Position numbers and translations under genes: made by a program
Shown here: positions 1 to 64,000 of the stretch, piece after piece
Numbering within the stretch: position 1 is the first letter of the stretch
Layout: every line of letters starts with the position of its first letter
Origin: Salinispira pacifica
GTDB lineage: Bacteria; Spirochaetota; Spirochaetia; DSM-27196; Salinispiraceae
Assembly (NCBI RefSeq): GCF_000507245.1
Contig: NC_023035.1
Span: 3,639,570 to 3,703,569, forward strand
Length of the DNA stretch: 64,000 bases
Direction of reading: 5' to 3'
The notes under the pieces: model-generated
What the model was told of the DNA's origin: nothing
What the model saw: only the letters and a program-made list of their open reading frames with translations
Databases searched by the model: none

Positions 1-641
1 TAATCGACATCGGCTGTGCCACGGGACAAATGCTGTTTCAGCTGAGGAAAGCGGGAATATCCAGTGGAGTCGGCATTGATCTCGATGAACATATGATCCG
101 AGAGGGTGAAAGACGGCTCCGCAGGGAGAACATCAGCGGAATAGAGTTTCATGTGGGCGATATGCGCCATTTCAGTGAAATTCCGGGACTGAACAATGCG
201 GATCTCATCAGCTGTATGGGCAATACTCTGGCGTACCTGCCTGATTCCCAGGGGCCGGATTCGGACAGCCTGGACCGTTTCCTGGAGCAATGCAAAAGCC
301 TGCTTGCAGCGGAGGGGATACTGGTTATTCAAATTCTGAACTATCAAAACCCCCGCATTGCACCGGGATTTTCGTTCCCGGAAATATCAGCGAACGGAAT
401 ACAACTCCTCAGAACATATGAACAGAGTGAAGGAAATCAATATAGATTCATTTCCCGCATGAAAAACCTTCAAACCGGAGAAACATCACATGACATCCAT
501 TACCACACTGCATTTCTCAGTAAAGATATCGCCGCTGCAGCCGTTCGTCAGGGCTTCGGGGAAACCGAGATCACAGGATCCTATGCAGGCAAGGCTCCTC
601 AAAGGGATGATTTTTTTCATCTGGTGATCTGCAGACGGTGA
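1..641 (+). CDS. class I SAM-dependent methyltransferase, 5' partial
   Basis: The reading frame enters from the left edge (first full codon at 3), so the true start lies outside the window; the ATG at 30 is internal. The first visible residues, IDIGCATGQ, are motif I of the Rossmann-fold methyltransferases that binds S-adenosylmethionine. An acidic strand-2 end (GIDLDEHM) and a GDM loop (HVGDMRHF) follow, as in the Methyltransf_25/11 families. The C-terminal half (residues about 110-210) has the beta-rich insertion seen in small-molecule methyltransferases. The substrate cannot be told. It ends 40 bp before a convergent GNAT gene. Confidence 0.8.
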   Translation, partial: IDIGCATGQMLFQLRKAGISSGVGIDLDEHMIREGERRLRRENISGIEFHVGDMRHFSEIPGLNNADLISCMGNTLAYLPDSQGPDSDSLDRFLEQCKSLLAAEGILVIQILNYQNPRIAPGFSFPEISANGIQLLRTYEQSEGNQYRFISRMKNLQTGETSHDIHYHTAFLSKDIAAAAVRQGFGETEITGSYAGKAPQRDDFFHLVICRR

Positions 642-680
642 TTTACAGATCCTGACCTGACGCCCGATGTATCCATCCAG

Positions 681-1157
681 TCACAGTTTCTTGCTGTAGC
701 GCAGTTCATGGGCGTCCAGAACTTCCCGGTAGGTTCGTACGCCGTCGGAGCTGTAGCCGTGCTTTTCATAGAACCTGCGGGCTGCTGAGTTTCCCTCCAG
801 CACCCAAAGAAACATCTGAGAAATGCCCTGCTTTTCAGCGTATTCCTCTGCAAAACTCATAAGGGCCGCTCCGCAGCCTTCCCGGTAAAACGCAGGATCG
901 ATGTAGATCGCCTTGATCTCAAGGAAATCACCTTCTTCCACCGCAGCCATGAATCCTTTAATAATACCGTCATCATACACCCAGAGAGTCTGTTCCTCGG
1001 TTGATAAGTTTTCTCGGTGTCTATTCAGGCTTGTCTGCACGTTCAGCTTGTTAAACAGAATTTCATCAGAAAGCATGTGTCGATAAGAAGTGCGCCAGCT
1101 GAATACATGGATTTCAGCAATCCGTTCAGCATCTGAAATCTTCGCTTTCCGTACCAT
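681..1157 (-). CDS. GNAT family N-acetyltransferase
   Basis: A 158-residue protein of normal GNAT length. The acetyl-CoA binding region is visible as IYIDPAFYREGCGAAL (a relaxed Q/R-x-x-G-x-G/A loop, residues about 86-101), followed by the alpha-helix and the LWVLEGNSAARRFYEKHGY segment typical of motif B. It should transfer an acetyl group from acetyl-CoA to an amine; the acceptor is unknown. The ATG at 1157 is preceded by GGAGG at good spacing. It is convergent with the upstream methyltransferase and appears monocistronic. Confidence 0.85.
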   Translation of the reverse strand: MVRKAKISDAERIAEIHVFSWRTSYRHMLSDEILFNKLNVQTSLNRHRENLSTEEQTLWVYDDGIIKGFMAAVEEGDFLEIKAIYIDPAFYREGCGAALMSFAEEYAEKQGISQMFLWVLEGNSAARRFYEKHGYSSDGVRTYREVLDAHELRYSKKL

Positions 1158-1335
1158 TCATCCTCCATGTTGAAAGGATTGCCCGCAGCTCGGCGTTTCA
1201 GTGCAGGCATTCCTTTCTGAGTATTCTTCGGCAGATATCGATAGTAAAAACCGGTATTCCCGACTTATTGTATCATAATTTTTACCCGCCGTGATTATGG
1301 ATTGAAAACAAATTTCCACACTCCGGGAAACCCCG

Positions 1336-2099
1336 TCAGCCTTTCAACTGCCGGAGTTTCCACCGCTTCATATCGTCCAGAATTTCCGTCCTGTCCTTTC
1401 CCAGGACGGAGCGGAAATCACTTCCCGGTTCAAGAAACCGAAGTACGGTATCCCAACCGTATTCATTTTCCAGATATTCAGTAAGCACATAGGCAAGGGT
1501 GTAGCCCCCACCTCAGCAAATCGCAGAGCATTGTTTGTGGAAAATTCTTCGGCACTGATGTTCATCCTGCTTTGTACCGCCTGATCCGATGGAGTCTGTT
1601 CTGCAAGGTACAGGGCAAACCCCTCTTTCAACCAATAATCCAGCCTTTTATTATGCCGGTCGGTAAGTACATGCACATACTCGTGCACGGCCGCTTTTTC
1701 CACCGAAGCTCGGGAATGTGCAGGTCCGGGGTTATCGGATGATGTGATAAGCACACTTTGCCGTGTGTTGTTTCCGATGTACCAATTGGGAAGGAAAACC
1801 CCTGCAAGTCCAATGGTATTGATATGAAGACTCTTGATCCCCGGATACACAATAAGAGAAATGTCATCCTGTACTGCAGTTCCCAGTCTGACAGTCACCG
1901 GTTCTGCGTGTGCGGCGATGTTGGCGGCAATCCTTCGGGCGGAATCCAGATCTGCAGGCCGGACTTGGGTGGTTATGCCGGACAGTTCAAACTGCTCCAT
2001 TCCCGGTGCCTTCAGGGATATCATGGGAATAAAATTCAGCACCACCAGAGCCGTGAGGGTGAGGAACACCCATCCAATTGTCTTTCGTCGTTTACTCAT
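1336..2099 (-). pseudogene. membrane-anchored gluzincin (peptidase MA-like), frameshifted
   Basis: From the ATG at 2099 (AAGGAG upstream) the protein has one N-terminal membrane helix (residues 8-28) and an extracytoplasmic zinc metallopeptidase domain with HEYVH at 139-143 and the downstream WLKEGFALYLAE, giving the third Glu ligand. The frame in which this motif lies runs into unrelated sequence after FAEVG and would stop at 1368. Shifting frame at the five-G run (1505-1509, C on the plus strand) gives a coherent family-like C-terminus beginning GGYTLAYVLTEYL and ending at the TGA at 1336-1338. One extra G restores the gene. It is either a sequencing error, a recent mutation or phase variation. 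Coordinates given are those of the restored gene, about 254 residues. Confidence 0.75.
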
Positions 2100-2234
2100 G
2101 TCATTCTCCTTGTACAATGTTGAGGAAATAATGATCCCGGTGATCTGAAATTTCCATGCTACAACCGTATGATTATCATTCGATACGCTGTATTTCGTGC
2201 CGGGATTCGGCATATGGGAAGGAAGAATGTCCTT

Positions 2235-3128
2235 TTAATCGTTCAGCAGCCTTGAAATCAGTTCCACCCTGCTTTTTACCCCCACCTTTTCAAAGATGTG
2301 AGACACATGAGTCCTGGCTGTTGTATAGGAGATGTACAGGGTTTCACCGATTTCCCGATTGTTCAGGCCCTTGAGCACCAGGGGAAGCACCTCACTTTCC
2401 CGGGGTGAAAGTCCGTAACTTTGTGCAGCATCCGCCCTTTCACCGATAAATCCGGGAATGCTTCCCACCCTGTTCAGATATTCCAGAAGCAGTTGAATGG
2501 TCACAGAGCTCCAAAGGACCAGCAGTACACTGTCCAGACTGAGTGAAAAATTCAACTGTAAAAGATACCCCAGGGAATATACGGCAAACGAAACGGGTGC
2601 AAAAAACATGGTTAATGATCCCAGCCGTTGAAGCAGGATGCGCAGTCCGGATGACACGGCTGCATCCACTTTCCTTCGAAATACGTACCCGGCCCAAAAG
2701 ATATATGCTGAAATCAGAAACAGGGAAAGAACATATGAATACAGAGGGTCAATCTCCACAGGAGTAAAAGCAACCAAAACCCTCACCGATTGCACCAGAA
2801 CCGCAACAGCTGCAAGAATGCCATTCCGCAGTACGGTTCCTGATTCAAGAAGGTCCAGTAATGATGCCAGGATTATGTATACGGCGAAAATTACCCCAAT
2901 TGCTATGCCCGCCTGAAGAGTCATTACAGACCGGGTTGCAAGCAAATCCGCAGGCAGCAGCGTTACCACAATGAACCGCAGCTGATTCAGCTCCAGAAGG
3001 AGAAAAATAAGGCACAGAAGCCTTGAAATTTTCGAAGGAGAGCGCCTGTGGATGAGCCATAGGCTGAACAAACCCGCCGAAGAGATAAGAAGAAGAAAAA
3101 GTTGAATGATCAACACAATATTCGTCAT
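2235..3128 (-). CDS. membrane-bound LuxR-family transcriptional regulator
   Basis: A 297-residue protein with about seven hydrophobic segments in the first 220 residues, then a C-terminal LuxR/FixJ-type helix-turn-helix (residues about 234-297: LSPRESEVLPLVLKGLNNREIG and the recognition helix TTARTHVSHIFEKVGVKSR). It is likely a one-component membrane sensor that binds DNA while tethered. The ligand is unknown. The ATG at 3128 lacks a strong Shine-Dalgarno. It is divergent from the aldo/keto reductase at 3347, a possible target given the shared 218-bp intergenic region. Confidence 0.85.
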   Translation of the reverse strand: MTNIVLIIQLFLLLISSAGLFSLWLIHRRSPSKISRLLCLIFLLLELNQLRFIVVTLLPADLLATRSVMTLQAGIAIGVIFAVYIILASLLDLLESGTVLRNGILAAVAVLVQSVRVLVAFTPVEIDPLYSYVLSLFLISAYIFWAGYVFRRKVDAAVSSGLRILLQRLGSLTMFFAPVSFAVYSLGYLLQLNFSLSLDSVLLVLWSSVTIQLLLEYLNRVGSIPGFIGERADAAQSYGLSPRESEVLPLVLKGLNNREIGETLYISYTTARTHVSHIFEKVGVKSRVELISRLLND

Positions 3129-3346
3129 AGGTTTTTCATGTTTCAGCAGGGCACGTATGCTGATAGCTGATTAAATCCTTGTCCTCCTGCCGACCACATG
3201 GCAGCCCGTGAACATGGCAGCATGTTGTAAGAAAAAGATTGGACAGCAGTACAACCGGATTATAAGCTGGAAGATACATGGCGTCCAGTTTCATGGTGCT
3301 CAGAATTCCTCAGCCAGGTATGAAACCGGCCGCACGGGGAGGTCCT

Positions 3347-4210
3347 ATGAGAAAAAGGGAATACGGCAACACTGGAATTCAATTATCCGTCATCGGCTTC
3401 GGCGGAATTCTGGTAATGAATGAAACGACCCGGGATTCACGTCTGGCAGTCTCGAAAGCCGTGGATGCGGGAATTAACTACTTCGATGTTGCTCCCAACT
3501 ACGGCAATGCACAGGAGATGCTTGGGCCGGCACTCCAACAATACCGTAAAGATGTATTTCTTGCGTGCAAAACCCAGCTCCGAAGCGGAGACCAGGCAGA
3601 GAGCGATCTGATAGAATCCTTTCGTCTTCTGAAAACCGACTGGTTCGACCTCTATCAGCTCCATGCGGTTGCCACCAGGGAGGACGTGGAACAGATTCTT
3701 GCCCCGGGCGGTGCACTGGAAACCCTGGACAAGGCAAAAAAAGAAGGGAAGGTACGTCATTTGGGCTTTTCAGCACATAGCGAGGAAGCCGCCATTGCGC
3801 TGCTGGACGCCTATGACTTTGATTCCATTCTGTTTCCGGTGAACTGGGTCACCTGGTACGCCGGGGATTTCGGAAAAAAAGTTCTTCCTCTGGCCAGGGA
3901 AAAACACGCAGCAATACTCGCTTTAAAGGCCTTGGCCAAACATGCAGTTCCCGAAGGACATAATGGACCTGTGGAAAAAGCATGGTACTGGCCGGTGGAG
4001 TCCTATGAAGAGGCATTGACGGGTTTGCGGTTTACTCTGGGAATGGAAGGAGTAACGGCGGCGGTAAGCCCCGGCGACCCAAGGCTGTTTGAGTGGATCA
4101 TCCGCGCCGAGCAGGAGTACGATCCTCTTACACCCGGAGAGCAGACCCAACTTGAGAAAGAGGCGGCAAAATACGGTCTCATATTCGATGCCCACCAATC
4201 CCAATGGTAA
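3347..4210 (+). CDS. aldo/keto reductase
   Basis: A 287-residue NAD(P)H-dependent oxidoreductase. The TIM-barrel tetrad is present: Asp and Tyr in FDVAPNYGNAQEM, Lys in FLACKTQ and His in LYQLHAV. The open frame begins further upstream at 3278, but the ATG at 3347 has GGGGAGG 5 nt before it and starts the conserved MRKREYGNTG region, so I chose it. The C-terminus lacks the Cys-rich extension of the ferredoxin-containing relatives. Substrate unknown. Confidence 0.9.
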   Translation: MRKREYGNTGIQLSVIGFGGILVMNETTRDSRLAVSKAVDAGINYFDVAPNYGNAQEMLGPALQQYRKDVFLACKTQLRSGDQAESDLIESFRLLKTDWFDLYQLHAVATREDVEQILAPGGALETLDKAKKEGKVRHLGFSAHSEEAAIALLDAYDFDSILFPVNWVTWYAGDFGKKVLPLAREKHAAILALKALAKHAVPEGHNGPVEKAWYWPVESYEEALTGLRFTLGMEGVTAAVSPGDPRLFEWIIRAEQEYDPLTPGEQTQLEKEAAKYGLIFDAHQSQW

Positions 4211-4283
4211 ATACTGCACCGGCTTCCGGGATGTTCAACCGGCAGCTCATATGCAATAGCTGCTAAGCAGAACTCTCACTGAT

Positions 4284-4312
4284 TTGCATAGCTGAGGCAT
4301 ATGAAATATGCT
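4284..4312 (+). promoter_or_regulatory. candidate leaderless promoter of the Cache sensor
   Basis: TTGCAT (4284-4289), 17 nt, TATGCT (4307-4312). The ATG follows after six bases, with no ribosome-binding site between. Weak on its own; supported by the same geometry at other genes in the window. Confidence 0.3.
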
Positions 4313-4318
4313 TGAAAT

Positions 4319-6334
4319 ATGAATGGAGGCGGCAGCGTACCGCGGTTCTCCGGACTGACAGCCAAACTCTTTTTTGCGCTGACCGGGCTTCTGCTGTTGT
4401 TACTTTTTTTTACCATTATCCTTTCTCTATCAGGGTTTTCCCAAACTAAAAATACATACGCGAGGCGCTTTTCCCGGGACCAAAGTGAAATAATCGTCGC
4501 CCAATTGCAGAGAAATCTGAATAAAGAGATCATCCTCTCCCGGAGACTGGCAGAGTCCAGCCTCACGGGAGCCTGGATGCAAACACCCGAGAACCAGGAA
4601 ATATCTCAACTCTTTTTCAGAGATATGGAAAATATCAGGCAGGAAAGCACCGGCAAAACGGTATTTATCGCAGTAAAAGAAACCGGTCAAATGTACATGA
4701 ACGGACCCTCCATTGAATATACGGAGGCTCACAAATACATCCTCAGGGAAGATAATCCGGCGGACGCCTGGTTTTTTCGTACACTGAATGATGACAGGAA
4801 CCGGTATGAGCTCAATCCCGATACCAACCGCGAATTCCCTTCACGAAATATCTGGGTGAACATGCAGGTGTACGTGGACGACAGGATAGCGGGAGTGGCG
4901 GGAACCACCTTCCCCCTGACCCGGTTTGCCGGGGATCTCTCGGAATCCAGGATTCAGGGGCACATACCCGTGATCATTGATGATAGATCTGCAATCGTCT
5001 ACCATCCTGATGAGAAGATAACACAGGCAAATACCGACCAGGAAAACCCCGAAGAAAAAATACTTCTTACAGATTTGATATCTTTTGATACAAGTCTTGC
5101 AGCCCGCATGGAAATTCTCAAGCGCAGTCCTGGTGAAACACTGATTCTCAATGGATCGGGACCGGAGGGTGAAAACTATGTCGCAGGACTGCAGTACATA
5201 GCCGACCTGGGATGGTTTTTTGTTTCCATGGTAGACATAGATAAAGTTCCCATTACCATGCAAAATACCATATTCCGAATTATTGTGATGTTCATCATAT
5301 CCGTACTGCTGTTTTATCTTGCCATTGGTGTACTGATGAACAGAATCATTCTCCATCCTCTGCGGAGGCTGGAATCCGCAGCTTCCAGAGCTGCGGACGG
5401 GAATTACAGCATGGATTTTTCCAGCTCAAAAAATGATGAGATTGGCTTACTGGGAAATTCATTCGCCCGGCTCCTGGAAACAATCCGGGATCATACAAAT
5501 ACTCTTGAGACTACCATCAACGAACGGAGCAATCAGCTGAAAGTCACCCAGGAGAAACTCCTGGAAAACCGGCAGGCCACTGCGGTGGGCAAACTGATCA
5601 TCAGCCTTTCTCACCGACTGAATACCCCCCTGGGAAGCGCACTTACCTCCGCCGACAGTCTCAGCAGCTCTATACGTGAGATGAAAACCCGGCTGCTATC
5701 CAATCAGCTGAGCCGGAGTGAATTTGAGAGACTGCTGGAAAATGCCGCCGACATGAACCAGATCGTTCTCTCCAACATGTACCGGCTCATTAATATTATG
5801 GATGTCCTCAAATCAGCAAGCCTAGATCTCCAACAGCTGAAAGAAAGCGAAGTGGACGTGGTTGAGCTGTTACGGGAGGTTGTGGAACGGGTCCGAAACT
5901 CCATGATCCCCGGATATCCCTCTCTTCACCTTGAGCAGAGCAGTCCTCTGGTTATCAGGTCGTTCAGACCGGCTCTGGGTGAAGTATTGGAAACAATTTT
6001 GACAGATATTCTGATTCAAGATACCCGGGAAGATGCGGCGATCTCCATAAATATCTCCTTGGAGAACATTCCGGAAAAACGGGAAATCAATATTCAGATA
6101 CAGGATAACGGTACGTTTATCAGCGATGCTGAGCGAAGGGAAATTCTGACTCCCCAGTCAATCTCTGATGTAAATGACATTACCCGGGAAGGTTTCAGGG
6201 TACAATTGCATAAGGCCAATACCATCATCCGGGCGGTGCTGCAGGGAAGCCTGGAAATTATGAACAGAGAAGAAGGAGGCAGATTATTGCGTATTCACCT
6301 TCCCATGGAGATACGGGAACTCACAGAACCATAG
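4319..6334 (+). CDS. Cache-HAMP sensor with degenerate histidine-kinase core
   Basis: A 671-residue membrane protein: TM1 (residues about 15-38), a large extracytoplasmic region that looks like a double Cache domain (about 40-310), TM2 (about 320-345), HAMP (about 345-400), a coiled coil, then a DHp-like segment with SLSHRLNTPLG (the phospho-acceptor H box) near residue 430. The C-terminal ATPase-like domain is poor: no N-box asparagines, DNGTF where DxGxG is expected, and no GxGLG G2 box. It may be a pseudokinase that binds a partner kinase. No response regulator is adjacent. There is no Shine-Dalgarno before the ATG. Confidence 0.8.
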   Translation: MNGGGSVPRFSGLTAKLFFALTGLLLLLLFFTIILSLSGFSQTKNTYARRFSRDQSEIIVAQLQRNLNKEIILSRRLAESSLTGAWMQTPENQEISQLFFRDMENIRQESTGKTVFIAVKETGQMYMNGPSIEYTEAHKYILREDNPADAWFFRTLNDDRNRYELNPDTNREFPSRNIWVNMQVYVDDRIAGVAGTTFPLTRFAGDLSESRIQGHIPVIIDDRSAIVYHPDEKITQANTDQENPEEKILLTDLISFDTSLAARMEILKRSPGETLILNGSGPEGENYVAGLQYIADLGWFFVSMVDIDKVPITMQNTIFRIIVMFIISVLLFYLAIGVLMNRIILHPLRRLESAASRAADGNYSMDFSSSKNDEIGLLGNSFARLLETIRDHTNTLETTINERSNQLKVTQEKLLENRQATAVGKLIISLSHRLNTPLGSALTSADSLSSSIREMKTRLLSNQLSRSEFERLLENAADMNQIVLSNMYRLINIMDVLKSASLDLQQLKESEVDVVELLREVVERVRNSMIPGYPSLHLEQSSPLVIRSFRPALGEVLETILTDILIQDTREDAAISINISLENIPEKREINIQIQDNGTFISDAERREILTPQSISDVNDITREGFRVQLHKANTIIRAVLQGSLEIMNREEGGRLLRIHLPMEIRELTEP

Positions 6335-6357
6335 AATGGTGTCCAGGCTCCCCGGAT

Positions 6358-6852
6358 TCATGCAAGATCCTTACCCTCTGCTTCACTGATTTCCTCCTCA
6401 ATGCTCTCACCCTCCGGGCTCACATCCCCCTTGATTTCCGCTGAGGAAGACGAATCAGCGTCCGCACCAAACGGAACCTCCCCACGGATCGTGGCCACAT
6501 GAATGCTTACGCCCACACCCACCGCAGCGAGAAGAAGCAGAACCCAGGTACTGTCCCGCATGATATAGGCGGATACGCTTAATCCAAACCACAAAAATGC
6601 GATAGTTCCCAGCTTTCTCCGGAGACTCAGCCCCCGCTTCTCGGTGTAAGCCCGGATATACGGACCGGTAACTCTATTCCCGTTGAGCCAGCGATGAAGT
6701 CCAGGACTGGAATGGATAAAAAACCCGCTGGCAAGGATCAACGGACCTGTTGTGGGTATTACCGGAAGTACTATTCCCACCAGCCCCACAATCGTGAACA
6801 GGATGCCGAAAACGCGATACACAGCTTTTCGGATATACTTTTTTTTCGACAA
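6358..6852 (-). CDS. DUF454 (YbaN-like) inner-membrane protein
   Basis: A 164-residue protein with the DUF454 signature: two N-terminal helices with PVIPTTGPLILASGFF, then SSPGLHRWLNGNRVTGPYIRAY, and two further helices (about 82-118). The acidic C-terminal tail (about 120-164, rich in Asp, Glu and Ser) is an addition not typical of the family. Function unknown. Translation appears to start at a TTG (6850-6852 on the complement) with GAGAGG five bases upstream; no ATG fits. Convergent with the sensor gene. Confidence 0.85.
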   Translation of the reverse strand: MSKKKYIRKAVYRVFGILFTIVGLVGIVLPVIPTTGPLILASGFFIHSSPGLHRWLNGNRVTGPYIRAYTEKRGLSLRRKLGTIAFLWFGLSVSAYIMRDSTWVLLLLAAVGVGVSIHVATIRGEVPFGADADSSSSAEIKGDVSPEGESIEEEISEAEGKDLA

Positions 6853-7042
6853 AAGAACCTCTCCAATAACCGCTGGTAGTATCCCGGCGCGAGACCATTG
6901 CTTAAAGCAGCTGATTAAAGCAACTGATCAAAACTACTGATCAAACCACCGATCCCTATATCATACCAAATTCTGCAAGCTACGACAGATTTTTCCAACA
7001 ATCCCCGTCAATATCCGTATCCAAAATTTCCATGCAAGAATA

Positions 7043-7072
7043 TTGCCGTTTTTCTGACCAAATCGCTATCTT
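7043..7072 (+). promoter_or_regulatory. candidate leaderless promoter of the M23 lipoprotein gene
   Basis: TTGCCG (7043-7048), 18 nt, TATCTT (7067-7072). The ATG at 7079 follows after six bases, with no Shine-Dalgarno. Confidence 0.35.
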
Positions 7073-7078
7073 TTAGAA

Positions 7079-8479
7079 ATGAAAAAGCAAAAAATATACC
7101 TGATCATTTCCATTTTATTAGCCGCAGGATTTTTTTCCGCCGCCTGCAGGGGAAGTGAAGAGGTCCCCCCCGCATACCGGCCGGATGACTCCCATGCCGA
7201 GTACATCCGGGCGCTGGATGGTCTGAACCTCTCCAACACGGCCATGGGCGAGGAATGGATCCGGTTGGGAACACCTTCGGAGAACCCTATGCCCTTGACA
7301 CTGCTTCCTGAGCGGGAGATTCGTTACTTCGATCCCGGAGTTCCCGATTCAGCATTTTATCTCATTGAAGGGGTGCGGGGTCAGCAGATCTCAATTTCCG
7401 TGGAAGCCCCGGAGGAAACCGGATATTTTCTCGATCTCTTCGGTATGCCCGGGGATTATATTCCGAATTCCGGCGAACAGGAAAACTGGGCAGAACTGGA
7501 CTTTAATCAGCTGGCTTCAGGAAGCAGCGAGGCCGGGAGCACCCAGGCAGAGATACTCACCGGCGCCGCAGAAATTCAATTTGAGCCCCGTTCTTCAAGA
7601 TTTTATCTCATACGGATTCAGCCCCGGCTCCTGGAAGGGGGCAGTTTCACCGTCACCTTTCAATCCTCCGCCAGCCTCTCATGGCCTGTGGAAAATACAG
7701 GTGTCGGCGATGTAATCAGCGTATTCGGTGACGGCAGGGATGGCGGACGACGGGTGCATCATGGAATCGATATTATCGCACCCCGGGGCAGGCCTCTGCT
7801 CACCCCGGCTGAAGTGGAGGTTCTGCGTGTGGGAGAACGGGATCTTGGAGGCAAATCGGTCAGCCTCCGGGATGAGAACCGTGGGCTTCTGTACTATTAT
7901 GCCCATCTGGACAGCTATGCTGACATCTCATCCGGGGACACCCTCGCCAGAGGAGCTGAAATAGGGGGTAACGGGAATACCGGAAACGCCCTTGGAGGTC
8001 CGTACCATCTGCACTTCGGAATTTATGACAGAAGCTGGAGACGTCCTCTGGATCCCTGGTATTTCCTTATTTCTCCGGTAGATCAATTGCCCGAGCTGCC
8101 GGCTCCGGATGATTACCCGGATTTCCAACCCGGGGATCAGGTGGCCTTTAGCGAATCCATTGAATTATTTTTCCAGCCCGCTGGGCGATCAGCTTTGCCG
8201 CCTTCCCCGGCACGACGGGATTATGAGGGACGGCGTCTTACGGAACAACAAAAACCGGTTCAGACCGTCCCATGGGAAGGAAGCTATACTGCGGGTCCGC
8301 TTTTTGTTTCCACCCTGAATGAACGGCATCATCCGGGTGTACGTTTCACGGCTCTTCGCAGCAACGCCATGGGTTTCAGATTTCCTGACGGCAAAATCGG
8401 CTGGCTGCCCCTGGACTCTCTGGACGGAAGAGTAAGCTCTTCAGTTGCAGCACTCCCCGAGGATCGCTCAGGTTCATGA
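7079..8479 (+). CDS. M23 (LytM) peptidase-domain lipoprotein
   Basis: A 466-residue protein with a lipoprotein signal (KKQKIY, hydrophobic core, FFSAAC lipobox with Cys at about 23). Residues about 70-200 look like a PPC-type beta domain. The LytM peptidase domain (about 210-335) has HHGIDIIAPRG (His and Asp zinc ligands) and YHLHFGIYD (HxH), so the zinc site appears complete and it may cut peptidoglycan cross-links from the outer surface of a membrane. A C-terminal SH3-like region (about 420-455) follows. It stands alone between divergent and downstream genes. Confidence 0.88.
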   Translation: MKKQKIYLIISILLAAGFFSAACRGSEEVPPAYRPDDSHAEYIRALDGLNLSNTAMGEEWIRLGTPSENPMPLTLLPEREIRYFDPGVPDSAFYLIEGVRGQQISISVEAPEETGYFLDLFGMPGDYIPNSGEQENWAELDFNQLASGSSEAGSTQAEILTGAAEIQFEPRSSRFYLIRIQPRLLEGGSFTVTFQSSASLSWPVENTGVGDVISVFGDGRDGGRRVHHGIDIIAPRGRPLLTPAEVEVLRVGERDLGGKSVSLRDENRGLLYYYAHLDSYADISSGDTLARGAEIGGNGNTGNALGGPYHLHFGIYDRSWRRPLDPWYFLISPVDQLPELPAPDDYPDFQPGDQVAFSESIELFFQPAGRSALPPSPARRDYEGRRLTEQQKPVQTVPWEGSYTAGPLFVSTLNERHHPGVRFTALRSNAMGFRFPDGKIGWLPLDSLDGRVSSSVAALPEDRSGS

Positions 8480-8544
8480 ATGAAGTCCCGGTTCCCGGCC
8501 CCGGTTTCCTGTGAGAAGTTATATCTTTCGTACATCAGGAAAAA

Positions 8545-8573
8545 TTGACAGCTTGGCCATTCAGTAGGATGAT
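8545..8573 (+). promoter_or_regulatory. possible promoter of the GH3 beta-glucosidase gene
   Basis: A consensus -35 TTGACA (8545-8550) lies 17 nt before GATGAT (8568-8573, four of six matches). The rest of 8480-8629 shows nothing else recognisable. Confidence 0.3.
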
Positions 8574-8629
8574 GTTCATGAACGCACCCCGGATTATATG
8601 GGGAATATCAGACCCAACAGAGGCCGTCC

Positions 8630-11101
8630 ATGAAAAGCATACAGGAAATACGCTCATCCCTTACTCTTGAGGAAAAAGCATCTCTTTGTTCAGGGAAGGA
8701 TTTCTGGAATTTAAAGAGCTTTGAATCAAAGGGCGTACCGGCCATTATGGTTGCCGACGGCCCCCACGGATTGCGGAAGCAAATGGAGTCCTCCGCCGAT
8801 CATATCGGGATCGGCGGCTCGGTGCCGGCAACCTGTTTTCCTACCGCCTCAGCCATGGCTTCAAGCTGGGATACCCAGCTTCTCAACGAAGTGGGAAACG
8901 CTCTGGGAGAAGAATGTCGGCAGGAACATGTTGCCGTTTTATTGGGACCCGGGGTCAATATTAAACGTTCGCCCCTCTGCGGGCGGAATTTTGAGTATTT
9001 CTCTGAAGATCCGTATCTGGGAGGAAAACTTGCAGCATCCCTGATTCGGGGCGTTCAATCCATGGGTGTGGGCACATCTCTCAAACACTTTGCTGCCAAC
9101 AATCAGGAACGCAGGAGAATGATCATCGATGCGGTGGTGGATGAACGGGCCCTGAGAGAACTGTATCTTGCAGGGTTTGAAACCGCCGTTAAGGAGTCCT
9201 CTCCCAAAACGGTGATGTGCGCCTACAACAAGCTGAACGGAGCATTCTGCAGCGAGAATCACCGGCTTCTTTCCGAAATTCTGAAGGAAGAATGGGGCTT
9301 TGAAGGCTTTGTGGTAACCGATTGGGGGGCGGTAAACGACAGAGTTGCGGGTCTGAATGCCGGTCTGGACCTGGAAATGCCGGCCAGCGGCGGATACAAC
9401 GATAATCTGATGGTAGAGGCGGTGCAAAACGGCACCCTTTCTGAAAACAGCCTTAACGACGCCGTGGACCGCATCCTGAAGGTGGTGCTTGAAACCCACA
9501 CGGCCCTGCAGGAAGAATTCACCTATGATGCCGCCGCCCATCATCGGCTTGCACAGAAAGCGGAATCCGAATCCGCCGTACTTTTGAAGAATGACAAGCT
9601 GTTTCCCCTGAATTCAGAGGACTTCAGGACTGAGGAAAAACACGGCTCTCAGGAGCACAAAAGCCCCAAACTGGCACTCATCGGTTCATTCGCCAAAGAG
9701 CCCCGGTATCAGGGAAGCGGAAGCTCTCTGATCAATCCCCGGCAGCTGGATAGCGCCTACGATGCCATTTCCCGGGAACTGGGCGGTGACATGCAGCTTC
9801 TCTATGCCCCGGGGTATGATCCCGCCGATGAAGAACCGGATTCCAGGTTGATTCAGGAAGCGGTGAATACTGCTGCGGCGGCAGATACCGTTATTGTTTT
9901 CGCAGGCCTTCCGGAAATTTCGGAATCAGAGGGGTTCGACCGTGAACATCTGAGCATGCCCCGGAGTCACAACGATCTCATATCCGCAGTTGCCCAGGTG
10001 AATCCACGGACCGCTGTGGTTCTCTCCAACGGATCGCCGGTAACCATGCCCTGGCTGGATTCCGTACCGGCGGTGCTGGAAAGCTACCTGGGTGGTCAGG
10101 CCTGGGGCTCGGCAATTTCAGACATTATCTTCGGGCGGGCAAACCCGTCGGGAAAGCTGGCTGAAACCTTCCCTCTCTCACTCCAGGATGTTCCCTCCTC
10201 CGCCCAGTTTCCCGGAGGAAGCGCGTCAGTCGTATACACAGACTCCCTTTATGTGGGGTACAGATATTTTTCAGGCACCGGAAAACCTGTGCTGTTTCCC
10301 TTCGGTCACGGATTGAGCTACACCCGGTTCAGCTATGACGGGCTGAAAATCACCGGCCGGGGAACAGGACGGACAGTACAGTGCCGCATTACCAACACGG
10401 GCTCACGGGATGGAAAAGAGGTAATCCAGCTTTATGTTCACAGTGAATCATCATCGGTTTTCCGGCCGGAACAGGAGCTGAAAGGCTTTTCCAAGGTCTC
10501 ACTGGCACCCGGAGAGGAGAAAACCGTGGAGTTTCGCCTGGACGACAGATCATTCGCATACTGGGACCCCGGCGCAGGTGACTGGATGGTGGAAAGCGGA
10601 AACTACGAAATCCGCATCGCCGCATCATCGGCAGATATCAGGCTCCGGGAAACCATCCGGATCGACTCCACCCAAACCCCTTCCCAATGGGCCGCAGATC
10701 TGAGAAATCGGATTCCCGAATTCTTCTCCCCCGCCCCGGAGCTGTTTCACGATATTTCACCTGAGTCCCCATTCCGAAAATTGCTGGGACGCCCGATTCC
10801 TCCTCCCCATTGGGATACCCGGGAAGGTTTCACCCGGAATTCCACCTTGGAGGAAACAACACGCACGTTCATCGGACGTATTCTGTACAAGGCAGTAATG
10901 AGAGAAGGTAGCCGTATGATGAGTCAGGATGCGGACGAGAAGTCAATCGCCATGATGCAGGCCGTGATCCGGGAGATGCCCCTGAAAAACCTGGGCATGA
11001 TGGGGGGAGATAAAATCTCCATGCACACAGTGGACAGTCTGATTCTCCTGCTGAACGGAAAAATAATCCGGGGTCTTGGAAGTCTCCTCCGGAGAAAATA
11101 A
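8630..11101 (+). CDS. glycoside hydrolase family 3 beta-glucosidase-type enzyme
   Basis: An 823-residue cytoplasmic-looking protein (no signal peptide). The GH3 N-terminal barrel has the substrate loop with VADGPHGLRK and GVNIKRSPLCGRNFEYFSED, KHFAANNQE, and the nucleophile in VVTDWGAVNDR (Asp at about 231). The C-terminal GH3 sandwich and a fibronectin-III-like domain (about 580-680) follow; this order matches intracellular beta-glucosidases. About 120 extra residues at the C-terminus (about 690-823) are outside the usual family and unrecognised. It probably splits imported beta-glucosides. Substrate specificity is inferred, not seen. Confidence 0.92.
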   Translation: MKSIQEIRSSLTLEEKASLCSGKDFWNLKSFESKGVPAIMVADGPHGLRKQMESSADHIGIGGSVPATCFPTASAMASSWDTQLLNEVGNALGEECRQEHVAVLLGPGVNIKRSPLCGRNFEYFSEDPYLGGKLAASLIRGVQSMGVGTSLKHFAANNQERRRMIIDAVVDERALRELYLAGFETAVKESSPKTVMCAYNKLNGAFCSENHRLLSEILKEEWGFEGFVVTDWGAVNDRVAGLNAGLDLEMPASGGYNDNLMVEAVQNGTLSENSLNDAVDRILKVVLETHTALQEEFTYDAAAHHRLAQKAESESAVLLKNDKLFPLNSEDFRTEEKHGSQEHKSPKLALIGSFAKEPRYQGSGSSLINPRQLDSAYDAISRELGGDMQLLYAPGYDPADEEPDSRLIQEAVNTAAAADTVIVFAGLPEISESEGFDREHLSMPRSHNDLISAVAQVNPRTAVVLSNGSPVTMPWLDSVPAVLESYLGGQAWGSAISDIIFGRANPSGKLAETFPLSLQDVPSSAQFPGGSASVVYTDSLYVGYRYFSGTGKPVLFPFGHGLSYTRFSYDGLKITGRGTGRTVQCRITNTGSRDGKEVIQLYVHSESSSVFRPEQELKGFSKVSLAPGEEKTVEFRLDDRSFAYWDPGAGDWMVESGNYEIRIAASSADIRLRETIRIDSTQTPSQWAADLRNRIPEFFSPAPELFHDISPESPFRKLLGRPIPPPHWDTREGFTRNSTLEETTRTFIGRILYKAVMREGSRMMSQDADEKSIAMMQAVIREMPLKNLGMMGGDKISMHTVDSLILLLNGKIIRGLGSLLRRK

Positions 11102-11151
11102 GAACTCCTGCACATTTGTGTGCCGGCCTATACTAAAATTGAAGCAGAACT

Positions 11152-12513
11152 ATGAATGCACACAAACCTGAAAGAGTATTAAAGCGACCGCTTCTTGTCT
11201 CAGCAACGGCAACCCTGGTGCTGTTCGGTGTGTTTGCAGTTCTCATAAGCAGCCGTATTCAGCAAAACCTGGCCTCCGAACGCCTTGGGGAATATAACTC
11301 CGTTATCAGCTTTCAATCTGAAATTGAAGAGCTTCTGTTCACCAACGTTCAACGCCTGGAAGGTTTTCGTGCATGGCTGGAACTCAATGAAGGACCGGAT
11401 TCCCCGGGTACCCGGGAATTCCTCGACAAGCTTCTGCAAGGTCAGGAAGGTAATATCCGCAGCGTTAGTGTCATCGAGGACACCACAATAGTGTGGACCT
11501 ATCCACGCCGGGGCAACGAAGGCGCCATCGGAAACAACCTGGCTCTGGTACCGCAACAACGAATTTCCGTTCTCTATGTCAAGGAGACCGGTAAGGCAGC
11601 CATCACCGAACCTGTAAATCTTCTCCAGGGCGGCAGGGGGCTGATCGTGCGAAGCCCGATCCAGGTGAACGGGGAATACTGGGGGCAGCTGGGTATTGTG
11701 CTGGATGCAGGTCAGGTATTCCGTCAGATCGATACCCGGGGGGAAGAAATGGGCATCGAGTATGCCTTGTTTCTCAAAGAGAAATTTCCCGAAGAAAGTT
11801 TTTACGGCGATGCCGGCATTCTGGACAGAGATCCCCTGGTGGCTGAAATCGGAATACTCAATGCAAGCTGGTCGCTGGCCCTCATGCCTGAAGACGGCTG
11901 GTCGAATCAGGCCCCGTCATCCATCCTCTCAGGTGTTGCCGCATTACTCTTGTCCCTGGGTTTCGGATTTCTCATGTACCTGCTTCTCTCAACACGAAGC
12001 CGGCTCCGTGAGCAGGCAATTTTTGATGCCCTCACCGGATTACACAGCAGAGGATATTTTGTCTCCTACTCTTCAACTCTCATCGCCAGAGCAGAAAGAG
12101 AAAAATCCGCATTTGCGCTGGTACTCCTGGATGTGAACAATCTCAAGCCGGTGAACGACAATTACGGCCACAAGGCGGGAGACATGGTGCTCAGGAGCAT
12201 CGGGTATCTGCTGAAAAAAAACTGCAGGTCTTCAGAAGCCGCATTTCGCACGGGAGGAGATGAATTTATGCTGCTTCTCTCGGATATCAGCACGGAGGAT
12301 GAACTGAACCTTGCCATGAAACGTTTTCGCAAAGAGCTGAAATTCCCCCTGAAATTCAACGGAGTTCAGGTTACCGTCTCCGTAAGCATGGGGGCTGCAC
12401 TTTTTCCACGGGATGGAAGCAGCATTGGTGAGCTGACGGATGCGGCGGATACCCGAATGTACCGGGATAAGCGTGAGCAAAAGCAGGAGTCTGGTATTAC
12501 CGGTTCCGAGTAG
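11152..12513 (+). CDS. CHASE-type sensor diguanylate cyclase
   Basis: A 453-residue membrane protein: TM1 (about 15-35), an extracytoplasmic sensor resembling a CHASE domain (about 40-255, with GAIGNNLALVP), TM2 (about 260-283), and a GGDEF domain. The catalytic GGDEF motif is intact at 368-372, so it should make cyclic di-GMP from two GTP. The usual inhibitory site RxxD five residues upstream reads RSSE, so product inhibition may be weakened. It is followed 13 bp later by a membrane protein and probably co-transcribed with it. Confidence 0.92.
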   Translation: MNAHKPERVLKRPLLVSATATLVLFGVFAVLISSRIQQNLASERLGEYNSVISFQSEIEELLFTNVQRLEGFRAWLELNEGPDSPGTREFLDKLLQGQEGNIRSVSVIEDTTIVWTYPRRGNEGAIGNNLALVPQQRISVLYVKETGKAAITEPVNLLQGGRGLIVRSPIQVNGEYWGQLGIVLDAGQVFRQIDTRGEEMGIEYALFLKEKFPEESFYGDAGILDRDPLVAEIGILNASWSLALMPEDGWSNQAPSSILSGVAALLLSLGFGFLMYLLLSTRSRLREQAIFDALTGLHSRGYFVSYSSTLIARAEREKSAFALVLLDVNNLKPVNDNYGHKAGDMVLRSIGYLLKKNCRSSEAAFRTGGDEFMLLLSDISTEDELNLAMKRFRKELKFPLKFNGVQVTVSVSMGAALFPRDGSSIGELTDAADTRMYRDKREQKQESGITGSE

Positions 12514-12526
12514 ATATACTGATGCA

Positions 12527-13207
12527 ATGAACTACTCCCCCCTTCTGTCGATTATCACTGCCACCCTTGAAATTGCCGCAGCCCTGTATGGAATTCTGCT
12601 GATAAAGAAAAAGCAGGCAGCCGACTGGAGCATAATTGTCATTTTGATGCTCCTTGCAGGCTATCAGATCCTTGAAGCACTGAACTGCAGCCCCGGCTTG
12701 AGCGGAATGTTTTCCCGGGCGGCTTTTATCGATATCACCTGGCTTCCACCGCTGGGACTGGTATTCCTCGCTCTTGCGATTCCCCGTGCTTCCTCCCGAA
12801 TTATCGCCGGGATCTACGTTCTTGCCGGCCTGGCGTTCTCCGTATGGTATGCGTTTTTTGATACTTCGGTCATTCTATCTCATTGCGACACAGTCATTGC
12901 TGTGTATACCAACAGCGAACCGGGAAGATGGCTGTACGCCGTTTTTTACCAGTCAGGAGTGCTATTGCTGATCATATTGCCCTTCTTTTTTCCACGCAGA
13001 GTGATTGGTGGGGCAGATTCTTTCGGCCTGAAAAACATCCGGTATTTTCAGCTGGGGGTATTGGGATTCATGCTGCCGAGCCTGGTAACGGCGCTGATTT
13101 TCACCAGTCTGCAGAGGGCCATGCCCTCCCTCATGTGCCATTACGCACTGATTCTGGCAGGATTTCTGTTCCTCATTCTCAGAAATCGAAGGAGATCAGC
13201 AGCATAG
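12527..13207 (+). CDS. seven-helix integral membrane protein, unknown
   Basis: A 226-residue protein with about seven membrane segments and short loops, ending in a basic tail (RNRRRSAA). I do not recognise the family; the layout resembles a small membrane sensor or the membrane part of a 7TM receptor without an output domain. The open frame extends upstream to 12440 inside the cyclase gene, but the ATG at 12527, just past the cyclase stop, is the sensible start. No clear ribosome-binding site, so translation may be coupled to the cyclase gene. Its partner may be that cyclase. Confidence 0.7.
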   Translation: MNYSPLLSIITATLEIAAALYGILLIKKKQAADWSIIVILMLLAGYQILEALNCSPGLSGMFSRAAFIDITWLPPLGLVFLALAIPRASSRIIAGIYVLAGLAFSVWYAFFDTSVILSHCDTVIAVYTNSEPGRWLYAVFYQSGVLLLIILPFFFPRRVIGGADSFGLKNIRYFQLGVLGFMLPSLVTALIFTSLQRAMPSLMCHYALILAGFLFLILRNRRRSAA

Positions 13208-13240
13208 AGGATCAGTATTTCCCATCGGACGAATGTTCTG

Positions 13241-13945
13241 TCAGCCGGTTCCTCCGAACCGCCGCTGACGTCCCCGGTACCACTCCAGGATCCCTCTGAA
13301 TTCCGCCGCCTGGAAATCGGGCCAGAACGTGGGCGAAAAATAGAGCTCGGCATAGCTGGCCCTCCAGATCATGAAATTGCTCAGCCGCTGCTCTCCACCG
13401 GTTCGGATTACCAGATCAAGATCCGGCAGCTCCGGCTGATCCAGATACCGGGTAATCCGCCGCTCATTCAGATCGATAAGATTGATACCGTCGGATTGAG
13501 CCGACTGAACTGCCCTGATAATTTCGTCCCGCCCGCCGTAGTTAATCGCAAGATTGACCGTGAGTTTTCCAAAATTCCGGGTGTCATGCTCCACGTCGTA
13601 TATTTCTCTTCGAATGTCCTCCGGAAGTCTGCTCAGATCCCCCGAGTGAAGCACCCGGATTTCATTCTCGCGGTAGAACCGGTACTCTTTCTTCAGACTG
13701 GTTTTGATCAGCCCCATGAGGAAGTTAACCTCATCTTCGGTGCGCCTCCAGTTTTCGGTGGAAAAAGTGTAGAGACTTAAATATTTCACCCCCGAGTCAC
13801 GGGCCTGTTTCACAATGTTTTTGGCGGCCACCAAGCCTTCTTTATGTCCGGCGCTGCGATTCAAACCCCGGTACTCCGCCCATCGTCCGTTGCCGTCCAT
13901 TATTATCCCGATATGCCCGGGTGTTCCCCGATTATCGTTTTTCAT
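13241..13945 (-). CDS. uppS: undecaprenyl diphosphate synthase (cis-prenyltransferase)
   Basis: A 234-residue UppS. HIGIIMDGNGRWAEYRG near the N-terminus is the signature with the catalytic Asp; SLYTFSTENWRR, VNLAINYGGRDEI and the C-terminal DLVIRTGGEQRLSNF and ELYFSPTFWPDF motifs are all present. It condenses isopentenyl units onto farnesyl diphosphate to make the lipid carrier of peptidoglycan synthesis. A GTG at 13951 is possible, but the ATG at 13945 has GGAG five bases upstream. Unusually it is not followed by cdsA or frr. Convergent with the membrane-protein gene. Confidence 0.95.
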   Translation of the reverse strand: MKNDNRGTPGHIGIIMDGNGRWAEYRGLNRSAGHKEGLVAAKNIVKQARDSGVKYLSLYTFSTENWRRTEDEVNFLMGLIKTSLKKEYRFYRENEIRVLHSGDLSRLPEDIRREIYDVEHDTRNFGKLTVNLAINYGGRDEIIRAVQSAQSDGINLIDLNERRITRYLDQPELPDLDLVIRTGGEQRLSNFMIWRASYAELYFSPTFWPDFQAAEFRGILEWYRGRQRRFGGTG

Positions 13946-14002
13946 ATCCACTCCAGCATGGTGATGTTGTTCAGAAAAATACGGTTCTTTTTCCGGCCTG
14001 AT

Positions 14003-15367
14003 TCAGGCAAACCCGAATATCAACGGAAAACCCATGATCAGAATCAGAAACCAGCCGTAATAGACCGCAAAATAGCTTCCCTGTATCGACAGCAGCCCGG
14101 TTCCGGGCACCCCGTTTCGTATCTTCCTGAGAAAATACAGAAGCAGCACAGACAGATTTCCTGTCAGCAGAACATTGGAACCCAGTGAGGTGATCTTGTT
14201 GGCCGAAACCCCGTATTCTGCAAGGCGATACACCATCGAACTGAGAACAATAAGGTTCAGCAGCAATGCACATATCACAATAAGAAAATTGATCCAGTCC
14301 TGAAACGGATCCTTACGCAACTCCGAGCGAACGCTCACCGAATAGATCACCACCACTATTACCGCCAGCAGCATAATATCCATGATAATCAGCAGCTCCC
14401 GATCAGCTTCTAGAACGTCTGTACTGCTGAGAAAAAAGGCCGTGAACAGCAGAAGCACCAGGAGAAGAGGCGGTGAAACGAGCCGTGCCAGAATGGGTGC
14501 GAAATTTTCCACCAGAGATTTCTTCCTCTCAGCAAGAATGGTTCCCAGAAAGAGGGTAACGGGTAAAAGCAGAGGCACGATAAATTGCTCGAGAACGGCT
14601 TCAATATCCACGCCGATAACGCTGAACAGTCCTGCACTCAGAAGTACAAGCAGCAGTCCCGACAGCCCCACAAGCACGGAATACACCGCCGTCTCGCCGC
14701 TGAAGCGGATAAAATCCAGCCGGTCCCGGGGATCGTACAGACACCGGGGATTACGGAAAAGAGCCAGCACCAGCCACTGAGCCAGGGGCAGGTGAAGGAT
14801 GGCGATAACCTGAGTCTGCCCCCATTTTTGGAAGGGATAGAGGTTCACTGCCATCGGCAGGAGCATGAGAACCAGGGGAAGCAGCCATGTTTTGCCGATC
14901 TGCTCCCCCCTGATCCGCCGCCTCGCCGGATAATAGATTCCCAGAATCGGAATTATAAAAAAACCGGCATTCATAAAATACAGCGGGGAACCGCTGCTCA
15001 GCCCCTTTCCAAGCATGCCGGGGATAAGAGCAAGAACTCCGGATAAAAAAACCAAAGCTGCGGTAAGAATATTTTCCCGCCTCAACACTGACTTCCCGTC
15101 CGCATCCTGTGATTCGTCCTCACCCCGGTATAATTGCTTCCACAGGCGCCGGGTACTTCTTTCATGCTGTGCCAGAATAATGTCATGGCTGTTCCCGAAA
15201 CGCCGGAGTGCAATTAGATACGCCTCATCCTCCCTGAGTCCGGCTGCCATGAGCTCTTCAGCGGAATCAAGAAGATGGGCTTCCATTTCTACCTGATCCT
15301 CCTGATTCAGATCGCTGCGATGGGCAATTTCACCAAGCCACAATTGTATTTCATCCCGAATATTCAC
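14003..15367 (-). CDS. permease-prefix-domain multi-pass membrane protein
   Basis: A 454-residue protein. The first about 75 residues are a cytoplasmic helical domain (DEIQLWLGEIAHRSDL, EEAYLIALRRFGNSHDI-type pattern) of the permease-prefix/HAAS kind that is typically encoded beside PadR regulators. About ten membrane segments follow. The ATG overlaps the stop of the padR gene by 4 nt, indicating translational coupling. In known pairs the regulator and prefix protein respond to envelope stress or inhibitors; here the role is unknown. Confidence 0.8.
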   Translation of the reverse strand: MNIRDEIQLWLGEIAHRSDLNQEDQVEMEAHLLDSAEELMAAGLREDEAYLIALRRFGNSHDIILAQHERSTRRLWKQLYRGEDESQDADGKSVLRRENILTAALVFLSGVLALIPGMLGKGLSSGSPLYFMNAGFFIIPILGIYYPARRRIRGEQIGKTWLLPLVLMLLPMAVNLYPFQKWGQTQVIAILHLPLAQWLVLALFRNPRCLYDPRDRLDFIRFSGETAVYSVLVGLSGLLLVLLSAGLFSVIGVDIEAVLEQFIVPLLLPVTLFLGTILAERKKSLVENFAPILARLVSPPLLLVLLLFTAFFLSSTDVLEADRELLIIMDIMLLAVIVVVIYSVSVRSELRKDPFQDWINFLIVICALLLNLIVLSSMVYRLAEYGVSANKITSLGSNVLLTGNLSVLLLYFLRKIRNGVPGTGLLSIQGSYFAVYYGWFLILIMGFPLIFGFA

Positions 15368-15702
15368 AGCTCCTCCTCATCCGGCCAGCTGTTCATGAGA
15401 ATAGAGTGCACCTTAAGCCACTCAGCCTTCTGCGCCTTGAGTGCACGTTTGCCCTCCTGCTCCAAACGGTAATACTTTCGCCTTCTGTTGCCGGTTCCCC
15501 GGCGCCAATAGGAGCTGATCCATCCGTTCTTTTCCAGCTTGTGAAGAACCGGATACAGCATCCCCTCGGACCAGCTCCAGGCGCCGCCGGAAATTCGGTC
15601 CACGGTTTTGATTATTTCATAGCCGTAGGAATCACCTGCGGAAAGGATGGACAGTACAAGGGAAACCGATGAAGCAGCCACCAGTTCTTTGGAAGGGTTC
15701 AT
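15364..15702 (-). CDS. PadR family transcriptional regulator
   Basis: A 112-residue winged-helix protein: ELVAASSVSLVLSILSAGDSYGYEIIKTV and GMLYPVLHKLEKNGWISSYW are the PadR DNA-binding core, and the C-terminal helix (LEQEGKRALKAQKAEW) is the dimerisation arm. I start it at the ATG 15702, which has CGAGGT upstream, rather than at 15729. It overlaps the downstream permease-prefix gene by 4 nt and probably represses this operon. Confidence 0.92.
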   Translation of the reverse strand: MNPSKELVAASSVSLVLSILSAGDSYGYEIIKTVDRISGGAWSWSEGMLYPVLHKLEKNGWISSYWRRGTGNRRRKYYRLEQEGKRALKAQKAEWLKVHSILMNSWPDEEEL

Positions 15703-15751
15703 ATTACCTCGCAGTTCTATGTATAGCACCGTTAGGTATAGTTATCAACAT

Positions 15752-16873
15752 TTACTTCCCGGTTTTTTGAAATATCAGGTTCAGTCTTCTCAGACCGGGT
15801 TCCCAGTCTCCGGGACCCAGTAGTCCCGAAGAAACAGCCCGGCATACGGCTTCGCTCATTCTGAAAAGGCGCTTCTCCCCTCCGGGAACTCCCCGTACAG
15901 TACCGTCTGCCTCCTGCACGGGATAACTGACAATTATCAGATCGTTATTTCGCCAGGCATCAACCGCTCTGGATTCTCCCAGGGGATCACCGTCGCTTCT
16001 CCCGGAAGAGGGATTGCGGTAATACTCATTCAGGGCTCCCATAAAGAGCTCGTCGGCGATGCTGATTCCCGTAAACCCCAGCCTCCCCCGCAGCAGGCGC
16101 CGGGATTCCGGAGCCAGGGTTGCCGGTATGCCGGGATGATACGGCGTAGTGCTGTGCCCGGTCATCACCGCCTCAAGCGTATGTTCTTTGATCAGCTGCC
16201 TGTAGGGCAGCAGATCCCTGCTCTCCTCCCAGGCGTTTGCCTCGTTGCTGAGACTGGCGTGGGGATTCACAGAAAGATGCCCGTACCCGGGAAAATGCTT
16301 CCCGCTGCAGACTATCCCCGCCTCCCCGTGAACCCTGATAAATTCCCGGGCGTACCAGATAACCTCATCAGGCATATCGGAGATGCTGCGGCCGTCGGCT
16401 GCGGTGTAGCCCCGGTATCCCTGCCGGGGAACATCCAGAAGGGGTGCAAAATTCAGATTCACCCCTGCCTGGGCGAGCAGCCGGGCATGTTCCCTTACAT
16501 GGTCGTTGAACCGGCAGCTCAGCTCCTGCTTCCCGTCCCTGTTGGTTCTGCAGCCCCGGTATTCCCCGGCGGTTTTCAACGGACTGATCCCGTTGAGAAT
16601 ATTGAACAGATTCCCGCCTTCTGCATCCACTGCGATTATGCCTTCCGGATACAACTTTTTCAGACGGTCAATAAAATCACAGAGCCGTTGAAAATCAACA
16701 CAGGGATCTGAGGCCGGAGTGTTCAGAATCGGAAGGCGTCCCCCCACTCCCACCATGAAGCCCGCCGGGTGGAGTCCGAGATAGCTGTGAACAATTGTCA
16801 GTGTCGCTTCCAGGGTTTCACATACCGGCACCGCAATAAGGAATTTCTTTCCGGCGATTTCCTCCAATGTCAT
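15752..16873 (-). CDS. GH3 beta-N-acetylhexosaminidase-like protein (NagZ type)
   Basis: A 373-residue single-domain GH3 protein. KHFPGYG (192-198) is the substrate-binding motif of NagZ-like enzymes; the nucleophile is the Asp of ISIADELFMGA (about 274). The catalytic loop reads SVNPHASLSNE: the His is kept but the Asp of the family's Asp-His dyad is Asn here, a real difference if my alignment holds. No signal peptide from the ATG at 16873. Thirteen G residues lie three bases before this ATG, in place of a normal Shine-Dalgarno. The frame stays open upstream through the G run to a TTG at 16963. Divergent from a sugar ABC importer, which suggests it acts on imported amino-sugar glycosides. 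Confidence 0.85.
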   Translation of the reverse strand: MTLEEIAGKKFLIAVPVCETLEATLTIVHSYLGLHPAGFMVGVGGRLPILNTPASDPCVDFQRLCDFIDRLKKLYPEGIIAVDAEGGNLFNILNGISPLKTAGEYRGCRTNRDGKQELSCRFNDHVREHARLLAQAGVNLNFAPLLDVPRQGYRGYTAADGRSISDMPDEVIWYAREFIRVHGEAGIVCSGKHFPGYGHLSVNPHASLSNEANAWEESRDLLPYRQLIKEHTLEAVMTGHSTTPYHPGIPATLAPESRRLLRGRLGFTGISIADELFMGALNEYYRNPSSGRSDGDPLGESRAVDAWRNNDLIIVSYPVQEADGTVRGVPGGEKRLFRMSEAVCRAVSSGLLGPGDWEPGLRRLNLIFQKTGK

Positions 16874-16876
16874 GGT

Positions 16877-16889
16877 CCCCCCCCCCCCC
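16877..16889 (-). repeat. 13-G homopolymer in the translation-initiation region of the nagZ-like gene
   Basis: Thirteen consecutive C on the plus strand, read as G on the coding strand, ending three bases before the ATG at 16873. By far the longest homopolymer I see in the window. Length changes would alter the ribosome-binding site and spacing, or shift the frame if translation starts upstream. Confidence 0.95.
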
Positions 16890-16968
16890 AAGCTTACCCA
16901 TACGCCGACGATGAGCCGGATTTGAGCCGGCAAATACAATAGTAAAAAGAAATATATCTCCAAAAAAT

Positions 16969-16997
16969 TTGACTACTCAATTCGTATGGTGTAATCT
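16969..16997 (+). promoter_or_regulatory. promoter of the sugar ABC importer operon
   Basis: TTGACT (16969-16974), 17 nt, TAATCT (16992-16997), both boxes close to sigma-70 consensus and correctly spaced. It leaves a leader of about 140 nt before the solute-binding protein gene. Confidence 0.6.
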
Positions 16998-17144
16998 GAA
17001 TATTACCCTGATCTTCATTATATGCGTTTGATCCGCAGCTGTTTGTGGGAAAAGTAAAAAACCCGGTAAATGTGTACAAGAAAGATACGCATCTTTGCAG
17101 CGCAGCATTTGGTCTTTCTTAATATCTTATTAAGGAGGCTTTGT

Positions 17145-18518
17145 ATGAAGCGTCTTGTATTTTTGTTGTTCGGTTTTGCGCTTCTGTTCCCGGTACAGGT
17201 TTTTGCCGCAGGCGGCGCTGAGGAGTCCACAAGCGAACCTGTGGAGTTCGATTTCTGGACCACCCAGACTCAGTCGGACAGAATGGCAACAATTCAGGTT
17301 CTCATCGATACCTACAGTGCTATCAATCCCAATGTGACGATCAATCTGGTTCCTGTTGATGAAAACGATATTCCCACGCAGATGAATGCAGCCGCCGCTG
17401 CCGGAACCCTGCCGGGGCTGGTGGAAATGGGAGCGGAAAATGCCGTGACCTTCGGAGCCGAAGGCTACATGGACAAGGCGGCAACCGCAGCTCTTGTTGA
17501 GGAAATCGGGGCTGACAACTTCTACAGCGGTGTGCTCAGACTGGTTTCCGACGGCGAAGGGGGATACTATGCCCTGCCCTATCATGGCTGGATTCAGGGA
17601 ATCTGGTACCGTTCCGACTGGTTCGAAGAGGCCGGTCTGGATCCCCCCAACAGCTGGGAAAATATCCGTGAAGCGGCGGAATATTTTTACCGGCCGGATG
17701 AAAACCAGTATGGAATTCTGGTGGGAACCACCGCCGAGACCTTCACCGAGCAGTGTTTCACCCCCATCGCCATGTCCAACGGTGCAGCATTGTTTGACCG
17801 GGACGGAAATCTGGTATTCAACAGTCCGGAAATGAAGGAAGCGGTGGAGTTTTACGCAGAACTGGCCCAGTACAATCCTCCGGGACCCCAGACCTGGAGA
17901 GCCCGGGACTATTACCTGCAGGGAAAAATGGCCATGTTCTTCTATTCCACCTACATCATGGACGATCTTGCCCTGGCGGAAGTTGCAGCCGGAAGCCTTA
18001 CAAACGAAAACTTTGAAAACCTTGAAGGTGCAAGCTTCGACCCTGATCTGGCGGATAATACCAAGCTTGCTCCCATCATCAGCAATTCCAGGGATGCAGG
18101 CTATGGTGTGGTGGTGACCATGGGACTCACCGAGCAGGAAGATCCGGCGGTTACCAGTGCGGCGGCGAAGTTCCTGCGCTATCTCTACACCCAGAACGCA
18201 TACATCACATTTCTTCATATGGCACCCGGGGGCATGAATCCCACGCTGAAAGAGATCGCAACCAACGCCCGCTTCCAGAATGATCCCAAGGGAATTTTCG
18301 CCAACTACGGACCGGACAAGATGGCGGAAATCATCTCCGGTATGAATGAAATCCAGACCTTCTCCATCGTGGACGGTCGCCGTATTGAAGCTGCCAGTGC
18401 CATCTTCTCCAACCAGATTATTCCTCAAATGCTCTTTGCCATTACCCAGGAAGGAGCGGCAGTGGACCGGGCCATGGAAAATGCGGAACAGGCAATGATG
18501 GATATTATCAACCAGTAA
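17145..18518 (+). CDS. sugar ABC transporter, extracellular solute-binding protein
   Basis: A 457-residue family-1 solute-binding protein (periplasmic or lipid-facing) with a signal peptide (MKRLVFLLFGFALLFP, cleavage near VFAAGGAEE). The typical FDFWTTQTQSDR start of the mature domain and PYHGWIQGIWYRSDWFEEAGLDPP motif are visible. TAAGGAGG precedes the ATG, the best ribosome-binding site in the region. It is followed by a hairpin and two permease genes. The sugar is unknown; the divergent GH3 N-acetylhexosaminidase-like gene suggests an amino-sugar glycoside. Confidence 0.93.
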   Translation: MKRLVFLLFGFALLFPVQVFAAGGAEESTSEPVEFDFWTTQTQSDRMATIQVLIDTYSAINPNVTINLVPVDENDIPTQMNAAAAAGTLPGLVEMGAENAVTFGAEGYMDKAATAALVEEIGADNFYSGVLRLVSDGEGGYYALPYHGWIQGIWYRSDWFEEAGLDPPNSWENIREAAEYFYRPDENQYGILVGTTAETFTEQCFTPIAMSNGAALFDRDGNLVFNSPEMKEAVEFYAELAQYNPPGPQTWRARDYYLQGKMAMFFYSTYIMDDLALAEVAAGSLTNENFENLEGASFDPDLADNTKLAPIISNSRDAGYGVVVTMGLTEQEDPAVTSAAAKFLRYLYTQNAYITFLHMAPGGMNPTLKEIATNARFQNDPKGIFANYGPDKMAEIISGMNEIQTFSIVDGRRIEAASAIFSNQIIPQMLFAITQEGAAVDRAMENAEQAMMDIINQ

Positions 18519-18530
18519 CCCAAGTATTTT

Positions 18531-18558
18531 GAGGACCGGAAATCATCTTCCGGTCCTC
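18531..18558 (+). terminator. intercistronic hairpin after the solute-binding protein gene
   Basis: Perfect 11-bp stem (GAGGACCGGAA, 18531-18541, with its complement at 18548-18558) and a 6-nt loop. No U run follows. Probably stabilises the abundant binding-protein mRNA and reduces read-through into the permeases. Confidence 0.75.
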
Positions 18559-18579
18559 TCCTCCTTCTGCGAGGTATGT

Positions 18580-19461
18580 ATGATAAATCTCAAGGCGATT
18601 ACCAATGAGCAGCGGGAAACCCGGCTCGGCTGGGCCCTGATCACCCCCGCCATGGCGGTCATACTGCTGCTGATTCTTTATCCCATTCTCTATAATATTT
18701 TTCTCAGTTTTTTCGATGTGGCCCTCATGGGAACCAACCGCTTCATCGGAGTGGAGAATTACACCAGAATTATCGGAGACTCCGAGTTCTGGCGGTCAGT
18801 TCTGGTTACCCTGCTTTACGTAGTCCTTTCCACACTGGGAACCACCCTGGTGGGTTTGGGGGTTGCGGTGGTAATGAACCGCAAGTTCCCTTTGAGAGGA
18901 CTGGTCCGAAGCCTGATTCTGTTTCCCTATGTGGCGCCGGTAATTTCTGTGGTGTTTGCCTGGCAATTCATTTTCGATCCGGTAAACGGTATCTTCATGC
19001 ACACCATGGTGGAGCAGCTGGGCTGGATTTCAGAGCGCTTTAATCTGATCCGGGATCCGGGCAATGCATTGTGGGTGCTCATCATATTCAATATCTGGAA
19101 AAACTTCCCATTCAGCTATCTGATGATTCTTTCACGTCTTCAGGCAATTGATTCCAATTTGTATGAGGCGGCGGAAATTGACGGAGCCAACGGCTGGCAG
19201 AAATTCAGGCATATAACCGTTCCCGAACTGTATTTCGTAATCGGAGCCCTCATGCTTCTCCGATTCATCTGGAACTTCAACAAATTTGAAGAGGTATTTC
19301 TCCTGACTGGCACCAATATTAAAGTTCTGTCCATCTACACCTATTTCAAGGCGTTTATCGGAACCATGGAGCTGGGAGATGCAAGTTCCCTGGCGGTGAT
19401 CCAGTTCATTCTGCTTACGGGAATTATTCTGATATATGTGAAGAGGGTACTCAAATGGTAG
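18580..19461 (+). CDS. sugar ABC transporter permease (MalF/UgpA type)
   Basis: A 293-residue inner-membrane permease with six hydrophobic segments. The EAA loop that contacts the ATPase is EAAEIDGANGWQKFRHITVPEL (about residues 204-225). The start at 18580 has GAGG upstream and skips an implausible extension to 18529. It overlaps the next permease gene by 7 nt. Confidence 0.93.
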   Translation: MINLKAITNEQRETRLGWALITPAMAVILLLILYPILYNIFLSFFDVALMGTNRFIGVENYTRIIGDSEFWRSVLVTLLYVVLSTLGTTLVGLGVAVVMNRKFPLRGLVRSLILFPYVAPVISVVFAWQFIFDPVNGIFMHTMVEQLGWISERFNLIRDPGNALWVLIIFNIWKNFPFSYLMILSRLQAIDSNLYEAAEIDGANGWQKFRHITVPELYFVIGALMLLRFIWNFNKFEEVFLLTGTNIKVLSIYTYFKAFIGTMELGDASSLAVIQFILLTGIILIYVKRVLKW

Positions 19462-20417
19462 GTAGAAAAGGATTTCTGCGGAAACTGGGCTTTACATTGC
19501 TGATCCTTCTGATTCTGGCTTTCTGTCTGTTTCCCTTCATTCAGATGCTCTCCACATCACTGAAGTACCAATGGGACTGGGGGAACCCCTCCCTGATCCC
19601 CACCCAAATCAATACCGGTGCATACGCCGAATTGCTGGGCATCGGTCAGTCTTTGAGCAATGTGCCCGAATCCATTATCAACCTGCTGGAGGAAAGCCCG
19701 GAACTGACAAGGGAACAGCGTCAGGAGATCCTCTCCAGGTATCAGGATACCGGAGATGTCTTTCCCTTTCTCAAATTCTTCCGGAACAGTCTGGTGCTCT
19801 CCTCAGTTGCCGCACTGATCAGTTTGATTCTTGCGGTGTTCGGTGCGTACTCCTTTGCCCGCACCAGATACCGGGGACGGGCGGTTATTCAGCGGGGTGT
19901 GTTGTTTGTATACATGTTCGGGGGGATTCTGCTTCTCATCCCGCTGTATAAAATGGCAGTGGGCATAGGACTTGCCGGCAGCAGAACGGGCACGTTTTTT
20001 GCCCTGCTGATCATTTATATGGTTCAGACTCTGCCGGTATCCCTCTACATGTTGGGGAATTTTTTCAGATCCGTGCCATTCTCCATTGAGGAAGCCGCTC
20101 TCATAGACGGGTGCACCCGGTTCAGTACCATCTTCAGAATTATCATTCCCCTGAGCATTTCCGCTCTGGTCACCGTGTACATCTACAGTTTCATGATTGC
20201 CTGGAATGAGTACCTGTTCGCCTCGGTATTTCTGAAAACGTACCGGGATATTTACACCCTTCCCCTGGGTCTGAACAGTCTATTTGTTTCCAAAAATGCA
20301 ATATGGGACAGGATTATGGCCGCTTCCATGCTCACAGCCATACCGGTAATCGCACTGTTCATGACCATCCAGAAGAGATTGGTGGGGGGACTTTCTGCGG
20401 GAGGTGTGAAAGGATAA
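19455..20417 (+). CDS. sugar ABC transporter permease (MalG/UgpE type)
   Basis: A 320-residue permease with six membrane segments and the EAA loop EEAALIDGCTRFSTIFRIIIP. It carries an extra stretch of about 40 residues in the first extracytoplasmic loop (PESIINLLEESPELTREQRQ region, about 75-105), which makes it longer than most MalG proteins; such loops may help contact the binding protein. No ATPase gene follows, so a shared MsmK/UgpC-type ATPase encoded elsewhere is presumably used. Confidence 0.92.
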   Translation: MVGRKGFLRKLGFTLLILLILAFCLFPFIQMLSTSLKYQWDWGNPSLIPTQINTGAYAELLGIGQSLSNVPESIINLLEESPELTREQRQEILSRYQDTGDVFPFLKFFRNSLVLSSVAALISLILAVFGAYSFARTRYRGRAVIQRGVLFVYMFGGILLLIPLYKMAVGIGLAGSRTGTFFALLIIYMVQTLPVSLYMLGNFFRSVPFSIEEAALIDGCTRFSTIFRIIIPLSISALVTVYIYSFMIAWNEYLFASVFLKTYRDIYTLPLGLNSLFVSKNAIWDRIMAASMLTAIPVIALFMTIQKRLVGGLSAGGVKG

Positions 20418-20454
20418 CCTCCCCCACAGTCGGCTCCCGGGGAGGGTGGAAATA

Positions 20455-20482
20455 TTGACACTTCAGGCCAACTTGCTATAAT
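20455..20482 (+). promoter_or_regulatory. pheST promoter
   Basis: TTGACA (20455-20460), 16 nt, TATAAT (20477-20482): both boxes are perfect consensus. Transcription would begin near 20489, just before the leader-peptide ATG. Confidence 0.88.
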
Positions 20483-20494
20483 ACATAGCTGTCT

Positions 20495-20584
20495 ATGATT
20501 AATCCGAATCTCCGCAACAGCTTTTTTTTCTTTTTCAGCTTTATAACCCGCAGCTGCGAGGGATTCGAAGAGGACCATGGATAA
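20495..20584 (+). CDS. pheST leader peptide (attenuator)
   Basis: A 29-codon open frame, ATG at 20495 and TAA at 20582-20584, encoding seven Phe residues, five of them consecutive (codons at 20522-20536, TTT/TTC). It begins a few bases after the predicted transcription start and lies just upstream of a terminator and pheS. The codon run makes translation sensitive to charged tRNA-Phe, the substrate-product of the enzyme encoded downstream. It is comparable in role to E. coli pheM but not similar in sequence. No strong Shine-Dalgarno is visible. Confidence 0.82.
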   Translation: MINPNLRNSFFFFFSFITRSCEGFEEDHG

Positions 20585-20639
20585 TAGATCTAAGGTACAT
20601 CAGCGGATTCCTCGCTCAGGCGGGGAATCCTTTTTTTTT
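20505..20639 (+). promoter_or_regulatory. pheST transcription attenuator (segments 1-4)
   Basis: Four mutually exclusive segments. Segment 1 (20505-20515) can pair with segment 2 (20556-20567) over 11 bp with one bulged A. Segment 2 can pair with segment 3 (20604-20615) over 12 bp including two G-U pairs, forming the antiterminator. Segment 3 pairs with segment 4 (20620-20630) to form the terminator. The five Phe codons lie between segments 1 and 2, so a ribosome stalled there covers segment 1, frees segment 2, and lets RNA polymerase continue into pheS. This is the classical trp/phe attenuation design, inferred from pairing alone. Confidence 0.85.
20605..20639 (+). terminator. Rho-independent terminator of the pheST leader
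   Basis: An 11-bp stem (20605-20615 with 20620-20630, one G-U pair) with a TCAG loop, followed directly by nine T (20631-20639). Confidence 0.92.
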
Positions 20640-20707
20640 ACCTTCGGAATACACCCGGATTTATCACCGTGCATGAATACGACATGAACACGAGAGAGGA
20701 GCGGTAC

Positions 20708-21751
20708 ATGGTGGAACAACTGCAGCAGATGCTGGAGGACTTTAAAACCGGCATAGAAAAGGTTCAATCCCTGCCTGATATGGCCCAATTCAAGGCCGAA
20801 TATCTTGGTAAAAAAGGCAGACTGAAAGGTCTCATGGCCGGAATGAGGGATCTCTCCCCTGAAGAGCGCAGCAGTTTCGGTGCCAAAGCCAACGAAGCCA
20901 AGCAGTTCATGGAAAAACTCATTCAGGAACAGAGCACCCGGATTGAATTGGAAGAGATCAACTCCCGCCTGGACAAGGAATGGCAGGATATATCCTGGAC
21001 AGACCGGTTGAAGGACAAGGGTCAGCAGGCAGCCGGACTCCATCCGTTAAGCAGCGTGATGCGTGGACTGGAGGATATTTTTCTCTCCATGGGTTTTGAT
21101 ATTCTCGACGGCCCCCATATTGAAGATGAATACCACAACTTTGAAGCATTGAATATTCCCGCCAATCATCCCGCGCGGGATATGCAGGACACGTTCTGGT
21201 TTCAGGATAAAAAACATCTTCTCCGCACCCACACTTCCAACATCCAGATCAGGGGAATGGAACAGCATAAGCCTCCGTTCAAATTCGTGGGACCGGGAAA
21301 AGTATTCCGCTCTGAAGCCCTGGATGCCAGCCACGAAGCCGCATTTCATCAGCTTGAAGGCATGATGGTGGGAAAGGATATCAGTGTTTCCCACATGATC
21401 CACTTCCTTCGTACCCTTTTGTCCGAAATCTTTCAGAAAGAGATCAAAGTCCGGCTCCGTCCGGGTTTTTTCCCTTTTGTTGAGCCTGGATTTGAACTTG
21501 ATTATGAATGCCTGCTCTGCGGCGGAACAGGCTGTTCAGTGTGTAAGCAGGTGGGCTGGGTGGAGGCCCTGGGCTGCGGCATGGTGCACCCCAATGTTCT
21601 GAAAGCAGGGAATATTGATCCCCGGGAATGGAACGGTTTTGCCTTCGGACTCGGTGTGGACCGCCTCACCATGATGCGCTACCACATTGATGATGTACGC
21701 CACATTCACAGCGGAGACCTGCTGTTTTCCCAGCAGTTCAAGGCATACTGA
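20708..21751 (+). CDS. pheS: phenylalanine-tRNA ligase alpha subunit
   Basis: A 347-residue class II synthetase subunit that, with PheT, charges tRNA-Phe. N-terminal coiled coil (about 1-80, tRNA contact), motif 2 in FRSEALDASHEAAFHQLEG, and motif 3 in GFAFGLGVDRLTMMRY. A CLLCGGTGCSVC cluster (Cys 268, 271, 276, 279) replaces the plain loop of E. coli PheS and could bind zinc; similar clusters occur in PheS of other bacteria. I start at the ATG 20708, which has GAGAGGAG upstream; in-frame starts at 20669 and 20684 are possible. Controlled by the upstream attenuator. Confidence 0.96.
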   Translation: MVEQLQQMLEDFKTGIEKVQSLPDMAQFKAEYLGKKGRLKGLMAGMRDLSPEERSSFGAKANEAKQFMEKLIQEQSTRIELEEINSRLDKEWQDISWTDRLKDKGQQAAGLHPLSSVMRGLEDIFLSMGFDILDGPHIEDEYHNFEALNIPANHPARDMQDTFWFQDKKHLLRTHTSNIQIRGMEQHKPPFKFVGPGKVFRSEALDASHEAAFHQLEGMMVGKDISVSHMIHFLRTLLSEIFQKEIKVRLRPGFFPFVEPGFELDYECLLCGGTGCSVCKQVGWVEALGCGMVHPNVLKAGNIDPREWNGFAFGLGVDRLTMMRYHIDDVRHIHSGDLLFSQQFKAY

Positions 21752-21793
21752 TCAGCCCCGGCGCAGCCGGAAATTCCACAGGGAGATTAATAG

Positions 21794-24223
21794 ATGAAGA
21801 TTAGCTTAGATTGGATACAGGATTTCACAGAATTACCCGGTGAGCTCAGCCCCGAAGAAATCGGGACGCAGTTCACCCTCTCCACCTGCGAAGTGGAAGG
21901 TGTTGAGCGCAGCAACGAACATCTGGAACAGGTGACCGTCGCACAGATCACCGGAATCGAACCCCACCCCGAGGCGGATAAACTGAATTTAGTACGCTTT
22001 AAAACCGGAGACGGGGAGAAGCAGGTGGTGTGCGGTGCGCCGAATGTTGCCGTTGGACAGAAAGTACCCTTCGCACCGGTGGGAACCACCCTGCCAATAG
22101 GCTTCACCCTGGAGCCCAAAAAGATCAGAGGGGTGTTGAGTGAAGGCATGCTCTGCGCCGAGGATGAGCTGGGGCTTGGCGAAGGTCACGAAGGCCTCAT
22201 GATCCTTGACGGCGATGCAGCCCTTGGTCAGACACTGGCTGATTACCTGAAAACTTCAACAGACGTTCTTCTGGATATTGATAACAAATCCATTACCCAC
22301 AGGCCGGATCTCTGGGGGCATTACGGCATGGCCAGGGAATTTGCCGCAGTATTCCGAAAGGAGCTGAAAACCCCTTTTGATGAGTCCTGGATGCAGAAGC
22401 TGCGGAAGCTCCAGACCAAAGATCCCTCCCCGGTAAGCATTCAGGTAGATGAAAAGAGCGCCTGTCTGGGATACATGGGATTGAGCGTTGATAATGTGAC
22501 CGTGAAGCCGAGCCCCCAGTGGATGCAGAACCGCCTGATTGCATGCGGACTCCGTCCCATCAACAATATTGTGGATATCTCAAACTACGTTATGCTCGAG
22601 CTGGGCCAGCCTAATCATATTTTTGACCGGGAGACCATCAGGGGCGGTACAATTATCGTTCGGGAAATGGGGGAACACCATACCTTCACAACTCTCGATG
22701 AAGTTGAGCGGCACATAATCCCCGGCGACACCATGGTATGCGATGCCCAGGGACCGTCGGTTATCGGCGGCATCATGGGGGGCCTAAGCTCATCTGTGAA
22801 AGAACAGACATCCAGCATTTTCATAGAAGCGGCAAACTGGGTGGATGCCAGGATCCGCCACACCTCCACCCGTTTGGGCCTTCGCACCGATTCCAGCCAG
22901 CGCTTTGAAAAATCTCTTGACACCAATCAGCTGGAACGGACCATCTGGCGGATTCTGGAACTTGTTCTTGAAAGCTGCCCCGAAGCGAAGGTTGCAGGAT
23001 CACTGGAATCCGACGGAATGAAGTACACTCCGGAATTAACCATCGACCTCAGTGAGGAACGAGTCAATTCCATTCTGGGCACAAATCTGGATGCAGCTGC
23101 CATCAAAAAATATCTTGAAAGTCTGGAATTTCAGGTCGAAATGAAATCCGAACGCCCGGGAAGCATGAAGGTCACCGTTCCCAGCTTCCGCGCAACCAAG
23201 GATATAGAAGTGGACGCCGACCTGATCGAAGAGGTGGGCAGAATTCACGGGTACGATAAACTGATCCCCATAGCTCCGAAAAATGAAATTACCGCAGTAA
23301 AACTTCTGCCGGAAAAACTGCTCAAGCGGAAAATCATGGACTTCATGGTATACCGGGGAAGAGCTCTGGAAATTTACAGCTATCCCATGGTCGGAGAAAA
23401 GCTGCTTGCACAGGCGGACTGGCATGAACTGAATGAAAAGCTGATTCTTGCCAACGCATTGAACCCGGAAACGGACCGGATGCGTCCCTCCCTCGTTCCT
23501 TCCCTGCTGGAGAAGGCCGCCCTTAACCAGAAGCATTTCAGCAGCAGCCGTTTCTTTGAACTGGGAAGGAGTTACCTTGAGGATGAAGCTGCATTCAGCC
23601 GGGAACGGCATCAGCTGGGGATTGTATTTTACTCAAAAACCCACTCCCCTTTCATGGAATTGCTGAATCTCCTGGAGGATATGTTCGAAAACCTTAATCT
23701 CAACACCAGGATCGGAATGCCGGATAAAAGCAAGCCCAACCCCTTACTGCCGGAGAACTGGCTGGGAAAACACCCCAATGAATACCTGGATATACGCATT
23801 ATGGGGAAGACAGCAGGTTTCATTTCCAGCATTCACCCGCTGATGAACCGGGCATTTAAGATCAAAGGCAACCTGGTAATGGCTCTTGTGGATCTTACCG
23901 ATTTCATGGTCCATCCTATCCAGGATAAAACCAAATACCAGCCCCTGCCGAAATTCCCCGGCTCGACTTTTGACTGTACGGTGCTGGCTGATCCCAAAAC
24001 TCCCGTGGCCGACATAATTGCCGCCGCCCGGAAACTGAAAATGAAAGAACTTGTGGATCTGCGCATCGCCGATGTTTACACCCCCGATGATCAACCGAAG
24101 GCTGTGACCCTCCGGGCCCGTTTCCTGGACAGGGATCAGACACTCAGCCCCGAGTTCATCAGTACCGCAGAAAGCCGGCTCATTGAAACGCTGGAAAAGC
24201 AGGGATACCCTCTGAAACAGTAG
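21794..24223 (+). CDS. pheT: phenylalanine-tRNA ligase beta subunit
   Basis: An 809-residue subunit of the alpha2-beta2 enzyme. Domains in order: EMAP/OB tRNA-binding domain (about 40-150, with IEPHPEADKLNLVRF), B3/B4 editing domain (about 210-390), B5 (about 405-475, HGYDKLIP after it), the catalytic-like core (about 480-690) and the FDX-ACB anticodon-binding domain (about 710-809, FPGSTFDCTVLADP). GGGAGA precedes the ATG. It lies 42 bp after pheS and probably shares its mRNA. Confidence 0.96.
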   Translation: MKISLDWIQDFTELPGELSPEEIGTQFTLSTCEVEGVERSNEHLEQVTVAQITGIEPHPEADKLNLVRFKTGDGEKQVVCGAPNVAVGQKVPFAPVGTTLPIGFTLEPKKIRGVLSEGMLCAEDELGLGEGHEGLMILDGDAALGQTLADYLKTSTDVLLDIDNKSITHRPDLWGHYGMAREFAAVFRKELKTPFDESWMQKLRKLQTKDPSPVSIQVDEKSACLGYMGLSVDNVTVKPSPQWMQNRLIACGLRPINNIVDISNYVMLELGQPNHIFDRETIRGGTIIVREMGEHHTFTTLDEVERHIIPGDTMVCDAQGPSVIGGIMGGLSSSVKEQTSSIFIEAANWVDARIRHTSTRLGLRTDSSQRFEKSLDTNQLERTIWRILELVLESCPEAKVAGSLESDGMKYTPELTIDLSEERVNSILGTNLDAAAIKKYLESLEFQVEMKSERPGSMKVTVPSFRATKDIEVDADLIEEVGRIHGYDKLIPIAPKNEITAVKLLPEKLLKRKIMDFMVYRGRALEIYSYPMVGEKLLAQADWHELNEKLILANALNPETDRMRPSLVPSLLEKAALNQKHFSSSRFFELGRSYLEDEAAFSRERHQLGIVFYSKTHSPFMELLNLLEDMFENLNLNTRIGMPDKSKPNPLLPENWLGKHPNEYLDIRIMGKTAGFISSIHPLMNRAFKIKGNLVMALVDLTDFMVHPIQDKTKYQPLPKFPGSTFDCTVLADPKTPVADIIAAARKLKMKELVDLRIADVYTPDDQPKAVTLRARFLDRDQTLSPEFISTAESRLIETLEKQGYPLKQ

Positions 24224-24254
24224 CCTGCATCTCGCTCAACAGGGAGGTCAGCAG

Positions 24255-24632
24255 ATGAATCAGTACGAAATTGAAGTCACAAAAACCGAGGAAGCCTTTG
24301 CAAAAAGCATGGCTTCCCGCAATTTCAGCGATTTCTGCAGTTATCTGGATGAGGACTGCATATTCCTCAATGGGTCCAATGTACTTCGGGGAAGGATAGC
24401 AGTTGAAGATGCGTGGCAGGCCTACTTCACCGCAGATGCAGCCCCCTTTTCCTGGAAACCGGAAACGGTAATCGCCCAGGAAGGGGGCGAAACGGCCATG
24501 AGCACCGGACCGGTCTTCGACCCCCATGGCACGCGAATAGCCGGATATACATCGATCTGGAAAAATTACGGGAACGGAATATGGCGGATAATATTCGATA
24601 AAGGAGAAACCTGGTATCCCGAATCCGGATAA
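24255..24632 (+). CDS. SnoaL/NTF2-like (DUF4440) protein
   Basis: A 125-residue protein of the small cone-shaped NTF2 fold: a helix with EEAFAKSMASRNFSDFCSYLDEDCIFL, then strands with RGRIAVEDAWQAYF and GYTSIWKNYGNGIWRIIFDKGETW. Such proteins act as small-molecule binding or enzymatic scaffolds; the ligand is unknown. AGGGAGGTC precedes the ATG, and the 31-bp gap after pheT suggests co-transcription. Confidence 0.82.
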   Translation: MNQYEIEVTKTEEAFAKSMASRNFSDFCSYLDEDCIFLNGSNVLRGRIAVEDAWQAYFTADAAPFSWKPETVIAQEGGETAMSTGPVFDPHGTRIAGYTSIWKNYGNGIWRIIFDKGETWYPESG

Positions 24633-24643
24633 TGACATCCCCG

Positions 24644-24676
24644 CAATGCCCATGGTTCCCCCAATGCCCATGGTTC
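24644..24676 (+). repeat. two-copy direct repeat, 18-bp period
   Basis: CAATGCCCATGGTTC occurs at 24644-24658 and again at 24662-24676, separated by three bases, between the SnoaL-like gene and lepB. Confidence 0.85.
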
Positions 24677-24828
24677 TGAGAAAACAGCCTCCCTTCTTTA
24701 CCATCATCCTGAAAGCGCCTATATTGTGAATACAGGATCAGTTATCGGCACAGAAACAGAGGGACAACCCTTTTCCAGTTTTTGACCGCCGATCACAAAC
24801 ATATTCGAATGAACCCATCGTCAAAGGA

Positions 24829-26826
24829 ATGCAGAACCGGATGCAAATACTTAAGAACATCAAAACCCTTATTCCCCAGATTTCCCTGTGGCTGAAAGAA
24901 CAGCTGGGGATTATTTCCCAGGCATGTATGGTGTGGGTGCTGATGAGCACGATCTATGCCGCCGCTCTGATTTTTATTTCCGCCGATCCCGTTACCTCAA
25001 TACTGTCTCTCATTATGGCAGCGGTTCATGTCGGTATCGCAGTGTATACCGCACGGAAAGCAGGGGGAAAATATAAACTTTCTCCCAGGGAATTTCTGGT
25101 ACTGAAGAAGGGCCTCTCATATGTCGCATCCACACAGTTTATCGTACATTCCATCACTCTTCTGGCCGCCTGGAGTTCAGAGGGTATCGGCCTCAACACC
25201 TACTATATTCTGTATGCACTGAATATCCTGCTGGTTGGAATATATCTGCCGGTATTCTTCTCCATACGACGGAAACGCAACCTTCTCCGGAAGGGAATTA
25301 TCCGGGAAGTTAAGCGCAGGAATAAAACGAAGTATGAGGCTATCCGGCATTTCAGAGGCATCGGGGTCAGCATCGGCGAGTGGATTGATGCCATTATCTG
25401 GGCGGTTATTGCGGTTATTTTTATCAACTCCCTCTTTTTCCAACTCTACCAGATCCCTTCCGAGTCCATGGTACCCGAATACTACGTGGGCTCCAGGGTA
25501 CTCACCGGAAAGCTGGGGTACAATCCGGAAATACCTCTTTCGCTGGTCCGCATCCCCATTCTCCGGGAGCCCGAACGTTTCGACGAGTATGTGCTGAACA
25601 ATCCTCGATACACCATAGGCAAGAGTCAGGCTCTGAAGGACTTCCGTAACACCTTTATCCAGATGATCACGTTCTCCATGGTTCAGATGCCGAAAACTGA
25701 TATTAACGGCGTACCCTTTCATGATCCCCTCATTAAGCGGCTGACCGCTCTGCCCGGGGAGCAGATAATGATGGCAGATGATGTTGTGTATATCCGAAAC
25801 AATACCGATGAGGATTTCCGGGAGTTGAGAGGCGACCGGGAGTACGCCTGGAATTTCAGCAACGATCTCCAGGTGAACCGTGAACGTCTTGAGCAGGAGT
25901 CTGTTTCCCCGGATATGCGTGAGCGGATCAAAGCCTGGGACCGGGAAAAAGCCGGTGTCGCCGCCGACTACCCCAGCCAGGCGCGGCTCCTGGCAGATAG
26001 AGTAATCCGCGCAGTGGACCGTGCAGCAATGGTGGCAACGGTACCCGCGGAAGGAGCCGTTCCCGACTTTCAACCGAGCATTTTTCAGGCCTCCTCCAGG
26101 AGCTTCCAGCCCATAGATGAAACGGTGCTCTCCGAATATTTCGGGTATGCTCTTCGTGATCCGGAAGCGTTCCGCACAGAGATGGAATCCTTCCTGTTCA
26201 CCGCATATCCGGAAGAGGAATCCCTGCTTGAGAGCATTGATCAAAATAGTTTCGATGGTTCTGCGGCAGCGGCGAATTTGCTTTTCAAACTGAAGTTTCT
26301 TACCGCCTTTGAAGCCTACGTTAACAGTATCGGCGGCGGTCCGGGCGAAGGGTTTGAACCGGCCATTATCGAGCTCTATGAGTACACTGCACTGTACATT
26401 CATTCCTATTTCGATCCCCGGAATTTTCCGCCTTTTCCCCGGGGAGGGGTTCTGCCTGAGGATCAGTACTTTTTTCTCGGGGACAACCGGTACAATTCAT
26501 TTGATTCCCGGCATTGGAAATCGGGGCGCAGAATTTCGGCACTGGATGCTTCCGACCCATACAGTCTGAAATACGGGTCCATGGTTCAGCCTTTCAGCAT
26601 GGGAAGTAAATATATCCGGGGAAGGCTTTACTGGGAGTATTCTGAAATACTGAAATGCCCCGTCCACACCCGGGATTCAGCCTCCCAGCTGTTCCCTCAT
26701 AAATTTCAGGGCCCGGGTCTCCTGCTGATACCACAGCTCGTCACTCATTCCCAGAAAGGCATGAGTTCCATCTTCATAGATCTCCAGTTCAGAATGAGCT
26801 CCAACCGCTCTGACCGCATCATGTAG
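24829..26826 (+). CDS. lepB: signal peptidase I, enlarged
   Basis: A 665-residue membrane serine peptidase that removes signal peptides. About four N-terminal hydrophobic segments (about 30-145) precede the anchoring helix (184-206), the catalytic Ser in IPSESMVPEYY (Ser213), the catalytic Lys in IKRLTALPGEQ (Lys303) and the C-terminal GDNRYNSFDSRHWKSG box. About 200 residues between the Lys box and the last box, and the N-terminal membrane region, are extra compared with E. coli LepB. The last 50 codons run antisense across the end of the esterase gene, which is odd; adding one C at 26658-26661 would end the protein at 26702. Start uncertain between 24829 and 24841. Confidence 0.9.
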   Translation: MQNRMQILKNIKTLIPQISLWLKEQLGIISQACMVWVLMSTIYAAALIFISADPVTSILSLIMAAVHVGIAVYTARKAGGKYKLSPREFLVLKKGLSYVASTQFIVHSITLLAAWSSEGIGLNTYYILYALNILLVGIYLPVFFSIRRKRNLLRKGIIREVKRRNKTKYEAIRHFRGIGVSIGEWIDAIIWAVIAVIFINSLFFQLYQIPSESMVPEYYVGSRVLTGKLGYNPEIPLSLVRIPILREPERFDEYVLNNPRYTIGKSQALKDFRNTFIQMITFSMVQMPKTDINGVPFHDPLIKRLTALPGEQIMMADDVVYIRNNTDEDFRELRGDREYAWNFSNDLQVNRERLEQESVSPDMRERIKAWDREKAGVAADYPSQARLLADRVIRAVDRAAMVATVPAEGAVPDFQPSIFQASSRSFQPIDETVLSEYFGYALRDPEAFRTEMESFLFTAYPEEESLLESIDQNSFDGSAAAANLLFKLKFLTAFEAYVNSIGGGPGEGFEPAIIELYEYTALYIHSYFDPRNFPPFPRGGVLPEDQYFFLGDNRYNSFDSRHWKSGRRISALDASDPYSLKYGSMVQPFSMGSKYIRGRLYWEYSEILKCPVHTRDSASQLFPHKFQGPGLLLIPQLVTHSQKGMSSIFIDLQFRMSSNRSDRIM

Positions 26827-27651
26827 AATTCTCGCCTGATCCACATGAACAATGGTGTCAGCATCTCCATGATAAATGAGCACCGGCGCCATATCTTCAG
26901 AAACGTATTCCACCGGGCTGTGGCGACGCAGATACGAATCGGGAATCATGTCCATATATTGTGAAGAACCGAACGCATCTCCCCGTGCCATTTCCACCAG
27001 ATCGGAGGGTGCACACTCAGCAAGCACCATTTGTATGCAGCCTGAGTCTCTGAAACGGGTTTCTGTCATCAGCGCAATATGCCCTCCGGCGGAAATACCA
27101 TACAGGGCAATTGAATCAGGATCGTATCCGTATCTGCTGCTGTGTTCCCGCAGCCATCGCACAGCTTTCACACTGTTTTTCAACGGGGCATGAAAGCCGC
27201 CTAAAAGGCCTGCGGTATAATTCACCGAAGCCACAAAGTACCCGGCTTCCCGCATCCTGTCGAGAAAACGATGAATAATGCGGATGGTTGTTTTGTCTCC
27301 GTAAACCCAGGATCCGCCGTGATAAAACACCACCAGCGGCGCATTCCCTTCCGGATTAGCTGAGGTGGGTTCATACAGATCCAGTTTCAGGTTGCGAAAA
27401 TTCCTGCTGCCGTAGCGTATATCGCTGTGTACGCCGCCCCGGGGAACGGGCATATTTTTCGCCTCCTCAACCAGTTCATGAATGTCCCCGGAGGGGGTGA
27501 TGATTGATTTACCAGCTGTCATAATAACGAGCACCATACCGATGGAGATCACAGGAATGATTATCCAAAGCCACCGGCCCAATCTCCTTTGAATATTATT
27601 CTTTTGCTGAGGATTCTTTTGTGCAGTATTCCGTATGCGTTTCATTTCCAA
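26677..27651 (-). CDS. membrane-anchored alpha/beta hydrolase (esterase/lipase-like)
   Basis: A 324-residue protein with one N-terminal membrane helix (about 24-45) and an alpha/beta hydrolase domain outside it. FYHGGSWVYGDKT supplies the oxyanion hole, GISAGGHIA the nucleophile Ser (about 198), HGDADTIV the Asp and DGTHAF the His. This matches the HGG-type carboxylesterase families. Substrate unknown. Its 3' end overlaps the lepB open frame by 150 bp on the opposite strand. Confidence 0.88.
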   Translation of the reverse strand: MEMKRIRNTAQKNPQQKNNIQRRLGRWLWIIIPVISIGMVLVIMTAGKSIITPSGDIHELVEEAKNMPVPRGGVHSDIRYGSRNFRNLKLDLYEPTSANPEGNAPLVVFYHGGSWVYGDKTTIRIIHRFLDRMREAGYFVASVNYTAGLLGGFHAPLKNSVKAVRWLREHSSRYGYDPDSIALYGISAGGHIALMTETRFRDSGCIQMVLAECAPSDLVEMARGDAFGSSQYMDMIPDSYLRRHSPVEYVSEDMAPVLIYHGDADTIVHVDQARILHDAVRAVGAHSELEIYEDGTHAFLGMSDELWYQQETRALKFMREQLGG

Positions 27652-27760
27652 ATAGAGTATACAAATGCCGGTGGGTAAAATTCCAGCCCTGTGAGGTATT
27701 TTTGAATGATGGTATAATTATATATCAGTTGATAATACAAATAGAGTCCAGGAGGGCAGT

Positions 27761-27928
27761 GTGGAAAAAAGAGTCATTGGTTCAAGCGGTGTTGAAGTGC
27801 ATCCCATCGGGATCGGTCTTTGGGCAATTGCCCTGCTCAGCGGCAACATGAACCGGGACTCCAGCTTCCAGGAAGGAGACTTCCGTAATAACTGGCTCAA
27901 GGATCCTGAACGAAGCTCCTCCCGATAA
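27761..27928 (+). pseudogene. aldo/keto reductase remnant with internal deletion
   Basis: A 55-codon open frame beginning with GTG behind a perfect AGGAGG. The first about 23 residues (KRVIGSSGVEVHPIGIGLWA) are a normal aldo/keto reductase N-terminus; the frame then jumps to LLSGNMNRDSSFQEGDFRNNW, which resembles the region about 200 residues further on in such enzymes, and stops. The barrel and all catalytic residues but the first strand are missing, so it reads as an in-frame deletion of most of the gene. A related intact gene lies 620 bp downstream. Confidence 0.65.
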
Positions 27929-27938
27929 ATCAATCCGA

Positions 27939-27972
27939 CCCCGGGAGATGGCACAAGAAGCATCTCCCGGGG
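27939..27972. terminator. perfect 12-bp hairpin between convergent ends
   Basis: CCCCGGGAGATG (27939-27950) pairs with 27961-27972 around a 10-nt loop. It sits between the reductase remnant and the end of the exported-protein gene. No U run on either strand, so it may be an RNA-end stabiliser rather than an intrinsic terminator. Confidence 0.65.
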
Positions 27973-27980
27973 CGGAACCC

Positions 27981-28472
27981 TTATTCACCGGGTGAGCTGC
28001 GGACGTAGGAGAACCCGCCCAACTTGCCCTGTGACCATGAAGTAAAGCGTACATCCAGATAAATATCATCAGATACTATGTAGAGAACCAGATCCTTACC
28101 TTCAATATTTTTCGGACCGCCGGGAATGTTCCTGAAAGAGGTGAACTCCAGCTGGGAAATATCATCGTCCGTGGTACCAAGCGCCCAGACCGTATTCACT
28201 GGACTGTTGAATTTATTGTAGATATTTTCACTCACGGCATTATAGATTTGCCCTCCGGAATTGCCCCGGGTAATCCACAGGCTGTCGGTAATTCTGTCCT
28301 GATTCTCCGCAAGCCCCGGATCTGCGCCATCGGCTTTGGTGAACTCTACTTCCGGTCCCCTCCAGACTTCACTGCTGTCGGATACTTCCAGAGTCTCACC
28401 GTTACCCTGGGCAAAAACTGAACCCCCGATTAATGAGAATACGAACACAAGTACAATGGTTTTTCTCAGCAT
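27981..28472 (-). CDS. exported protein of unknown function
   Basis: A 163-residue protein with a clean signal peptide (MLRKTIVLVFVFSLIGG, cleavage near VFAQG). The mature part has no motif I can name; it contains ENQDRITDSLWITRGNSGGQIYN, a stretch I associate only with uncharacterised secreted proteins, and has a beta-rich look. AGGAGG precedes the ATG at 28472. Divergent from an aldo/keto reductase gene only 74 bp away, so the two may share regulation. Confidence 0.72.
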   Translation of the reverse strand: MLRKTIVLVFVFSLIGGSVFAQGNGETLEVSDSSEVWRGPEVEFTKADGADPGLAENQDRITDSLWITRGNSGGQIYNAVSENIYNKFNSPVNTVWALGTTDDDISQLEFTSFRNIPGGPKNIEGKDLVLYIVSDDIYLDVRFTSWSQGKLGGFSYVRSSPGE

Positions 28473-28546
28473 TATTCCTCCTGATTTTTTGAAAATACTA
28501 TGAGACAATGAAAACGCCAACTATATTCGAATTTCAGGAGGAAAGG

Positions 28547-29557
28547 ATGAATTACAGATCTCTGGGTAAATCAGGTGCGTATGTGAGTGAGCTCTCATTT
28601 GGATCATGGGTTACCTTCAGCAAGCAGGCGGATGTGGATCTGGCTGCAGAGCTGATCAAAACAGCATATGACGCCGGTGTGAATTTTTTTGATAATGCAG
28701 AGGTATACGAAAAAGGAAAATCGGAACTGGTAATGGGAAAGGCGTTGAAAAAACTCGGTCTGCGCCGTGACAGTTTTCTTGTTTCCAGTAAAGTGTACGG
28801 CGGCGTAGTGGATGAGCCGAACCCAAACCAGCAGGGTCTCAGCCGTATTCATATCTATGACGGCTGTCACCAGGCCATGGAACGGCTTCAGGCTGACCAT
28901 CTGGATCTGTACTTCTGCCACCGCCCGGACCCCAGAATTCCCATGGAGGAAGTTGTCCGCTCCATGACCGAACTCATCCAGCAGGGCAAGGTCCGCTACT
29001 GGGGCACGTCTGAGTGGTCGGCTCAGCAGCTCATGGAAGCACACTCTGTGGCCCGGCAGTACAATCTTATTCCTCCCACCATGGAGCAGCCCCAGTACAA
29101 TATGTTTGAGCGATACCGCTTTGAGGTGGAGTATGCCCGCCTGTATGATGTTATCGGCCTGGGCACAACCATCTGGTCGCCCCTGGCCTCCGGTATGCTC
29201 AGCGGGAAGTATGATGAAACTACGCCTGAGGATTCACGAATTAATCTTCCGGGCTATGAATGGCTCAAGAAGTTTTTTGAAAGTGATAAAGGACAGGAGA
29301 GGATCAGAAAAACCCGGGAACTGAAAACCATTGCTGATGACCTGAATACCACCAGAGCTCAGCTTGCCCTTGCATGGTGTCTGAAAAATGAAAATGTGAG
29401 TACAGTGATCACCGGGGCATCCCGCTTGAGCCAGCTTCAGGAAAATCTTAACGCCCTGGATGTTGTGCCCGCATTAACCGGTGAGATCATGGATAAAATC
29501 GAAGATGTGATTCAGACCCGGCCGGACCCCATGGAATTTCAGATCGCAAAAGACTGA
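28547..29557 (+). CDS. aldo/keto reductase, Kv-beta-like
   Basis: A 336-residue NADPH-dependent oxidoreductase of the potassium-channel-beta-like AKR branch, recognisable from MNYRSLGKSGAYVSELSFG, SEWSAQQLMEAH and QPQYNMFERYRFE. The tetrad is Asp and Tyr in FFDNAEVYEKG, Lys in VSSKVYGG and His in FCHRPDPR. The ATG at 28547 has AGGAGGAA at good spacing; the upstream in-frame ATG at 28508 is not needed. No potassium channel is adjacent, though Trk genes lie further on. Likely a carbonyl reductase. Confidence 0.92.
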   Translation: MNYRSLGKSGAYVSELSFGSWVTFSKQADVDLAAELIKTAYDAGVNFFDNAEVYEKGKSELVMGKALKKLGLRRDSFLVSSKVYGGVVDEPNPNQQGLSRIHIYDGCHQAMERLQADHLDLYFCHRPDPRIPMEEVVRSMTELIQQGKVRYWGTSEWSAQQLMEAHSVARQYNLIPPTMEQPQYNMFERYRFEVEYARLYDVIGLGTTIWSPLASGMLSGKYDETTPEDSRINLPGYEWLKKFFESDKGQERIRKTRELKTIADDLNTTRAQLALAWCLKNENVSTVITGASRLSQLQENLNALDVVPALTGEIMDKIEDVIQTRPDPMEFQIAKD

Positions 29558-29717
29558 TTCTTCTCACCCCGCATTCTTTGACTGGCGGCGGGTGCATTTC
29601 CGCCCCCTGTTTTTGTGTTTGTTTCCTGTCTCTGTTAATTATCTTGGTACCTGCAGATACCTGTTCTGCAGCCGGATACGCCGCTCCGCTGCCGGGTAAA
29701 TCCGTACGGACGGGGGG

Positions 29718-30074
29718 TCAGAAGGTGATCACTTCCCAACCTTCCTCCCGGAATTGAGGGATTGACGGATGTCCGTGCATCTCATCCCGGAACGGAATCT
29801 CCTGCTCCTTTACATCTTCCAGAACACCCATTTGGTTGCTGCATGCCTTACAGGCCCCTGCAATCAGCCCCATCTCCCTGGCTTTTCTATACATTGTGTG
29901 ACTGGGAGTGCTGCCTTCACCGTTCAGATCCCTCACCAGCTTCGTTGCGCTGCCTTCCATAATAATCTGCACCTCATGCCCTTTTTCCTTGAATTCAATT
30001 CCGTTAAGAAGCACATGAATAAAACACATGGGATCTCCGTTGAATGCAAACAGCGCGTACTTTTGAGTAGACAT
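29718..30074 (-). CDS. DsrE-family protein
   Basis: A 118-residue protein with the DsrE/F fold pattern: a first strand (YALFAFNGDPMCFIHVLLNG), a second (GHEVQIIMEGSATKLV) and a Cys pair in GACKACSNQMG. The family handles sulfur transfer or has unknown roles; the CxxC could be redox-active. AGGAGGAAATT precedes the ATG at 30074. Monocistronic, between an aldo/keto reductase and a chemoreceptor. Confidence 0.82.
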   Translation of the reverse strand: MSTQKYALFAFNGDPMCFIHVLLNGIEFKEKGHEVQIIMEGSATKLVRDLNGEGSTPSHTMYRKAREMGLIAGACKACSNQMGVLEDVKEQEIPFRDEMHGHPSIPQFREEGWEVITF

Positions 30075-30164
30075 AATTTCCTCCTGATTTTGACCATAGT
30101 ATAACTGAAAATCCATGGTCAAAACAGGATTGAAACGCTTGGTACTGAATCGTCGGACCGGAGC

Positions 30165-31792
30165 TTAACCGCTTTCACTCTCATCCAGTTCGCTGATATT
30201 GCTGCGGATTGCATCTATGCCTGCAGCATTTTCCTTTCCCAGCTCCAATAACTGGTCGGCATGTTCAAGGACGGTCTCAGTCTTGGAGGAAATTTCTTTC
30301 AGCGAGCGTTCTGCGGACTCTGTACTTCCTGCAATTTCCAGAAAAGCAGAGCTGCTGCCGGAAATTGCCTGATTAATTTCATCCACCGCCCGGGAAACAG
30401 AATTCTGAATGCTCTGCAAATCTCCGGTGATTTCCTGAATCTCACGGGTTCCCTGATCTACTTCCCCCATGGCAGAGATAATTTCCACCAGAGCCTGATT
30501 CACTTCAGTTATATTGCGGTGAATTCCTTCAAACAGCGAGGCATTTTCCCTGCTGGACTCAATAACATTCCGAATTTCATCATCGTTTTCAGTGAGAAGT
30601 TCTCTTACCTTTCTGGAGTTATCGTTGGTCTCCACCGAGAGCTTACGGATTTCCTGGGCGACCACCCCGAACCCCCGGCCGGCCTCGCCTGCGTGTGATG
30701 CCTGAATGGCGGCATTCATGGCCAGAAGGCTGGTGCGTTCGCCGATCTCTTCAATTACCCCGATTACCTGGAGTACACTGGCGGATGTTTCATTCAACCG
30801 GTTGAGTATCTCCATGGTTGAAGAGAAGGACCGGGATGTTTTCCCTGCGCTTTCGGTAAGCTCATGGGTCAGTTTGGATTTTTCCTGGGCGTTCCGGCTT
30901 ATTTCTCGCAGGGAGGCAGTCATCTCCTCCACCGCAGCAATGGAGCGGTTCACAGCCTCGGTCTGACGCTCCATCTCCCTGCTTACTTTTTCCCCGCCTT
31001 CAGAAAGACGGTTCTGCTCCACATCGCTTGCCTTCACTCTTTCCAGAAGCTGATCAAGCTGTTGTTCAGCTTCTGTGGTGCTGTGGGATATTCCCCGGGC
31101 ATTTTCTGCACCGTCGGAGGCAATCCTCTCCAGACGTTCGCCTATAGCCAGAGAATCTCCCGCAGATTCAAGCAGTGAGTTCATCCGCTGAACCCGGTTT
31201 CTGCCCCGCTCCTCATTGGCAAGAAGTATGGACATAATATTCATCTCTATTCTTAAAGCTATTTCTGAAAGGACAAGAATGAGAACATAAAAGATCACTG
31301 CAAACACCACGCTGTTAACCAGGACCGAAATCTCACCACGGAAATTCGGCAGAACGGTAAGAACCAAATACAGGATCCCGAAAATAAATTGTACCGCCGC
31401 AACAACATACAACTGAAAACGTGCATACCCGATCACCAGGGAGAGCACCAGAATAGGCGCAGCAAATACAATATACATATAAATATCCCGGATGCTCTCA
31501 TATGTCTGAACAAGCATAACCGTGAAGGGCGTAAGTGCCAGAAGAAACAGATAAATCGTACTCAATGAGCGGTAAATTTTCCTGGGCAGAAGGAAGATTG
31601 CCCCAACTGAAACAATCAGGGCAGGCAAGCTGGATGTTAAATTGGAGAAATTTCCGCTGATTATATGTATCAGACTCATAAGGGCGGTCATCGCCCCAGA
31701 ACCAGTAAAGTTATGGCAAAATTCCGTACTTTAATACGAAAATTCACCGCCTCGCCCCTGTAGGGCGCAGTGACACGATCAATGATTTGCAT
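30165..31792 (-). pseudogene. methyl-accepting chemotaxis protein, apparent frameshift near the start
   Basis: The long frame (30165-31691) encodes about six membrane segments and a cytoplasmic MCP signalling domain with the hairpin tip [27 protein letters not shown] and flanking heptads; there is no large periplasmic domain. Its ATG at 31691 has no good ribosome-binding site and cuts into the first membrane helix. A 34-codon frame upstream (31688-31792) with AAGGA before its ATG encodes [18 protein letters not shown], which continues naturally into [13 protein letters not shown] if one G is added to the four-G run (31694-31697). The restored protein is about 542 residues. Translation from 31691 might still give a functional product. 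Confidence 0.75.
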
Positions 31793-31860
31793 ACATTCTT
31801 CCTTTAACCTTATCTGTCACAGTTAAGATTAATTCCCGGTGATGCATGTGTCAAACTGAT

Positions 31861-33627
31861 TCAACCCGTTGGTTCATTAATTTCCCGGGGACTTTGCCGG
31901 AGGAAGTCGGCATACAACCCATTCCTGGCCAGCAATTCCACATGGGTCCCCTGTTCGGCCAGCTCCCCCTGATTCAGCACCAGGATAATATCAGCATTCC
32001 GGATTGTGGACAGCCTGTGGGCAATCACAAAGCTGGTGCGCCCTTCCATCAGGGGAACAAGGGCTTTCTGAACCATTTGCTCAGTTTCGCTGTCCAGATA
32101 CGAGCTGGCCTCATCCAGAATGAGAATTGAGGGATTACGCACCAGGGCCCGGGCAAAGGCTATAAGCTGCCTTTGTCCCAGAGAGATACTTCCTCCGTTT
32201 TGACCAAGCTCGGTGTCATAGCCCCGGGGGAATGCCTCTATGAGCCGATGAATTCCCAGTTGCTGCACCACGTCCCTGATCAGGTGAGAATCCGCGTCGG
32301 GATCTCCAAAGCGGATGTTTTCTTCAACGGTTCCGGAAAATATCTGGGGATCCTGCATCACCGCCGCCATTCTTGAACGCAGCTCCTGCTGGTCGTAGCT
32401 GCGGATATCCACCCCGTCAATGCGGATAGATCCCTCCTGAACATCGTAAAAGCGGTTCACAAGGTTGACCATGGTGGATTTCCCGCTTCCCGTATGCCCT
32501 ACAATGGCGCATATCTGCCCCGGCTTCACATGGAGATCCACCCCATTGAGCACCGGTTCGCCTTCTTTATAGGCAAAATGCACGTTCTCAAAACGCACAT
32601 CTCCTTTCAGATCATCCGGTTTCACCGGGTCTGAAACATCGTCCACGTCTTTCTTTTCATGAAGAATTTCAAATATTCTGGAGCCGGAAACAACTGCTCT
32701 GCTCATCTGGTTGAGCATATTGCTGATTTTCTGCATCGGCTGAAACAGACGGGTAACATAGTTGAGAAACGCGACTATTACCCCAATGGTGATCATTCCG
32801 TGGTACAGGAGTATTCCTCCACCGATAATCACCAGTCCCTGACTGAAGTTGTTCAGCGTTGCAACGGACTGCCAGAAAAACGCATTGAGAGGATAAAACG
32901 TCCTGCTTTGCGTGTAGTATTCGCCGTTCAGCTCCCTGAATTTTTCGATATTCTGACCTTCCCGGGCAAACGCCCTGCTCACCTGAATACCCGACAACGA
33001 TTCATTGAGAAAGCTGTTCACCCGGGAGAGCTTTTTCTGAATCCCATTTGCAGATTCCACAATTCTCCCGCGGAGCTTAAACACAATAAGAAACAGCACC
33101 GGCAGAATGAACAAAAGCGTGAGACTCAGCCACCCGTTCATCAGGACCATGGCGGTTACCAGACCGATAATCATGAGCGAATCCACCAGCAGGGTATCAA
33201 GACCGGTCATCAGGAGTTCTTCAAGAACCAGAATGTCTCCGGTAAGTCGGGTCATGAGACGCCCCGATTTATTGCGGTCAAAAAACCCTACCGACAGATG
33301 CTGTATATGATCAAACAGGTTCTTCCTTAGATCATACAACACGCCGTTTCCCACCTGCATCATCAGTACGCCCTGCATTCGAAAGCTGACAAACTGTACG
33401 GCTCCCGTGGCAAGAAGTATTCCGGATACCACAAGCAGATACTCCATGTTTCGGGGTACGATTCCGTAGTCTATTCCTCTCTGTATAAGAACCGGCAGGG
33501 CGATCATGGTGGCAACATTTATCAGTGCAAACACATACATGAGAAGAATTTTCCCCCGATATGGCTTCAAATATTCAACCAGCTCCGAGAGAACTCTGCG
33601 TGTGCCCTTTGGCTTAGATATATTCAT
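31861..33627 (-). CDS. ABC exporter half-transporter, catalytic-site subunit
   Basis: A 588-residue fused membrane (six helices, about 25-300) and ATPase protein. Walker A is GHTGSGKST, Walker B ends LILDEASS with the catalytic Glu, but the signature reads ISLGQRQ rather than LSGGQ. It starts 2 bp after its partner gene ends, with GGGAGG upstream. The pairing of defects in the two subunits indicates a heterodimeric type IV exporter of the LmrCD/TmrAB kind (lipid, drug or peptide export). Confidence 0.92.
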   Translation of the reverse strand: MNISKPKGTRRVLSELVEYLKPYRGKILLMYVFALINVATMIALPVLIQRGIDYGIVPRNMEYLLVVSGILLATGAVQFVSFRMQGVLMMQVGNGVLYDLRKNLFDHIQHLSVGFFDRNKSGRLMTRLTGDILVLEELLMTGLDTLLVDSLMIIGLVTAMVLMNGWLSLTLLFILPVLFLIVFKLRGRIVESANGIQKKLSRVNSFLNESLSGIQVSRAFAREGQNIEKFRELNGEYYTQSRTFYPLNAFFWQSVATLNNFSQGLVIIGGGILLYHGMITIGVIVAFLNYVTRLFQPMQKISNMLNQMSRAVVSGSRIFEILHEKKDVDDVSDPVKPDDLKGDVRFENVHFAYKEGEPVLNGVDLHVKPGQICAIVGHTGSGKSTMVNLVNRFYDVQEGSIRIDGVDIRSYDQQELRSRMAAVMQDPQIFSGTVEENIRFGDPDADSHLIRDVVQQLGIHRLIEAFPRGYDTELGQNGGSISLGQRQLIAFARALVRNPSILILDEASSYLDSETEQMVQKALVPLMEGRTSFVIAHRLSTIRNADIILVLNQGELAEQGTHVELLARNGLYADFLRQSPREINEPTG

Positions 33628-33629
33628 GA

Positions 33630-35429
33630 TCAGGACCTCCCGGTAAGGCTGTCTTCGCCGATTGAGCCGTACATCATCTGGGATTCATATACAGAGCGGT
33701 AGAGGGGACTCTTTTCCAGCAGCCGGTCATGGGGTTCCATATGGTGGAGCTTGCCGTCATGCAGAAGAATGATACGGTCCGCAAGACGCAGAGTTGAGAT
33801 TCTCTGGGCGATGATCAGGGTTGTTCGCCCCTTCATCAGCTGCTGAAGCTCCTGTTGAATTTCCCGTTCTGTTTTACTGTCCAGACTGGAAGTACAGTCA
33901 TCCAGTATCAGAAGCTGAGGGTCTTTCAGAAGTGCCCGGGCGATTGCGATCCGCTGACGCTGCCCCCCGGACAGCCCCACCCCGAATTCACCGATCTGAC
34001 TGTTGTATCCCTCAGGAAGGCTCTCTATGAAATCATGAATCCGGGCCGCACGGGCCGCATCCTGAATCTCCTGAATGCTTGCCTCGGGTTTCCCGTATGC
34101 AATATTTTCCTGGATGCTGGTGCTGAAAATGAAACTTTCCTGGAGCACCATACCAATCCGTGAACGGAGGAACTCAAGCTCCCACTCCGGAAGAGGCGTT
34201 CCGTCCAGGAGAATGCTCCCCTCCATCGGTTCATAAAACCTGGGGATAAGGCTGATGAGGGAGCTTTTCCCCGAACCGGTGAGACCGAATACGGCCACCC
34301 TCTCGCCGGGTTTTATGCAGAAATTCAGGCCATCCAGTATTGTTTCCGACTCCGGGTAGCTGAAAGAAACATTTTGAAACTCCAGCCGGCCCTGAATTTC
34401 AGATCTGTGATGCCCGGTATTGGCCTTCCGCTGGTCGGGTTTCGCCAGAATTTCATGAATTCTCCTGGACGCTCCCGAGGCAAGGCTCATCAGACTGGTG
34501 TTGAACGCAAGAATAAATACCGGAAAGCCCATAATAGACAAATAGGTAATAAAGCCCAGCAACGTTCCCAGAGTCATATTGCCCTGTCCCTGGATGATCT
34601 GGTATCCGCCGTAAAAGAGAATGACCAGCGAGCCGATGGTATTGGTGAGAATAAGCAGGGGATTCATTTTGGCCTGAAGATCGGAAACTTCCATTCCCGC
34701 ATCCCGAAGTTGGGAATTCTCACCGTCAAACTGTACAATCTGGCGGGACTCAGCCGCAAAGGCCTTGATAATTCGAATACCCCGGAGATTTTCCTGAACG
34801 AAACTGCTGAGGGTTCCGGTACGGTGATGCTTTCGTCCGACTGCAGCACCCATTTTTTTACTGAAATATATCACCATAAAGAACACCAAAGGAATAAACA
34901 GATACACCATCAGGGCAAGCCGCCAGTTCTGCACCAGCATCAACACCAGTACCGTAGAAGAGATCAGCACAATACGCAGCCGGTGTTCTATTCCATAAGC
35001 AAAAAAGTTCCTGATCATCTGCACATCATTGCTCACCCGGGACATGAGATCCCCGGTTCTGGCGGTATCATAAAAAGGTGCCTGAAGATGCTGAAGCTTT
35101 TCAAACAGCTCATTCCGAATATCGTGTACAACCGTTTCACCCACATACCAGTACGACCGGATCATTACATGGGCGGTAAAGCCCCGGAGCACGGCAACGG
35201 CAAGTATGAGCCCGCCAAACACAAAAAGGCTCTCAAGAGCACCCTGATTCTGGATCTCCGGATAGACGGTATCCGTGACGTATTTAATAAGCCCGGGCAG
35301 AGCATATGCGAACACATCCACCAGGATCATGCTGAAAACGGCCAGTCCCAGAGCAGATTTGTACCTGGCTACAATGTGCCGGAATGGGGAAATAATTCCG
35401 TTGATTCCTCTATAGGATGACGAGTTCAT
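33630..35429 (-). CDS. ABC exporter half-transporter, degenerate-site subunit
   Basis: A 599-residue fused membrane and ATPase protein. Walker A is GLTGSGKSS, the signature is a good LSGGQRQR, but Walker B ends LILDDCTSS: Asp replaces the catalytic Glu. Together with the poor signature in the partner this gives one catalytic and one degenerate ATP site. Start at ATG 35429 with GGAG five bases upstream; a GTG at 35435 is less likely. First gene of a two-gene operon. Confidence 0.92.
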   Translation of the reverse strand: MNSSSYRGINGIISPFRHIVARYKSALGLAVFSMILVDVFAYALPGLIKYVTDTVYPEIQNQGALESLFVFGGLILAVAVLRGFTAHVMIRSYWYVGETVVHDIRNELFEKLQHLQAPFYDTARTGDLMSRVSNDVQMIRNFFAYGIEHRLRIVLISSTVLVLMLVQNWRLALMVYLFIPLVFFMVIYFSKKMGAAVGRKHHRTGTLSSFVQENLRGIRIIKAFAAESRQIVQFDGENSQLRDAGMEVSDLQAKMNPLLILTNTIGSLVILFYGGYQIIQGQGNMTLGTLLGFITYLSIMGFPVFILAFNTSLMSLASGASRRIHEILAKPDQRKANTGHHRSEIQGRLEFQNVSFSYPESETILDGLNFCIKPGERVAVFGLTGSGKSSLISLIPRFYEPMEGSILLDGTPLPEWELEFLRSRIGMVLQESFIFSTSIQENIAYGKPEASIQEIQDAARAARIHDFIESLPEGYNSQIGEFGVGLSGGQRQRIAIARALLKDPQLLILDDCTSSLDSKTEREIQQELQQLMKGRTTLIIAQRISTLRLADRIILLHDGKLHHMEPHDRLLEKSPLYRSVYESQMMYGSIGEDSLTGRS

Positions 35430-35559
35430 CCGCACTCCTGTCTATTAATATTTTCGAGATGTAAATTATACTTCACGGGCGGCAAGTAATGCTGCAAGAG
35501 AGGAAAGAATAGCAGAGGACAGCATGAATTGTCTATTCAAACAAACTAAAAGATGAACA

Positions 35560-35598
35560 AAATGCCCTCAGCAAATCCGTAGATTTTTGAGGGCATTT
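35560..35598 (-). terminator. hairpin terminator after the antiporter gene
   Basis: An 11-bp perfect stem (AAATGCCCTCA at 35560-35570 with 35588-35598) encloses a second 5-bp stem with a CGTA loop. On the minus strand it ends in TTT. It separates the antiporter operon from the ABC exporter operon. Confidence 0.75.
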
Positions 35599-35658
35599 CA
35601 ATTGCCATTTTACAGGGATATGATTCACCCGCTGCTTTGTATTCATGCTCGCATATGA

Positions 35659-36912
35659 CTATGCGGTTTTTCGGATCTCACCCGCCTTGGTCAGTGCAAA
35701 TTTCGCCAGCACCGGACCGATTATTTCAAAGAAAATGGAAGTTGCTGAAACGGTGGTAATAATAATATCCCCGATTTCCGCACCGTGAGCCCCGAATTCT
35801 GCGAGCTCCTTTTTCACAATCAAAGCCAGACCTATGGCAACCCCGGCCTGACTCAGGATGCCCAGCCCCAGGTATTTTCTGATACTCACAGGCAGTCTGC
35901 CCGCCCATGCGCCGAAGGAAGCTCCGCTTATCAGACCTGTTGCTCTGCCGGCTATGTACACCAGCCCGATGAGTCCGAGTTCCGGAAGGGCGGAAATATG
36001 GAGATTAGATCCAGCCAGAACAAAGAACAGGATAAACAGCAGCGGCATAATCTGTGTCAGCTCTTCATGAATTTTCTCCACGAAATTCTGGGGCTGGGTA
36101 TTCACAATCACAATTCCCAGCACCATGTTAGTCAGGATAACCGACATGTGGAACATGATGCTCAAACCGGCCGAGAGAAATACCATGGCGAAAAGCAGGA
36201 GAAATAGATCCCGTCCGGTTTTTAAAAACCTCCCCAGGAAGATGAAGATAACTGCATTAAGACTGCCTACCAGCAGACTCAGTCCCACCTCCATGAGAGG
36301 CCCTGACATGAGGGAGACAAAAGAACCTGTTTCCATTCCCATCTCCGCCGACAGGATCGATTTTGCAAATGCGGCTGCGAACCCGAAAACAATAATGCCG
36401 AGCCCGTCATCGAACCCCACAACGGCAAATAACGCCTTTGTAAGCGGCCCTTTGGTCCGGTATTCCTGGATTATGGCAACCGTTCCCGCAGGAGCACTGG
36501 CGGGAGCAATTGCCCCGAACAGGATGGAGAGGGCCAGATCCCTGGTGAGCAGATACATCAGCACTGAAACCAGAATAAAAGCCATAAACGATTCTGTGAA
36601 AATTGTCAGAACAATTCCTCCGCCCTGCTTTTTCAGACTGGCGAAACTCAGCTCCAGACCTATGCTCACCGCCACAAAACTCAGGGCGATCTCGGTAATA
36701 AATCCTATTGATTCCTGGAATTCTCCGGAGAGAACGCCCAGGAGCGAAGGCCCCAGCAAAACTCCCAGTACCATGAAGCCGATTATGGATGGGAGGTGTA
36801 TCAGCTTGGCGCCTTTACCGAAATAAATTCCGAGGAGAACAATGACGCCGATAATAATCAGCGGATCAAGATGAAGACCGTGTATGAATGATTGAATATT
36901 TTGAATTATCAT
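35659..36912 (-). CDS. CPA2-type cation/proton antiporter
   Basis: A 417-residue membrane protein with about 12-13 helices and the Na_H_Exchanger fold (IIGFMVLGVLLGPSLLG near the N-terminus; VVGFDDGLGIIVFGFA with the paired Asp of the ion site near residue 165). It lacks the RCK/TrkA-N domain of KefB/KefC. It would exchange Na+ or K+ for protons at the cytoplasmic membrane. It is the last gene of an operon starting with two PTS EIIA proteins, 9 bp after the second, suggesting that their phosphorylation controls transport. Confidence 0.9.
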   Translation of the reverse strand: MIIQNIQSFIHGLHLDPLIIIGVIVLLGIYFGKGAKLIHLPSIIGFMVLGVLLGPSLLGVLSGEFQESIGFITEIALSFVAVSIGLELSFASLKKQGGGIVLTIFTESFMAFILVSVLMYLLTRDLALSILFGAIAPASAPAGTVAIIQEYRTKGPLTKALFAVVGFDDGLGIIVFGFAAAFAKSILSAEMGMETGSFVSLMSGPLMEVGLSLLVGSLNAVIFIFLGRFLKTGRDLFLLLFAMVFLSAGLSIMFHMSVILTNMVLGIVIVNTQPQNFVEKIHEELTQIMPLLFILFFVLAGSNLHISALPELGLIGLVYIAGRATGLISGASFGAWAGRLPVSIRKYLGLGILSQAGVAIGLALIVKKELAEFGAHGAEIGDIIITTVSATSIFFEIIGPVLAKFALTKAGEIRKTA

Positions 36913-36921
36913 AAAGGCTTC

Positions 36922-37749
36922 CTAGAAATCTATTGCGCCGTCACAGTAAATAACATCCTGTACGCTTACCAGAATACCTTCACCGTCTTCCGGGCGGATC
37001 ATGTTGATCTGCCGAATGACATGATTCATGTACCGTTTATCCATCACCGCGACAATAAGCCGACTGAACCCCCGGCTGTCATCGTTCCAGAATGAAGAGA
37101 AGAGGGGAAGGCGATGCAGATAACTGGTTGCTCTGTCGCCCTCAAGGACGCTCACCGAACCTTCTACTTCACCGGACAATATTTCCAGCACATCCTGAAA
37201 AAGGTCTTCAAGCTGAACATGAATGGTAAACTGGCACATATTCACCGATTCCCGGGAAGAGAAATCCGGGACTGATTTAGCCCCCTTCTGCTTGAGATCG
37301 CCGGCTTCTTCAAGGATTCCCACGATTTCATCCGGAGTCCCCGCAGAAACAAGCCGCCGGTTAAGTCCCTGATCCTTGGCAAGCTGACTGATTGAAGAAA
37401 GAATTTTTATGTGCCGGTTTCGCTGCCGGGATGGACCTACGATGAAAAACACCAGCTTACTGGGTTTACCGTCCAGGGCCTCAAACTCGATGCCCTCAGG
37501 TATGACAATAAGACCTACGGCGAAGTCCTCAACCCCTTCAAAACTGCAGTGGGGTATGGCAATCCCTTTTTCCAGGCCGGTGGAAACAAGTTTTTCCCGC
37601 TCCTTCAGAGACGTGAGGATCGTTTCTTCATCTACTGAATCCAGCTGAGGAGCTCCCGCTGCCAATTTCGCGATTTCCGAGAGCAGTTCTTTCTTATTTT
37701 TTGCTTCGCTGCCGATTTGTATTAAGGTTTTGTTTAATCCCTCAATCAT
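36922..37749 (-). CDS. PTS EIIA (nitrogen/fructose type) with C-terminal PII-like domain
   Basis: A 275-residue protein. Residues about 5-150 are an EIIA type-2 domain with the phospho-His in KGIAIPHCSF (His67). After a linker, residues about 180-275 form a separate alpha/beta domain (CQFTIHVQLEDLFQDVLEIL, RLIVAVMDKRYMNHVIRQI) that looks like a PII/ferredoxin-like fold, commonly a regulatory module. No EIIB or EIIC is nearby, so a regulatory role is likely. The start overlaps the HTH-EIIA gene by 4 nt. Confidence 0.88.
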   Translation of the reverse strand: MIEGLNKTLIQIGSEAKNKKELLSEIAKLAAGAPQLDSVDEETILTSLKEREKLVSTGLEKGIAIPHCSFEGVEDFAVGLIVIPEGIEFEALDGKPSKLVFFIVGPSRQRNRHIKILSSISQLAKDQGLNRRLVSAGTPDEIVGILEEAGDLKQKGAKSVPDFSSRESVNMCQFTIHVQLEDLFQDVLEILSGEVEGSVSVLEGDRATSYLHRLPLFSSFWNDDSRGFSRLIVAVMDKRYMNHVIRQINMIRPEDGEGILVSVQDVIYCDGAIDF

Positions 37750-38450
37750 GTATCAATCTCCTTATGATATAACCTGGGTTCATATTCCACGAAGAAACGC
37801 AGAATATCCTGGGGTTGCTCGGCTCTCCGCAGCTGCTCCCGGGCATCATCACGCCGGAGCATGGCCGCCAGCCTGGACATTATTCTGATATGAACTGTTT
37901 CGCTGTCTGACAGAAGCAGGAAAAAGAAATGCGTTTTTGTACCGTCCAGGGATGCAAAATCGATACCTTCCGGTGAACGGCCGAAAACAATGGCCGGCTC
38001 CTGAATATCCGTCTCCCCGGGCCGGCGGATGTGGGGGATGGCTATTCCCCTGGCTATTCCCGTTGAAAGCATCTGCTCCCGCTGCACCAGCTTACTGAAC
38101 AGGGTATCGCTGCTTTTCACCAGTTCTCTGGCCTGTGCAAGATCTGCAAGTTCCCTCAGTACACCATCCCGGTCCCTGGATCGCATGTTCATGATTATTG
38201 ACCCGGGATCGATGAGCCGGGAGAGTGAGACATAATCCATCTCCCGCTCTATGAGACGGGAAAGATCATTTTGAGGAACCACATTCATTCGGGCGGTAAT
38301 CCAGTCATCTATGATGCTTGGGGAAAAGCGCCATTGGTTGGCTATTTTGGCAGAGGGGATTTCACCGTTTTTAACCATTTTCAGAACGGTTTTCTCTGAG
38401 AGCTGGAGATACCGGGATACCTCTGTAAGTGTCATCATCCTGTTATGCAT
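37746..38450 (-). CDS. excisionase-type HTH fused to PTS EIIA domain
   Basis: A 234-residue protein: residues 5-55 are a MerR/excisionase-like DNA-binding helix-turn-helix (LTEVSRYLQLSEKTVLKMVKNGEIP, WRFSPSIIDDW), residues about 80-225 an EIIA type-2 domain with phospho-His in RGIAIPHIRRPG (His140). It probably senses phosphoryl flux from EI/HPr and binds DNA, perhaps its own upstream region. A GGAGGAG lies about 14 nt before the ATG at 38450, longer than ideal. First gene of the antiporter operon. Confidence 0.9.
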   Translation of the reverse strand: MHNRMMTLTEVSRYLQLSEKTVLKMVKNGEIPSAKIANQWRFSPSIIDDWITARMNVVPQNDLSRLIEREMDYVSLSRLIDPGSIIMNMRSRDRDGVLRELADLAQARELVKSSDTLFSKLVQREQMLSTGIARGIAIPHIRRPGETDIQEPAIVFGRSPEGIDFASLDGTKTHFFFLLLSDSETVHIRIMSRLAAMLRRDDAREQLRRAEQPQDILRFFVEYEPRLYHKEIDT

Positions 38451-38525
38451 GGAAAGCTATTAATCTCCTCCGTTCTTCCTTAAAGAAACTTCTGTCGTGG
38501 TTGCTTTCTATCGTTTCATTACCGC

Positions 38526-38570
38526 TATATTCTATTATATTCCTTTATATCTCTTTATATTCTTTTATAT
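38526..38570. repeat. helically phased TATAT array, five copies at 10-bp spacing
   Basis: TATAT occurs at 38526, 38536, 38546, 38556 and 38566, exactly every ten bases, within units close to TCTTTTATAT. It lies between the divergent HTH-EIIA and YkgJ genes and could give intrinsic curvature or a row of operator half-sites. Confidence 0.85.
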
Positions 38571-38610
38571 TTTCCCAATGGCCTCATGTCAAGTTTCAGA
38601 GCGGCAGTTT

Positions 38611-38637
38611 TTCACAAATAGACGGATATGGTATAAA
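38611..38637 (+). promoter_or_regulatory. candidate leaderless promoter of the YkgJ-family gene
   Basis: TTCACA (38611-38616), 15 nt, TATAAA (38632-38637). The ATG at 38645 follows after seven bases; no Shine-Dalgarno is present. The spacer is short. Confidence 0.3.
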
Positions 38638-38644
38638 TCATGCT

Positions 38645-39139
38645 ATGAAACCGGACGATGTATTGAAAAATCTCCCCTCCAAAGCCGGAGCCAGAGACAA
38701 GGAATTCAGAAAAACCCTCAAACAGCTTCAGAAAATGCGCTCGGGGGAAGCGGAAATACTGATCAGCAGCAGTGATAACCGGGTTTTTCAAAGCATTGAC
38801 TGTCTGGAATGCGGTAACTGCTGCAGAACTTTGGGCCCCAGGCTGATACAGCGGGATATACAACGGCTGGCAAAAACCTGTAATCTCAGCCAGGCCGCAT
38901 TTATCAATACATATTTAACGAAAGACGAAGACGGCGATTGGGTGTTTCAGAATATGCCCTGTCCGTTTCTCGGAGAGGATAATTTCTGCTCGGTGTATTC
39001 CCAGAGGCCCAGGGCATGTGCCGACTACCCTCATACACATGGACGCCAAATCCGTTCCAAGCTGGGGGAGCTGAGAAAAAACGCCGCCGTCTGCCCCGGG
39101 GTGTACCTCATCATGGATGAGCTCACAGAACAGTTGTAA
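38645..39139 (+). CDS. YkgJ-family cysteine cluster protein
   Basis: A 164-residue protein with the zinc/iron-chelating cluster pattern: CLECGNCCRTLGPRL (four Cys) and downstream CPFLGEDNFCSVYSQRPRACADYP. Such proteins bind a metal and are otherwise uncharacterised. The open frame extends to 38429 through an A/T-rich stretch encoding an implausible hydrophobic leader, so I start at ATG 38645. It is followed 12 bp later by a kinase-like gene. Confidence 0.85.
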   Translation: MKPDDVLKNLPSKAGARDKEFRKTLKQLQKMRSGEAEILISSSDNRVFQSIDCLECGNCCRTLGPRLIQRDIQRLAKTCNLSQAAFINTYLTKDEDGDWVFQNMPCPFLGEDNFCSVYSQRPRACADYPHTHGRQIRSKLGELRKNAAVCPGVYLIMDELTEQL

Positions 39140-39151
39140 GGAAGTAAGCAC

Positions 39152-39808
39152 ATGAATAACCGCCATTTTACTTTTCAGAATCACGGTGATCTGCTTCAGT
39201 ATGATAATAGAGATTGGCAGCGAACACAGGAACTCTGGCGGGGAAAAAGCGCAGAGTCCTCACTGTATTCAGACGGACAGAGACACATAGTGATAAAACG
39301 CTTTGTCTCCAGGGAGGAAAATTACATTTCCCTGAAAGACGCCCTCTCCCTGGAACTCGGCAGCTACGAAAAACTGCGAAAATTCGAGGTCCCCGTACCT
39401 GAACTGCTGAGCTGGACCCAATCCCCTCCAATTCTCATGAAAGAGTTCGTACCCGGACCTACTGTTATGGAGCTGTTGGCAAGGGGACATCTGGACGCCC
39501 CGCTGATTGAAATGGCCCGGAATATTGCCCAAACCGTAGAATCCAAAGGCTGGAACATCGATTATTTTCCTGCCAATTTTGTGTATCAGAAGGAACTGAA
39601 CCGTTTGGTATACATTGACTATGAGATTCAGCCCTTCACTCCGGAATGGAGTTTTGAAAACTGGGGGTCATGGTACTGGTTCAATCATCCGGGCTTTCAA
39701 TCCTTTCTGAAAAGCGGAGACGGCAATGATATCAATCAGAAAAACAGCTTTCACCCCCTCAAGACAGAAGACATAATACGGCGAAGAATGCAGTTTTTCG
39801 CTTCATGA
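39152..39808 (+). CDS. protein-kinase-fold protein, divergent
   Basis: A 218-residue protein that reads as a small kinase/lipopolysaccharide-kinase-like fold: HIVIKRFVS supplies a lysine, ELGSYEKLRKFEVPVPEL a possible pairing Glu helix, MKEFVPGPTV a hinge, NIDYFPANFVY a catalytic-loop equivalent lacking the HxD residues in standard form, and LVYIDYEIQPF at the metal-binding DFG position. It may phosphorylate a sugar or lipid, or be inactive. AAGGAAG precedes the ATG. Middle of the 38645-42930 operon. Confidence 0.6.
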   Translation: MNNRHFTFQNHGDLLQYDNRDWQRTQELWRGKSAESSLYSDGQRHIVIKRFVSREENYISLKDALSLELGSYEKLRKFEVPVPELLSWTQSPPILMKEFVPGPTVMELLARGHLDAPLIEMARNIAQTVESKGWNIDYFPANFVYQKELNRLVYIDYEIQPFTPEWSFENWGSWYWFNHPGFQSFLKSGDGNDINQKNSFHPLKTEDIIRRRMQFFAS

Positions 39809-39886
39809 GACGGCAGGAAAAATCGCTGCATTAGTTTCCAGGTTGATAATGCAAAAATCTGCTTTTCACGTTACCATCTTCCGGTT

Positions 39887-41452
39887 ATGAGAAGTAAAAA
39901 AATCTTTTTCGGCACCAATCACTCTAAACGTGTACAACTCACCCGTGCCCTGATCACATCCCTGGTCGCAGGGGCTGGGGATTACGGGGTACTGTTTATA
40001 TCAATGGAATTTCTCGGTCTCCCGCTGATCGCAGCTGGAAGCATGGGAATGGTTCTCGGTCTGAGCATCAGCTATTTCAGCAGTAAAATCTGGATATTTC
40101 CTCCGGTACCGGATGAGTATTTCAAGCTGGAGATATCCCTGTTTATCTCCATAGCCATAGCAGGAATGGGTATTCATACGTTGATCCTCATGGGCGGAAA
40201 CCGCTGGCCCGAACTTCATTATGTGGTAATCAAGTCCATTGCCGTGGGATCCATGTTTTTATGGAACTTCAGCATGCGGAGACTCGCCAACAGTTTGATC
40301 AGAGCACATTACCGCTCCCGCCGGAAAACCCGGGGAAAACACCAGCCCCCCAAGGGCAGGAAGCCGTTTGCCGTGGATTATCCGCGTTACCGCTTCCGGA
40401 GAAAATTCAGCAGGCTGCTTCTCCGGACATTGCTCCCTCTGGTTTTCCGACTGGATATCAGCGGTGACGGGAACACAGATCTTCAGGGACCATTGATTGT
40501 TGCAGGCAACCACAGCGGTTTCATTGAGGTGCTGCTTATGATTGCCTACGGACCGAAGCAGCTGGAATTGATGGGTGCGGGAGATGTACCCATGGAACCG
40601 AAATTCAGAGTGTTCACCCGTTTATACAGTTTCATACCGGTAAACCGTGGAAATGTGGACCGCGCGGCCATGGAAAAGGCTCTGGCGGTCCTGAAGCAGG
40701 ACGGATTTCTGGGAATCTTCCCGGAAGGCGGCATCTGGCAGTCTCACAAAAGCAAAGCACAGAAAGGGGTATCCTGGATCGCAATGAACTCCGGTGCACC
40801 GGTGCTTCCGGTGAGCTTCGGCGGTCTGCAGAACATATCCGAAGCCCTGAGACATTTCCGCAGACCGGCGCTGAGCATCACCTTTGGTAATGTCATCCCC
40901 GCTCCCCCTGCAGCCCATCCCCGGGGTCGGCGCTTCAGCATGCAGGAACATGCCGAAACAATCATGACCAAAATCATAGAAGGAATACCGCTCCAGCACC
41001 GGGAGGCGCTGGCAGCACCGGAACAGGAGCGCTGGCGGCTCCAAATTTTCAGAGAGGGCTCGGAAGAGGATCTCAGCGACGCAATACCTCACAGAGAAGC
41101 CCTTGCACGGCTGCTTTTCACACCGGTTCTGCTGAAAACCTTCGCTGTGAATCTGAAACGGAATGTGACCCCTTTGATGAATCTAAAAGACTCTCACAGG
41201 GGGCATGATCTCTCCCGGGCTGCAAGTGAGATTCTTGACTATCTCAGGGAGAACCCTCATTTCTTTCACTACCGTTTCGGCAATAGTACGGCTCTGTCAA
41301 TCCGCCGGGCATTGGAACAGCTGCGGGAACTGGGCAGGGTGGAGGAACACCGCCTGCTGCGGATCCGGGGTGAATACAGCTGCCTGCGCCCCGCACAACA
41401 TCCGGACCGGAACACTGCACAGGAAAAGCATGAATATGTGGAGTATCTATGA
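39887..41452 (+). CDS. GtrA-like membrane domain fused to PlsC-type acyltransferase
   Basis: A 521-residue protein. Residues about 15-140 form four membrane helices of the GtrA type (GDYGVLFISMEFLGLPL, SYFSSKIWIF), a family linked to moving lipid-linked sugars. Residues about 170-380 are an acyltransferase: AGNHSGFIEVLL, PVNRGNVDR and IFPEGGIWQS match motifs I-III, but the catalytic NHx4D reads NHSGFIE, with Glu in place of Asp. The last about 130 residues are unrecognised and include a winged-helix-like stretch. Its stop overlaps the next start by 4 nt. Confidence 0.82.
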   Translation: MRSKKIFFGTNHSKRVQLTRALITSLVAGAGDYGVLFISMEFLGLPLIAAGSMGMVLGLSISYFSSKIWIFPPVPDEYFKLEISLFISIAIAGMGIHTLILMGGNRWPELHYVVIKSIAVGSMFLWNFSMRRLANSLIRAHYRSRRKTRGKHQPPKGRKPFAVDYPRYRFRRKFSRLLLRTLLPLVFRLDISGDGNTDLQGPLIVAGNHSGFIEVLLMIAYGPKQLELMGAGDVPMEPKFRVFTRLYSFIPVNRGNVDRAAMEKALAVLKQDGFLGIFPEGGIWQSHKSKAQKGVSWIAMNSGAPVLPVSFGGLQNISEALRHFRRPALSITFGNVIPAPPAAHPRGRRFSMQEHAETIMTKIIEGIPLQHREALAAPEQERWRLQIFREGSEEDLSDAIPHREALARLLFTPVLLKTFAVNLKRNVTPLMNLKDSHRGHDLSRAASEILDYLRENPHFFHYRFGNSTALSIRRALEQLRELGRVEEHRLLRIRGEYSCLRPAQHPDRNTAQEKHEYVEYL

Positions 41453-42930
41453 GCGAGATCACCAAAAAGGAACCGGCACTCAAACACATGCTTGCCTACG
41501 GCAGCGGAGATATTTACGGTGGAGGCTCATTTTTTATTATCGGGGCGCTGTTCCTGGTGTTTCTCACAGATGTGGTGGGTATGAAGCCTTCACTTGCCGG
41601 CGTGATCATTCTCATCGGAAAAATCTGGGATGCAGTAAGCGACCCTGCAATGGGATTTCTATCGGATAACACCCGAAGCCGCTGGGGAAGGCGAAGGGTC
41701 TTTTTTCTCATCGGAGTGTTGCCGGTATTCCTCTCATTCTCCCTGCTCTGGATTTCCGTCCCCGGAACCCCGGCAGCCGGATTTTTCTACTATCTGGCAG
41801 CGTATCTGTTTTTTAATTCGGTTTTTACCATGATGCTCATCCCCTATAATTCACTTCCTGCGGAGATGAGCAAAACATACGCGAAACGTTCCCGGATGAT
41901 TGCAGTGAGAATGGTGTTCTCCCAGCTGGGAGTATTGCTGGGAGCGGTTGCGGCGAAGACCCTGGTGGAATTGTTTCCCACAGAAACAGAGGGCTATATG
42001 TTTATGGGCCTGATATTCGGAGGTCTCTATGCAATTCCATGGATTTTCGTATTTTTCGGTACTTATGAGCGGGACCACAGTTCTGAACCGCCCGTTCGAG
42101 GATTCCGCACAGCTCTGGTCAGCATTCTCTCGGAATTCGCAACTACCATGAGGAACCGTTCCCTGCGGATCCATATCAGCATGTACCTGGCTGCCTATCT
42201 CACCATGGATATATTCAATGCGTTGTTTCTTTTTTACCTGAAGGATTATCTGGACCGGGAGCCCCTGTACCAGGTTCTCCTGGGAATTGTAATCGGCACC
42301 CAGATCCTCACGCTCTATTTTGTTGCACGGAGCTGCAGCCGGATCGGAAACGCTCCTACATACCGGCGTCACATCGTTATCTGGGCCGCCGGCTTTTTGA
42401 TCCTGGGATTGGTGCGCCCGGCAACACCCATCCCCATTCTGATCATCCCCGCCGTTCTTATCGGGATAGGACTCAGCGGAGGTGCGATGGTTCCCTATAA
42501 TATGCTTGCCTTCGTCACCGATGCGGATGAAATGATTACCCGCAGACGCCGTGAAGGAACCTATGCGGGGGTTATGACCTTTATCAGGAAAACAGCTCAG
42601 GCTCTGGCTCTCTTCCTTGTGGGACTCGGGTTGGACGCCATCGGGTACATTCCGGCTTCTCAGGGGCTGGATGTGATCCAAAGCAATGAAACTGTTTCCG
42701 GAATCAGGTGGATGCTCATGAGCGCACCCGCAGTTCTATTGATCTTCGGATTCCTGATCTCTCTGAAGTTCAGCATAAACCCTCAAAATCACCGTGTCCT
42801 GCTGAAGGAAATTAAACGGTTGAAACACGGAGGCAGGAAAGCCGACGCCGAGCAACAAACCCGGCAAATTCTCAGAGATATTACCGGTCTGCATTATGAA
42901 CAGCTCTGGTCCGAATCCGGGGGCGGATAG
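41449..42930 (+). CDS. MFS transporter, GPH (glycoside-pentoside-hexuronide) type
   Basis: A 493-residue symporter with twelve membrane segments. VGKIWDAVSDPAMGFLSDNTRSRWGRRR-type sequence near residue 60 (with DPAMGFLSDNTRSRWGRRR) is the GPH signature, with the cation-site Asp residues. It would import a sugar or glycoside with Na+ or H+. Coupled by a 4-nt overlap to the GtrA-acyltransferase gene. Confidence 0.9.
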   Translation: MSEITKKEPALKHMLAYGSGDIYGGGSFFIIGALFLVFLTDVVGMKPSLAGVIILIGKIWDAVSDPAMGFLSDNTRSRWGRRRVFFLIGVLPVFLSFSLLWISVPGTPAAGFFYYLAAYLFFNSVFTMMLIPYNSLPAEMSKTYAKRSRMIAVRMVFSQLGVLLGAVAAKTLVELFPTETEGYMFMGLIFGGLYAIPWIFVFFGTYERDHSSEPPVRGFRTALVSILSEFATTMRNRSLRIHISMYLAAYLTMDIFNALFLFYLKDYLDREPLYQVLLGIVIGTQILTLYFVARSCSRIGNAPTYRRHIVIWAAGFLILGLVRPATPIPILIIPAVLIGIGLSGGAMVPYNMLAFVTDADEMITRRRREGTYAGVMTFIRKTAQALALFLVGLGLDAIGYIPASQGLDVIQSNETVSGIRWMLMSAPAVLLIFGFLISLKFSINPQNHRVLLKEIKRLKHGGRKADAEQQTRQILRDITGLHYEQLWSESGGG

Positions 42931-42981
42931 TATCCACTCAATTGCATTTTTACCGGGTATTGCTGAGGGCGGGCCGATACT

Positions 42982-43698
42982 TCACAGCAGACCGCATTGA
43001 TCCAGCCAGTGTGTGAAAAATGCCGTGGACCACGCCTTTAAAGCAGGGCATTTCTCCCGGGACTCATCCCTCAGCAATGCTGCATCCACACCCGGTGTAA
43101 GGGAAATTTCCAGGGCATGCCCTGAGAACCAGTGTTCCAGGTCCGGATAATCCGCTTCCAGGTGAAACTGCAGTCCCAGAATTTTCGGAGTCAATGCAAA
43201 TGCCTGATGCGAATACCGCTCGTTAAAGGCCAGCAGCACTCCTCCGTCCGGAAGATCGAAGGTCTCGCCATGCCAATGCAGGACATCCGCGGAATTCCCG
43301 GCACCGGGAACCGAAAGTCCGTAGGCTGCGGCCTGCCCGGTGAAGGTCACCCCAGCCCAGCCGATTTCCGGCACATCGCCGGGATACACCCGGGCTCCGG
43401 CCGCTTTTGCAATTAACTGTGCTCCCAGACAGATGCCCAGGGTCGGCAATCCTTCTGCTATCCGCCTGCCGAGAAATTCTGTTTCACTGACCAGCCAGGG
43501 ATACTCTGTCTGGTCATGTACGCTCATAGGACCGCCCAGGACAATCAACGGCCGCCGGGAAAGGGGATCCAGGGCTGACCAATCCGTGTCTTTCAGAACA
43601 GGAACATCAATATACCTGAAATCAATCTGAAGCCGCTCCAGAACAGCGGCAAAACTTCCCAGATCTTCAAATTTCACATGCCTGAATACATCGATCAT
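42982..43698 (-). CDS. class I glutamine amidotransferase-like protein
   Basis: A 238-residue GATase1 domain of the GMP-synthase-like group. LGICLGAQLIAKAAGA contains the nucleophile Cys (about 92) and LGLQFHLEADYPD the His-x-Glu of the triad, so the glutaminase site looks complete. No synthetase domain is attached. The start overlaps the aromatic ammonia-lyase stop by 4 nt, so it belongs to the PYP chromophore operon. Its role there is unknown; it could be a gamma-glutamyl peptidase or act on ammonia/amide nitrogen. Confidence 0.88.
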   Translation of the reverse strand: MIDVFRHVKFEDLGSFAAVLERLQIDFRYIDVPVLKDTDWSALDPLSRRPLIVLGGPMSVHDQTEYPWLVSETEFLGRRIAEGLPTLGICLGAQLIAKAAGARVYPGDVPEIGWAGVTFTGQAAAYGLSVPGAGNSADVLHWHGETFDLPDGGVLLAFNERYSHQAFALTPKILGLQFHLEADYPDLEHWFSGHALEISLTPGVDAALLRDESREKCPALKAWSTAFFTHWLDQCGLL

Positions 43699-45227
43699 TC
43701 CTGAATACCGTCCTGCCGGCGGATCAGCTTTTCAACACTCTGTAACTGGAGATCAATCAAAGCACCTTCCTCCGGCGGTTGGAATGCCGGCTCCAGGATT
43801 TTCACCAGTTCTGAAGAGAGCCTGTGCTTTATATCCCGCTGGGATACGGCCCGCACTCCCGCCGTCACCCCATGGGCCAGAATCAGAAACATCCGGTCCA
43901 ACTGCTCTCTCAGCTTCAAGGAGGACACTGACCCCATGGAGACAACATCCTGGTTTCCGCTTTCAGTGGGCCGGCTGAGCACCGAGACAGGGGCTGCGAA
44001 ATGCTGTATTTCCGCCGAAAGTGCGGTGGTACTGATGCCCAGAGCCTTCAGTCCAAAATCCGTCACTTCCTCCCCTGCAGCCAGGTTTTTCCGTAGGCTG
44101 CCGCTTCCCTCCAGAAGCAGCTGGATTTGTCTGTCCACCAGCTGGGCGCTTGTGGACAGGGCAATCCGCAGATAATCACATGCTGCAGCAATATGTCCGC
44201 CGTAAAAATTCCCCGTATGAAACACCCGTCCGGTTTCCGGGTCAAACAGGGGGTTGTCGTTGGCGGAGTTAATCTCCCGTTCAATCCAGAGTTCTGCAAG
44301 ATCGACAGTATCTCTGAGAACCCCTGCGGTCTGGGGGGCACAGCGCATGCTGTACCTGGGCTGGATGTTACCCATGCGCTCCATTCGGGATATGGGCCGG
44401 GAATCCAGCTCACAACTGCCGCGTATTTCTTCGGCTGAGGCTATGCTGCCGGGATGATGCTTGAGCTGATGTACCCAGGAATCAAAGGGCTCTTCCGAGC
44501 TCCCCAGGGATAGGGCGGTCATGGATGATATACGGTCACACCAGCGGGCGCTGCTGCGGGCCTCTATCAGAGATATTGCAGCCAATGCGGTAAGCATGGC
44601 AGTGCCGTTCATCACCGCCAGACCTTCTTTCAGCCCCAGTTTCCACGGAGTTATGCCCAGCTCCTGAAGGACGGATGCGCTGTCGCGGATTTCTCCACCG
44701 AACCACGCCCGGCGTTTACCCTGGAGCATTGCGGCCAGATAGCTCAGGGGGGTGAGGTCGCCGCTGGCACCTACACTGCCCCGGCTGGGAAGAACCGGAA
44801 TCACATCCAGATTGAAGAGCTTCACCATAAATTCAAGAAATTCCGGACGTACGGCGGACACCCCCTGAGCCAGACTGACAATTCGGCAGAGGAACACAGC
44901 CCGGGACTCCCCCGGACTGAGCAGTGGACCGCTTCCGGCTCCGTGGAATTCCACAAGTTTCTCCTGCAGTTCCAGGCGGGACTTCTCGGGTATGTCTCTG
45001 GTGCCGTCATCTCCGAATCCGGTTGTGACACCGTAAATATGATCGCCTCTGTGGATGCAGCGTTCCAGTATCTCCCGGGATGTACCGGCCAGCTCCAGGA
45101 CTTCCGGTTCAAGGGATATAATGCCGGGACTGCGGTAGGCCCGGTATATGTTTTCACAGTTTACCCAACCGCCGGATTCCCGGGATACAGATATGCTGAG
45201 ATTCCATTTGCTTTGAGATTTTTCCAT
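43695..45227 (-). CDS. tal: MIO-type aromatic amino acid ammonia-lyase (tyrosine ammonia-lyase for PYP)
   Basis: A 510-residue member of the histidine/phenylalanine/tyrosine ammonia-lyase family. GSVGASGDLTPLSYL contains Ala154-Ser155-Gly156, which cyclise to the MIO electrophile; Tyr65 in HIYGVTTGFG is the catalytic base. Family knowledge: TAL turns tyrosine into p-coumarate, the PYP chromophore precursor, and tal genes sit next to pyp. The selectivity pair reads Phe94-His95 (LVEFHGAGSG), neither the His-Leu of Rhodobacter TAL nor the Ser-His of HutH. I call it TAL from context; no other hut gene is present. The ATG at 45227 has no Shine-Dalgarno. Confidence 0.85.
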   Translation of the reverse strand: MEKSQSKWNLSISVSRESGGWVNCENIYRAYRSPGIISLEPEVLELAGTSREILERCIHRGDHIYGVTTGFGDDGTRDIPEKSRLELQEKLVEFHGAGSGPLLSPGESRAVFLCRIVSLAQGVSAVRPEFLEFMVKLFNLDVIPVLPSRGSVGASGDLTPLSYLAAMLQGKRRAWFGGEIRDSASVLQELGITPWKLGLKEGLAVMNGTAMLTALAAISLIEARSSARWCDRISSMTALSLGSSEEPFDSWVHQLKHHPGSIASAEEIRGSCELDSRPISRMERMGNIQPRYSMRCAPQTAGVLRDTVDLAELWIEREINSANDNPLFDPETGRVFHTGNFYGGHIAAACDYLRIALSTSAQLVDRQIQLLLEGSGSLRKNLAAGEEVTDFGLKALGISTTALSAEIQHFAAPVSVLSRPTESGNQDVVSMGSVSSLKLREQLDRMFLILAHGVTAGVRAVSQRDIKHRLSSELVKILEPAFQPPEEGALIDLQLQSVEKLIRRQDGIQE

Positions 45228-45233
45228 TAGTAC

Positions 45234-45263
45234 ATTATAAAGACTCAAAAAACACTATGTAAG
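45234..45263 (-). promoter_or_regulatory. candidate leaderless promoter of the tal gene
   Basis: On the minus strand CTTACA (45263-45258), 18 nt, TATAAT (45239-45234). The ATG at 45227 follows after six bases. The -35 region overlaps a short dyad GTAA-N6-TTAC (45259-45272) that also lies in the pyp leader, so one regulator could affect both directions. Confidence 0.45.
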
Positions 45264-45283
45264 TATATTTACGAGGAGAATGT

Positions 45284-45661
45284 ATGGAGATTGTAAAATT
45301 CGGAAGCGATGACATCGGAAATGTTGTATCCAATTTGGGTGACGATAAAATAGACGACCTTGCCTTCGGCGCAATCAAACTCGACGAAAAAGGAACAATT
45401 CTGGTTTACAACGAAGCCGAAGGTGCCATTACCGGACGGAACCCCAACGATGTAATCGGAAAAAACTTCTTCACTGAGGTAGCGCCCTGCACCAACCAGC
45501 CTGAATTTCACGGCGTATTTGATGATGGTGTGAAAAACGGCAATTTGAACACCCTCTTTGAGTACGTGTTCGACTACAAGATGGAAGCCACCAAGGTGAA
45601 AGTTCATATGAAAGAAGCTCTGAGCAAAGACGGCTACTGGATCTTTGTAAAACGGGTATAG
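45284..45661 (+). CDS. pyp: photoactive yellow protein (PAS-fold blue-light receptor)
   Basis: Exactly 125 residues, co-linear without gaps with Halorhodospira halophila PYP as I recall it. Seen directly: Tyr42, Glu46, Thr50 and Arg52 ([13 protein letters not shown]) around the chromophore, Cys69 in [10 protein letters not shown] for thioester attachment of p-coumarate, Tyr94, Phe96 and Met100 of the pocket, and the [13 protein letters not shown] and [11 protein letters not shown] segments. It should absorb blue light and undergo a trans-cis photocycle. GAGGAG lies five bases before the ATG. It is divergent from tal and followed by the chromophore ligase gene. The output partner is not evident. 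Confidence 0.97.
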
Positions 45662-45667
45662 CATATT

Positions 45668-45692
45668 CTGCCGGCCGGTCCGCGGCCGGCGG
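45668..45692 (+). terminator. intercistronic hairpin between pyp and the ligase gene
   Basis: A 9-bp GC-rich stem (45668-45676 with 45684-45692, one G-U pair) and a 7-nt loop. No U run. It probably lowers ligase expression relative to the stoichiometrically needed PYP and protects the pyp mRNA end. Confidence 0.65.
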
Positions 45693-45703
45693 ATTCAGTT
45701 CAT

Positions 45704-46891
45704 ATGAAAGAATCTTTACCTTTGAATCCCCTGACACAGCTTACCAAGGATGATCTTCAGCGCTTCATACGGGATTTTGTGTCCTATCATCTGAGTGCTC
45801 TCAGAGGCGGGAGCGCTCCGGATTTTTCGGAAGAAGATCACACCCGCCGCTTTTCCGAAGCACCATTTTTCATGGACTCACTTGAACTGGTTACCCTCAC
45901 AGGAATGATCTGTGACAGTTTTTTTGTTCAGGAGACAGGTCTGGAGGATCTCTTTCTTGCCAGACCTTCCATTGAACAGTGGAGCGAACTCCTGCTGAAG
46001 AGCCTCGGTGTGTATCATGACTCAATGAGGTTTTTCTCTTCAGGATCCCAGGGAAAACCTGCAGCCGCCCGGCACCGGGGCGAAGACCTTGGACTTGAAT
46101 TGGAACATTTGTCCGAACTGATCACCCGGCAGACCACTCCCGGACGTATTGTTTCCATGGTTCCTTCCAACCACATCTACGGAAGCATTTTCACCCTGTT
46201 TCTTCCCAAAAAACTCGGTGTACCGATGGAACGGCACAATGACATCTCCGGCAAGCTGAGAAAGGGGGATGTGATTATTGCCATCCCGACCTGGATCGCC
46301 CAATGGCGCTCCCGGGCTATTTCCTTACCCGAGGACGTTCTGGTAGTGTCCTCCACTGCGCCCCTGGATGATGAACTATCCCACTGGCTGAACCATCGCA
46401 ATGCTGCATTTCTGGAAATATACGGTTCGTCCGAAACCGCCGGTGTAGCCTATCGCAACACTCCCGGAAGCCTGTTCACACTTTTTCCATACTGGAAACG
46501 GATCTCCGAGAGCATAATTCAAAGGGATCACTCATCAGAAACGTATGACCTCCCGGATCATATTCAATGGCAGGATTCCCGGCATTTTACACCGTCAGGA
46601 AGGAAGGATCGGTTGGTACAAATTAACGGAATAAACGTGAACCCAGAGCAGATTGCAGAGAAGTTCCGCAGTCATCCGGATGTTAAGGATGCCGCAGTAC
46701 GAAGCTTCCAGACCTCAGTGGGTTCGCGATTAAAGATTTTTATTCGAACACTAAGTGAAAACCCTGACCTTGAAGCCTCACTCAGAGACTGGGCATCCCG
46801 GCAGCTCCCCCCCCATCAGCGGCCTGCACGCTATACTTTTGGTTCTCAAATGCCAAAAAACTCTATGAACAAGCAGACAGATTGGGAATAG
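45704..46891 (+). CDS. pcl: p-coumarate:CoA ligase-like adenylating enzyme of PYP clusters
   Basis: A 395-residue, shortened member of the adenylate-forming superfamily. Residues about 15-105 resemble an acyl-carrier-like helical domain with MDSLELVTL (Ser59 at the phosphopantetheine position). The adenylation core follows: P-loop SSGSQGKP (112-119), YGSSETAG (240-247), SGRKDRLVQINGINVNP (298-314) and PKNSMNK with the final Lys390. Plant-type 4CL is about 540 residues, so much of the N-terminal subdomain is missing; this short form is what I associate with PYP clusters. It should activate p-coumarate for transfer to Cys69. Weak ribosome-binding site. Confidence 0.85.
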   Translation: MKESLPLNPLTQLTKDDLQRFIRDFVSYHLSALRGGSAPDFSEEDHTRRFSEAPFFMDSLELVTLTGMICDSFFVQETGLEDLFLARPSIEQWSELLLKSLGVYHDSMRFFSSGSQGKPAAARHRGEDLGLELEHLSELITRQTTPGRIVSMVPSNHIYGSIFTLFLPKKLGVPMERHNDISGKLRKGDVIIAIPTWIAQWRSRAISLPEDVLVVSSTAPLDDELSHWLNHRNAAFLEIYGSSETAGVAYRNTPGSLFTLFPYWKRISESIIQRDHSSETYDLPDHIQWQDSRHFTPSGRKDRLVQINGINVNPEQIAEKFRSHPDVKDAAVRSFQTSVGSRLKIFIRTLSENPDLEASLRDWASRQLPPHQRPARYTFGSQMPKNSMNKQTDWE

Positions 46892-47306
46892 TTATAACAT
46901 AATCTGATATTTCTTCTCATTTTACCCTGAAGAAACAAACCCATAAGGATAGAAATATTTAGTGTACTGAACATTTCTCTTGCCAATGTTGTCTCCATTG
47001 CGTATGATGATAAGGCATGCTTCGATTTCATACAGCGTATGTTCTCGCAGTGTCTGCAGCTGTTTGAACCGGAATTCATCCGGTTCTTATATGTGCCCGG
47101 CACAAGAATCTGCCGAGCCTTTTACAGCCGGTTCAGTCGTTCCGGCTGCGCTGTACCGAAAATCAAACATTCGGAAAATACCTTTTTTCCGGAAGCATCG
47201 GGTTTTCGGTGGTGAGATCCGGTGTAAACCGCATCTTTCTTTGCGCTGTTTCATATCTATGTATCAAATCGAAGCATACTTCTATCTCATCTTAAGGAGG
47301 GATATC
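46892..47306. other. 415-bp intergenic region, mostly unassigned
   Basis: Between the pcl stop and ehuB. One frame on the plus strand is open from 46931 to a TGA at 47213-47215 (about 94 codons) without any ATG, GTG or TTG at its beginning that makes sense; it encodes NISLANVVSIAYDDKACF and a Cys-containing tail. It could be a gene remnant or chance. I see no convincing terminator; the ehuB promoter is presumably in the last 100 bp. Confidence 0.5.
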
Positions 47307-48185
47307 ATGGATATCTCAAGACTGATCAGACGTATGCCTGCAGTGCTGTTGGTTCTGCTAATTTCCTCAGCTGCAGTTTTTGCCGGGCCACAAGCTGAAG
47401 GCGGCTCTCAGGATGTTCTCATGCAGAGAATAGAGGACGGAAAAACCATCCGTATCGGATTTGCCAACGAAGTACCCTGGGCCTACCCCGGCGACAATCA
47501 GGATCCCCTGGGTTTTGTAAACCAGATAACCCTGGATATTCTGGAGAGCATGGGATACACCAATATTGAACCGGTTGTTACCGAATGGGGCGGTCTCATC
47601 CCCGGATTGAAAGCCAACAGATTCGACATTATTACCGGCGGTATGTACATCCTTCCCAGCCGTGCAGAGAACATTAACTTCTCCGAACCCATTGGTGTTT
47701 TCGGTGAAAGCTTTATCGTTCCCGCTGGAAATCCCGAGGGCATTGAAAGCTATGATGATATCCGGGAAAGCGGTGTTACCATGGTAACCGGTTCAGGGTA
47801 CAGCAGCGTGGAGCATGCAAAAACCGTGGGAATCCCAGATGAAAATGTAATCACCGTCCCCGGCAACTCAGAAATTCTCGCCGCGGTGCGCTCAGGGCGG
47901 GCATACGCCGGAGCAGGAACCTACTTCAGCTCCCTGTATCTTGCAGAAGAAAGCAATGGAGATGTGGAAGTTACCGATCCCCGCAAGAATCCCGACTGGA
48001 CCTTTAATTGGGCCGGTATCGGTTTCCGGAAATCTGATACGGAATTCCTTCAGGCTTTTAATGAAGCCCTGGCTGAGTACATGGGTTCTCCGGAAATGAT
48101 GGAAAACGTAGCCGAGTACGGATACACGGAATCTCAGCTGCCCGGAGATATTACCACTGAAGAGGTTGTTCAGCGCCTCGAATAA
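47307..48185 (+). CDS. ehuB: ectoine/hydroxyectoine-type ABC transporter, solute-binding protein
   Basis: A 292-residue family-3 (amino-acid type) binding protein with a signal peptide (MDISRLIRRMPAVLLVLLIS, cleavage near VFAGP). The mature start IRIGFANEVPWAYPGDNQDP, the TEWGGLIPGLKANRFDIITGGMYI stretch and NFSEPIGVFGESFIV are the pattern of EhuB proteins. AAGGAGG precedes the ATG. Order B-C-D-A of the four genes is that of ehu operons. Substrate assignment is from similarity and the osmotic context, not proven. Confidence 0.85.
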   Translation: MDISRLIRRMPAVLLVLLISSAAVFAGPQAEGGSQDVLMQRIEDGKTIRIGFANEVPWAYPGDNQDPLGFVNQITLDILESMGYTNIEPVVTEWGGLIPGLKANRFDIITGGMYILPSRAENINFSEPIGVFGESFIVPAGNPEGIESYDDIRESGVTMVTGSGYSSVEHAKTVGIPDENVITVPGNSEILAAVRSGRAYAGAGTYFSSLYLAEESNGDVEVTDPRKNPDWTFNWAGIGFRKSDTEFLQAFNEALAEYMGSPEMMENVAEYGYTESQLPGDITTEEVVQRLE

Positions 48186-48216
48186 GAACAATCCCTAAGC
48201 TTTATCCGTAATGGTA

Positions 48217-48248
48217 CAGAAACCCGGCTCCGGCCGGGTTTCTGTTTT
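48217..48248 (+). terminator. hairpin after ehuB
   Basis: Perfect 12-bp stem (CAGAAACCCGGC, 48217-48228, with 48233-48244), TCCG loop, then TTTT (48245-48248). A partial terminator is typical between a binding protein and its permeases. Confidence 0.85.
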
Positions 48249-48277
48249 CGCACGGCCCTTCAGATAAGAAGATTTTC

Positions 48278-48946
48278 ATGGAAACGTATATTGAATTTAT
48301 GCAGACCTACGGCCCCCGTTTTTTCAACGGTGCCGTTGTGACGCTTCAACAGACCGTCCTGGGAGCATTGCTTGCCATTGTGATTGCGCTGATAGCAGCT
48401 CTCATGAAGATGTCCCCGTTGAAGCCTCTGAAATGGCTCAGTTCCACCTATATTGAGGTTTTCCGCGGGACATCCTTGCTGGTACAACTGTATTGGATCT
48501 TTTTTGTACTCCCGCTGTTCGGCATTTCACTGAGCAAAATGACTGCCGGATACATCGCTTTGGGGATGAATCTTGGAGCGTATGGTGCTGAACTTGTTCG
48601 GGGCGGCATTCAGTCTGTTCCAAAAGGACAGCATGAGGCGGCTATTGCCCTGAACCTCTCCCCCGCACAAAGAATGAGAAGAATCATCCTCCCACAGGCG
48701 TTGCGGAACATGCTTCCTCCCTGGGGCAATCTGCTCATCGAACTTTTAAAGGCAACAGCCCTTGTTGCATTAATATCTGTACCGGATCTCATGTTCGAAT
48801 CCAAGCAGATTAATGCTAGTACCTTTCTTTCCGCCGAGGCTTTTGGAACCGCCCTGGTAATCTACTATATTTATGCCCGATTTCTTATTACCCCGGGTAT
48901 GCGCGGGCTGGAAAGAAAACTATCGAAAAAACTCAGCAGGAGCTGA
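48278..48946 (+). CDS. ehuC: ectoine-type ABC transporter permease
   Basis: A 222-residue HisM/GlnP-type permease with five membrane segments. The EAA loop reads PKGQHEAAIALNLSPAQRMRRIILPQALR. EVFRGTSLLVQLYW is the characteristic N-terminal amino-acid permease stretch. Weak AAGAAG before the ATG. Two bases separate it from ehuD. Confidence 0.85.
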   Translation: METYIEFMQTYGPRFFNGAVVTLQQTVLGALLAIVIALIAALMKMSPLKPLKWLSSTYIEVFRGTSLLVQLYWIFFVLPLFGISLSKMTAGYIALGMNLGAYGAELVRGGIQSVPKGQHEAAIALNLSPAQRMRRIILPQALRNMLPPWGNLLIELLKATALVALISVPDLMFESKQINASTFLSAEAFGTALVIYYIYARFLITPGMRGLERKLSKKLSRS

Positions 48947-48948
48947 TT

Positions 48949-49647
48949 ATGTTTGACTGGAATTGGAATTTCACCATTGAAATATTGCCCCGACTTCTGG
49001 AAGCCACCCTGAATACTCTCATGGCCGCAGGTTTCGGGTATCTGATTGCACTTGTGGTAGGCCTGATATTCGCCCTTGCCCAGAGAACACCGGTGCGCAG
49101 CGTCACTCTTGTGGTCCGGGAAGTTGTGGAGTTTATCAGATCCACACCTCTGGTACTGCAGATATTTTTTGTATTCTACGTGGGACCGCAGTTTGGAATC
49201 AGGCTCAGCCCGTGGACAGCCGGTATGATAGCCATTGGACTTCACTACGCCAGCTACATGTCCGAAGTGTACCGTGCAGGCCTCAATTCTGTTCCTAGAG
49301 GACAATGGGAAGCCTGCAAAGCTCTTGACCTGAGTGTTCACCGTACCTACTCAAAAATTATTATTCCCCAGGCCATACCCACCATCATTCCGGGAATGGG
49401 AAATTACCTGGTAGGTATTTTCAAGGATACCCCCATGCTTTCGGTGATCGGTGTCACCGAGCTGATGCATGCGGCCACATCCATCGGGGCGGAAACATAC
49501 CGCTTTCTTGAACCATATACCCTTGTGGGAGTTCTCTTCCTGAGTATTTCCATCCCTACGGCTTTCTTCTTCCGTAACCTGGAAGACAAAATCCGGGTCT
49601 CACTGGGTATGAAAAAAATACATCAAAAGGATGACAGTAATGAATAA
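48949..49647 (+). CDS. ehuD: ectoine-type ABC transporter permease
   Basis: A 232-residue second permease of the same family (EFIRSTPLVLQIFF; EAA loop PRGQWEACKALDLSVHRTYSKIIIPQ). CAGGAG precedes the ATG. It forms the channel with EhuC. The stop overlaps the ehuA start by 8 nt. Confidence 0.85.
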   Translation: MFDWNWNFTIEILPRLLEATLNTLMAAGFGYLIALVVGLIFALAQRTPVRSVTLVVREVVEFIRSTPLVLQIFFVFYVGPQFGIRLSPWTAGMIAIGLHYASYMSEVYRAGLNSVPRGQWEACKALDLSVHRTYSKIIIPQAIPTIIPGMGNYLVGIFKDTPMLSVIGVTELMHAATSIGAETYRFLEPYTLVGVLFLSISIPTAFFFRNLEDKIRVSLGMKKIHQKDDSNE

Positions 49648-50452
49648 TCAAGACTTTCCCCTTACCCTGCAGGGTGAAAACCCGCCTATGGTACGCTTCG
49701 ACAAGGTAACCAAACGCTATGGTGATCTTACCGTTCTGGATTCCCTGGAACTGGATGTACGCGCCAATGAGATGGTCACCATTGTCGGCCCCTCGGGATC
49801 CGGAAAGACCACAGTGCTGCGGATGCTCATGACCCTTGAGCATATAAATGAAGGTGTCATCTATGTTGACGGCCGACCGCTCACCCACATGGAAAAAGAC
49901 GGGCAGCTTGTCCGGGCAAACAAATCCTATACCCGGGAAGTTCGAAAAGATATCGGCATGGTATTCCAGCAGTTCAATCTCTTTCCCCATATGACGGCTC
50001 TGGAAAACTGTACTGAGGCTCCAATTCAAGTGCTGGGGCTGTCCAAAAAAGATGCAGAAGAACGTGCGGTGGAACTGCTGGAAATGGTGGGTCTGGACGA
50101 TAAAATCGATCAGTATCCAGCCAGACTCTCCGGCGGCCAGCAGCAGCGGGTTGCTATCGCCCGGGCTCTCGCCATGAGGCCCAAGGTGATGCTCTTCGAT
50201 GAGGTTACATCAGCACTGGATCCCGAAGTGATCGGCGAAGTAACCCAGGTTATCCGGAAACTGAGAGTCAAGCACGATCTCACCATGCTCATGGTTACCC
50301 ATCAGATGGGTTTTGCCCGGGAGATATCTGACCGGGTATGTTTCTTTTATAACGGAAGCATCGTTGAACAGGGCGCTCCCGAAGAAATCTTTTCCAATCC
50401 AAAGGAAGAGCGTACGGCGGAATTCCTCAGCGCGGTCCTTGAAGCCAACTGA
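49640..50452 (+). CDS. ehuA: ectoine-type ABC transporter ATPase
   Basis: A 270-residue polar-amino-acid-type ATPase: Walker A VGPSGSGKTT, Q-loop MVFQQFNLFPH, signature LSGGQQQR, Walker B VMLFDEVTSALDPE, and the switch His in MVTHQMGF. I start at ATG 49640 (AAAAGG eight bases upstream) rather than 49631, which abuts that site. Its stop codon lies inside the first unit of a 14-bp tandem repeat. Confidence 0.9.
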   Translation: MNNQDFPLTLQGENPPMVRFDKVTKRYGDLTVLDSLELDVRANEMVTIVGPSGSGKTTVLRMLMTLEHINEGVIYVDGRPLTHMEKDGQLVRANKSYTREVRKDIGMVFQQFNLFPHMTALENCTEAPIQVLGLSKKDAEERAVELLEMVGLDDKIDQYPARLSGGQQQRVAIARALAMRPKVMLFDEVTSALDPEVIGEVTQVIRKLRVKHDLTMLMVTHQMGFAREISDRVCFFYNGSIVEQGAPEEIFSNPKEERTAEFLSAVLEAN

Positions 50453-50538
50453 CGGAAGCCAACTGACGGAAGCCAACTGACAGAAGCAGACAGACGGCGG
50501 CCGACTGACGGAAGCCGGCTGATAGCGGCCGACTCATA
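50441..50538 (+). repeat. 14-bp tandem repeat, seven copies, overlapping the ehuA stop
   Basis: Units of GAAGCCAACTGACG begin at 50441, 50455, 50469, 50483, 50497, 50511 and 50525; the first two are identical, the third differs by one base, later ones decay. The first unit supplies the ehuA stop codon TGA. Confidence 0.92.
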
Positions 50539-50566
50539 ACCGGCTCCTCTTCAGATCTCCGCACGA

Positions 50567-50608
50567 ACAGGGGTGATGTATTTGTGAACCTTCCGGCATC
50601 ACCCCTGT
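50567..50608. terminator. hairpin between convergent ehuA and yitT-like genes
   Basis: Perfect 12-bp stem (ACAGGGGTGATG, 50567-50578, with 50597-50608) and 18-nt loop. No U run; may act as a bidirectional RNA end. Confidence 0.6.
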
Positions 50609-50620
50609 CCGCCCCGGCCA

Positions 50621-51583
50621 TCAGTCTCCAAGGTTTATTTCCCGGCTTTTAAAGCCGAATCCGATCACATCCCGCACATCATTCATAATCATAAACACAT
50701 CAGGATCTTCCTGGTGGGCAATCGCCTTCAAGGTTGATGCCTGCTGTATGCCGAACGCCACGAAAATCAAATTTTTCTCTTCACCGGACCAGCTGCCCCT
50801 TCCGTTGAGAAACGTCACTCCACGGTCCAGTTCGTTGTAAATCCTGTTTTTGATCCGTTCTTCAGCCTCCGGACCCGAACATATAATGGTGGCGGTTTTC
50901 ACCCTTGAGATCCCCTCGGTGACCATATCGGTAAATTTTGCGGAAAGATACAAACCGAAGTAGCTCCAGATAATGATATTCAGGTTGGCAAATACCACAC
51001 CGATTATCAGAATGATCAGCGTCTCGATAATCAGATATCCGTTCCCGATCGAAATTCCCATATATTTTTTCATGATCGCTACCGGGACATCTGTTCCGCC
51101 AGTGGAGGCTTTGGATTTGAAAATCAGTCCCAGTCCGACTCCCAGGAGCATGGATCCTGCAATCGCCGCAAGAAAAATATCATCGGTCATTGCCCACTCT
51201 GTACTGGCTTTCATTACTCCATCCACAGTGTTGTAACGCTCAATCATTTCAGTGAGAATTCCCATCTCATACAGTTTTCGGGGAGATACAAGGTCTGTCA
51301 TGGCGCTGCTCATGAAAAAACCGATAAAGGTACCCAGCCCGAACTGCCTGCCCACAAGCCAGATACCCAAAATCCAAAGAGGTATGTTCATCATCATCAT
51401 GACAAAACCGGCGTTCCATCCGAACAGGTGGAAAAATATTTGGCTGAGACCACCCACACCTCCGGGTGCGATTTTGTAGGGCAGTAAAAACCAGGATAGG
51501 GCTATTCCGAAAATCAGACTGCCCACAACAATTCCAATCGTCTGACGGATAAAGGGGCCGGTCTTCTGCATGTTGAGTTTCAT
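50621..51583 (-). CDS. YitT family membrane protein (DUF161/DUF2179)
   Basis: A 320-residue protein: five to six membrane helices (about 12-220, with PGGVGGLSQIFFHLFG and STGGTDVPVAIMKKY typical of the family) and a C-terminal cytoplasmic DUF2179 domain (about 225-315, TATIICSGPEAEERIKNRIYNELDRGVTFL-like). Function unproven, possibly transport. The ATG at 51595 contains the GGAGG that serves the ATG at 51583, so I use 51583. Confidence 0.88.
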   Translation of the reverse strand: MKLNMQKTGPFIRQTIGIVVGSLIFGIALSWFLLPYKIAPGGVGGLSQIFFHLFGWNAGFVMMMMNIPLWILGIWLVGRQFGLGTFIGFFMSSAMTDLVSPRKLYEMGILTEMIERYNTVDGVMKASTEWAMTDDIFLAAIAGSMLLGVGLGLIFKSKASTGGTDVPVAIMKKYMGISIGNGYLIIETLIILIIGVVFANLNIIIWSYFGLYLSAKFTDMVTEGISRVKTATIICSGPEAEERIKNRIYNELDRGVTFLNGRGSWSGEEKNLIFVAFGIQQASTLKAIAHQEDPDVFMIMNDVRDVIGFGFKSREINLGD

Positions 51584-51789
51584 CCTCGCCTCCATATTCT
51601 GATCTGTATATTTACATCTTCAGGTTTTCCGGGTGTTCGGCAGTCTGACAATGCAGTATACATCCATGCAGTCATCCAGGCCACCTCATTCTCCCGGATT
51701 ACAGCTGGCAGAGTTAGCATGTAACCGGATGTTCATTGTATACTTTTCAGAGTATTCAGGGTTCACTGATAACAGGTAAGGAGCAATAC

Positions 51790-52596
51790 ATGTACAGAAG
51801 AGATATACGCCGAATATTTCCGGAAATTTTAGCAGTACCGGTCTTTGCAGCACTGCTGTTCGGTTCATGCAGCACGCTGCCTTCCCGGATTGAAGAGCCG
51901 GCGCACGGACCGGAAAATATTTCCGGGCGGTATTCGGGAATTCTTCCCTGCGCAGACTGCCCGGGCATTCTCAATATCCTGGAACTCTCACAGTCCGGAA
52001 ATTTCACTCTCAGGGAATCCTATCTGGATAGAAACAGCAGTGCATTCACCGGAAGAGGAGTGTGGAAGCGCATCGAGGCAACTCAGCTGAATCTCACTTT
52101 TGAAGAAAATTCCAGAACAATGCGGCTGGCTATCACTCCATCCGGGCTCAAGCTTCTGAATCAGGACGGTTCTGAAATTTCCACAGAGTTTCCCGATCTG
52201 TATGAGCTTGGGAAAAATTCACCTTCTCTGCAGAACACCCGTTGGGAGATTCAGAAACTGGGAAGCAGAGCTCCCGGGGAGAACCCTCAGGAAGAAAAAG
52301 AGGGCGGGTATTTCATATCCTTCGCTCCGGAAGGGTACAGATTCGCCGCCAAAGCCGGATGCAATACGCTGATTGGGGAGTATTCCTTTACAGCCGGAGG
52401 AGAGCTCACCTTCACGGCCCCGGCATCAACTCTCATGGCCTGCCCGGATATGTCCATGGAAGAGCTGCTGGCCGATATTTTGACCAGGACCAGAGGATGG
52501 CGCATGCAAAGCGAACAGATGATGTTTTTAGACCAGGAAGGCAGTGAAATTGCAGTTTTCACAGTCATTCAGTCTGGAGAAAAAACCACCGATTGA
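51790..52596 (+). CDS. lipoprotein with NlpE-like and META domains
   Basis: A 268-residue protein with a lipoprotein signal (PVFAALLFGSCST, Cys near residue 28). Residues about 45-140 match the NlpE N-terminal pattern (GRYSGILPCADCPGI with its CxxC), residues about 155-262 a META/HslJ domain (NTRWEIQKLG, AGCNTLIGEYSF, MACPDMSMEELLADIL). In other bacteria NlpE signals envelope or surface stress; here only the domain match is seen. TAAGGAG precedes the ATG. Confidence 0.88.
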   Translation: MYRRDIRRIFPEILAVPVFAALLFGSCSTLPSRIEEPAHGPENISGRYSGILPCADCPGILNILELSQSGNFTLRESYLDRNSSAFTGRGVWKRIEATQLNLTFEENSRTMRLAITPSGLKLLNQDGSEISTEFPDLYELGKNSPSLQNTRWEIQKLGSRAPGENPQEEKEGGYFISFAPEGYRFAAKAGCNTLIGEYSFTAGGELTFTAPASTLMACPDMSMEELLADILTRTRGWRMQSEQMMFLDQEGSEIAVFTVIQSGEKTTD

Positions 52597-52624
52597 AATA
52601 TTCCGATAATGAAAGCGCAAGAAA

Positions 52625-54076
52625 TCAGCGTCTCCAGAACTGGGGGGAAAACAGAACCAGAACGGTGTATATTTCCAGCCTGCCCAGCATCATGATAAAT
52701 GATAAAAACCACTTTATCGCCGGAGAAAATGATGAATAATTTTCTGTGGGACCCACCCCGGCAAAGCCCGGTCCGATATTCCCCAGGGTGGCAAGAGCCG
52801 TAGAAAAACTTGTAAGCAGGCTTTTCCCGTCCATGGCAACCACAACAGTGGTGAGAATGAGAAAAAACATGTAGAGAATAATAAACCCGGTGATGGTATA
52901 CACCACAGATTTTTTCAACCGGCTGCCGTTAAGCTTCACCGTGAATACACTTCGGGGATGCAGGAGATATTTCATCTCGGTAAAGCCCTGCTTCAGAAGT
53001 GAAATGATTCTCACAACCTTCACTCCGCCCCCGGTGGAACCTGCACTGCCTCCGATAAACATCATGGCGAAAAGCAAAGCCTGACTCAGACCCGGCCAAA
53101 GAGCAAAGTCCGCCGTGGCATATCCGGTAGTGGTAAGAATACTGGCAGTCTGAAACCCCGAAAAGCGCAGACTTGTAGCCAGATCCGGATACACCCCTTC
53201 GCGGTAAAGATTGAACCCCATGATCAGCATGGTAACGATAAAAATGCCGAGATATGCCTTCAGCTCGGAATTTCTCCATAAAAGTCTGAATCTGCCGGTC
53301 AGCAGACGATAGTGCATTATGAAGTTGGTTCCAGCAAGCACCATAAAGATGGTGATCACATTCTGTAGATAGGGGCTGTTATAATGTCCCACACTGCTGT
53401 TTTTGGGGCTGAAACCGCCGGTTGCCAGCGTACCGAAGGTATGAGTGAGGGAATCGAACAAGCTCATTCCCCCCAGCATCAGCAGCAGGGTTTCAAGAAC
53501 GGTCATTCCCAGATAAATCATCCAGAGAATCTTCGCCGTACCGGTAATTCGGCTGGTAAGACGGTCAACATCAGGCCCGGGAGCTTCAGCCTTCATAAGC
53601 TGCAGCCCGCCGATCCCCAGCAGTGGAAAAAGGGCAACGGCAAGAACCACAATCCCCATCCCTCCCAGCCAGTGGGTGAGGCTTCTCCAGAAGAGAAACG
53701 GTCTGGGCATGGCTTCTATTTCGGTCAGGATGGATGCTCCGGTAGTGGTGAACCCGCTCATTGTTTCGAAAAATGCATCGGTATAGGAAGGTATGGCATC
53801 TCCCAGGACAAATGGAACTGCGCCTACTGCGCTCACCAGAATCCAGCTCAGACTCACCAGAAGAAAACCGCTGCGGGGGTTAATATCTCCCCGATAGCTC
53901 CAGGTCAGCCAGAGAACCACTGCCGAAATTAGTATGGAGGCCATGGAGGGGAGAAAAAAACTCATAATGAATTCCGGAGTGGAATCGAAAACGGCAACTA
54001 TCACCGGTGTGAGCAAGAACAGCCCGATGATCCCGAGAATTGCTGCCAGAGCTCTGGTGATGGCAAATCCCTTCAC
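52625..54076 (-). CDS. trkH: Trk potassium uptake membrane subunit
   Basis: A 483-residue TrkH/KtrB-type channel with four M1-P-M2 repeats; the first pore loop ends SGFTTTGAS, the others include FGTLATGGFSPKNSS and ILTTTGYA, and the last STALATLGNIGPG. It lies 12 bp after trkA in the same operon. Imports K+ across the cytoplasmic membrane. Confidence 0.95.
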   Translation of the reverse strand: MKGFAITRALAAILGIIGLFLLTPVIVAVFDSTPEFIMSFFLPSMASILISAVVLWLTWSYRGDINPRSGFLLVSLSWILVSAVGAVPFVLGDAIPSYTDAFFETMSGFTTTGASILTEIEAMPRPFLFWRSLTHWLGGMGIVVLAVALFPLLGIGGLQLMKAEAPGPDVDRLTSRITGTAKILWMIYLGMTVLETLLLMLGGMSLFDSLTHTFGTLATGGFSPKNSSVGHYNSPYLQNVITIFMVLAGTNFIMHYRLLTGRFRLLWRNSELKAYLGIFIVTMLIMGFNLYREGVYPDLATSLRFSGFQTASILTTTGYATADFALWPGLSQALLFAMMFIGGSAGSTGGGVKVVRIISLLKQGFTEMKYLLHPRSVFTVKLNGSRLKKSVVYTITGFIILYMFFLILTTVVVAMDGKSLLTSFSTALATLGNIGPGFAGVGPTENYSSFSPAIKWFLSFIMMLGRLEIYTVLVLFSPQFWRR

Positions 54077-54088
54077 GATAGCCCCCTA

Positions 54089-55501
54089 TTAACCGTCGCT
54101 TGAAGCGGTGACCAGATCCTCAATCCTCGGAACAAATTCCTTCCGTGCAAGAATCAGAATATGATCATTTGCCTCAACTCTGGCATCGCCGTCGGGAATA
54201 AAGGTTTTCTTTTCCCGATTAATATAGAGAAGAAGAGTTTCCGGTGGAAAGCGGATTTCCCGGAGTGTCCTGCCTACAATCTGGCTTTCCGGCTCAACCT
54301 GAAGCTCGAGAAAATCAATCTTTCCCCGGGCCGCTGTCTGAATGCTGGTCACATTACCTTTCAGCAGATATTTAAGAATTGAGTTCACCACAGTATCCTT
54401 GAGACTCACAATCACATTGATACCCAGTTCGCTGGCGATATGTGCATAATTTTCAGATCGTACAAGAGTGATGGCACGGTCAATCCCGATTTTCCGGGCA
54501 TACAGCCCGGCAACAATATTCAGCTCGGGATTCTCTGTGGCGGTAATCAGCAGATCACATTCATTGAGCTGTTCTTCCTCAAAAATATCTTCCTCGCTGA
54601 TATCCGCATTTATTACCAGTGCGTCAGGGTACCGGTCACTGATCTGCTTGCACTTCTGATAGTCCCGTTCAACCACTCTCACTGAGCGGGCATTTTTTCT
54701 GCGCACCATGCGGGTGAATCGACGGAAAAAGGTCTGCTCCTGCAGTTCATTTCCCATGAGATGATGCAGAACCATTCTGCCGATTGAACCGCCGCCCACA
54801 ACCAGAACCCGTTTCAGGCTTTCCTGCTTCTCTCCGAGAAACTGATGAATTTTTTTGAAGTCGGCTTCCTTTGCCGCAATATACATCTCATCGCCTTCAA
54901 GAATCGTCGTGGATCCGTCGGGAATAATAGTCTGTTCTTCCCGCTGAATAACGGGAACAATGAAGGGAAGCGGCAAAAGAGAAGGGAGTTTATGAATTAC
55001 CATATTGGCAAAAGGGGAGCGGCCGGACACCACGAATCGCTGAATCTGTATATCCAGGTTTTCAAAAACCATGACGTAATTTCTGGCGCCTGTATCCAGC
55101 TGCTGTATGATATTTTTTGCAGCTTCAGTTTCCGGATTGATCATATAATCAATTCCCAGATAGCGCTGTTCGGCCATCTGGGTCTGCATATACTCAACAT
55201 TTCTAACCCTGGCCACTTTGTTGGGGATTCGGAATTCCGCCGCAACCAACGAACAGCATATCATGTTGATCTCATCAGAGCCGGTAAGGGCAATAAAATA
55301 ATCAGCCTTTTCCGCCCCGGCTTTGCGAAGAATCTCCAGATCGTTCCCCTGACCGGTAAGCACCATGCAGTCCAGCCGTGCTCCGGCGTAGCGAGCCGAT
55401 TCCTCATGCTGTTCAATGATGGTGACGTTCTTGCCCTCATCAATAAGACGCCGGGCAACCTGGAACCCGACAACCCCGGCTCCCACTATGATAATGTTCA
55501 T
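54089..55501 (-). CDS. trkA: Trk potassium uptake regulatory subunit
   Basis: A 470-residue protein with two RCK modules: TrkA-N Rossmann domain IVGAGVVGFQVARRL (NAD(H) binding) plus TrkA-C, then a second with VVGGGSIGRMVLHHL and a second TrkA-C. It gates TrkH. The ATG at 55501 has no ribosome-binding site, but a near-consensus promoter ends seven bases upstream. First gene of the trkAH operon. Confidence 0.95.
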   Translation of the reverse strand: MNIIIVGAGVVGFQVARRLIDEGKNVTIIEQHEESARYAGARLDCMVLTGQGNDLEILRKAGAEKADYFIALTGSDEINMICCSLVAAEFRIPNKVARVRNVEYMQTQMAEQRYLGIDYMINPETEAAKNIIQQLDTGARNYVMVFENLDIQIQRFVVSGRSPFANMVIHKLPSLLPLPFIVPVIQREEQTIIPDGSTTILEGDEMYIAAKEADFKKIHQFLGEKQESLKRVLVVGGGSIGRMVLHHLMGNELQEQTFFRRFTRMVRRKNARSVRVVERDYQKCKQISDRYPDALVINADISEEDIFEEEQLNECDLLITATENPELNIVAGLYARKIGIDRAITLVRSENYAHIASELGINVIVSLKDTVVNSILKYLLKGNVTSIQTAARGKIDFLELQVEPESQIVGRTLREIRFPPETLLLYINREKKTFIPDGDARVEANDHILILARKEFVPRIEDLVTASSDG

Positions 55502-55508
55502 AATACTG

Positions 55509-55537
55509 GTTATAGCAGGTTAGGCAGTGCCGGTCAA
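55509..55537 (-). promoter_or_regulatory. trkA promoter, leaderless geometry
   Basis: Minus strand TTGACC (55537-55532), 17 nt, TATAAC (55514-55509). Seven bases separate the -10 box from the ATG at 55501, so the mRNA should begin at or next to the start codon. Confidence 0.65.
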
Positions 55538-55580
55538 ATTTGCGGCATCCATCCAGGCCGTTCTGTGTTCAGGAGAGGAC

Positions 55581-55612
55581 AAAAAAAAGCTGCCTGAGTG
55601 TACTCAGACAGC
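55581..55612 (-). terminator. Rho-independent terminator after proX
   Basis: Minus strand: 10-bp stem with one G-U pair (55612-55603 with 55598-55589), TACA loop, then eight U (A run at 55581-55588). Confidence 0.9.
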
Positions 55613-55626
55613 CTTCTGAACAGATC

Positions 55627-55644
55627 TTACGTTGTACAACGTAA
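55627..55644. repeat. 18-bp perfect palindrome just after proX
   Basis: TTACGTTGTACAACGTAA, fully self-complementary, eight bases past the proX stop and before the terminator. It could be an RNA hairpin or a dimeric-protein site. Confidence 0.8.
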
Positions 55645-55652
55645 AGATTCTA

Positions 55653-56540
55653 TTACATTTCAGGAATCCAATCCTGCCATACGTCGGGATTTTCATTCTT
55701 CCATTCCCGGGCTGCTTCAAGTGTGTCCAGCTCGGAATCGGCAATGTGCACCATGAGGGGACCGATGGTTTCGTTGGTCCAGTACACGTTGTCAAAGAAT
55801 GCAGATACAACAGGCAGATCTTCTTCAACTCCGGGGCGTCCCAGAATGAAAATATCGTCGGGTACGAATATCTGTTCACCGTCCTGTTCGAGAATTACCA
55901 GATCGTAACGACCGAACATGGAGTGGGGCTGCCAACCCATACCTACGATGTATTCTTCTTCTTGGTATGCCGCATCGATTGCCGCCATCATTGCAGGGCT
56001 TGAAGATGCAACCAGTTCCAGACCAGCTTCTTCCAGACCGTATGCGGGAATCAGTTCCTCGGCAGTCTTGATCATCATACCGGCACCTGCATCGATTCCG
56101 GTGATTTCACCATTGAGCTTTTCAACCACTTCAGGCTTTGCAAGGTCAGATACCTTTGTAACACCGTCATCTGCCATGTACTTGGGTACAATCAGACCGG
56201 TAATACCTTTGTCGTAGATCTTGGAGACCCTCACGATGTCGGTACCTTCAGTGTATACACTGTGCAGTGTGGGAAGCCATCCTTCCATGAAGTAGTCCTG
56301 GTCACCCGCAGCCACTGAAGAAATTGCAGGAGCAACGTCGGCAGCGGTAAGGTTCACTTCGTATCCGAACTCATCTTCAAGAACAGTTGCCAGGAAATGG
56401 GTCCATGCCACACCTTCTTCCCAGTTTGCATATACGAGATTTACCTCTTTGGCTTCTGCACCTTCCTGTGCACCTTCAGCAAACGCTGCGGCGGGAATGA
56501 TTACAGCCATGATAAGCAAAGTTACAATTAACTTTCTCAC
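55653..56540 (-). CDS. proX: glycine betaine/proline-type ABC transporter, substrate-binding protein
   Basis: A 295-residue OpuAC-family binding protein with a signal peptide (RKLIVTLLIMAVIIPAAAFA). VNLVYANWEEGVAWTHFLATVL starts the mature domain; GWLPTLHSVY and MGWQPHSMF contain the Trp residues that form the aromatic cage for quaternary amines. Starts with GTG behind AGGAGG. Separated from proW by a terminator and its own promoter. Osmoprotectant uptake. Confidence 0.9.
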   Translation of the reverse strand: MRKLIVTLLIMAVIIPAAAFAEGAQEGAEAKEVNLVYANWEEGVAWTHFLATVLEDEFGYEVNLTAADVAPAISSVAAGDQDYFMEGWLPTLHSVYTEGTDIVRVSKIYDKGITGLIVPKYMADDGVTKVSDLAKPEVVEKLNGEITGIDAGAGMMIKTAEELIPAYGLEEAGLELVASSSPAMMAAIDAAYQEEEYIVGMGWQPHSMFGRYDLVILEQDGEQIFVPDDIFILGRPGVEEDLPVVSAFFDNVYWTNETIGPLMVHIADSELDTLEAAREWKNENPDVWQDWIPEM

Positions 56541-56578
56541 AATATTCCTCCTAAAAATAATATTGATTGATTATTAGT

Positions 56579-56607
56579 ATACTAACTATTTAAATCAGAT
56601 AAATCAA
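56579..56607 (-). promoter_or_regulatory. proX promoter with palindromic -10 region
   Basis: Minus strand TTGATT (56607-56602), 17 nt, TAGTAT (56584-56579). The -10 box lies within the perfect palindrome TTAGTATACTAA (56574-56585), a possible operator. Confidence 0.5.
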
Positions 56608-56774
56608 GGAATCAGCAGCATTTTCTTCATCAATATCCGCTTTTTTTCAGAATTTGCCCGGATTTTCCCGTATTTTTCTCGCTGTATCCATGAAAAACCG
56701 GAAATTGTCTCAAACTATATAGAATTCTATAAAATTGCACAGAAATAAGTTTAGCGGAAATCAGTCCAAAGACG

Positions 56775-56811
56775 AAAAAAGGCTGCCTGTTTGGACTTAT
56801 CAGACAGCCTT
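56775..56811 (-). terminator. terminator after proW
   Basis: Minus strand: 11-bp stem with one G-U pair (56811-56801 with 56789-56779), 11-nt loop, then a U run (A at 56775-56780). The stem is almost the same sequence as the terminator after proX. The rest of the 323-bp gap 56541-56863 holds the proX promoter and nothing else I can name. Confidence 0.88.
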
Positions 56812-56863
56812 CATATTCAGCCGGGTTTCGTTTGTGTCCAACCCGGCTTGGTTTCACGTTGAG

Positions 56864-57715
56864 CTATTTTTCTTCCTGACGCTGGGATGCATCGCTCAAG
56901 GCTTGAGTCACACGGTCAAGGAAGATAGCCAGGATAACAATGGAGATACCGCCTTCAAAGCCCATGTCGATCCTCAGCTGTGTAATACCCTTGAGAACCA
57001 CATTACCCAGACCTCCGGCACCGATCATTCCGGAAATTACCACCATTGAAAGAGCGAGCATAATTGTCTGGTTTACACCCGCCATGATGGTGGGCAGAGC
57101 AACCGGCAATTCAGCCTTGTAGAGCATCTGTGACGGAGTGGCTCCAAATGAGCGGCTTGCCTCTTTGATCTCCTTCGGAACCTGCCGGATACCCAGGTTG
57201 GTGAGTCGTACTGCCGGGGGAAGAGAGAAAATCAGAGTGGCAATAACCCCGGGAATGGGACCCAATCTAAACAGCAGTACCGCCGGTATGAGGTACACAA
57301 ACGCAGGGAGGGTCTGCATGAAGTCCAGTATAGGACGGACTACATTCCACACCGAATCCGATTTTGAGGACCAGATTCCCATGGGAACACCGATCAGCAG
57401 TCCGAAGAACACCGCAGTGATCACCAGGGACAGGGTGTCCATGGTTTCACTCCAGTACCCCATGTACCAGATCAGCAAAAATCCCACCAGGGTAAAAATT
57501 GCAACCCCTCTGCTGGCAATCCACCAAGCAAGAGCGGTAAACAGAATAATAATAATAAACTGGGGAGGGAACTGAAACACCCAGTTCACACCATTCAGAA
57601 GACCGTCCACAAGGTTGGAGATTACATCAAAGAATCCCCCCAGATTTTCCGTGAGCCAGTCGATTACTGTCTCAAATCCTTTTCCGATATCAATTATTTC
57701 ACGTATTCTATCCAT
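56864..57715 (-). CDS. proW: glycine betaine ABC transporter permease
   Basis: A 283-residue OpuAB/ProW-type permease. About six membrane helices, PILDFMQTLPAFVYLIPAVLLF, and the EAA loop PKEIKEASRSFGATPSQMLYKAELP are diagnostic. It follows proV by 12 bp. Confidence 0.93.
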   Translation of the reverse strand: MDRIREIIDIGKGFETVIDWLTENLGGFFDVISNLVDGLLNGVNWVFQFPPQFIIIILFTALAWWIASRGVAIFTLVGFLLIWYMGYWSETMDTLSLVITAVFFGLLIGVPMGIWSSKSDSVWNVVRPILDFMQTLPAFVYLIPAVLLFRLGPIPGVIATLIFSLPPAVRLTNLGIRQVPKEIKEASRSFGATPSQMLYKAELPVALPTIMAGVNQTIMLALSMVVISGMIGAGGLGNVVLKGITQLRIDMGFEGGISIVILAIFLDRVTQALSDASQRQEEK

Positions 57716-57727
57716 GTAAATCGCTCC

Positions 57728-58987
57728 TTACTCCTGGCCGGCTTCTGCATCGTGCTCGGCCTGTTCCATAACCTCACTCAGTACCGTGGGAGTTTCCGCT
57801 TCCTCATCGTCATTGGTCACTTCCGCGATAATGGCTGCCCGGTCCACAATGCCGTGAAACTTATTGTCATCCCCGATTACTGCAATGGGGAATCTGGACT
57901 CAAGAGCCGTTGCAAGCAGATCCGAGACGGCGGTTTCCGGACCGGCGGTGTATACGTTGTGTGTAAGAATCTCAGTCAGGTCTTTTTTCTTCTGCTTCTT
58001 CAGTTCCACTGCATCCTCTACTGACACAATCCCCTGGAGAACCCGTTCAGAGTCCACCACAAAGGCGTGGGAAATATGTTCCTTTTCCATTAAGCGGAGA
58101 GCAGCTTCTGGACCGTCTTTCTGGATATTCAGGGTGGGGCATCCGTGCTTCACGGAACTGGCAGTGATAACCTTGGTTCTGTCCACGTTCTGAACGAACT
58201 TTTTCACATAATCGTCGGCAGGATCTGAAAGAATCTGCTCAGGAGTTCCGATCTGGCGGACACGGCCGTCGGGTCCGAGAATTGCAATACGGTCACCAAG
58301 CTTCAACGCTTCATCAAGGTCGTGGGTAATGAAGATGATGGTCTTGTGCATCTTCGCCTGAAGTTCAAGCAGTTCATCCTGCATCTGAGTACGGATGAGC
58401 GGGTCCAGTGCACTGAACGCTTCATCCATAAGAAGAATTTCAGGGTCGTTGGCAAGGGCCCGGGCCAGCCCGACCCGCTGCTGCATACCACCGGACAATT
58501 CCCTTGGCATGCTGAATTCGAATCCGTCCAGGCCGACCAGTTTAATAGCGTCCAAAGCTTTTTGTCTCCGGGTCTCTTTGTCCACGCCGCTTACTTCGAG
58601 CCCGAACTCCACGTTATTCACAACATTTCTGTGAGGCAGGAGTCCGAAATTCTGGAAGACCATGGACATTTTACGCCGACGAAGCTCCTGGAGCTCCTCA
58701 CTGTCCATCTGCATGATATCTTTGCCGTCCACCAGAATGGCCCCTGCTGTGGGCTTGATCAGCTTGTTCAGACAACGGATAAATGTGGATTTTCCGCTTC
58801 CGGAAAGTCCCATTACCACAAAGGTTTCCTTCTTGTCGATACTGAATGTGGCACCGTTAATGGCAATGGTACATCCGGTTTTTTTCTTAATGTCTGTCTT
58901 CGACATCCCGTCCTTGATGAGGGGAATCGCCCTCTTGGGATTGGGGCCGAAGATTTTATACAGGTCTTTCACTTCAACTAATGACAT
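57728..58987 (-). CDS. proV: glycine betaine ABC transporter ATPase with CBS domains
   Basis: A 419-residue ATPase: Walker A GLSGSGKST, Q-loop MVFQNFGLLPH, signature LSGGMQQR, Walker B ILLMDEAFSALDP, switch His FITHDLDEA. The C-terminal about 130 residues form two CBS modules (ASSVKHGCPTLNIQK... and LTHNVYTAGPETAVSDLL), which in OpuA-type importers sense ionic strength or cyclic di-AMP. GGGAGCG precedes the ATG. First gene of proVW(X). Confidence 0.94.
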   Translation of the reverse strand: MSLVEVKDLYKIFGPNPKRAIPLIKDGMSKTDIKKKTGCTIAINGATFSIDKKETFVVMGLSGSGKSTFIRCLNKLIKPTAGAILVDGKDIMQMDSEELQELRRRKMSMVFQNFGLLPHRNVVNNVEFGLEVSGVDKETRRQKALDAIKLVGLDGFEFSMPRELSGGMQQRVGLARALANDPEILLMDEAFSALDPLIRTQMQDELLELQAKMHKTIIFITHDLDEALKLGDRIAILGPDGRVRQIGTPEQILSDPADDYVKKFVQNVDRTKVITASSVKHGCPTLNIQKDGPEAALRLMEKEHISHAFVVDSERVLQGIVSVEDAVELKKQKKKDLTEILTHNVYTAGPETAVSDLLATALESRFPIAVIGDDNKFHGIVDRAAIIAEVTNDDEEAETPTVLSEVMEQAEHDAEAGQE

Positions 58988-59111
58988 TAGCTACGCTCCC
59001 TTTATTAAAATCATTTGTATGCGATGTTGACTGAAATTGCAGAGTATATTAATTAGTGTACGAAACATTAGTGCAATTTGCAAGGGTAGTGAGAAAATGG
59101 CTGTAAGTATC

Positions 59112-59141
59112 TACACATAAAGCATATTTGCCGGGTACAAT
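59112..59141 (+). promoter_or_regulatory. candidate leaderless promoter of the STAS-like gene
   Basis: TACACA (59112-59117), 18 nt, TACAAT (59136-59141). The ATG at 59149 follows after seven bases, with no Shine-Dalgarno. Confidence 0.4.
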
Positions 59142-59148
59142 ATGTGTC

Positions 59149-59493
59149 ATGACAATTATCAGCGTATATTACACGGCAAAAATGACTGATGCAGATCACA
59201 AAGAACTGCTGGAGGCTCGCCTTGCGGATATCAGGCGTGTGGGCGACACGGTAAACCTTCTCACCGTCATAGAGGAAGGTTTTGAATCCAATGCCGTACG
59301 CAGTAAGAATGAGCGGAATTTCTCAAAGGAAGTAAATCCCTATGTGAGGAAATCTGCCGTTGTGGGAGCAACAGGAATGATGAAAGTGACTGTCGCCAGT
59401 CTGAAAATGTTCTCCAAACGTGAGATTCAGGAGTTCGACAATGAAACCTCGGCAACGGCATGGCTCAGGGATGAACTTGAGGTAAAAGCCTGA
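59149..59493 (+). CDS. STAS/SpoIIAA-like small protein
   Basis: A 114-residue alpha/beta protein. The C-terminal half KSAVVGATGMMKVTVASLKMFSKREIQEFDNETSATAWL matches the strand-helix pattern of SpoIIAA-like (STAS) proteins that end with an FDxxxxAxxWL segment; the N-terminal half has DHKELLEARLADIRRVGD. These often act as regulatory or lipid-binding modules. The upstream in-frame TTG at 59128 overlaps the promoter, so I start at the ATG 59149. Confidence 0.6.
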   Translation: MTIISVYYTAKMTDADHKELLEARLADIRRVGDTVNLLTVIEEGFESNAVRSKNERNFSKEVNPYVRKSAVVGATGMMKVTVASLKMFSKREIQEFDNETSATAWLRDELEVKA

Positions 59494-59599
59494 GCTGAAC
59501 CTCGTTTTCAGACTGCCTCCGGTTCGGAATCTCTGCAAGCCCCCCGCACACACAAAAGGATTCTTTCCGGCTGCCCTCAGGCATCGCATCTTCTTCAGC

Positions 59600-60904
59600 T
59601 TATGTCTTCCCACTACCGGAATACCGCTTCACCAAAATCATGATCATTATGCCGGTAAACAGCACTGCAGATGCAGACCGTAATAACCAGGGAGTATCCA
59701 GAGGGAGCAAACCTGCAATTGCTGAGTTCACCAGATAACTCACCGGGAGCACCGCCGTTCCCATGGCCTCCAGAAGCCCCAGATACCCTCCGCTCCCCTG
59801 ACCGGCGCTTTGGGCATGCAGCTCCCTGAGTGTACTTAAATACACTGCGGAAAGCAGGGCTCCGCAGATCAACAGAATCAACAGGGGAAAAAGCCCCCGG
59901 AACATCATCCCGCTTCCCTCCAGATAACCGCCGGGAACCATCGACATCAGCAGGAGAAAGCCCGCATACAGCAGCCCGAACAAGCCGGCTTTTCCCCTGC
60001 CCCAGGAGACCTTGGACAGCAGGAGAGAATCGGCAGCAGCATAGAGCAGACTGCCGCCGAAAAGTGCAGCCATGGCCAATCCAAGAAACATCTCCGGAGC
60101 TCCCAACCGCCGAAGCAGAAAAAACGGCATATTAATCACCAGCATGCTGTTCACCCCTTGAATTCCAAGGTAGAGGTATACAGGTACGCCCAGGCGGTGG
60201 AAGGCATGAAGCCTGCGGATGTGTCCCATGACTCCCCGGAGAGAGAAATTCTCATCCCCAACTCCGTGAGCAGAGTCGCCTGCAGCTTTCGGAGCATCAG
60301 CACTGGTGCGTTCCCAAAATCCGCTGAACAGGAATCCGGCTCCGCTGATCACCAGCAGCCAGCTCATGCCCAGGAGCCCTGACAACACAGCCCCCGCACC
60401 CTGCCCCGCCAGGCTGGCCAGATGTGTTACCGCCGTCCTCAAACTGAACCAATCCGGGCCCTTCTGCATTCTACCGGACTGTTTTCCCCGCCTTTTCATA
60501 TACAGATTGATATCCAGAAGATAGCTCATCACCGCGGGAGTAAAGCGAGCCTGCATGAAAGCATTGAATAAAACCATGGGGATGAGAATCAGCATGGGGT
60601 GTATTGAAACCCGGGAAAAGAACAGCAGTGCGGCAGAAATAAACCCTGCACCTCTGAGTATGTCGCTGCCGGAAATTATCCGGATCCGGTTTTCTCTGTC
60701 GGCACGAATCCCTCCCTGGAAACTGAAGAGCACCACCGGAAGATAGGCTGCAGCCTGAATCATTCCCAGAAACAGAGGGTTGGGGTAATCCCGGGCAATG
60801 AAAATAAAGAGCCCCACCACATACAGGGAATTCCCGAAATTGGTAATCATATTCCCCAGGACAATAACCCCGGGTCTGGGCCCTGCTTCAGGAGAGTGCA
60901 TCAT
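59600..60904 (-). CDS. MFS transporter
   Basis: A 434-residue protein with about twelve membrane segments and the MFS loop FSFQGGIRADRENRIRI between helices 2 and 3. It resembles the MFS_3 (macrolide-efflux-like) group. Substrate unknown. Its ATG overlaps the stop of the sulfatase-fold gene by 4 nt, so it is the third gene of an envelope operon. Confidence 0.85.
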   Translation of the reverse strand: MMHSPEAGPRPGVIVLGNMITNFGNSLYVVGLFIFIARDYPNPLFLGMIQAAAYLPVVLFSFQGGIRADRENRIRIISGSDILRGAGFISAALLFFSRVSIHPMLILIPMVLFNAFMQARFTPAVMSYLLDINLYMKRRGKQSGRMQKGPDWFSLRTAVTHLASLAGQGAGAVLSGLLGMSWLLVISGAGFLFSGFWERTSADAPKAAGDSAHGVGDENFSLRGVMGHIRRLHAFHRLGVPVYLYLGIQGVNSMLVINMPFFLLRRLGAPEMFLGLAMAALFGGSLLYAAADSLLLSKVSWGRGKAGLFGLLYAGFLLLMSMVPGGYLEGSGMMFRGLFPLLILLICGALLSAVYLSTLRELHAQSAGQGSGGYLGLLEAMGTAVLPVSYLVNSAIAGLLPLDTPWLLRSASAVLFTGIMIMILVKRYSGSGKT

Positions 60905-62571
60905 GGAAGAATCAACTCCATTTCAGGTCTCCAGTGGAGTATACGGTCCATCAAACGGGGGATGGCAGCAATTTCGGGGTACAGCACTTCATTTGCCGAC
61001 GGTACGCCGGGATGCAGACCCCGGCTGAGCCCCCATTCTTCAGGCAGACGGACGCTGCTGTTTGCCGGAAGAATCACGTGGACCGGCACCGTATAGCCGG
61101 CATCCGGCGTACTTACCGGCTTCCGGGGCTGATGATCCCCCACAACGATCATCAACCCGGAATCGGAAGCATGTTGGGCAAGATACCCCAAGGCGGACTG
61201 CAGACTGTAATCGATGGACGCAAGGTAGCCCTCAGCCAGCTCGTTTCCGCTGAGCCAGTTGTTATCATATATACTGATGTTTTCCTCTGTGTACTCTCTG
61301 CCATACTGGTCAAACGACCATTCCTGAAAATAGGGCGGTACACTCTCAAACGGTACATGGGAGCTGACAAGCAGGGCCATGATAAATTCTTTTCTGTCTG
61401 TTTGCAGCCGGCGGCCGATAACATCCAGAAAATACTGGTCGGGCATGGCTCCAAAGCTTACGAAAGGTCCTTCATAGCCGAAATCATAGCGGAAGAAGTA
61501 CTCCTCGAAAGGGAAGGTTTTCCGCCAGCTCTCCCAGGATTCATAGGTTCCGGGAGCAGCGTATACCCGATGATATCCGCCGTTTTCAAGAAGCTGAAGA
61601 AAAAACGCCGGTTGTTCAGAGGCAACTCTGTCATCGAACATTCTCTGGCTGGAAATCTGAGTTGCGGTAAGCAGACTTGAGTCAGCCAGCCAGCTCCTGC
61701 CGCCGAACACCGGTGAGCGTACAAAACCTGAATACACTTTGAACCCCAGGTCACCCAACATCATCCCCAATCTGCGGTAAGACGACTCCATGGCATCCAG
61801 ATATTCATCCTTCAGAAAAAGCGTTGAACCGTATGATTCGATCACCAGGAGATGAATATCCTTGTCGGAAATTCCCGGGAAAGCATAGTTTTCAGCTACT
61901 TGAACAGCAGTATTCGAAACAGGTCTCACATATGTAGAGCCGGAACCGGATTCTGAACCTGCCAGAACCCTGGTTTCCGGGAAGATGAAGAAGCCTATAA
62001 CGGCCATCAAAAAAAAGATTGCGGGAACCAGCACTCCGCCCTTCCAACCTGTTTCGGCCTGGTTTTCTCTTCCCCTGCGGGACCTGCCGATCCGCAACAG
62101 CAGAACGGTAAGCAGGATTCCCAGAAGGAACAGGACCGTCCCCACAACAGCCCATGAGAGCAAACTCAGCATATCGCCATCCATGGCCGGTTCACCCAGC
62201 AGCATGGAAAACAGCCCCGGAATGAGAACTGCATCGTGGATTACAGAAAAATCCTCCCGGTAAAAAAGGGTGAAAAACCACTGCCCGCTGCTGTTCAGAA
62301 TACTGAGACCGTAGCCCGCTGCAGCCGATATCGTCAGGATATAGCGAAGCAGCCGCCTTCCCGGAGTACCGGACCCGGTCCGGGATACGGCAATGGTACA
62401 GGCAAAAGCCATAAGCAGGGGCCCCGAAGGGATCAGGATGCGCCATGAAGGGGAAGGTGATCCCACAGCAAGGTAGTGGGCGGAGAGAAGGAGATGGAGA
62501 ACCAGCATTGCTGCAGTAACCCGCAGTATTCTGAAATTCGCCGGGGATCTCTCAGGATATTTTTCGTGCAT
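60901..62571 (-). CDS. sulfatase-fold membrane transferase (LtaS/phosphoethanolamine-transferase-like)
   Basis: A 556-residue protein: about five membrane helices (residues about 15-190) and an extracytoplasmic alkaline-phosphatase-superfamily domain. KDIHLLVIESYGSTLF supplies the first metal ligand and nucleophile region, SSHVPFESVPP the middle His, VVGDHQPRK the C-terminal Asp-His. Such enzymes transfer glycerol-phosphate or phosphoethanolamine to glycans or lipids. I start at ATG 62571 (GGAG six bases upstream); it overlaps the preceding gene by 20 nt. Confidence 0.85.
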   Translation of the reverse strand: MHEKYPERSPANFRILRVTAAMLVLHLLLSAHYLAVGSPSPSWRILIPSGPLLMAFACTIAVSRTGSGTPGRRLLRYILTISAAAGYGLSILNSSGQWFFTLFYREDFSVIHDAVLIPGLFSMLLGEPAMDGDMLSLLSWAVVGTVLFLLGILLTVLLLRIGRSRRGRENQAETGWKGGVLVPAIFFLMAVIGFFIFPETRVLAGSESGSGSTYVRPVSNTAVQVAENYAFPGISDKDIHLLVIESYGSTLFLKDEYLDAMESSYRRLGMMLGDLGFKVYSGFVRSPVFGGRSWLADSSLLTATQISSQRMFDDRVASEQPAFFLQLLENGGYHRVYAAPGTYESWESWRKTFPFEEYFFRYDFGYEGPFVSFGAMPDQYFLDVIGRRLQTDRKEFIMALLVSSHVPFESVPPYFQEWSFDQYGREYTEENISIYDNNWLSGNELAEGYLASIDYSLQSALGYLAQHASDSGLMIVVGDHQPRKPVSTPDAGYTVPVHVILPANSSVRLPEEWGLSRGLHPGVPSANEVLYPEIAAIPRLMDRILHWRPEMELILP

Positions 62572-64000
62572 ACACATCTCCGCTGCTGGATTTTCCGTAC
62601 TCTTCAAGAAATGTTTTGATCTGCCGGTAATCAGCCCAGCGGGGGAATACCATCCGCATGGATTCGCCGGGGGAAAAATTGAACTCGTATCTCCCTGCAG
62701 CCTCTATTTTATTGAGACATTCCAGGCCCAGGGCTTTTTCGCTCACCAGGAATTCAAAACTCAAAGCCCGTACCGCCGTATTCAGGCCCTGAAGAACCTG
62801 AAGTTCATGTCCTTCAACATCAATTTTTATAAAATCCGGAGTACCGTAGAGCCTGATCATTTCCTCAAGGGTTGAAACCTGAATTACCCCGCATTTTTCC
62901 CAGCCCACACCTTTGAAGAGGGAATCCTTCGTCCGATTTTCCACCCATGTACCGTCCAGGGAGGTAAGAGTCGGATGTGCCCTGGACACAAACAGGGGCG
63001 CACTGCCGGGGTTTTTCCCCACTGCAGAAAAATGCAGTTGAACTCCCCGATCCTCCCCATACCAGTGCTCAAGAAGCGCCCTGCAGGAGGGCTGGGGTTC
63101 AAAGGCATGCACCGATGCCCCCAGAGTCCGGAATACCGGGATCCGGTTGCCGATATGAGCTCCCACGTCAAAAACCATTCCTCCCTCAGGTACAAGACGG
63201 CGATACAGCCGCTTCATGCGCACAAATCTGAGCGGGGCAATTATCAGGGGAAACGTGTAATACACAAGAACCGATTTCAGCAGGCCTCTCCGATGTCCCG
63301 GGGGAATAAGCAGCAACGCTTCCCGGCCCCTGAAAAATGTCTCAATGCTGAAACTGAGGAGAATCAACAGAGTGGAAGCAGGCAGCAATGCCTGAGCAAA
63401 GGGGGCAAACCACCGGGCACTCAGCAGTTCGAAAATCCACAGGGATGCAATGGTGAACTGAAGTATGGCGGCGCTTATTTTGGATCCTATGCGATACCAC
63501 CCGGGGAAACGGGGTTCTACCGGCATAATCACAAACAATAATGAGAAGCTGTGCCGGGCCAGAACCGGAAGCAGCAACAGTGAATAATCACCTTTGATCA
63601 GTGTAAGCGAGAGCCCGCTGAGGGCAATGGCTATGGCATCCGACTCTGCATCCAGCCATGAACCGAACGTTCCTTCACCGTTTCCGTAATTTACCGCCTC
63701 CCGCCGGGCAAGAAGGCCGTCCAGAAAATCAGCAGCGAAGCCCAGGGCAATCAGGATGGATGCACCCCAGGCCCGGACACTGCCGCTGTTTCCGGGGAAA
63801 CCGGCTTGCAGTATCAGTGCACCCCACGCCGTCCCAATAAGGAGTATTCCCGGACGAAGCAAGGTCACCACATTTGCCGGCCTTTGCAGCAATCTCTTCC
63901 AGGATATTTTTTCAGCCGCGGCGAATATACCGGCGCCGGGAAGAAGCAGAAGATAAAAAAACAGGGGCATCCCCAATACGGATCCAATCCGTACACTCTG
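62552..64000 (-). CDS. CDP-alcohol phosphotransferase fused to FkbM methyltransferase, 5' end uncertain
   Basis: The frame is open to the right edge; an ATG at 63970 or TTG at 63976 could be the start, so it may or may not be complete. From 63976 it has 474 residues. N-terminal half: six or so membrane helices with DFLDGLLAR and, after a longer than usual gap, FGSWLDAESD, the DxxDGxxAR...GxxxDxxxD motif of CDP-alcohol phosphotransferases. C-terminal half (about 260-440): FkbM-type SAM methyltransferase (VFDVGAHIGNRIPVF, VHAFEPQPSCRALL, FIKIDVEGHELQVL). I do not know this domain fusion from characterised proteins. First gene of an envelope operon. Confidence 0.85.
   Translation of the reverse strand, partial: QSVRIGSVLGMPLFFYLLLLPGAGIFAAAEKISWKRLLQRPANVVTLLRPGILLIGTAWGALILQAGFPGNSGSVRAWGASILIALGFAADFLDGLLARREAVNYGNGEGTFGSWLDAESDAIAIALSGLSLTLIKGDYSLLLLPVLARHSFSLLFVIMPVEPRFPGWYRIGSKISAAILQFTIASLWIFELLSARWFAPFAQALLPASTLLILLSFSIETFFRGREALLLIPPGHRRGLLKSVLVYYTFPLIIAPLRFVRMKRLYRRLVPEGGMVFDVGAHIGNRIPVFRTLGASVHAFEPQPSCRALLEHWYGEDRGVQLHFSAVGKNPGSAPLFVSRAHPTLTSLDGTWVENRTKDSLFKGVGWEKCGVIQVSTLEEMIRLYGTPDFIKIDVEGHELQVLQGLNTAVRALSFEFLVSEKALGLECLNKIEAAGRYEFNFSPGESMRMVFPRWADYRQIKTFLEEYGKSSSGDVYARKIS

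Follow-up and report, generated by a model that had tools for sequence, protein, structure and literature searches.

In Escherichia coli, pheST is controlled by an attenuator composed of the Phe-rich leader peptide encoded by pheM, alternative hairpins and an intrinsic terminator located before pheS-pheT. In gamma-proteobacteria, it is the cited example of a synthetase operon under classical attenuation, and attenuation of the same kind has been predicted by comparison for the Streptomyces synthetase genes trpS and leuS, that is, outside the proteobacteria (PMC1262725). The ilvBNC operon of Corynebacterium glutamicum has a leader-peptide attenuator whose mRNA is leaderless: the transcription start and the start codon of the leader are one nucleotide apart (PMC11857589). 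Here we analyzed a stretch of 64,000 nucleotides of the Salinispira pacifica chromosome (the window). A sequence-only reading had taken its source for a spirochaete-like organism, which is indeed a spirochaete by its relatives, and had proposed attenuation of pheST. As judged from sequence comparison, the region preceding pheST very probably constitutes a ribosome-mediated transcription attenuator that senses charged tRNA-Phe.

The features of the locus are listed in Table 1. The consensus promoter and the 29-codon leader with five consecutive Phe codons that had been claimed before were both recovered. The -35 and -10 hexamers (20455-20460 and 20477-20482) are separated by a 16-nt spacer, and the Phe codons are leader codons 10-14 and 16 (20522-20536 and 20540-20542). 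The three alternative pairings claimed earlier are also present, with one correction. Pairing 1:2 (20505-20516 with 20555-20567) comprises 12 bp with one bulge instead of 11 bp; pairing 2:3 (20556-20567 with 20604-20615) has the 12 bp given before, including two G-U pairs, and pairing 3:4 (20605-20615 with 20620-20630) has the 11 bp given before, with a 4-nt loop and followed by nine T (20631-20639). The leader folds 2.7 standard deviations below shuffled sequences in energy, and the 2:3 duplex of the window leader is significant when compared with dinucleotide shuffles of the arm 2 region (P = 0.007). Under an assumed ribosome footprint the geometry fits, the first Phe codon being located at 20522, the end of arm 1 at 20516 and the start of arm 2 at 20555. 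Two neighboring features were observed besides. Between the pheST promoter and the gene upstream, which encodes a sugar ABC-transporter permease, lies an inverted repeat (CCTCCCC/GGGGAGG, 20418-20446) that lacks a U tract, and an unusually long ORF of 665 amino acids at 24829-26826 resembles, from its sequence, a signal peptidase with an inserted region.

Table 1. Predicted features of the pheST leader region and its downstream genes (positions in the window)
Feature	Position	Strand	Details
Promoter, sigma-70-type, TTGACA-N16-TATAAT, TG before the -10	20455-20482	+	12/12 consensus matches
Transcription start, predicted	20489	+	about 7 nt past the -10 box; 5′ UTR of about 6 nt
Leader peptide ORF, MINPNLRNSFFFFFSFITRSCEGFEEDHG, 29 codons	20495-20584	+	ATG at 20495, stop at 20582-20584
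Arm 1, CGAATCTCCGCA	20505-20516	+	RNA folds/duplexes
Arm 2, TGCGAGGGATTCG, partner of arm 1 or of arm 3 (antiterminator)	20555-20567	+	
Arm 3, CGGATTCCTCGC, partner of arm 2 or of arm 4	20604-20615	+	
Arm 4, GCGGGGAATCC, plus nine T; with arm 3, predicted intrinsic terminator	20620-20639	+	
pheS, bacterial-type phenylalanine-tRNA ligase alpha subunit	20708-21751	+	NCBIfam TIGR00468, 289 bits, above cut-off
pheT, bacterial-type phenylalanine-tRNA ligase beta subunit	21794-24223	+	NCBIfam TIGR00472, 639 bits, above cut-off

This arrangement suggests the following mechanism. RNA polymerase would start about 6 nt before the leader AUG, and a ribosome would load at the 5′ end of the RNA, without a Shine-Dalgarno sequence, and trail the polymerase. 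When Phe-tRNA is plentiful, the ribosome would clear the FFFFF(S)F codons and depart; pairings 1:2 and 3:4 would then form and transcription would stop at the U tract before pheS. When charged tRNA-Phe is short, the ribosome would wait at the first Phe codon and cover arm 1, leaving arm 2 free to pair with the emerging arm 3, so that no terminator forms, pheST is transcribed and charging would be restored.

Since Phe codons are T-rich, the locus could also be explained by a constitutive partial terminator next to a fortuitous T-rich ORF; the hairpin would then only set the level of pheST, and the Phe run would be a poly-U tract with another role. Five successive Phe codons (TTY) occur at 9 sites on both strands of the 3.78-Mb genome, and a reversed-pattern control is equally frequent; from this density, the chance of such a run within the approximately 300 bases before pheS is estimated at about 4 in 10,000. 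The other sites that were read (L114, L116 and L119, forward strand of the loci) are not leaders, and the idea of another Phe leader in this genome was rejected accordingly. A short sense ORF rich in Phe (at least five Phe in 10 residues) is present upstream of pheS in 19 of the 29 Spirochaetia loci with a bacterial-type pheS, and in none of the 29 on the antisense strand. In 23 leaders, which together use 129 TTT and 52 TTC codons, the longest Phe runs total 103 in the frame of the ORF and 38 and 41 in the other two frames. Moreover, the start of the ORF containing the runs is fixed relative to a promoter: one matching the consensus at 10 to 12 of 12 positions precedes the leader ATG in 22 spirochaete leaders. 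A chance T-rich tract is thus ruled out by frame specificity, the antisense control and conservation, and the constitutive terminator leaves both the frame-specific, sense-strand runs and their fixed position behind a promoter unexplained. What precedes pheST is a short ORF with a conserved, frame-specific run of codons cognate to the operon downstream.

The sequence-only reading had proposed to look for conserved stems and Phe codons in close relatives, and both are conserved there. The seven relatives with the closest PheS, and about ten that are more distant, retain a Phe-rich leader, mutually exclusive arms and a terminator; examples of the leader peptides are MENRSRFFSFFFFFSNSADEGQRFSLK (L005), MKGTFFFSGFFFFFFGFFTREKPGMS (L010), MMGMHGIIFSFFFFFFSTQEGPGLP (L083) and MRKPEFYFFNFFFFFFIGGETPGLV (L020). 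In folds that blocked the RNA as far as the front edge of a ribosome placed on the Phe codons, and in which arm 4 was not yet made, arm 2 paired with arm 3 in most leaders. In folds without a ribosome arm 2, which is common to pairings 1:2 and 2:3, paired with arm 1. Folds and duplexes of the window and its relatives thus contain the mutually exclusive pairings 1:2, 2:3 and 3:4, the last one being an intrinsic terminator. When the arm 2 region was shuffled for comparison, the 2:3 duplex was significant in the window and in L002, L003, L008, L010, L083, L014, L020, L030 and L124. It was marginal in L019 and did not significantly exceed the shuffles in L004, L005, L006, L007, L013, L016 and L017. 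L009 and L012 were judged by eye because the script had picked the antiterminator as the terminator; in these, arm 2 (GAGGGAGTC), which adjoins the leader stop codon, lies opposite arm 3 (GACTCCC or GGCTCCC), and arm 3 lies opposite arm 4 (GGGGAGT or GGGAGC).

The best structural evidence across the relatives is that changes in arm 3 (A/G, C/U and U/C) are matched on both of its putative partners, arm 2 and arm 4. Thus, at one position the change of A to G in arm 3 goes together with U to C in arm 2 in 13 out of 13 cases, C to U in arm 3 is accompanied by G to A, and U to C by A to G. In an RNAalifold analysis of the ten closest leaders the terminator was the only supported helix, with one doubly compensated pair. 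Although this would suit a constitutive terminator, it is also the result expected when one sequence has alternative partners, and covariation of arms 2, 3 and 4 argues against a hairpin that merely sets the pheST level. That explanation would, in addition, need the same coincidence for the Trp, Leu and Ile leaders located before cognate genes in this genome (see below), and we consider it very unlikely. When all four arms are included, the fold with the stalled ribosome continues to favor the terminator in most relatives, so switching by the proposed attenuator would have to be kinetic, as in classic attenuators.

Not every bacterial-type pheS of spirochaetes is preceded by a leader. At three loci (L061, L072 and L079) predicted leaderless short ORFs with three or four scattered Phe codons, followed by a terminator, were observed upstream of pheS, which may be degenerate or weaker versions of the leader. 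Sequestration of the start codon by the 1:2 helix is strong in some relatives, absent in others and about 0.4-0.8 here; it is not claimed as a general feature.

Leader genes have widely been proposed to act by reinitiation (PMC4833913), and the leader ORF might accordingly affect pheS through translational coupling or through reinitiation instead of termination of transcription. Against this, 123 nt and a strong terminator separate the leader stop codon from the pheS ATG (20708), and pheS is preceded by a Shine-Dalgarno sequence of its own (AGGAG), which makes this explanation extremely improbable. Control by a T-box, which governs most aminoacyl-tRNA synthetase genes in Firmicutes (PMC1262725), or by another tRNA- or protein-binding RNA element has a near-negligible probability: no Rfam family, T-box included, was matched at gathering score in the window and ten related loci, the best permissive match of the leader was PyrR (E = 0.14, 25 bits versus a threshold of 54), and such an element would leave the cognate codon run unexplained. 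Taken together, the comparison supports the earlier claim that pheST is controlled by attenuation.

The attenuator logic proposed before is well supported by the comparison, and the label "textbook" is not quite appropriate since a leaderless mRNA is predicted for the leader. The 22 spirochaete leaders all have their ATG 6 to 12 nt behind the -10 hexamer (median 10; 12 in the window) and lack a Shine-Dalgarno sequence. Assuming a start about 7 nt past the hexamer, the 5′ UTR would be 0 to 6 nt long, and this spacing is the reason for predicting a leaderless mRNA. Matches to a promoter with a nearby ATG number 14 in the genome versus 6 in a reversed control, and 10 of the 14 open long genes (coaD-like and LacI-like ORFs among them). 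Strong promoters located 7-12 nt ahead of long-gene starts were observed at loci L149-L160 of the same genome. Many leaderless mRNAs are likely to exist in this spirochaete; about 440 have been mapped in Leptospira (PMC5243855). Whether leaderless initiation couples ribosome and polymerase here thus becomes a testable question.

Candidate leaders for other amino acids were found in the same genome. The leader preceding trpE (G000:C1:219156, + strand), MNNYAASQNLIFSSWWWLG with the run WWW (L166:658-717), has the same build, with a terminator before the gene. The leader upstream of leuA, encoding 2-isopropylmalate synthase (G000:C1:2568624, + strand), is MNRITGTADIPTLLLLGLNSYCCSACVCIQNR with the run LLLL (L165:1192-1290), and the one upstream of the citramalate synthase gene (G000:C1:1513683-1515254) is MRMNIIASISIINLIIAIIGNGEK, with nine Ile codons (L164, minus strand); each is followed by a terminator. 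NCBIfam models identified the three genes with scores above cut-off, and the leaders of these genes are candidates for leaderless Trp, Leu and Ile attenuators. An Ile-rich ORF is found upstream of citramalate synthase at 21 of 29 loci from this genome and relatives (antisense, 4 of 29), with no comparable excess for the other residues tested. The Ile-rich leaders before citramalate synthase in many relatives (L178-L206) are diverged. A scan of pheA, hisG, ilvB and three aspartokinase genes of this genome gave no leaderless leader; it also missed the trpE leader, which was found by reading, so that absences from the scan are weak evidence. The leaderless design of the pheST leader appears to serve Trp, Leu and Ile genes in this organism as well. 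One genome would thus carry a set of cognate leaders, all apparently leaderless, and it is the leaderless start together with this multi-amino-acid set that makes the system of interest.

The distribution of PheS bears on the origin of the operon. The PheS of most genomes in this family and order is of the archaeal type and shares about 30% identity with the query along part of its length; the genome studied here has a single PheS match, of the bacterial type, which within the class Spirochaetia is found in scattered genomes only. According to an earlier description, Spirochaetaceae have an archaeal PheRS in common as a derived character, and the bacterial form was kept in Leptospira and Brachyspira (PMC3191353). 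No convincing leader was found before archaeal-type pheS at 26 loci of relatives, one of which lacks upstream sequence. Because relatives of the same order have archaeal-type PheRS without a leader and this genome has the bacterial type only, the operon was probably acquired or retained together with its attenuator. In the simplest interpretation, the archaeal form was probably replaced in this lineage by a bacterial-type pheST that had an attenuator of its own; alternatively, bacterial-type pheST may have been retained here and lost differentially elsewhere. In the PheS tree the leader-bearing spirochaete sequences fall in several clades. The window sequence clusters with L002-L008 (100/100); its grouping with L010, L013 and L083 is less certain. 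L009 and L012, which are MAG contigs and possibly mis-binned, are located with the Desulfobulbales L011 and L014. L014 has a Phe-rich leader. Upstream of pheS in L011 (Desulfogranum marinum) we observed a Phe-rich frame ending in YRDG and a terminator about 170 nt before the gene, with no ATG, GTG or TTG near the promoter-like site. Since a related PheS comes with a similar leader in Desulfobulbales, the element may be an old one in this branch of PheS. For the same reason the independent origin suggested by the sequence-only reading is no more than a possibility; the dissimilarity to pheM on which it was based is in agreement with the absence of any Phe leader family match in Rfam, at gathering score and among permissive matches. 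It can now be tested whether a synthetase operon that moves horizontally takes its regulatory leader along. For the broader proposal, a Spirochaetia-wide regulon of leaderless Phe, Trp, Leu and Ile attenuators in which ribosome entry at the 5′ end times the switch, and in which an attenuator-bearing pheST displaced archaeal-type PheRS, we judge the case evenly balanced.

In searches of an open-access library we found no report of attenuation in spirochaetes, be it of pheST or leaderless. Attenuation of pheST in gamma-proteobacteria and a leaderless attenuator in Corynebacterium were already known. The proposed attenuator shares with E. coli pheST/pheM a Phe-rich leader peptide, alternative hairpins and an intrinsic terminator before pheS-pheT, but differs from it in the peptide and the RNA, in having its own promoter directly at the leader, in an mRNA predicted to be leaderless and in its lineage, Spirochaetia. 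With C. glutamicum ilvBNC it would share a leaderless leader-peptide attenuator; this likeness is one of design, and ilvBNC belongs to an actinobacterium and serves branched-chain amino-acid biosynthesis, not a synthetase operon. Streptomyces trpS and leuS likewise represent predicted classical attenuation of aminoacyl-tRNA synthetase genes outside the proteobacteria, although for other amino acids and in another phylum, and the pheST leader described here would extend classical attenuation of synthetase operons to the spirochaetes.
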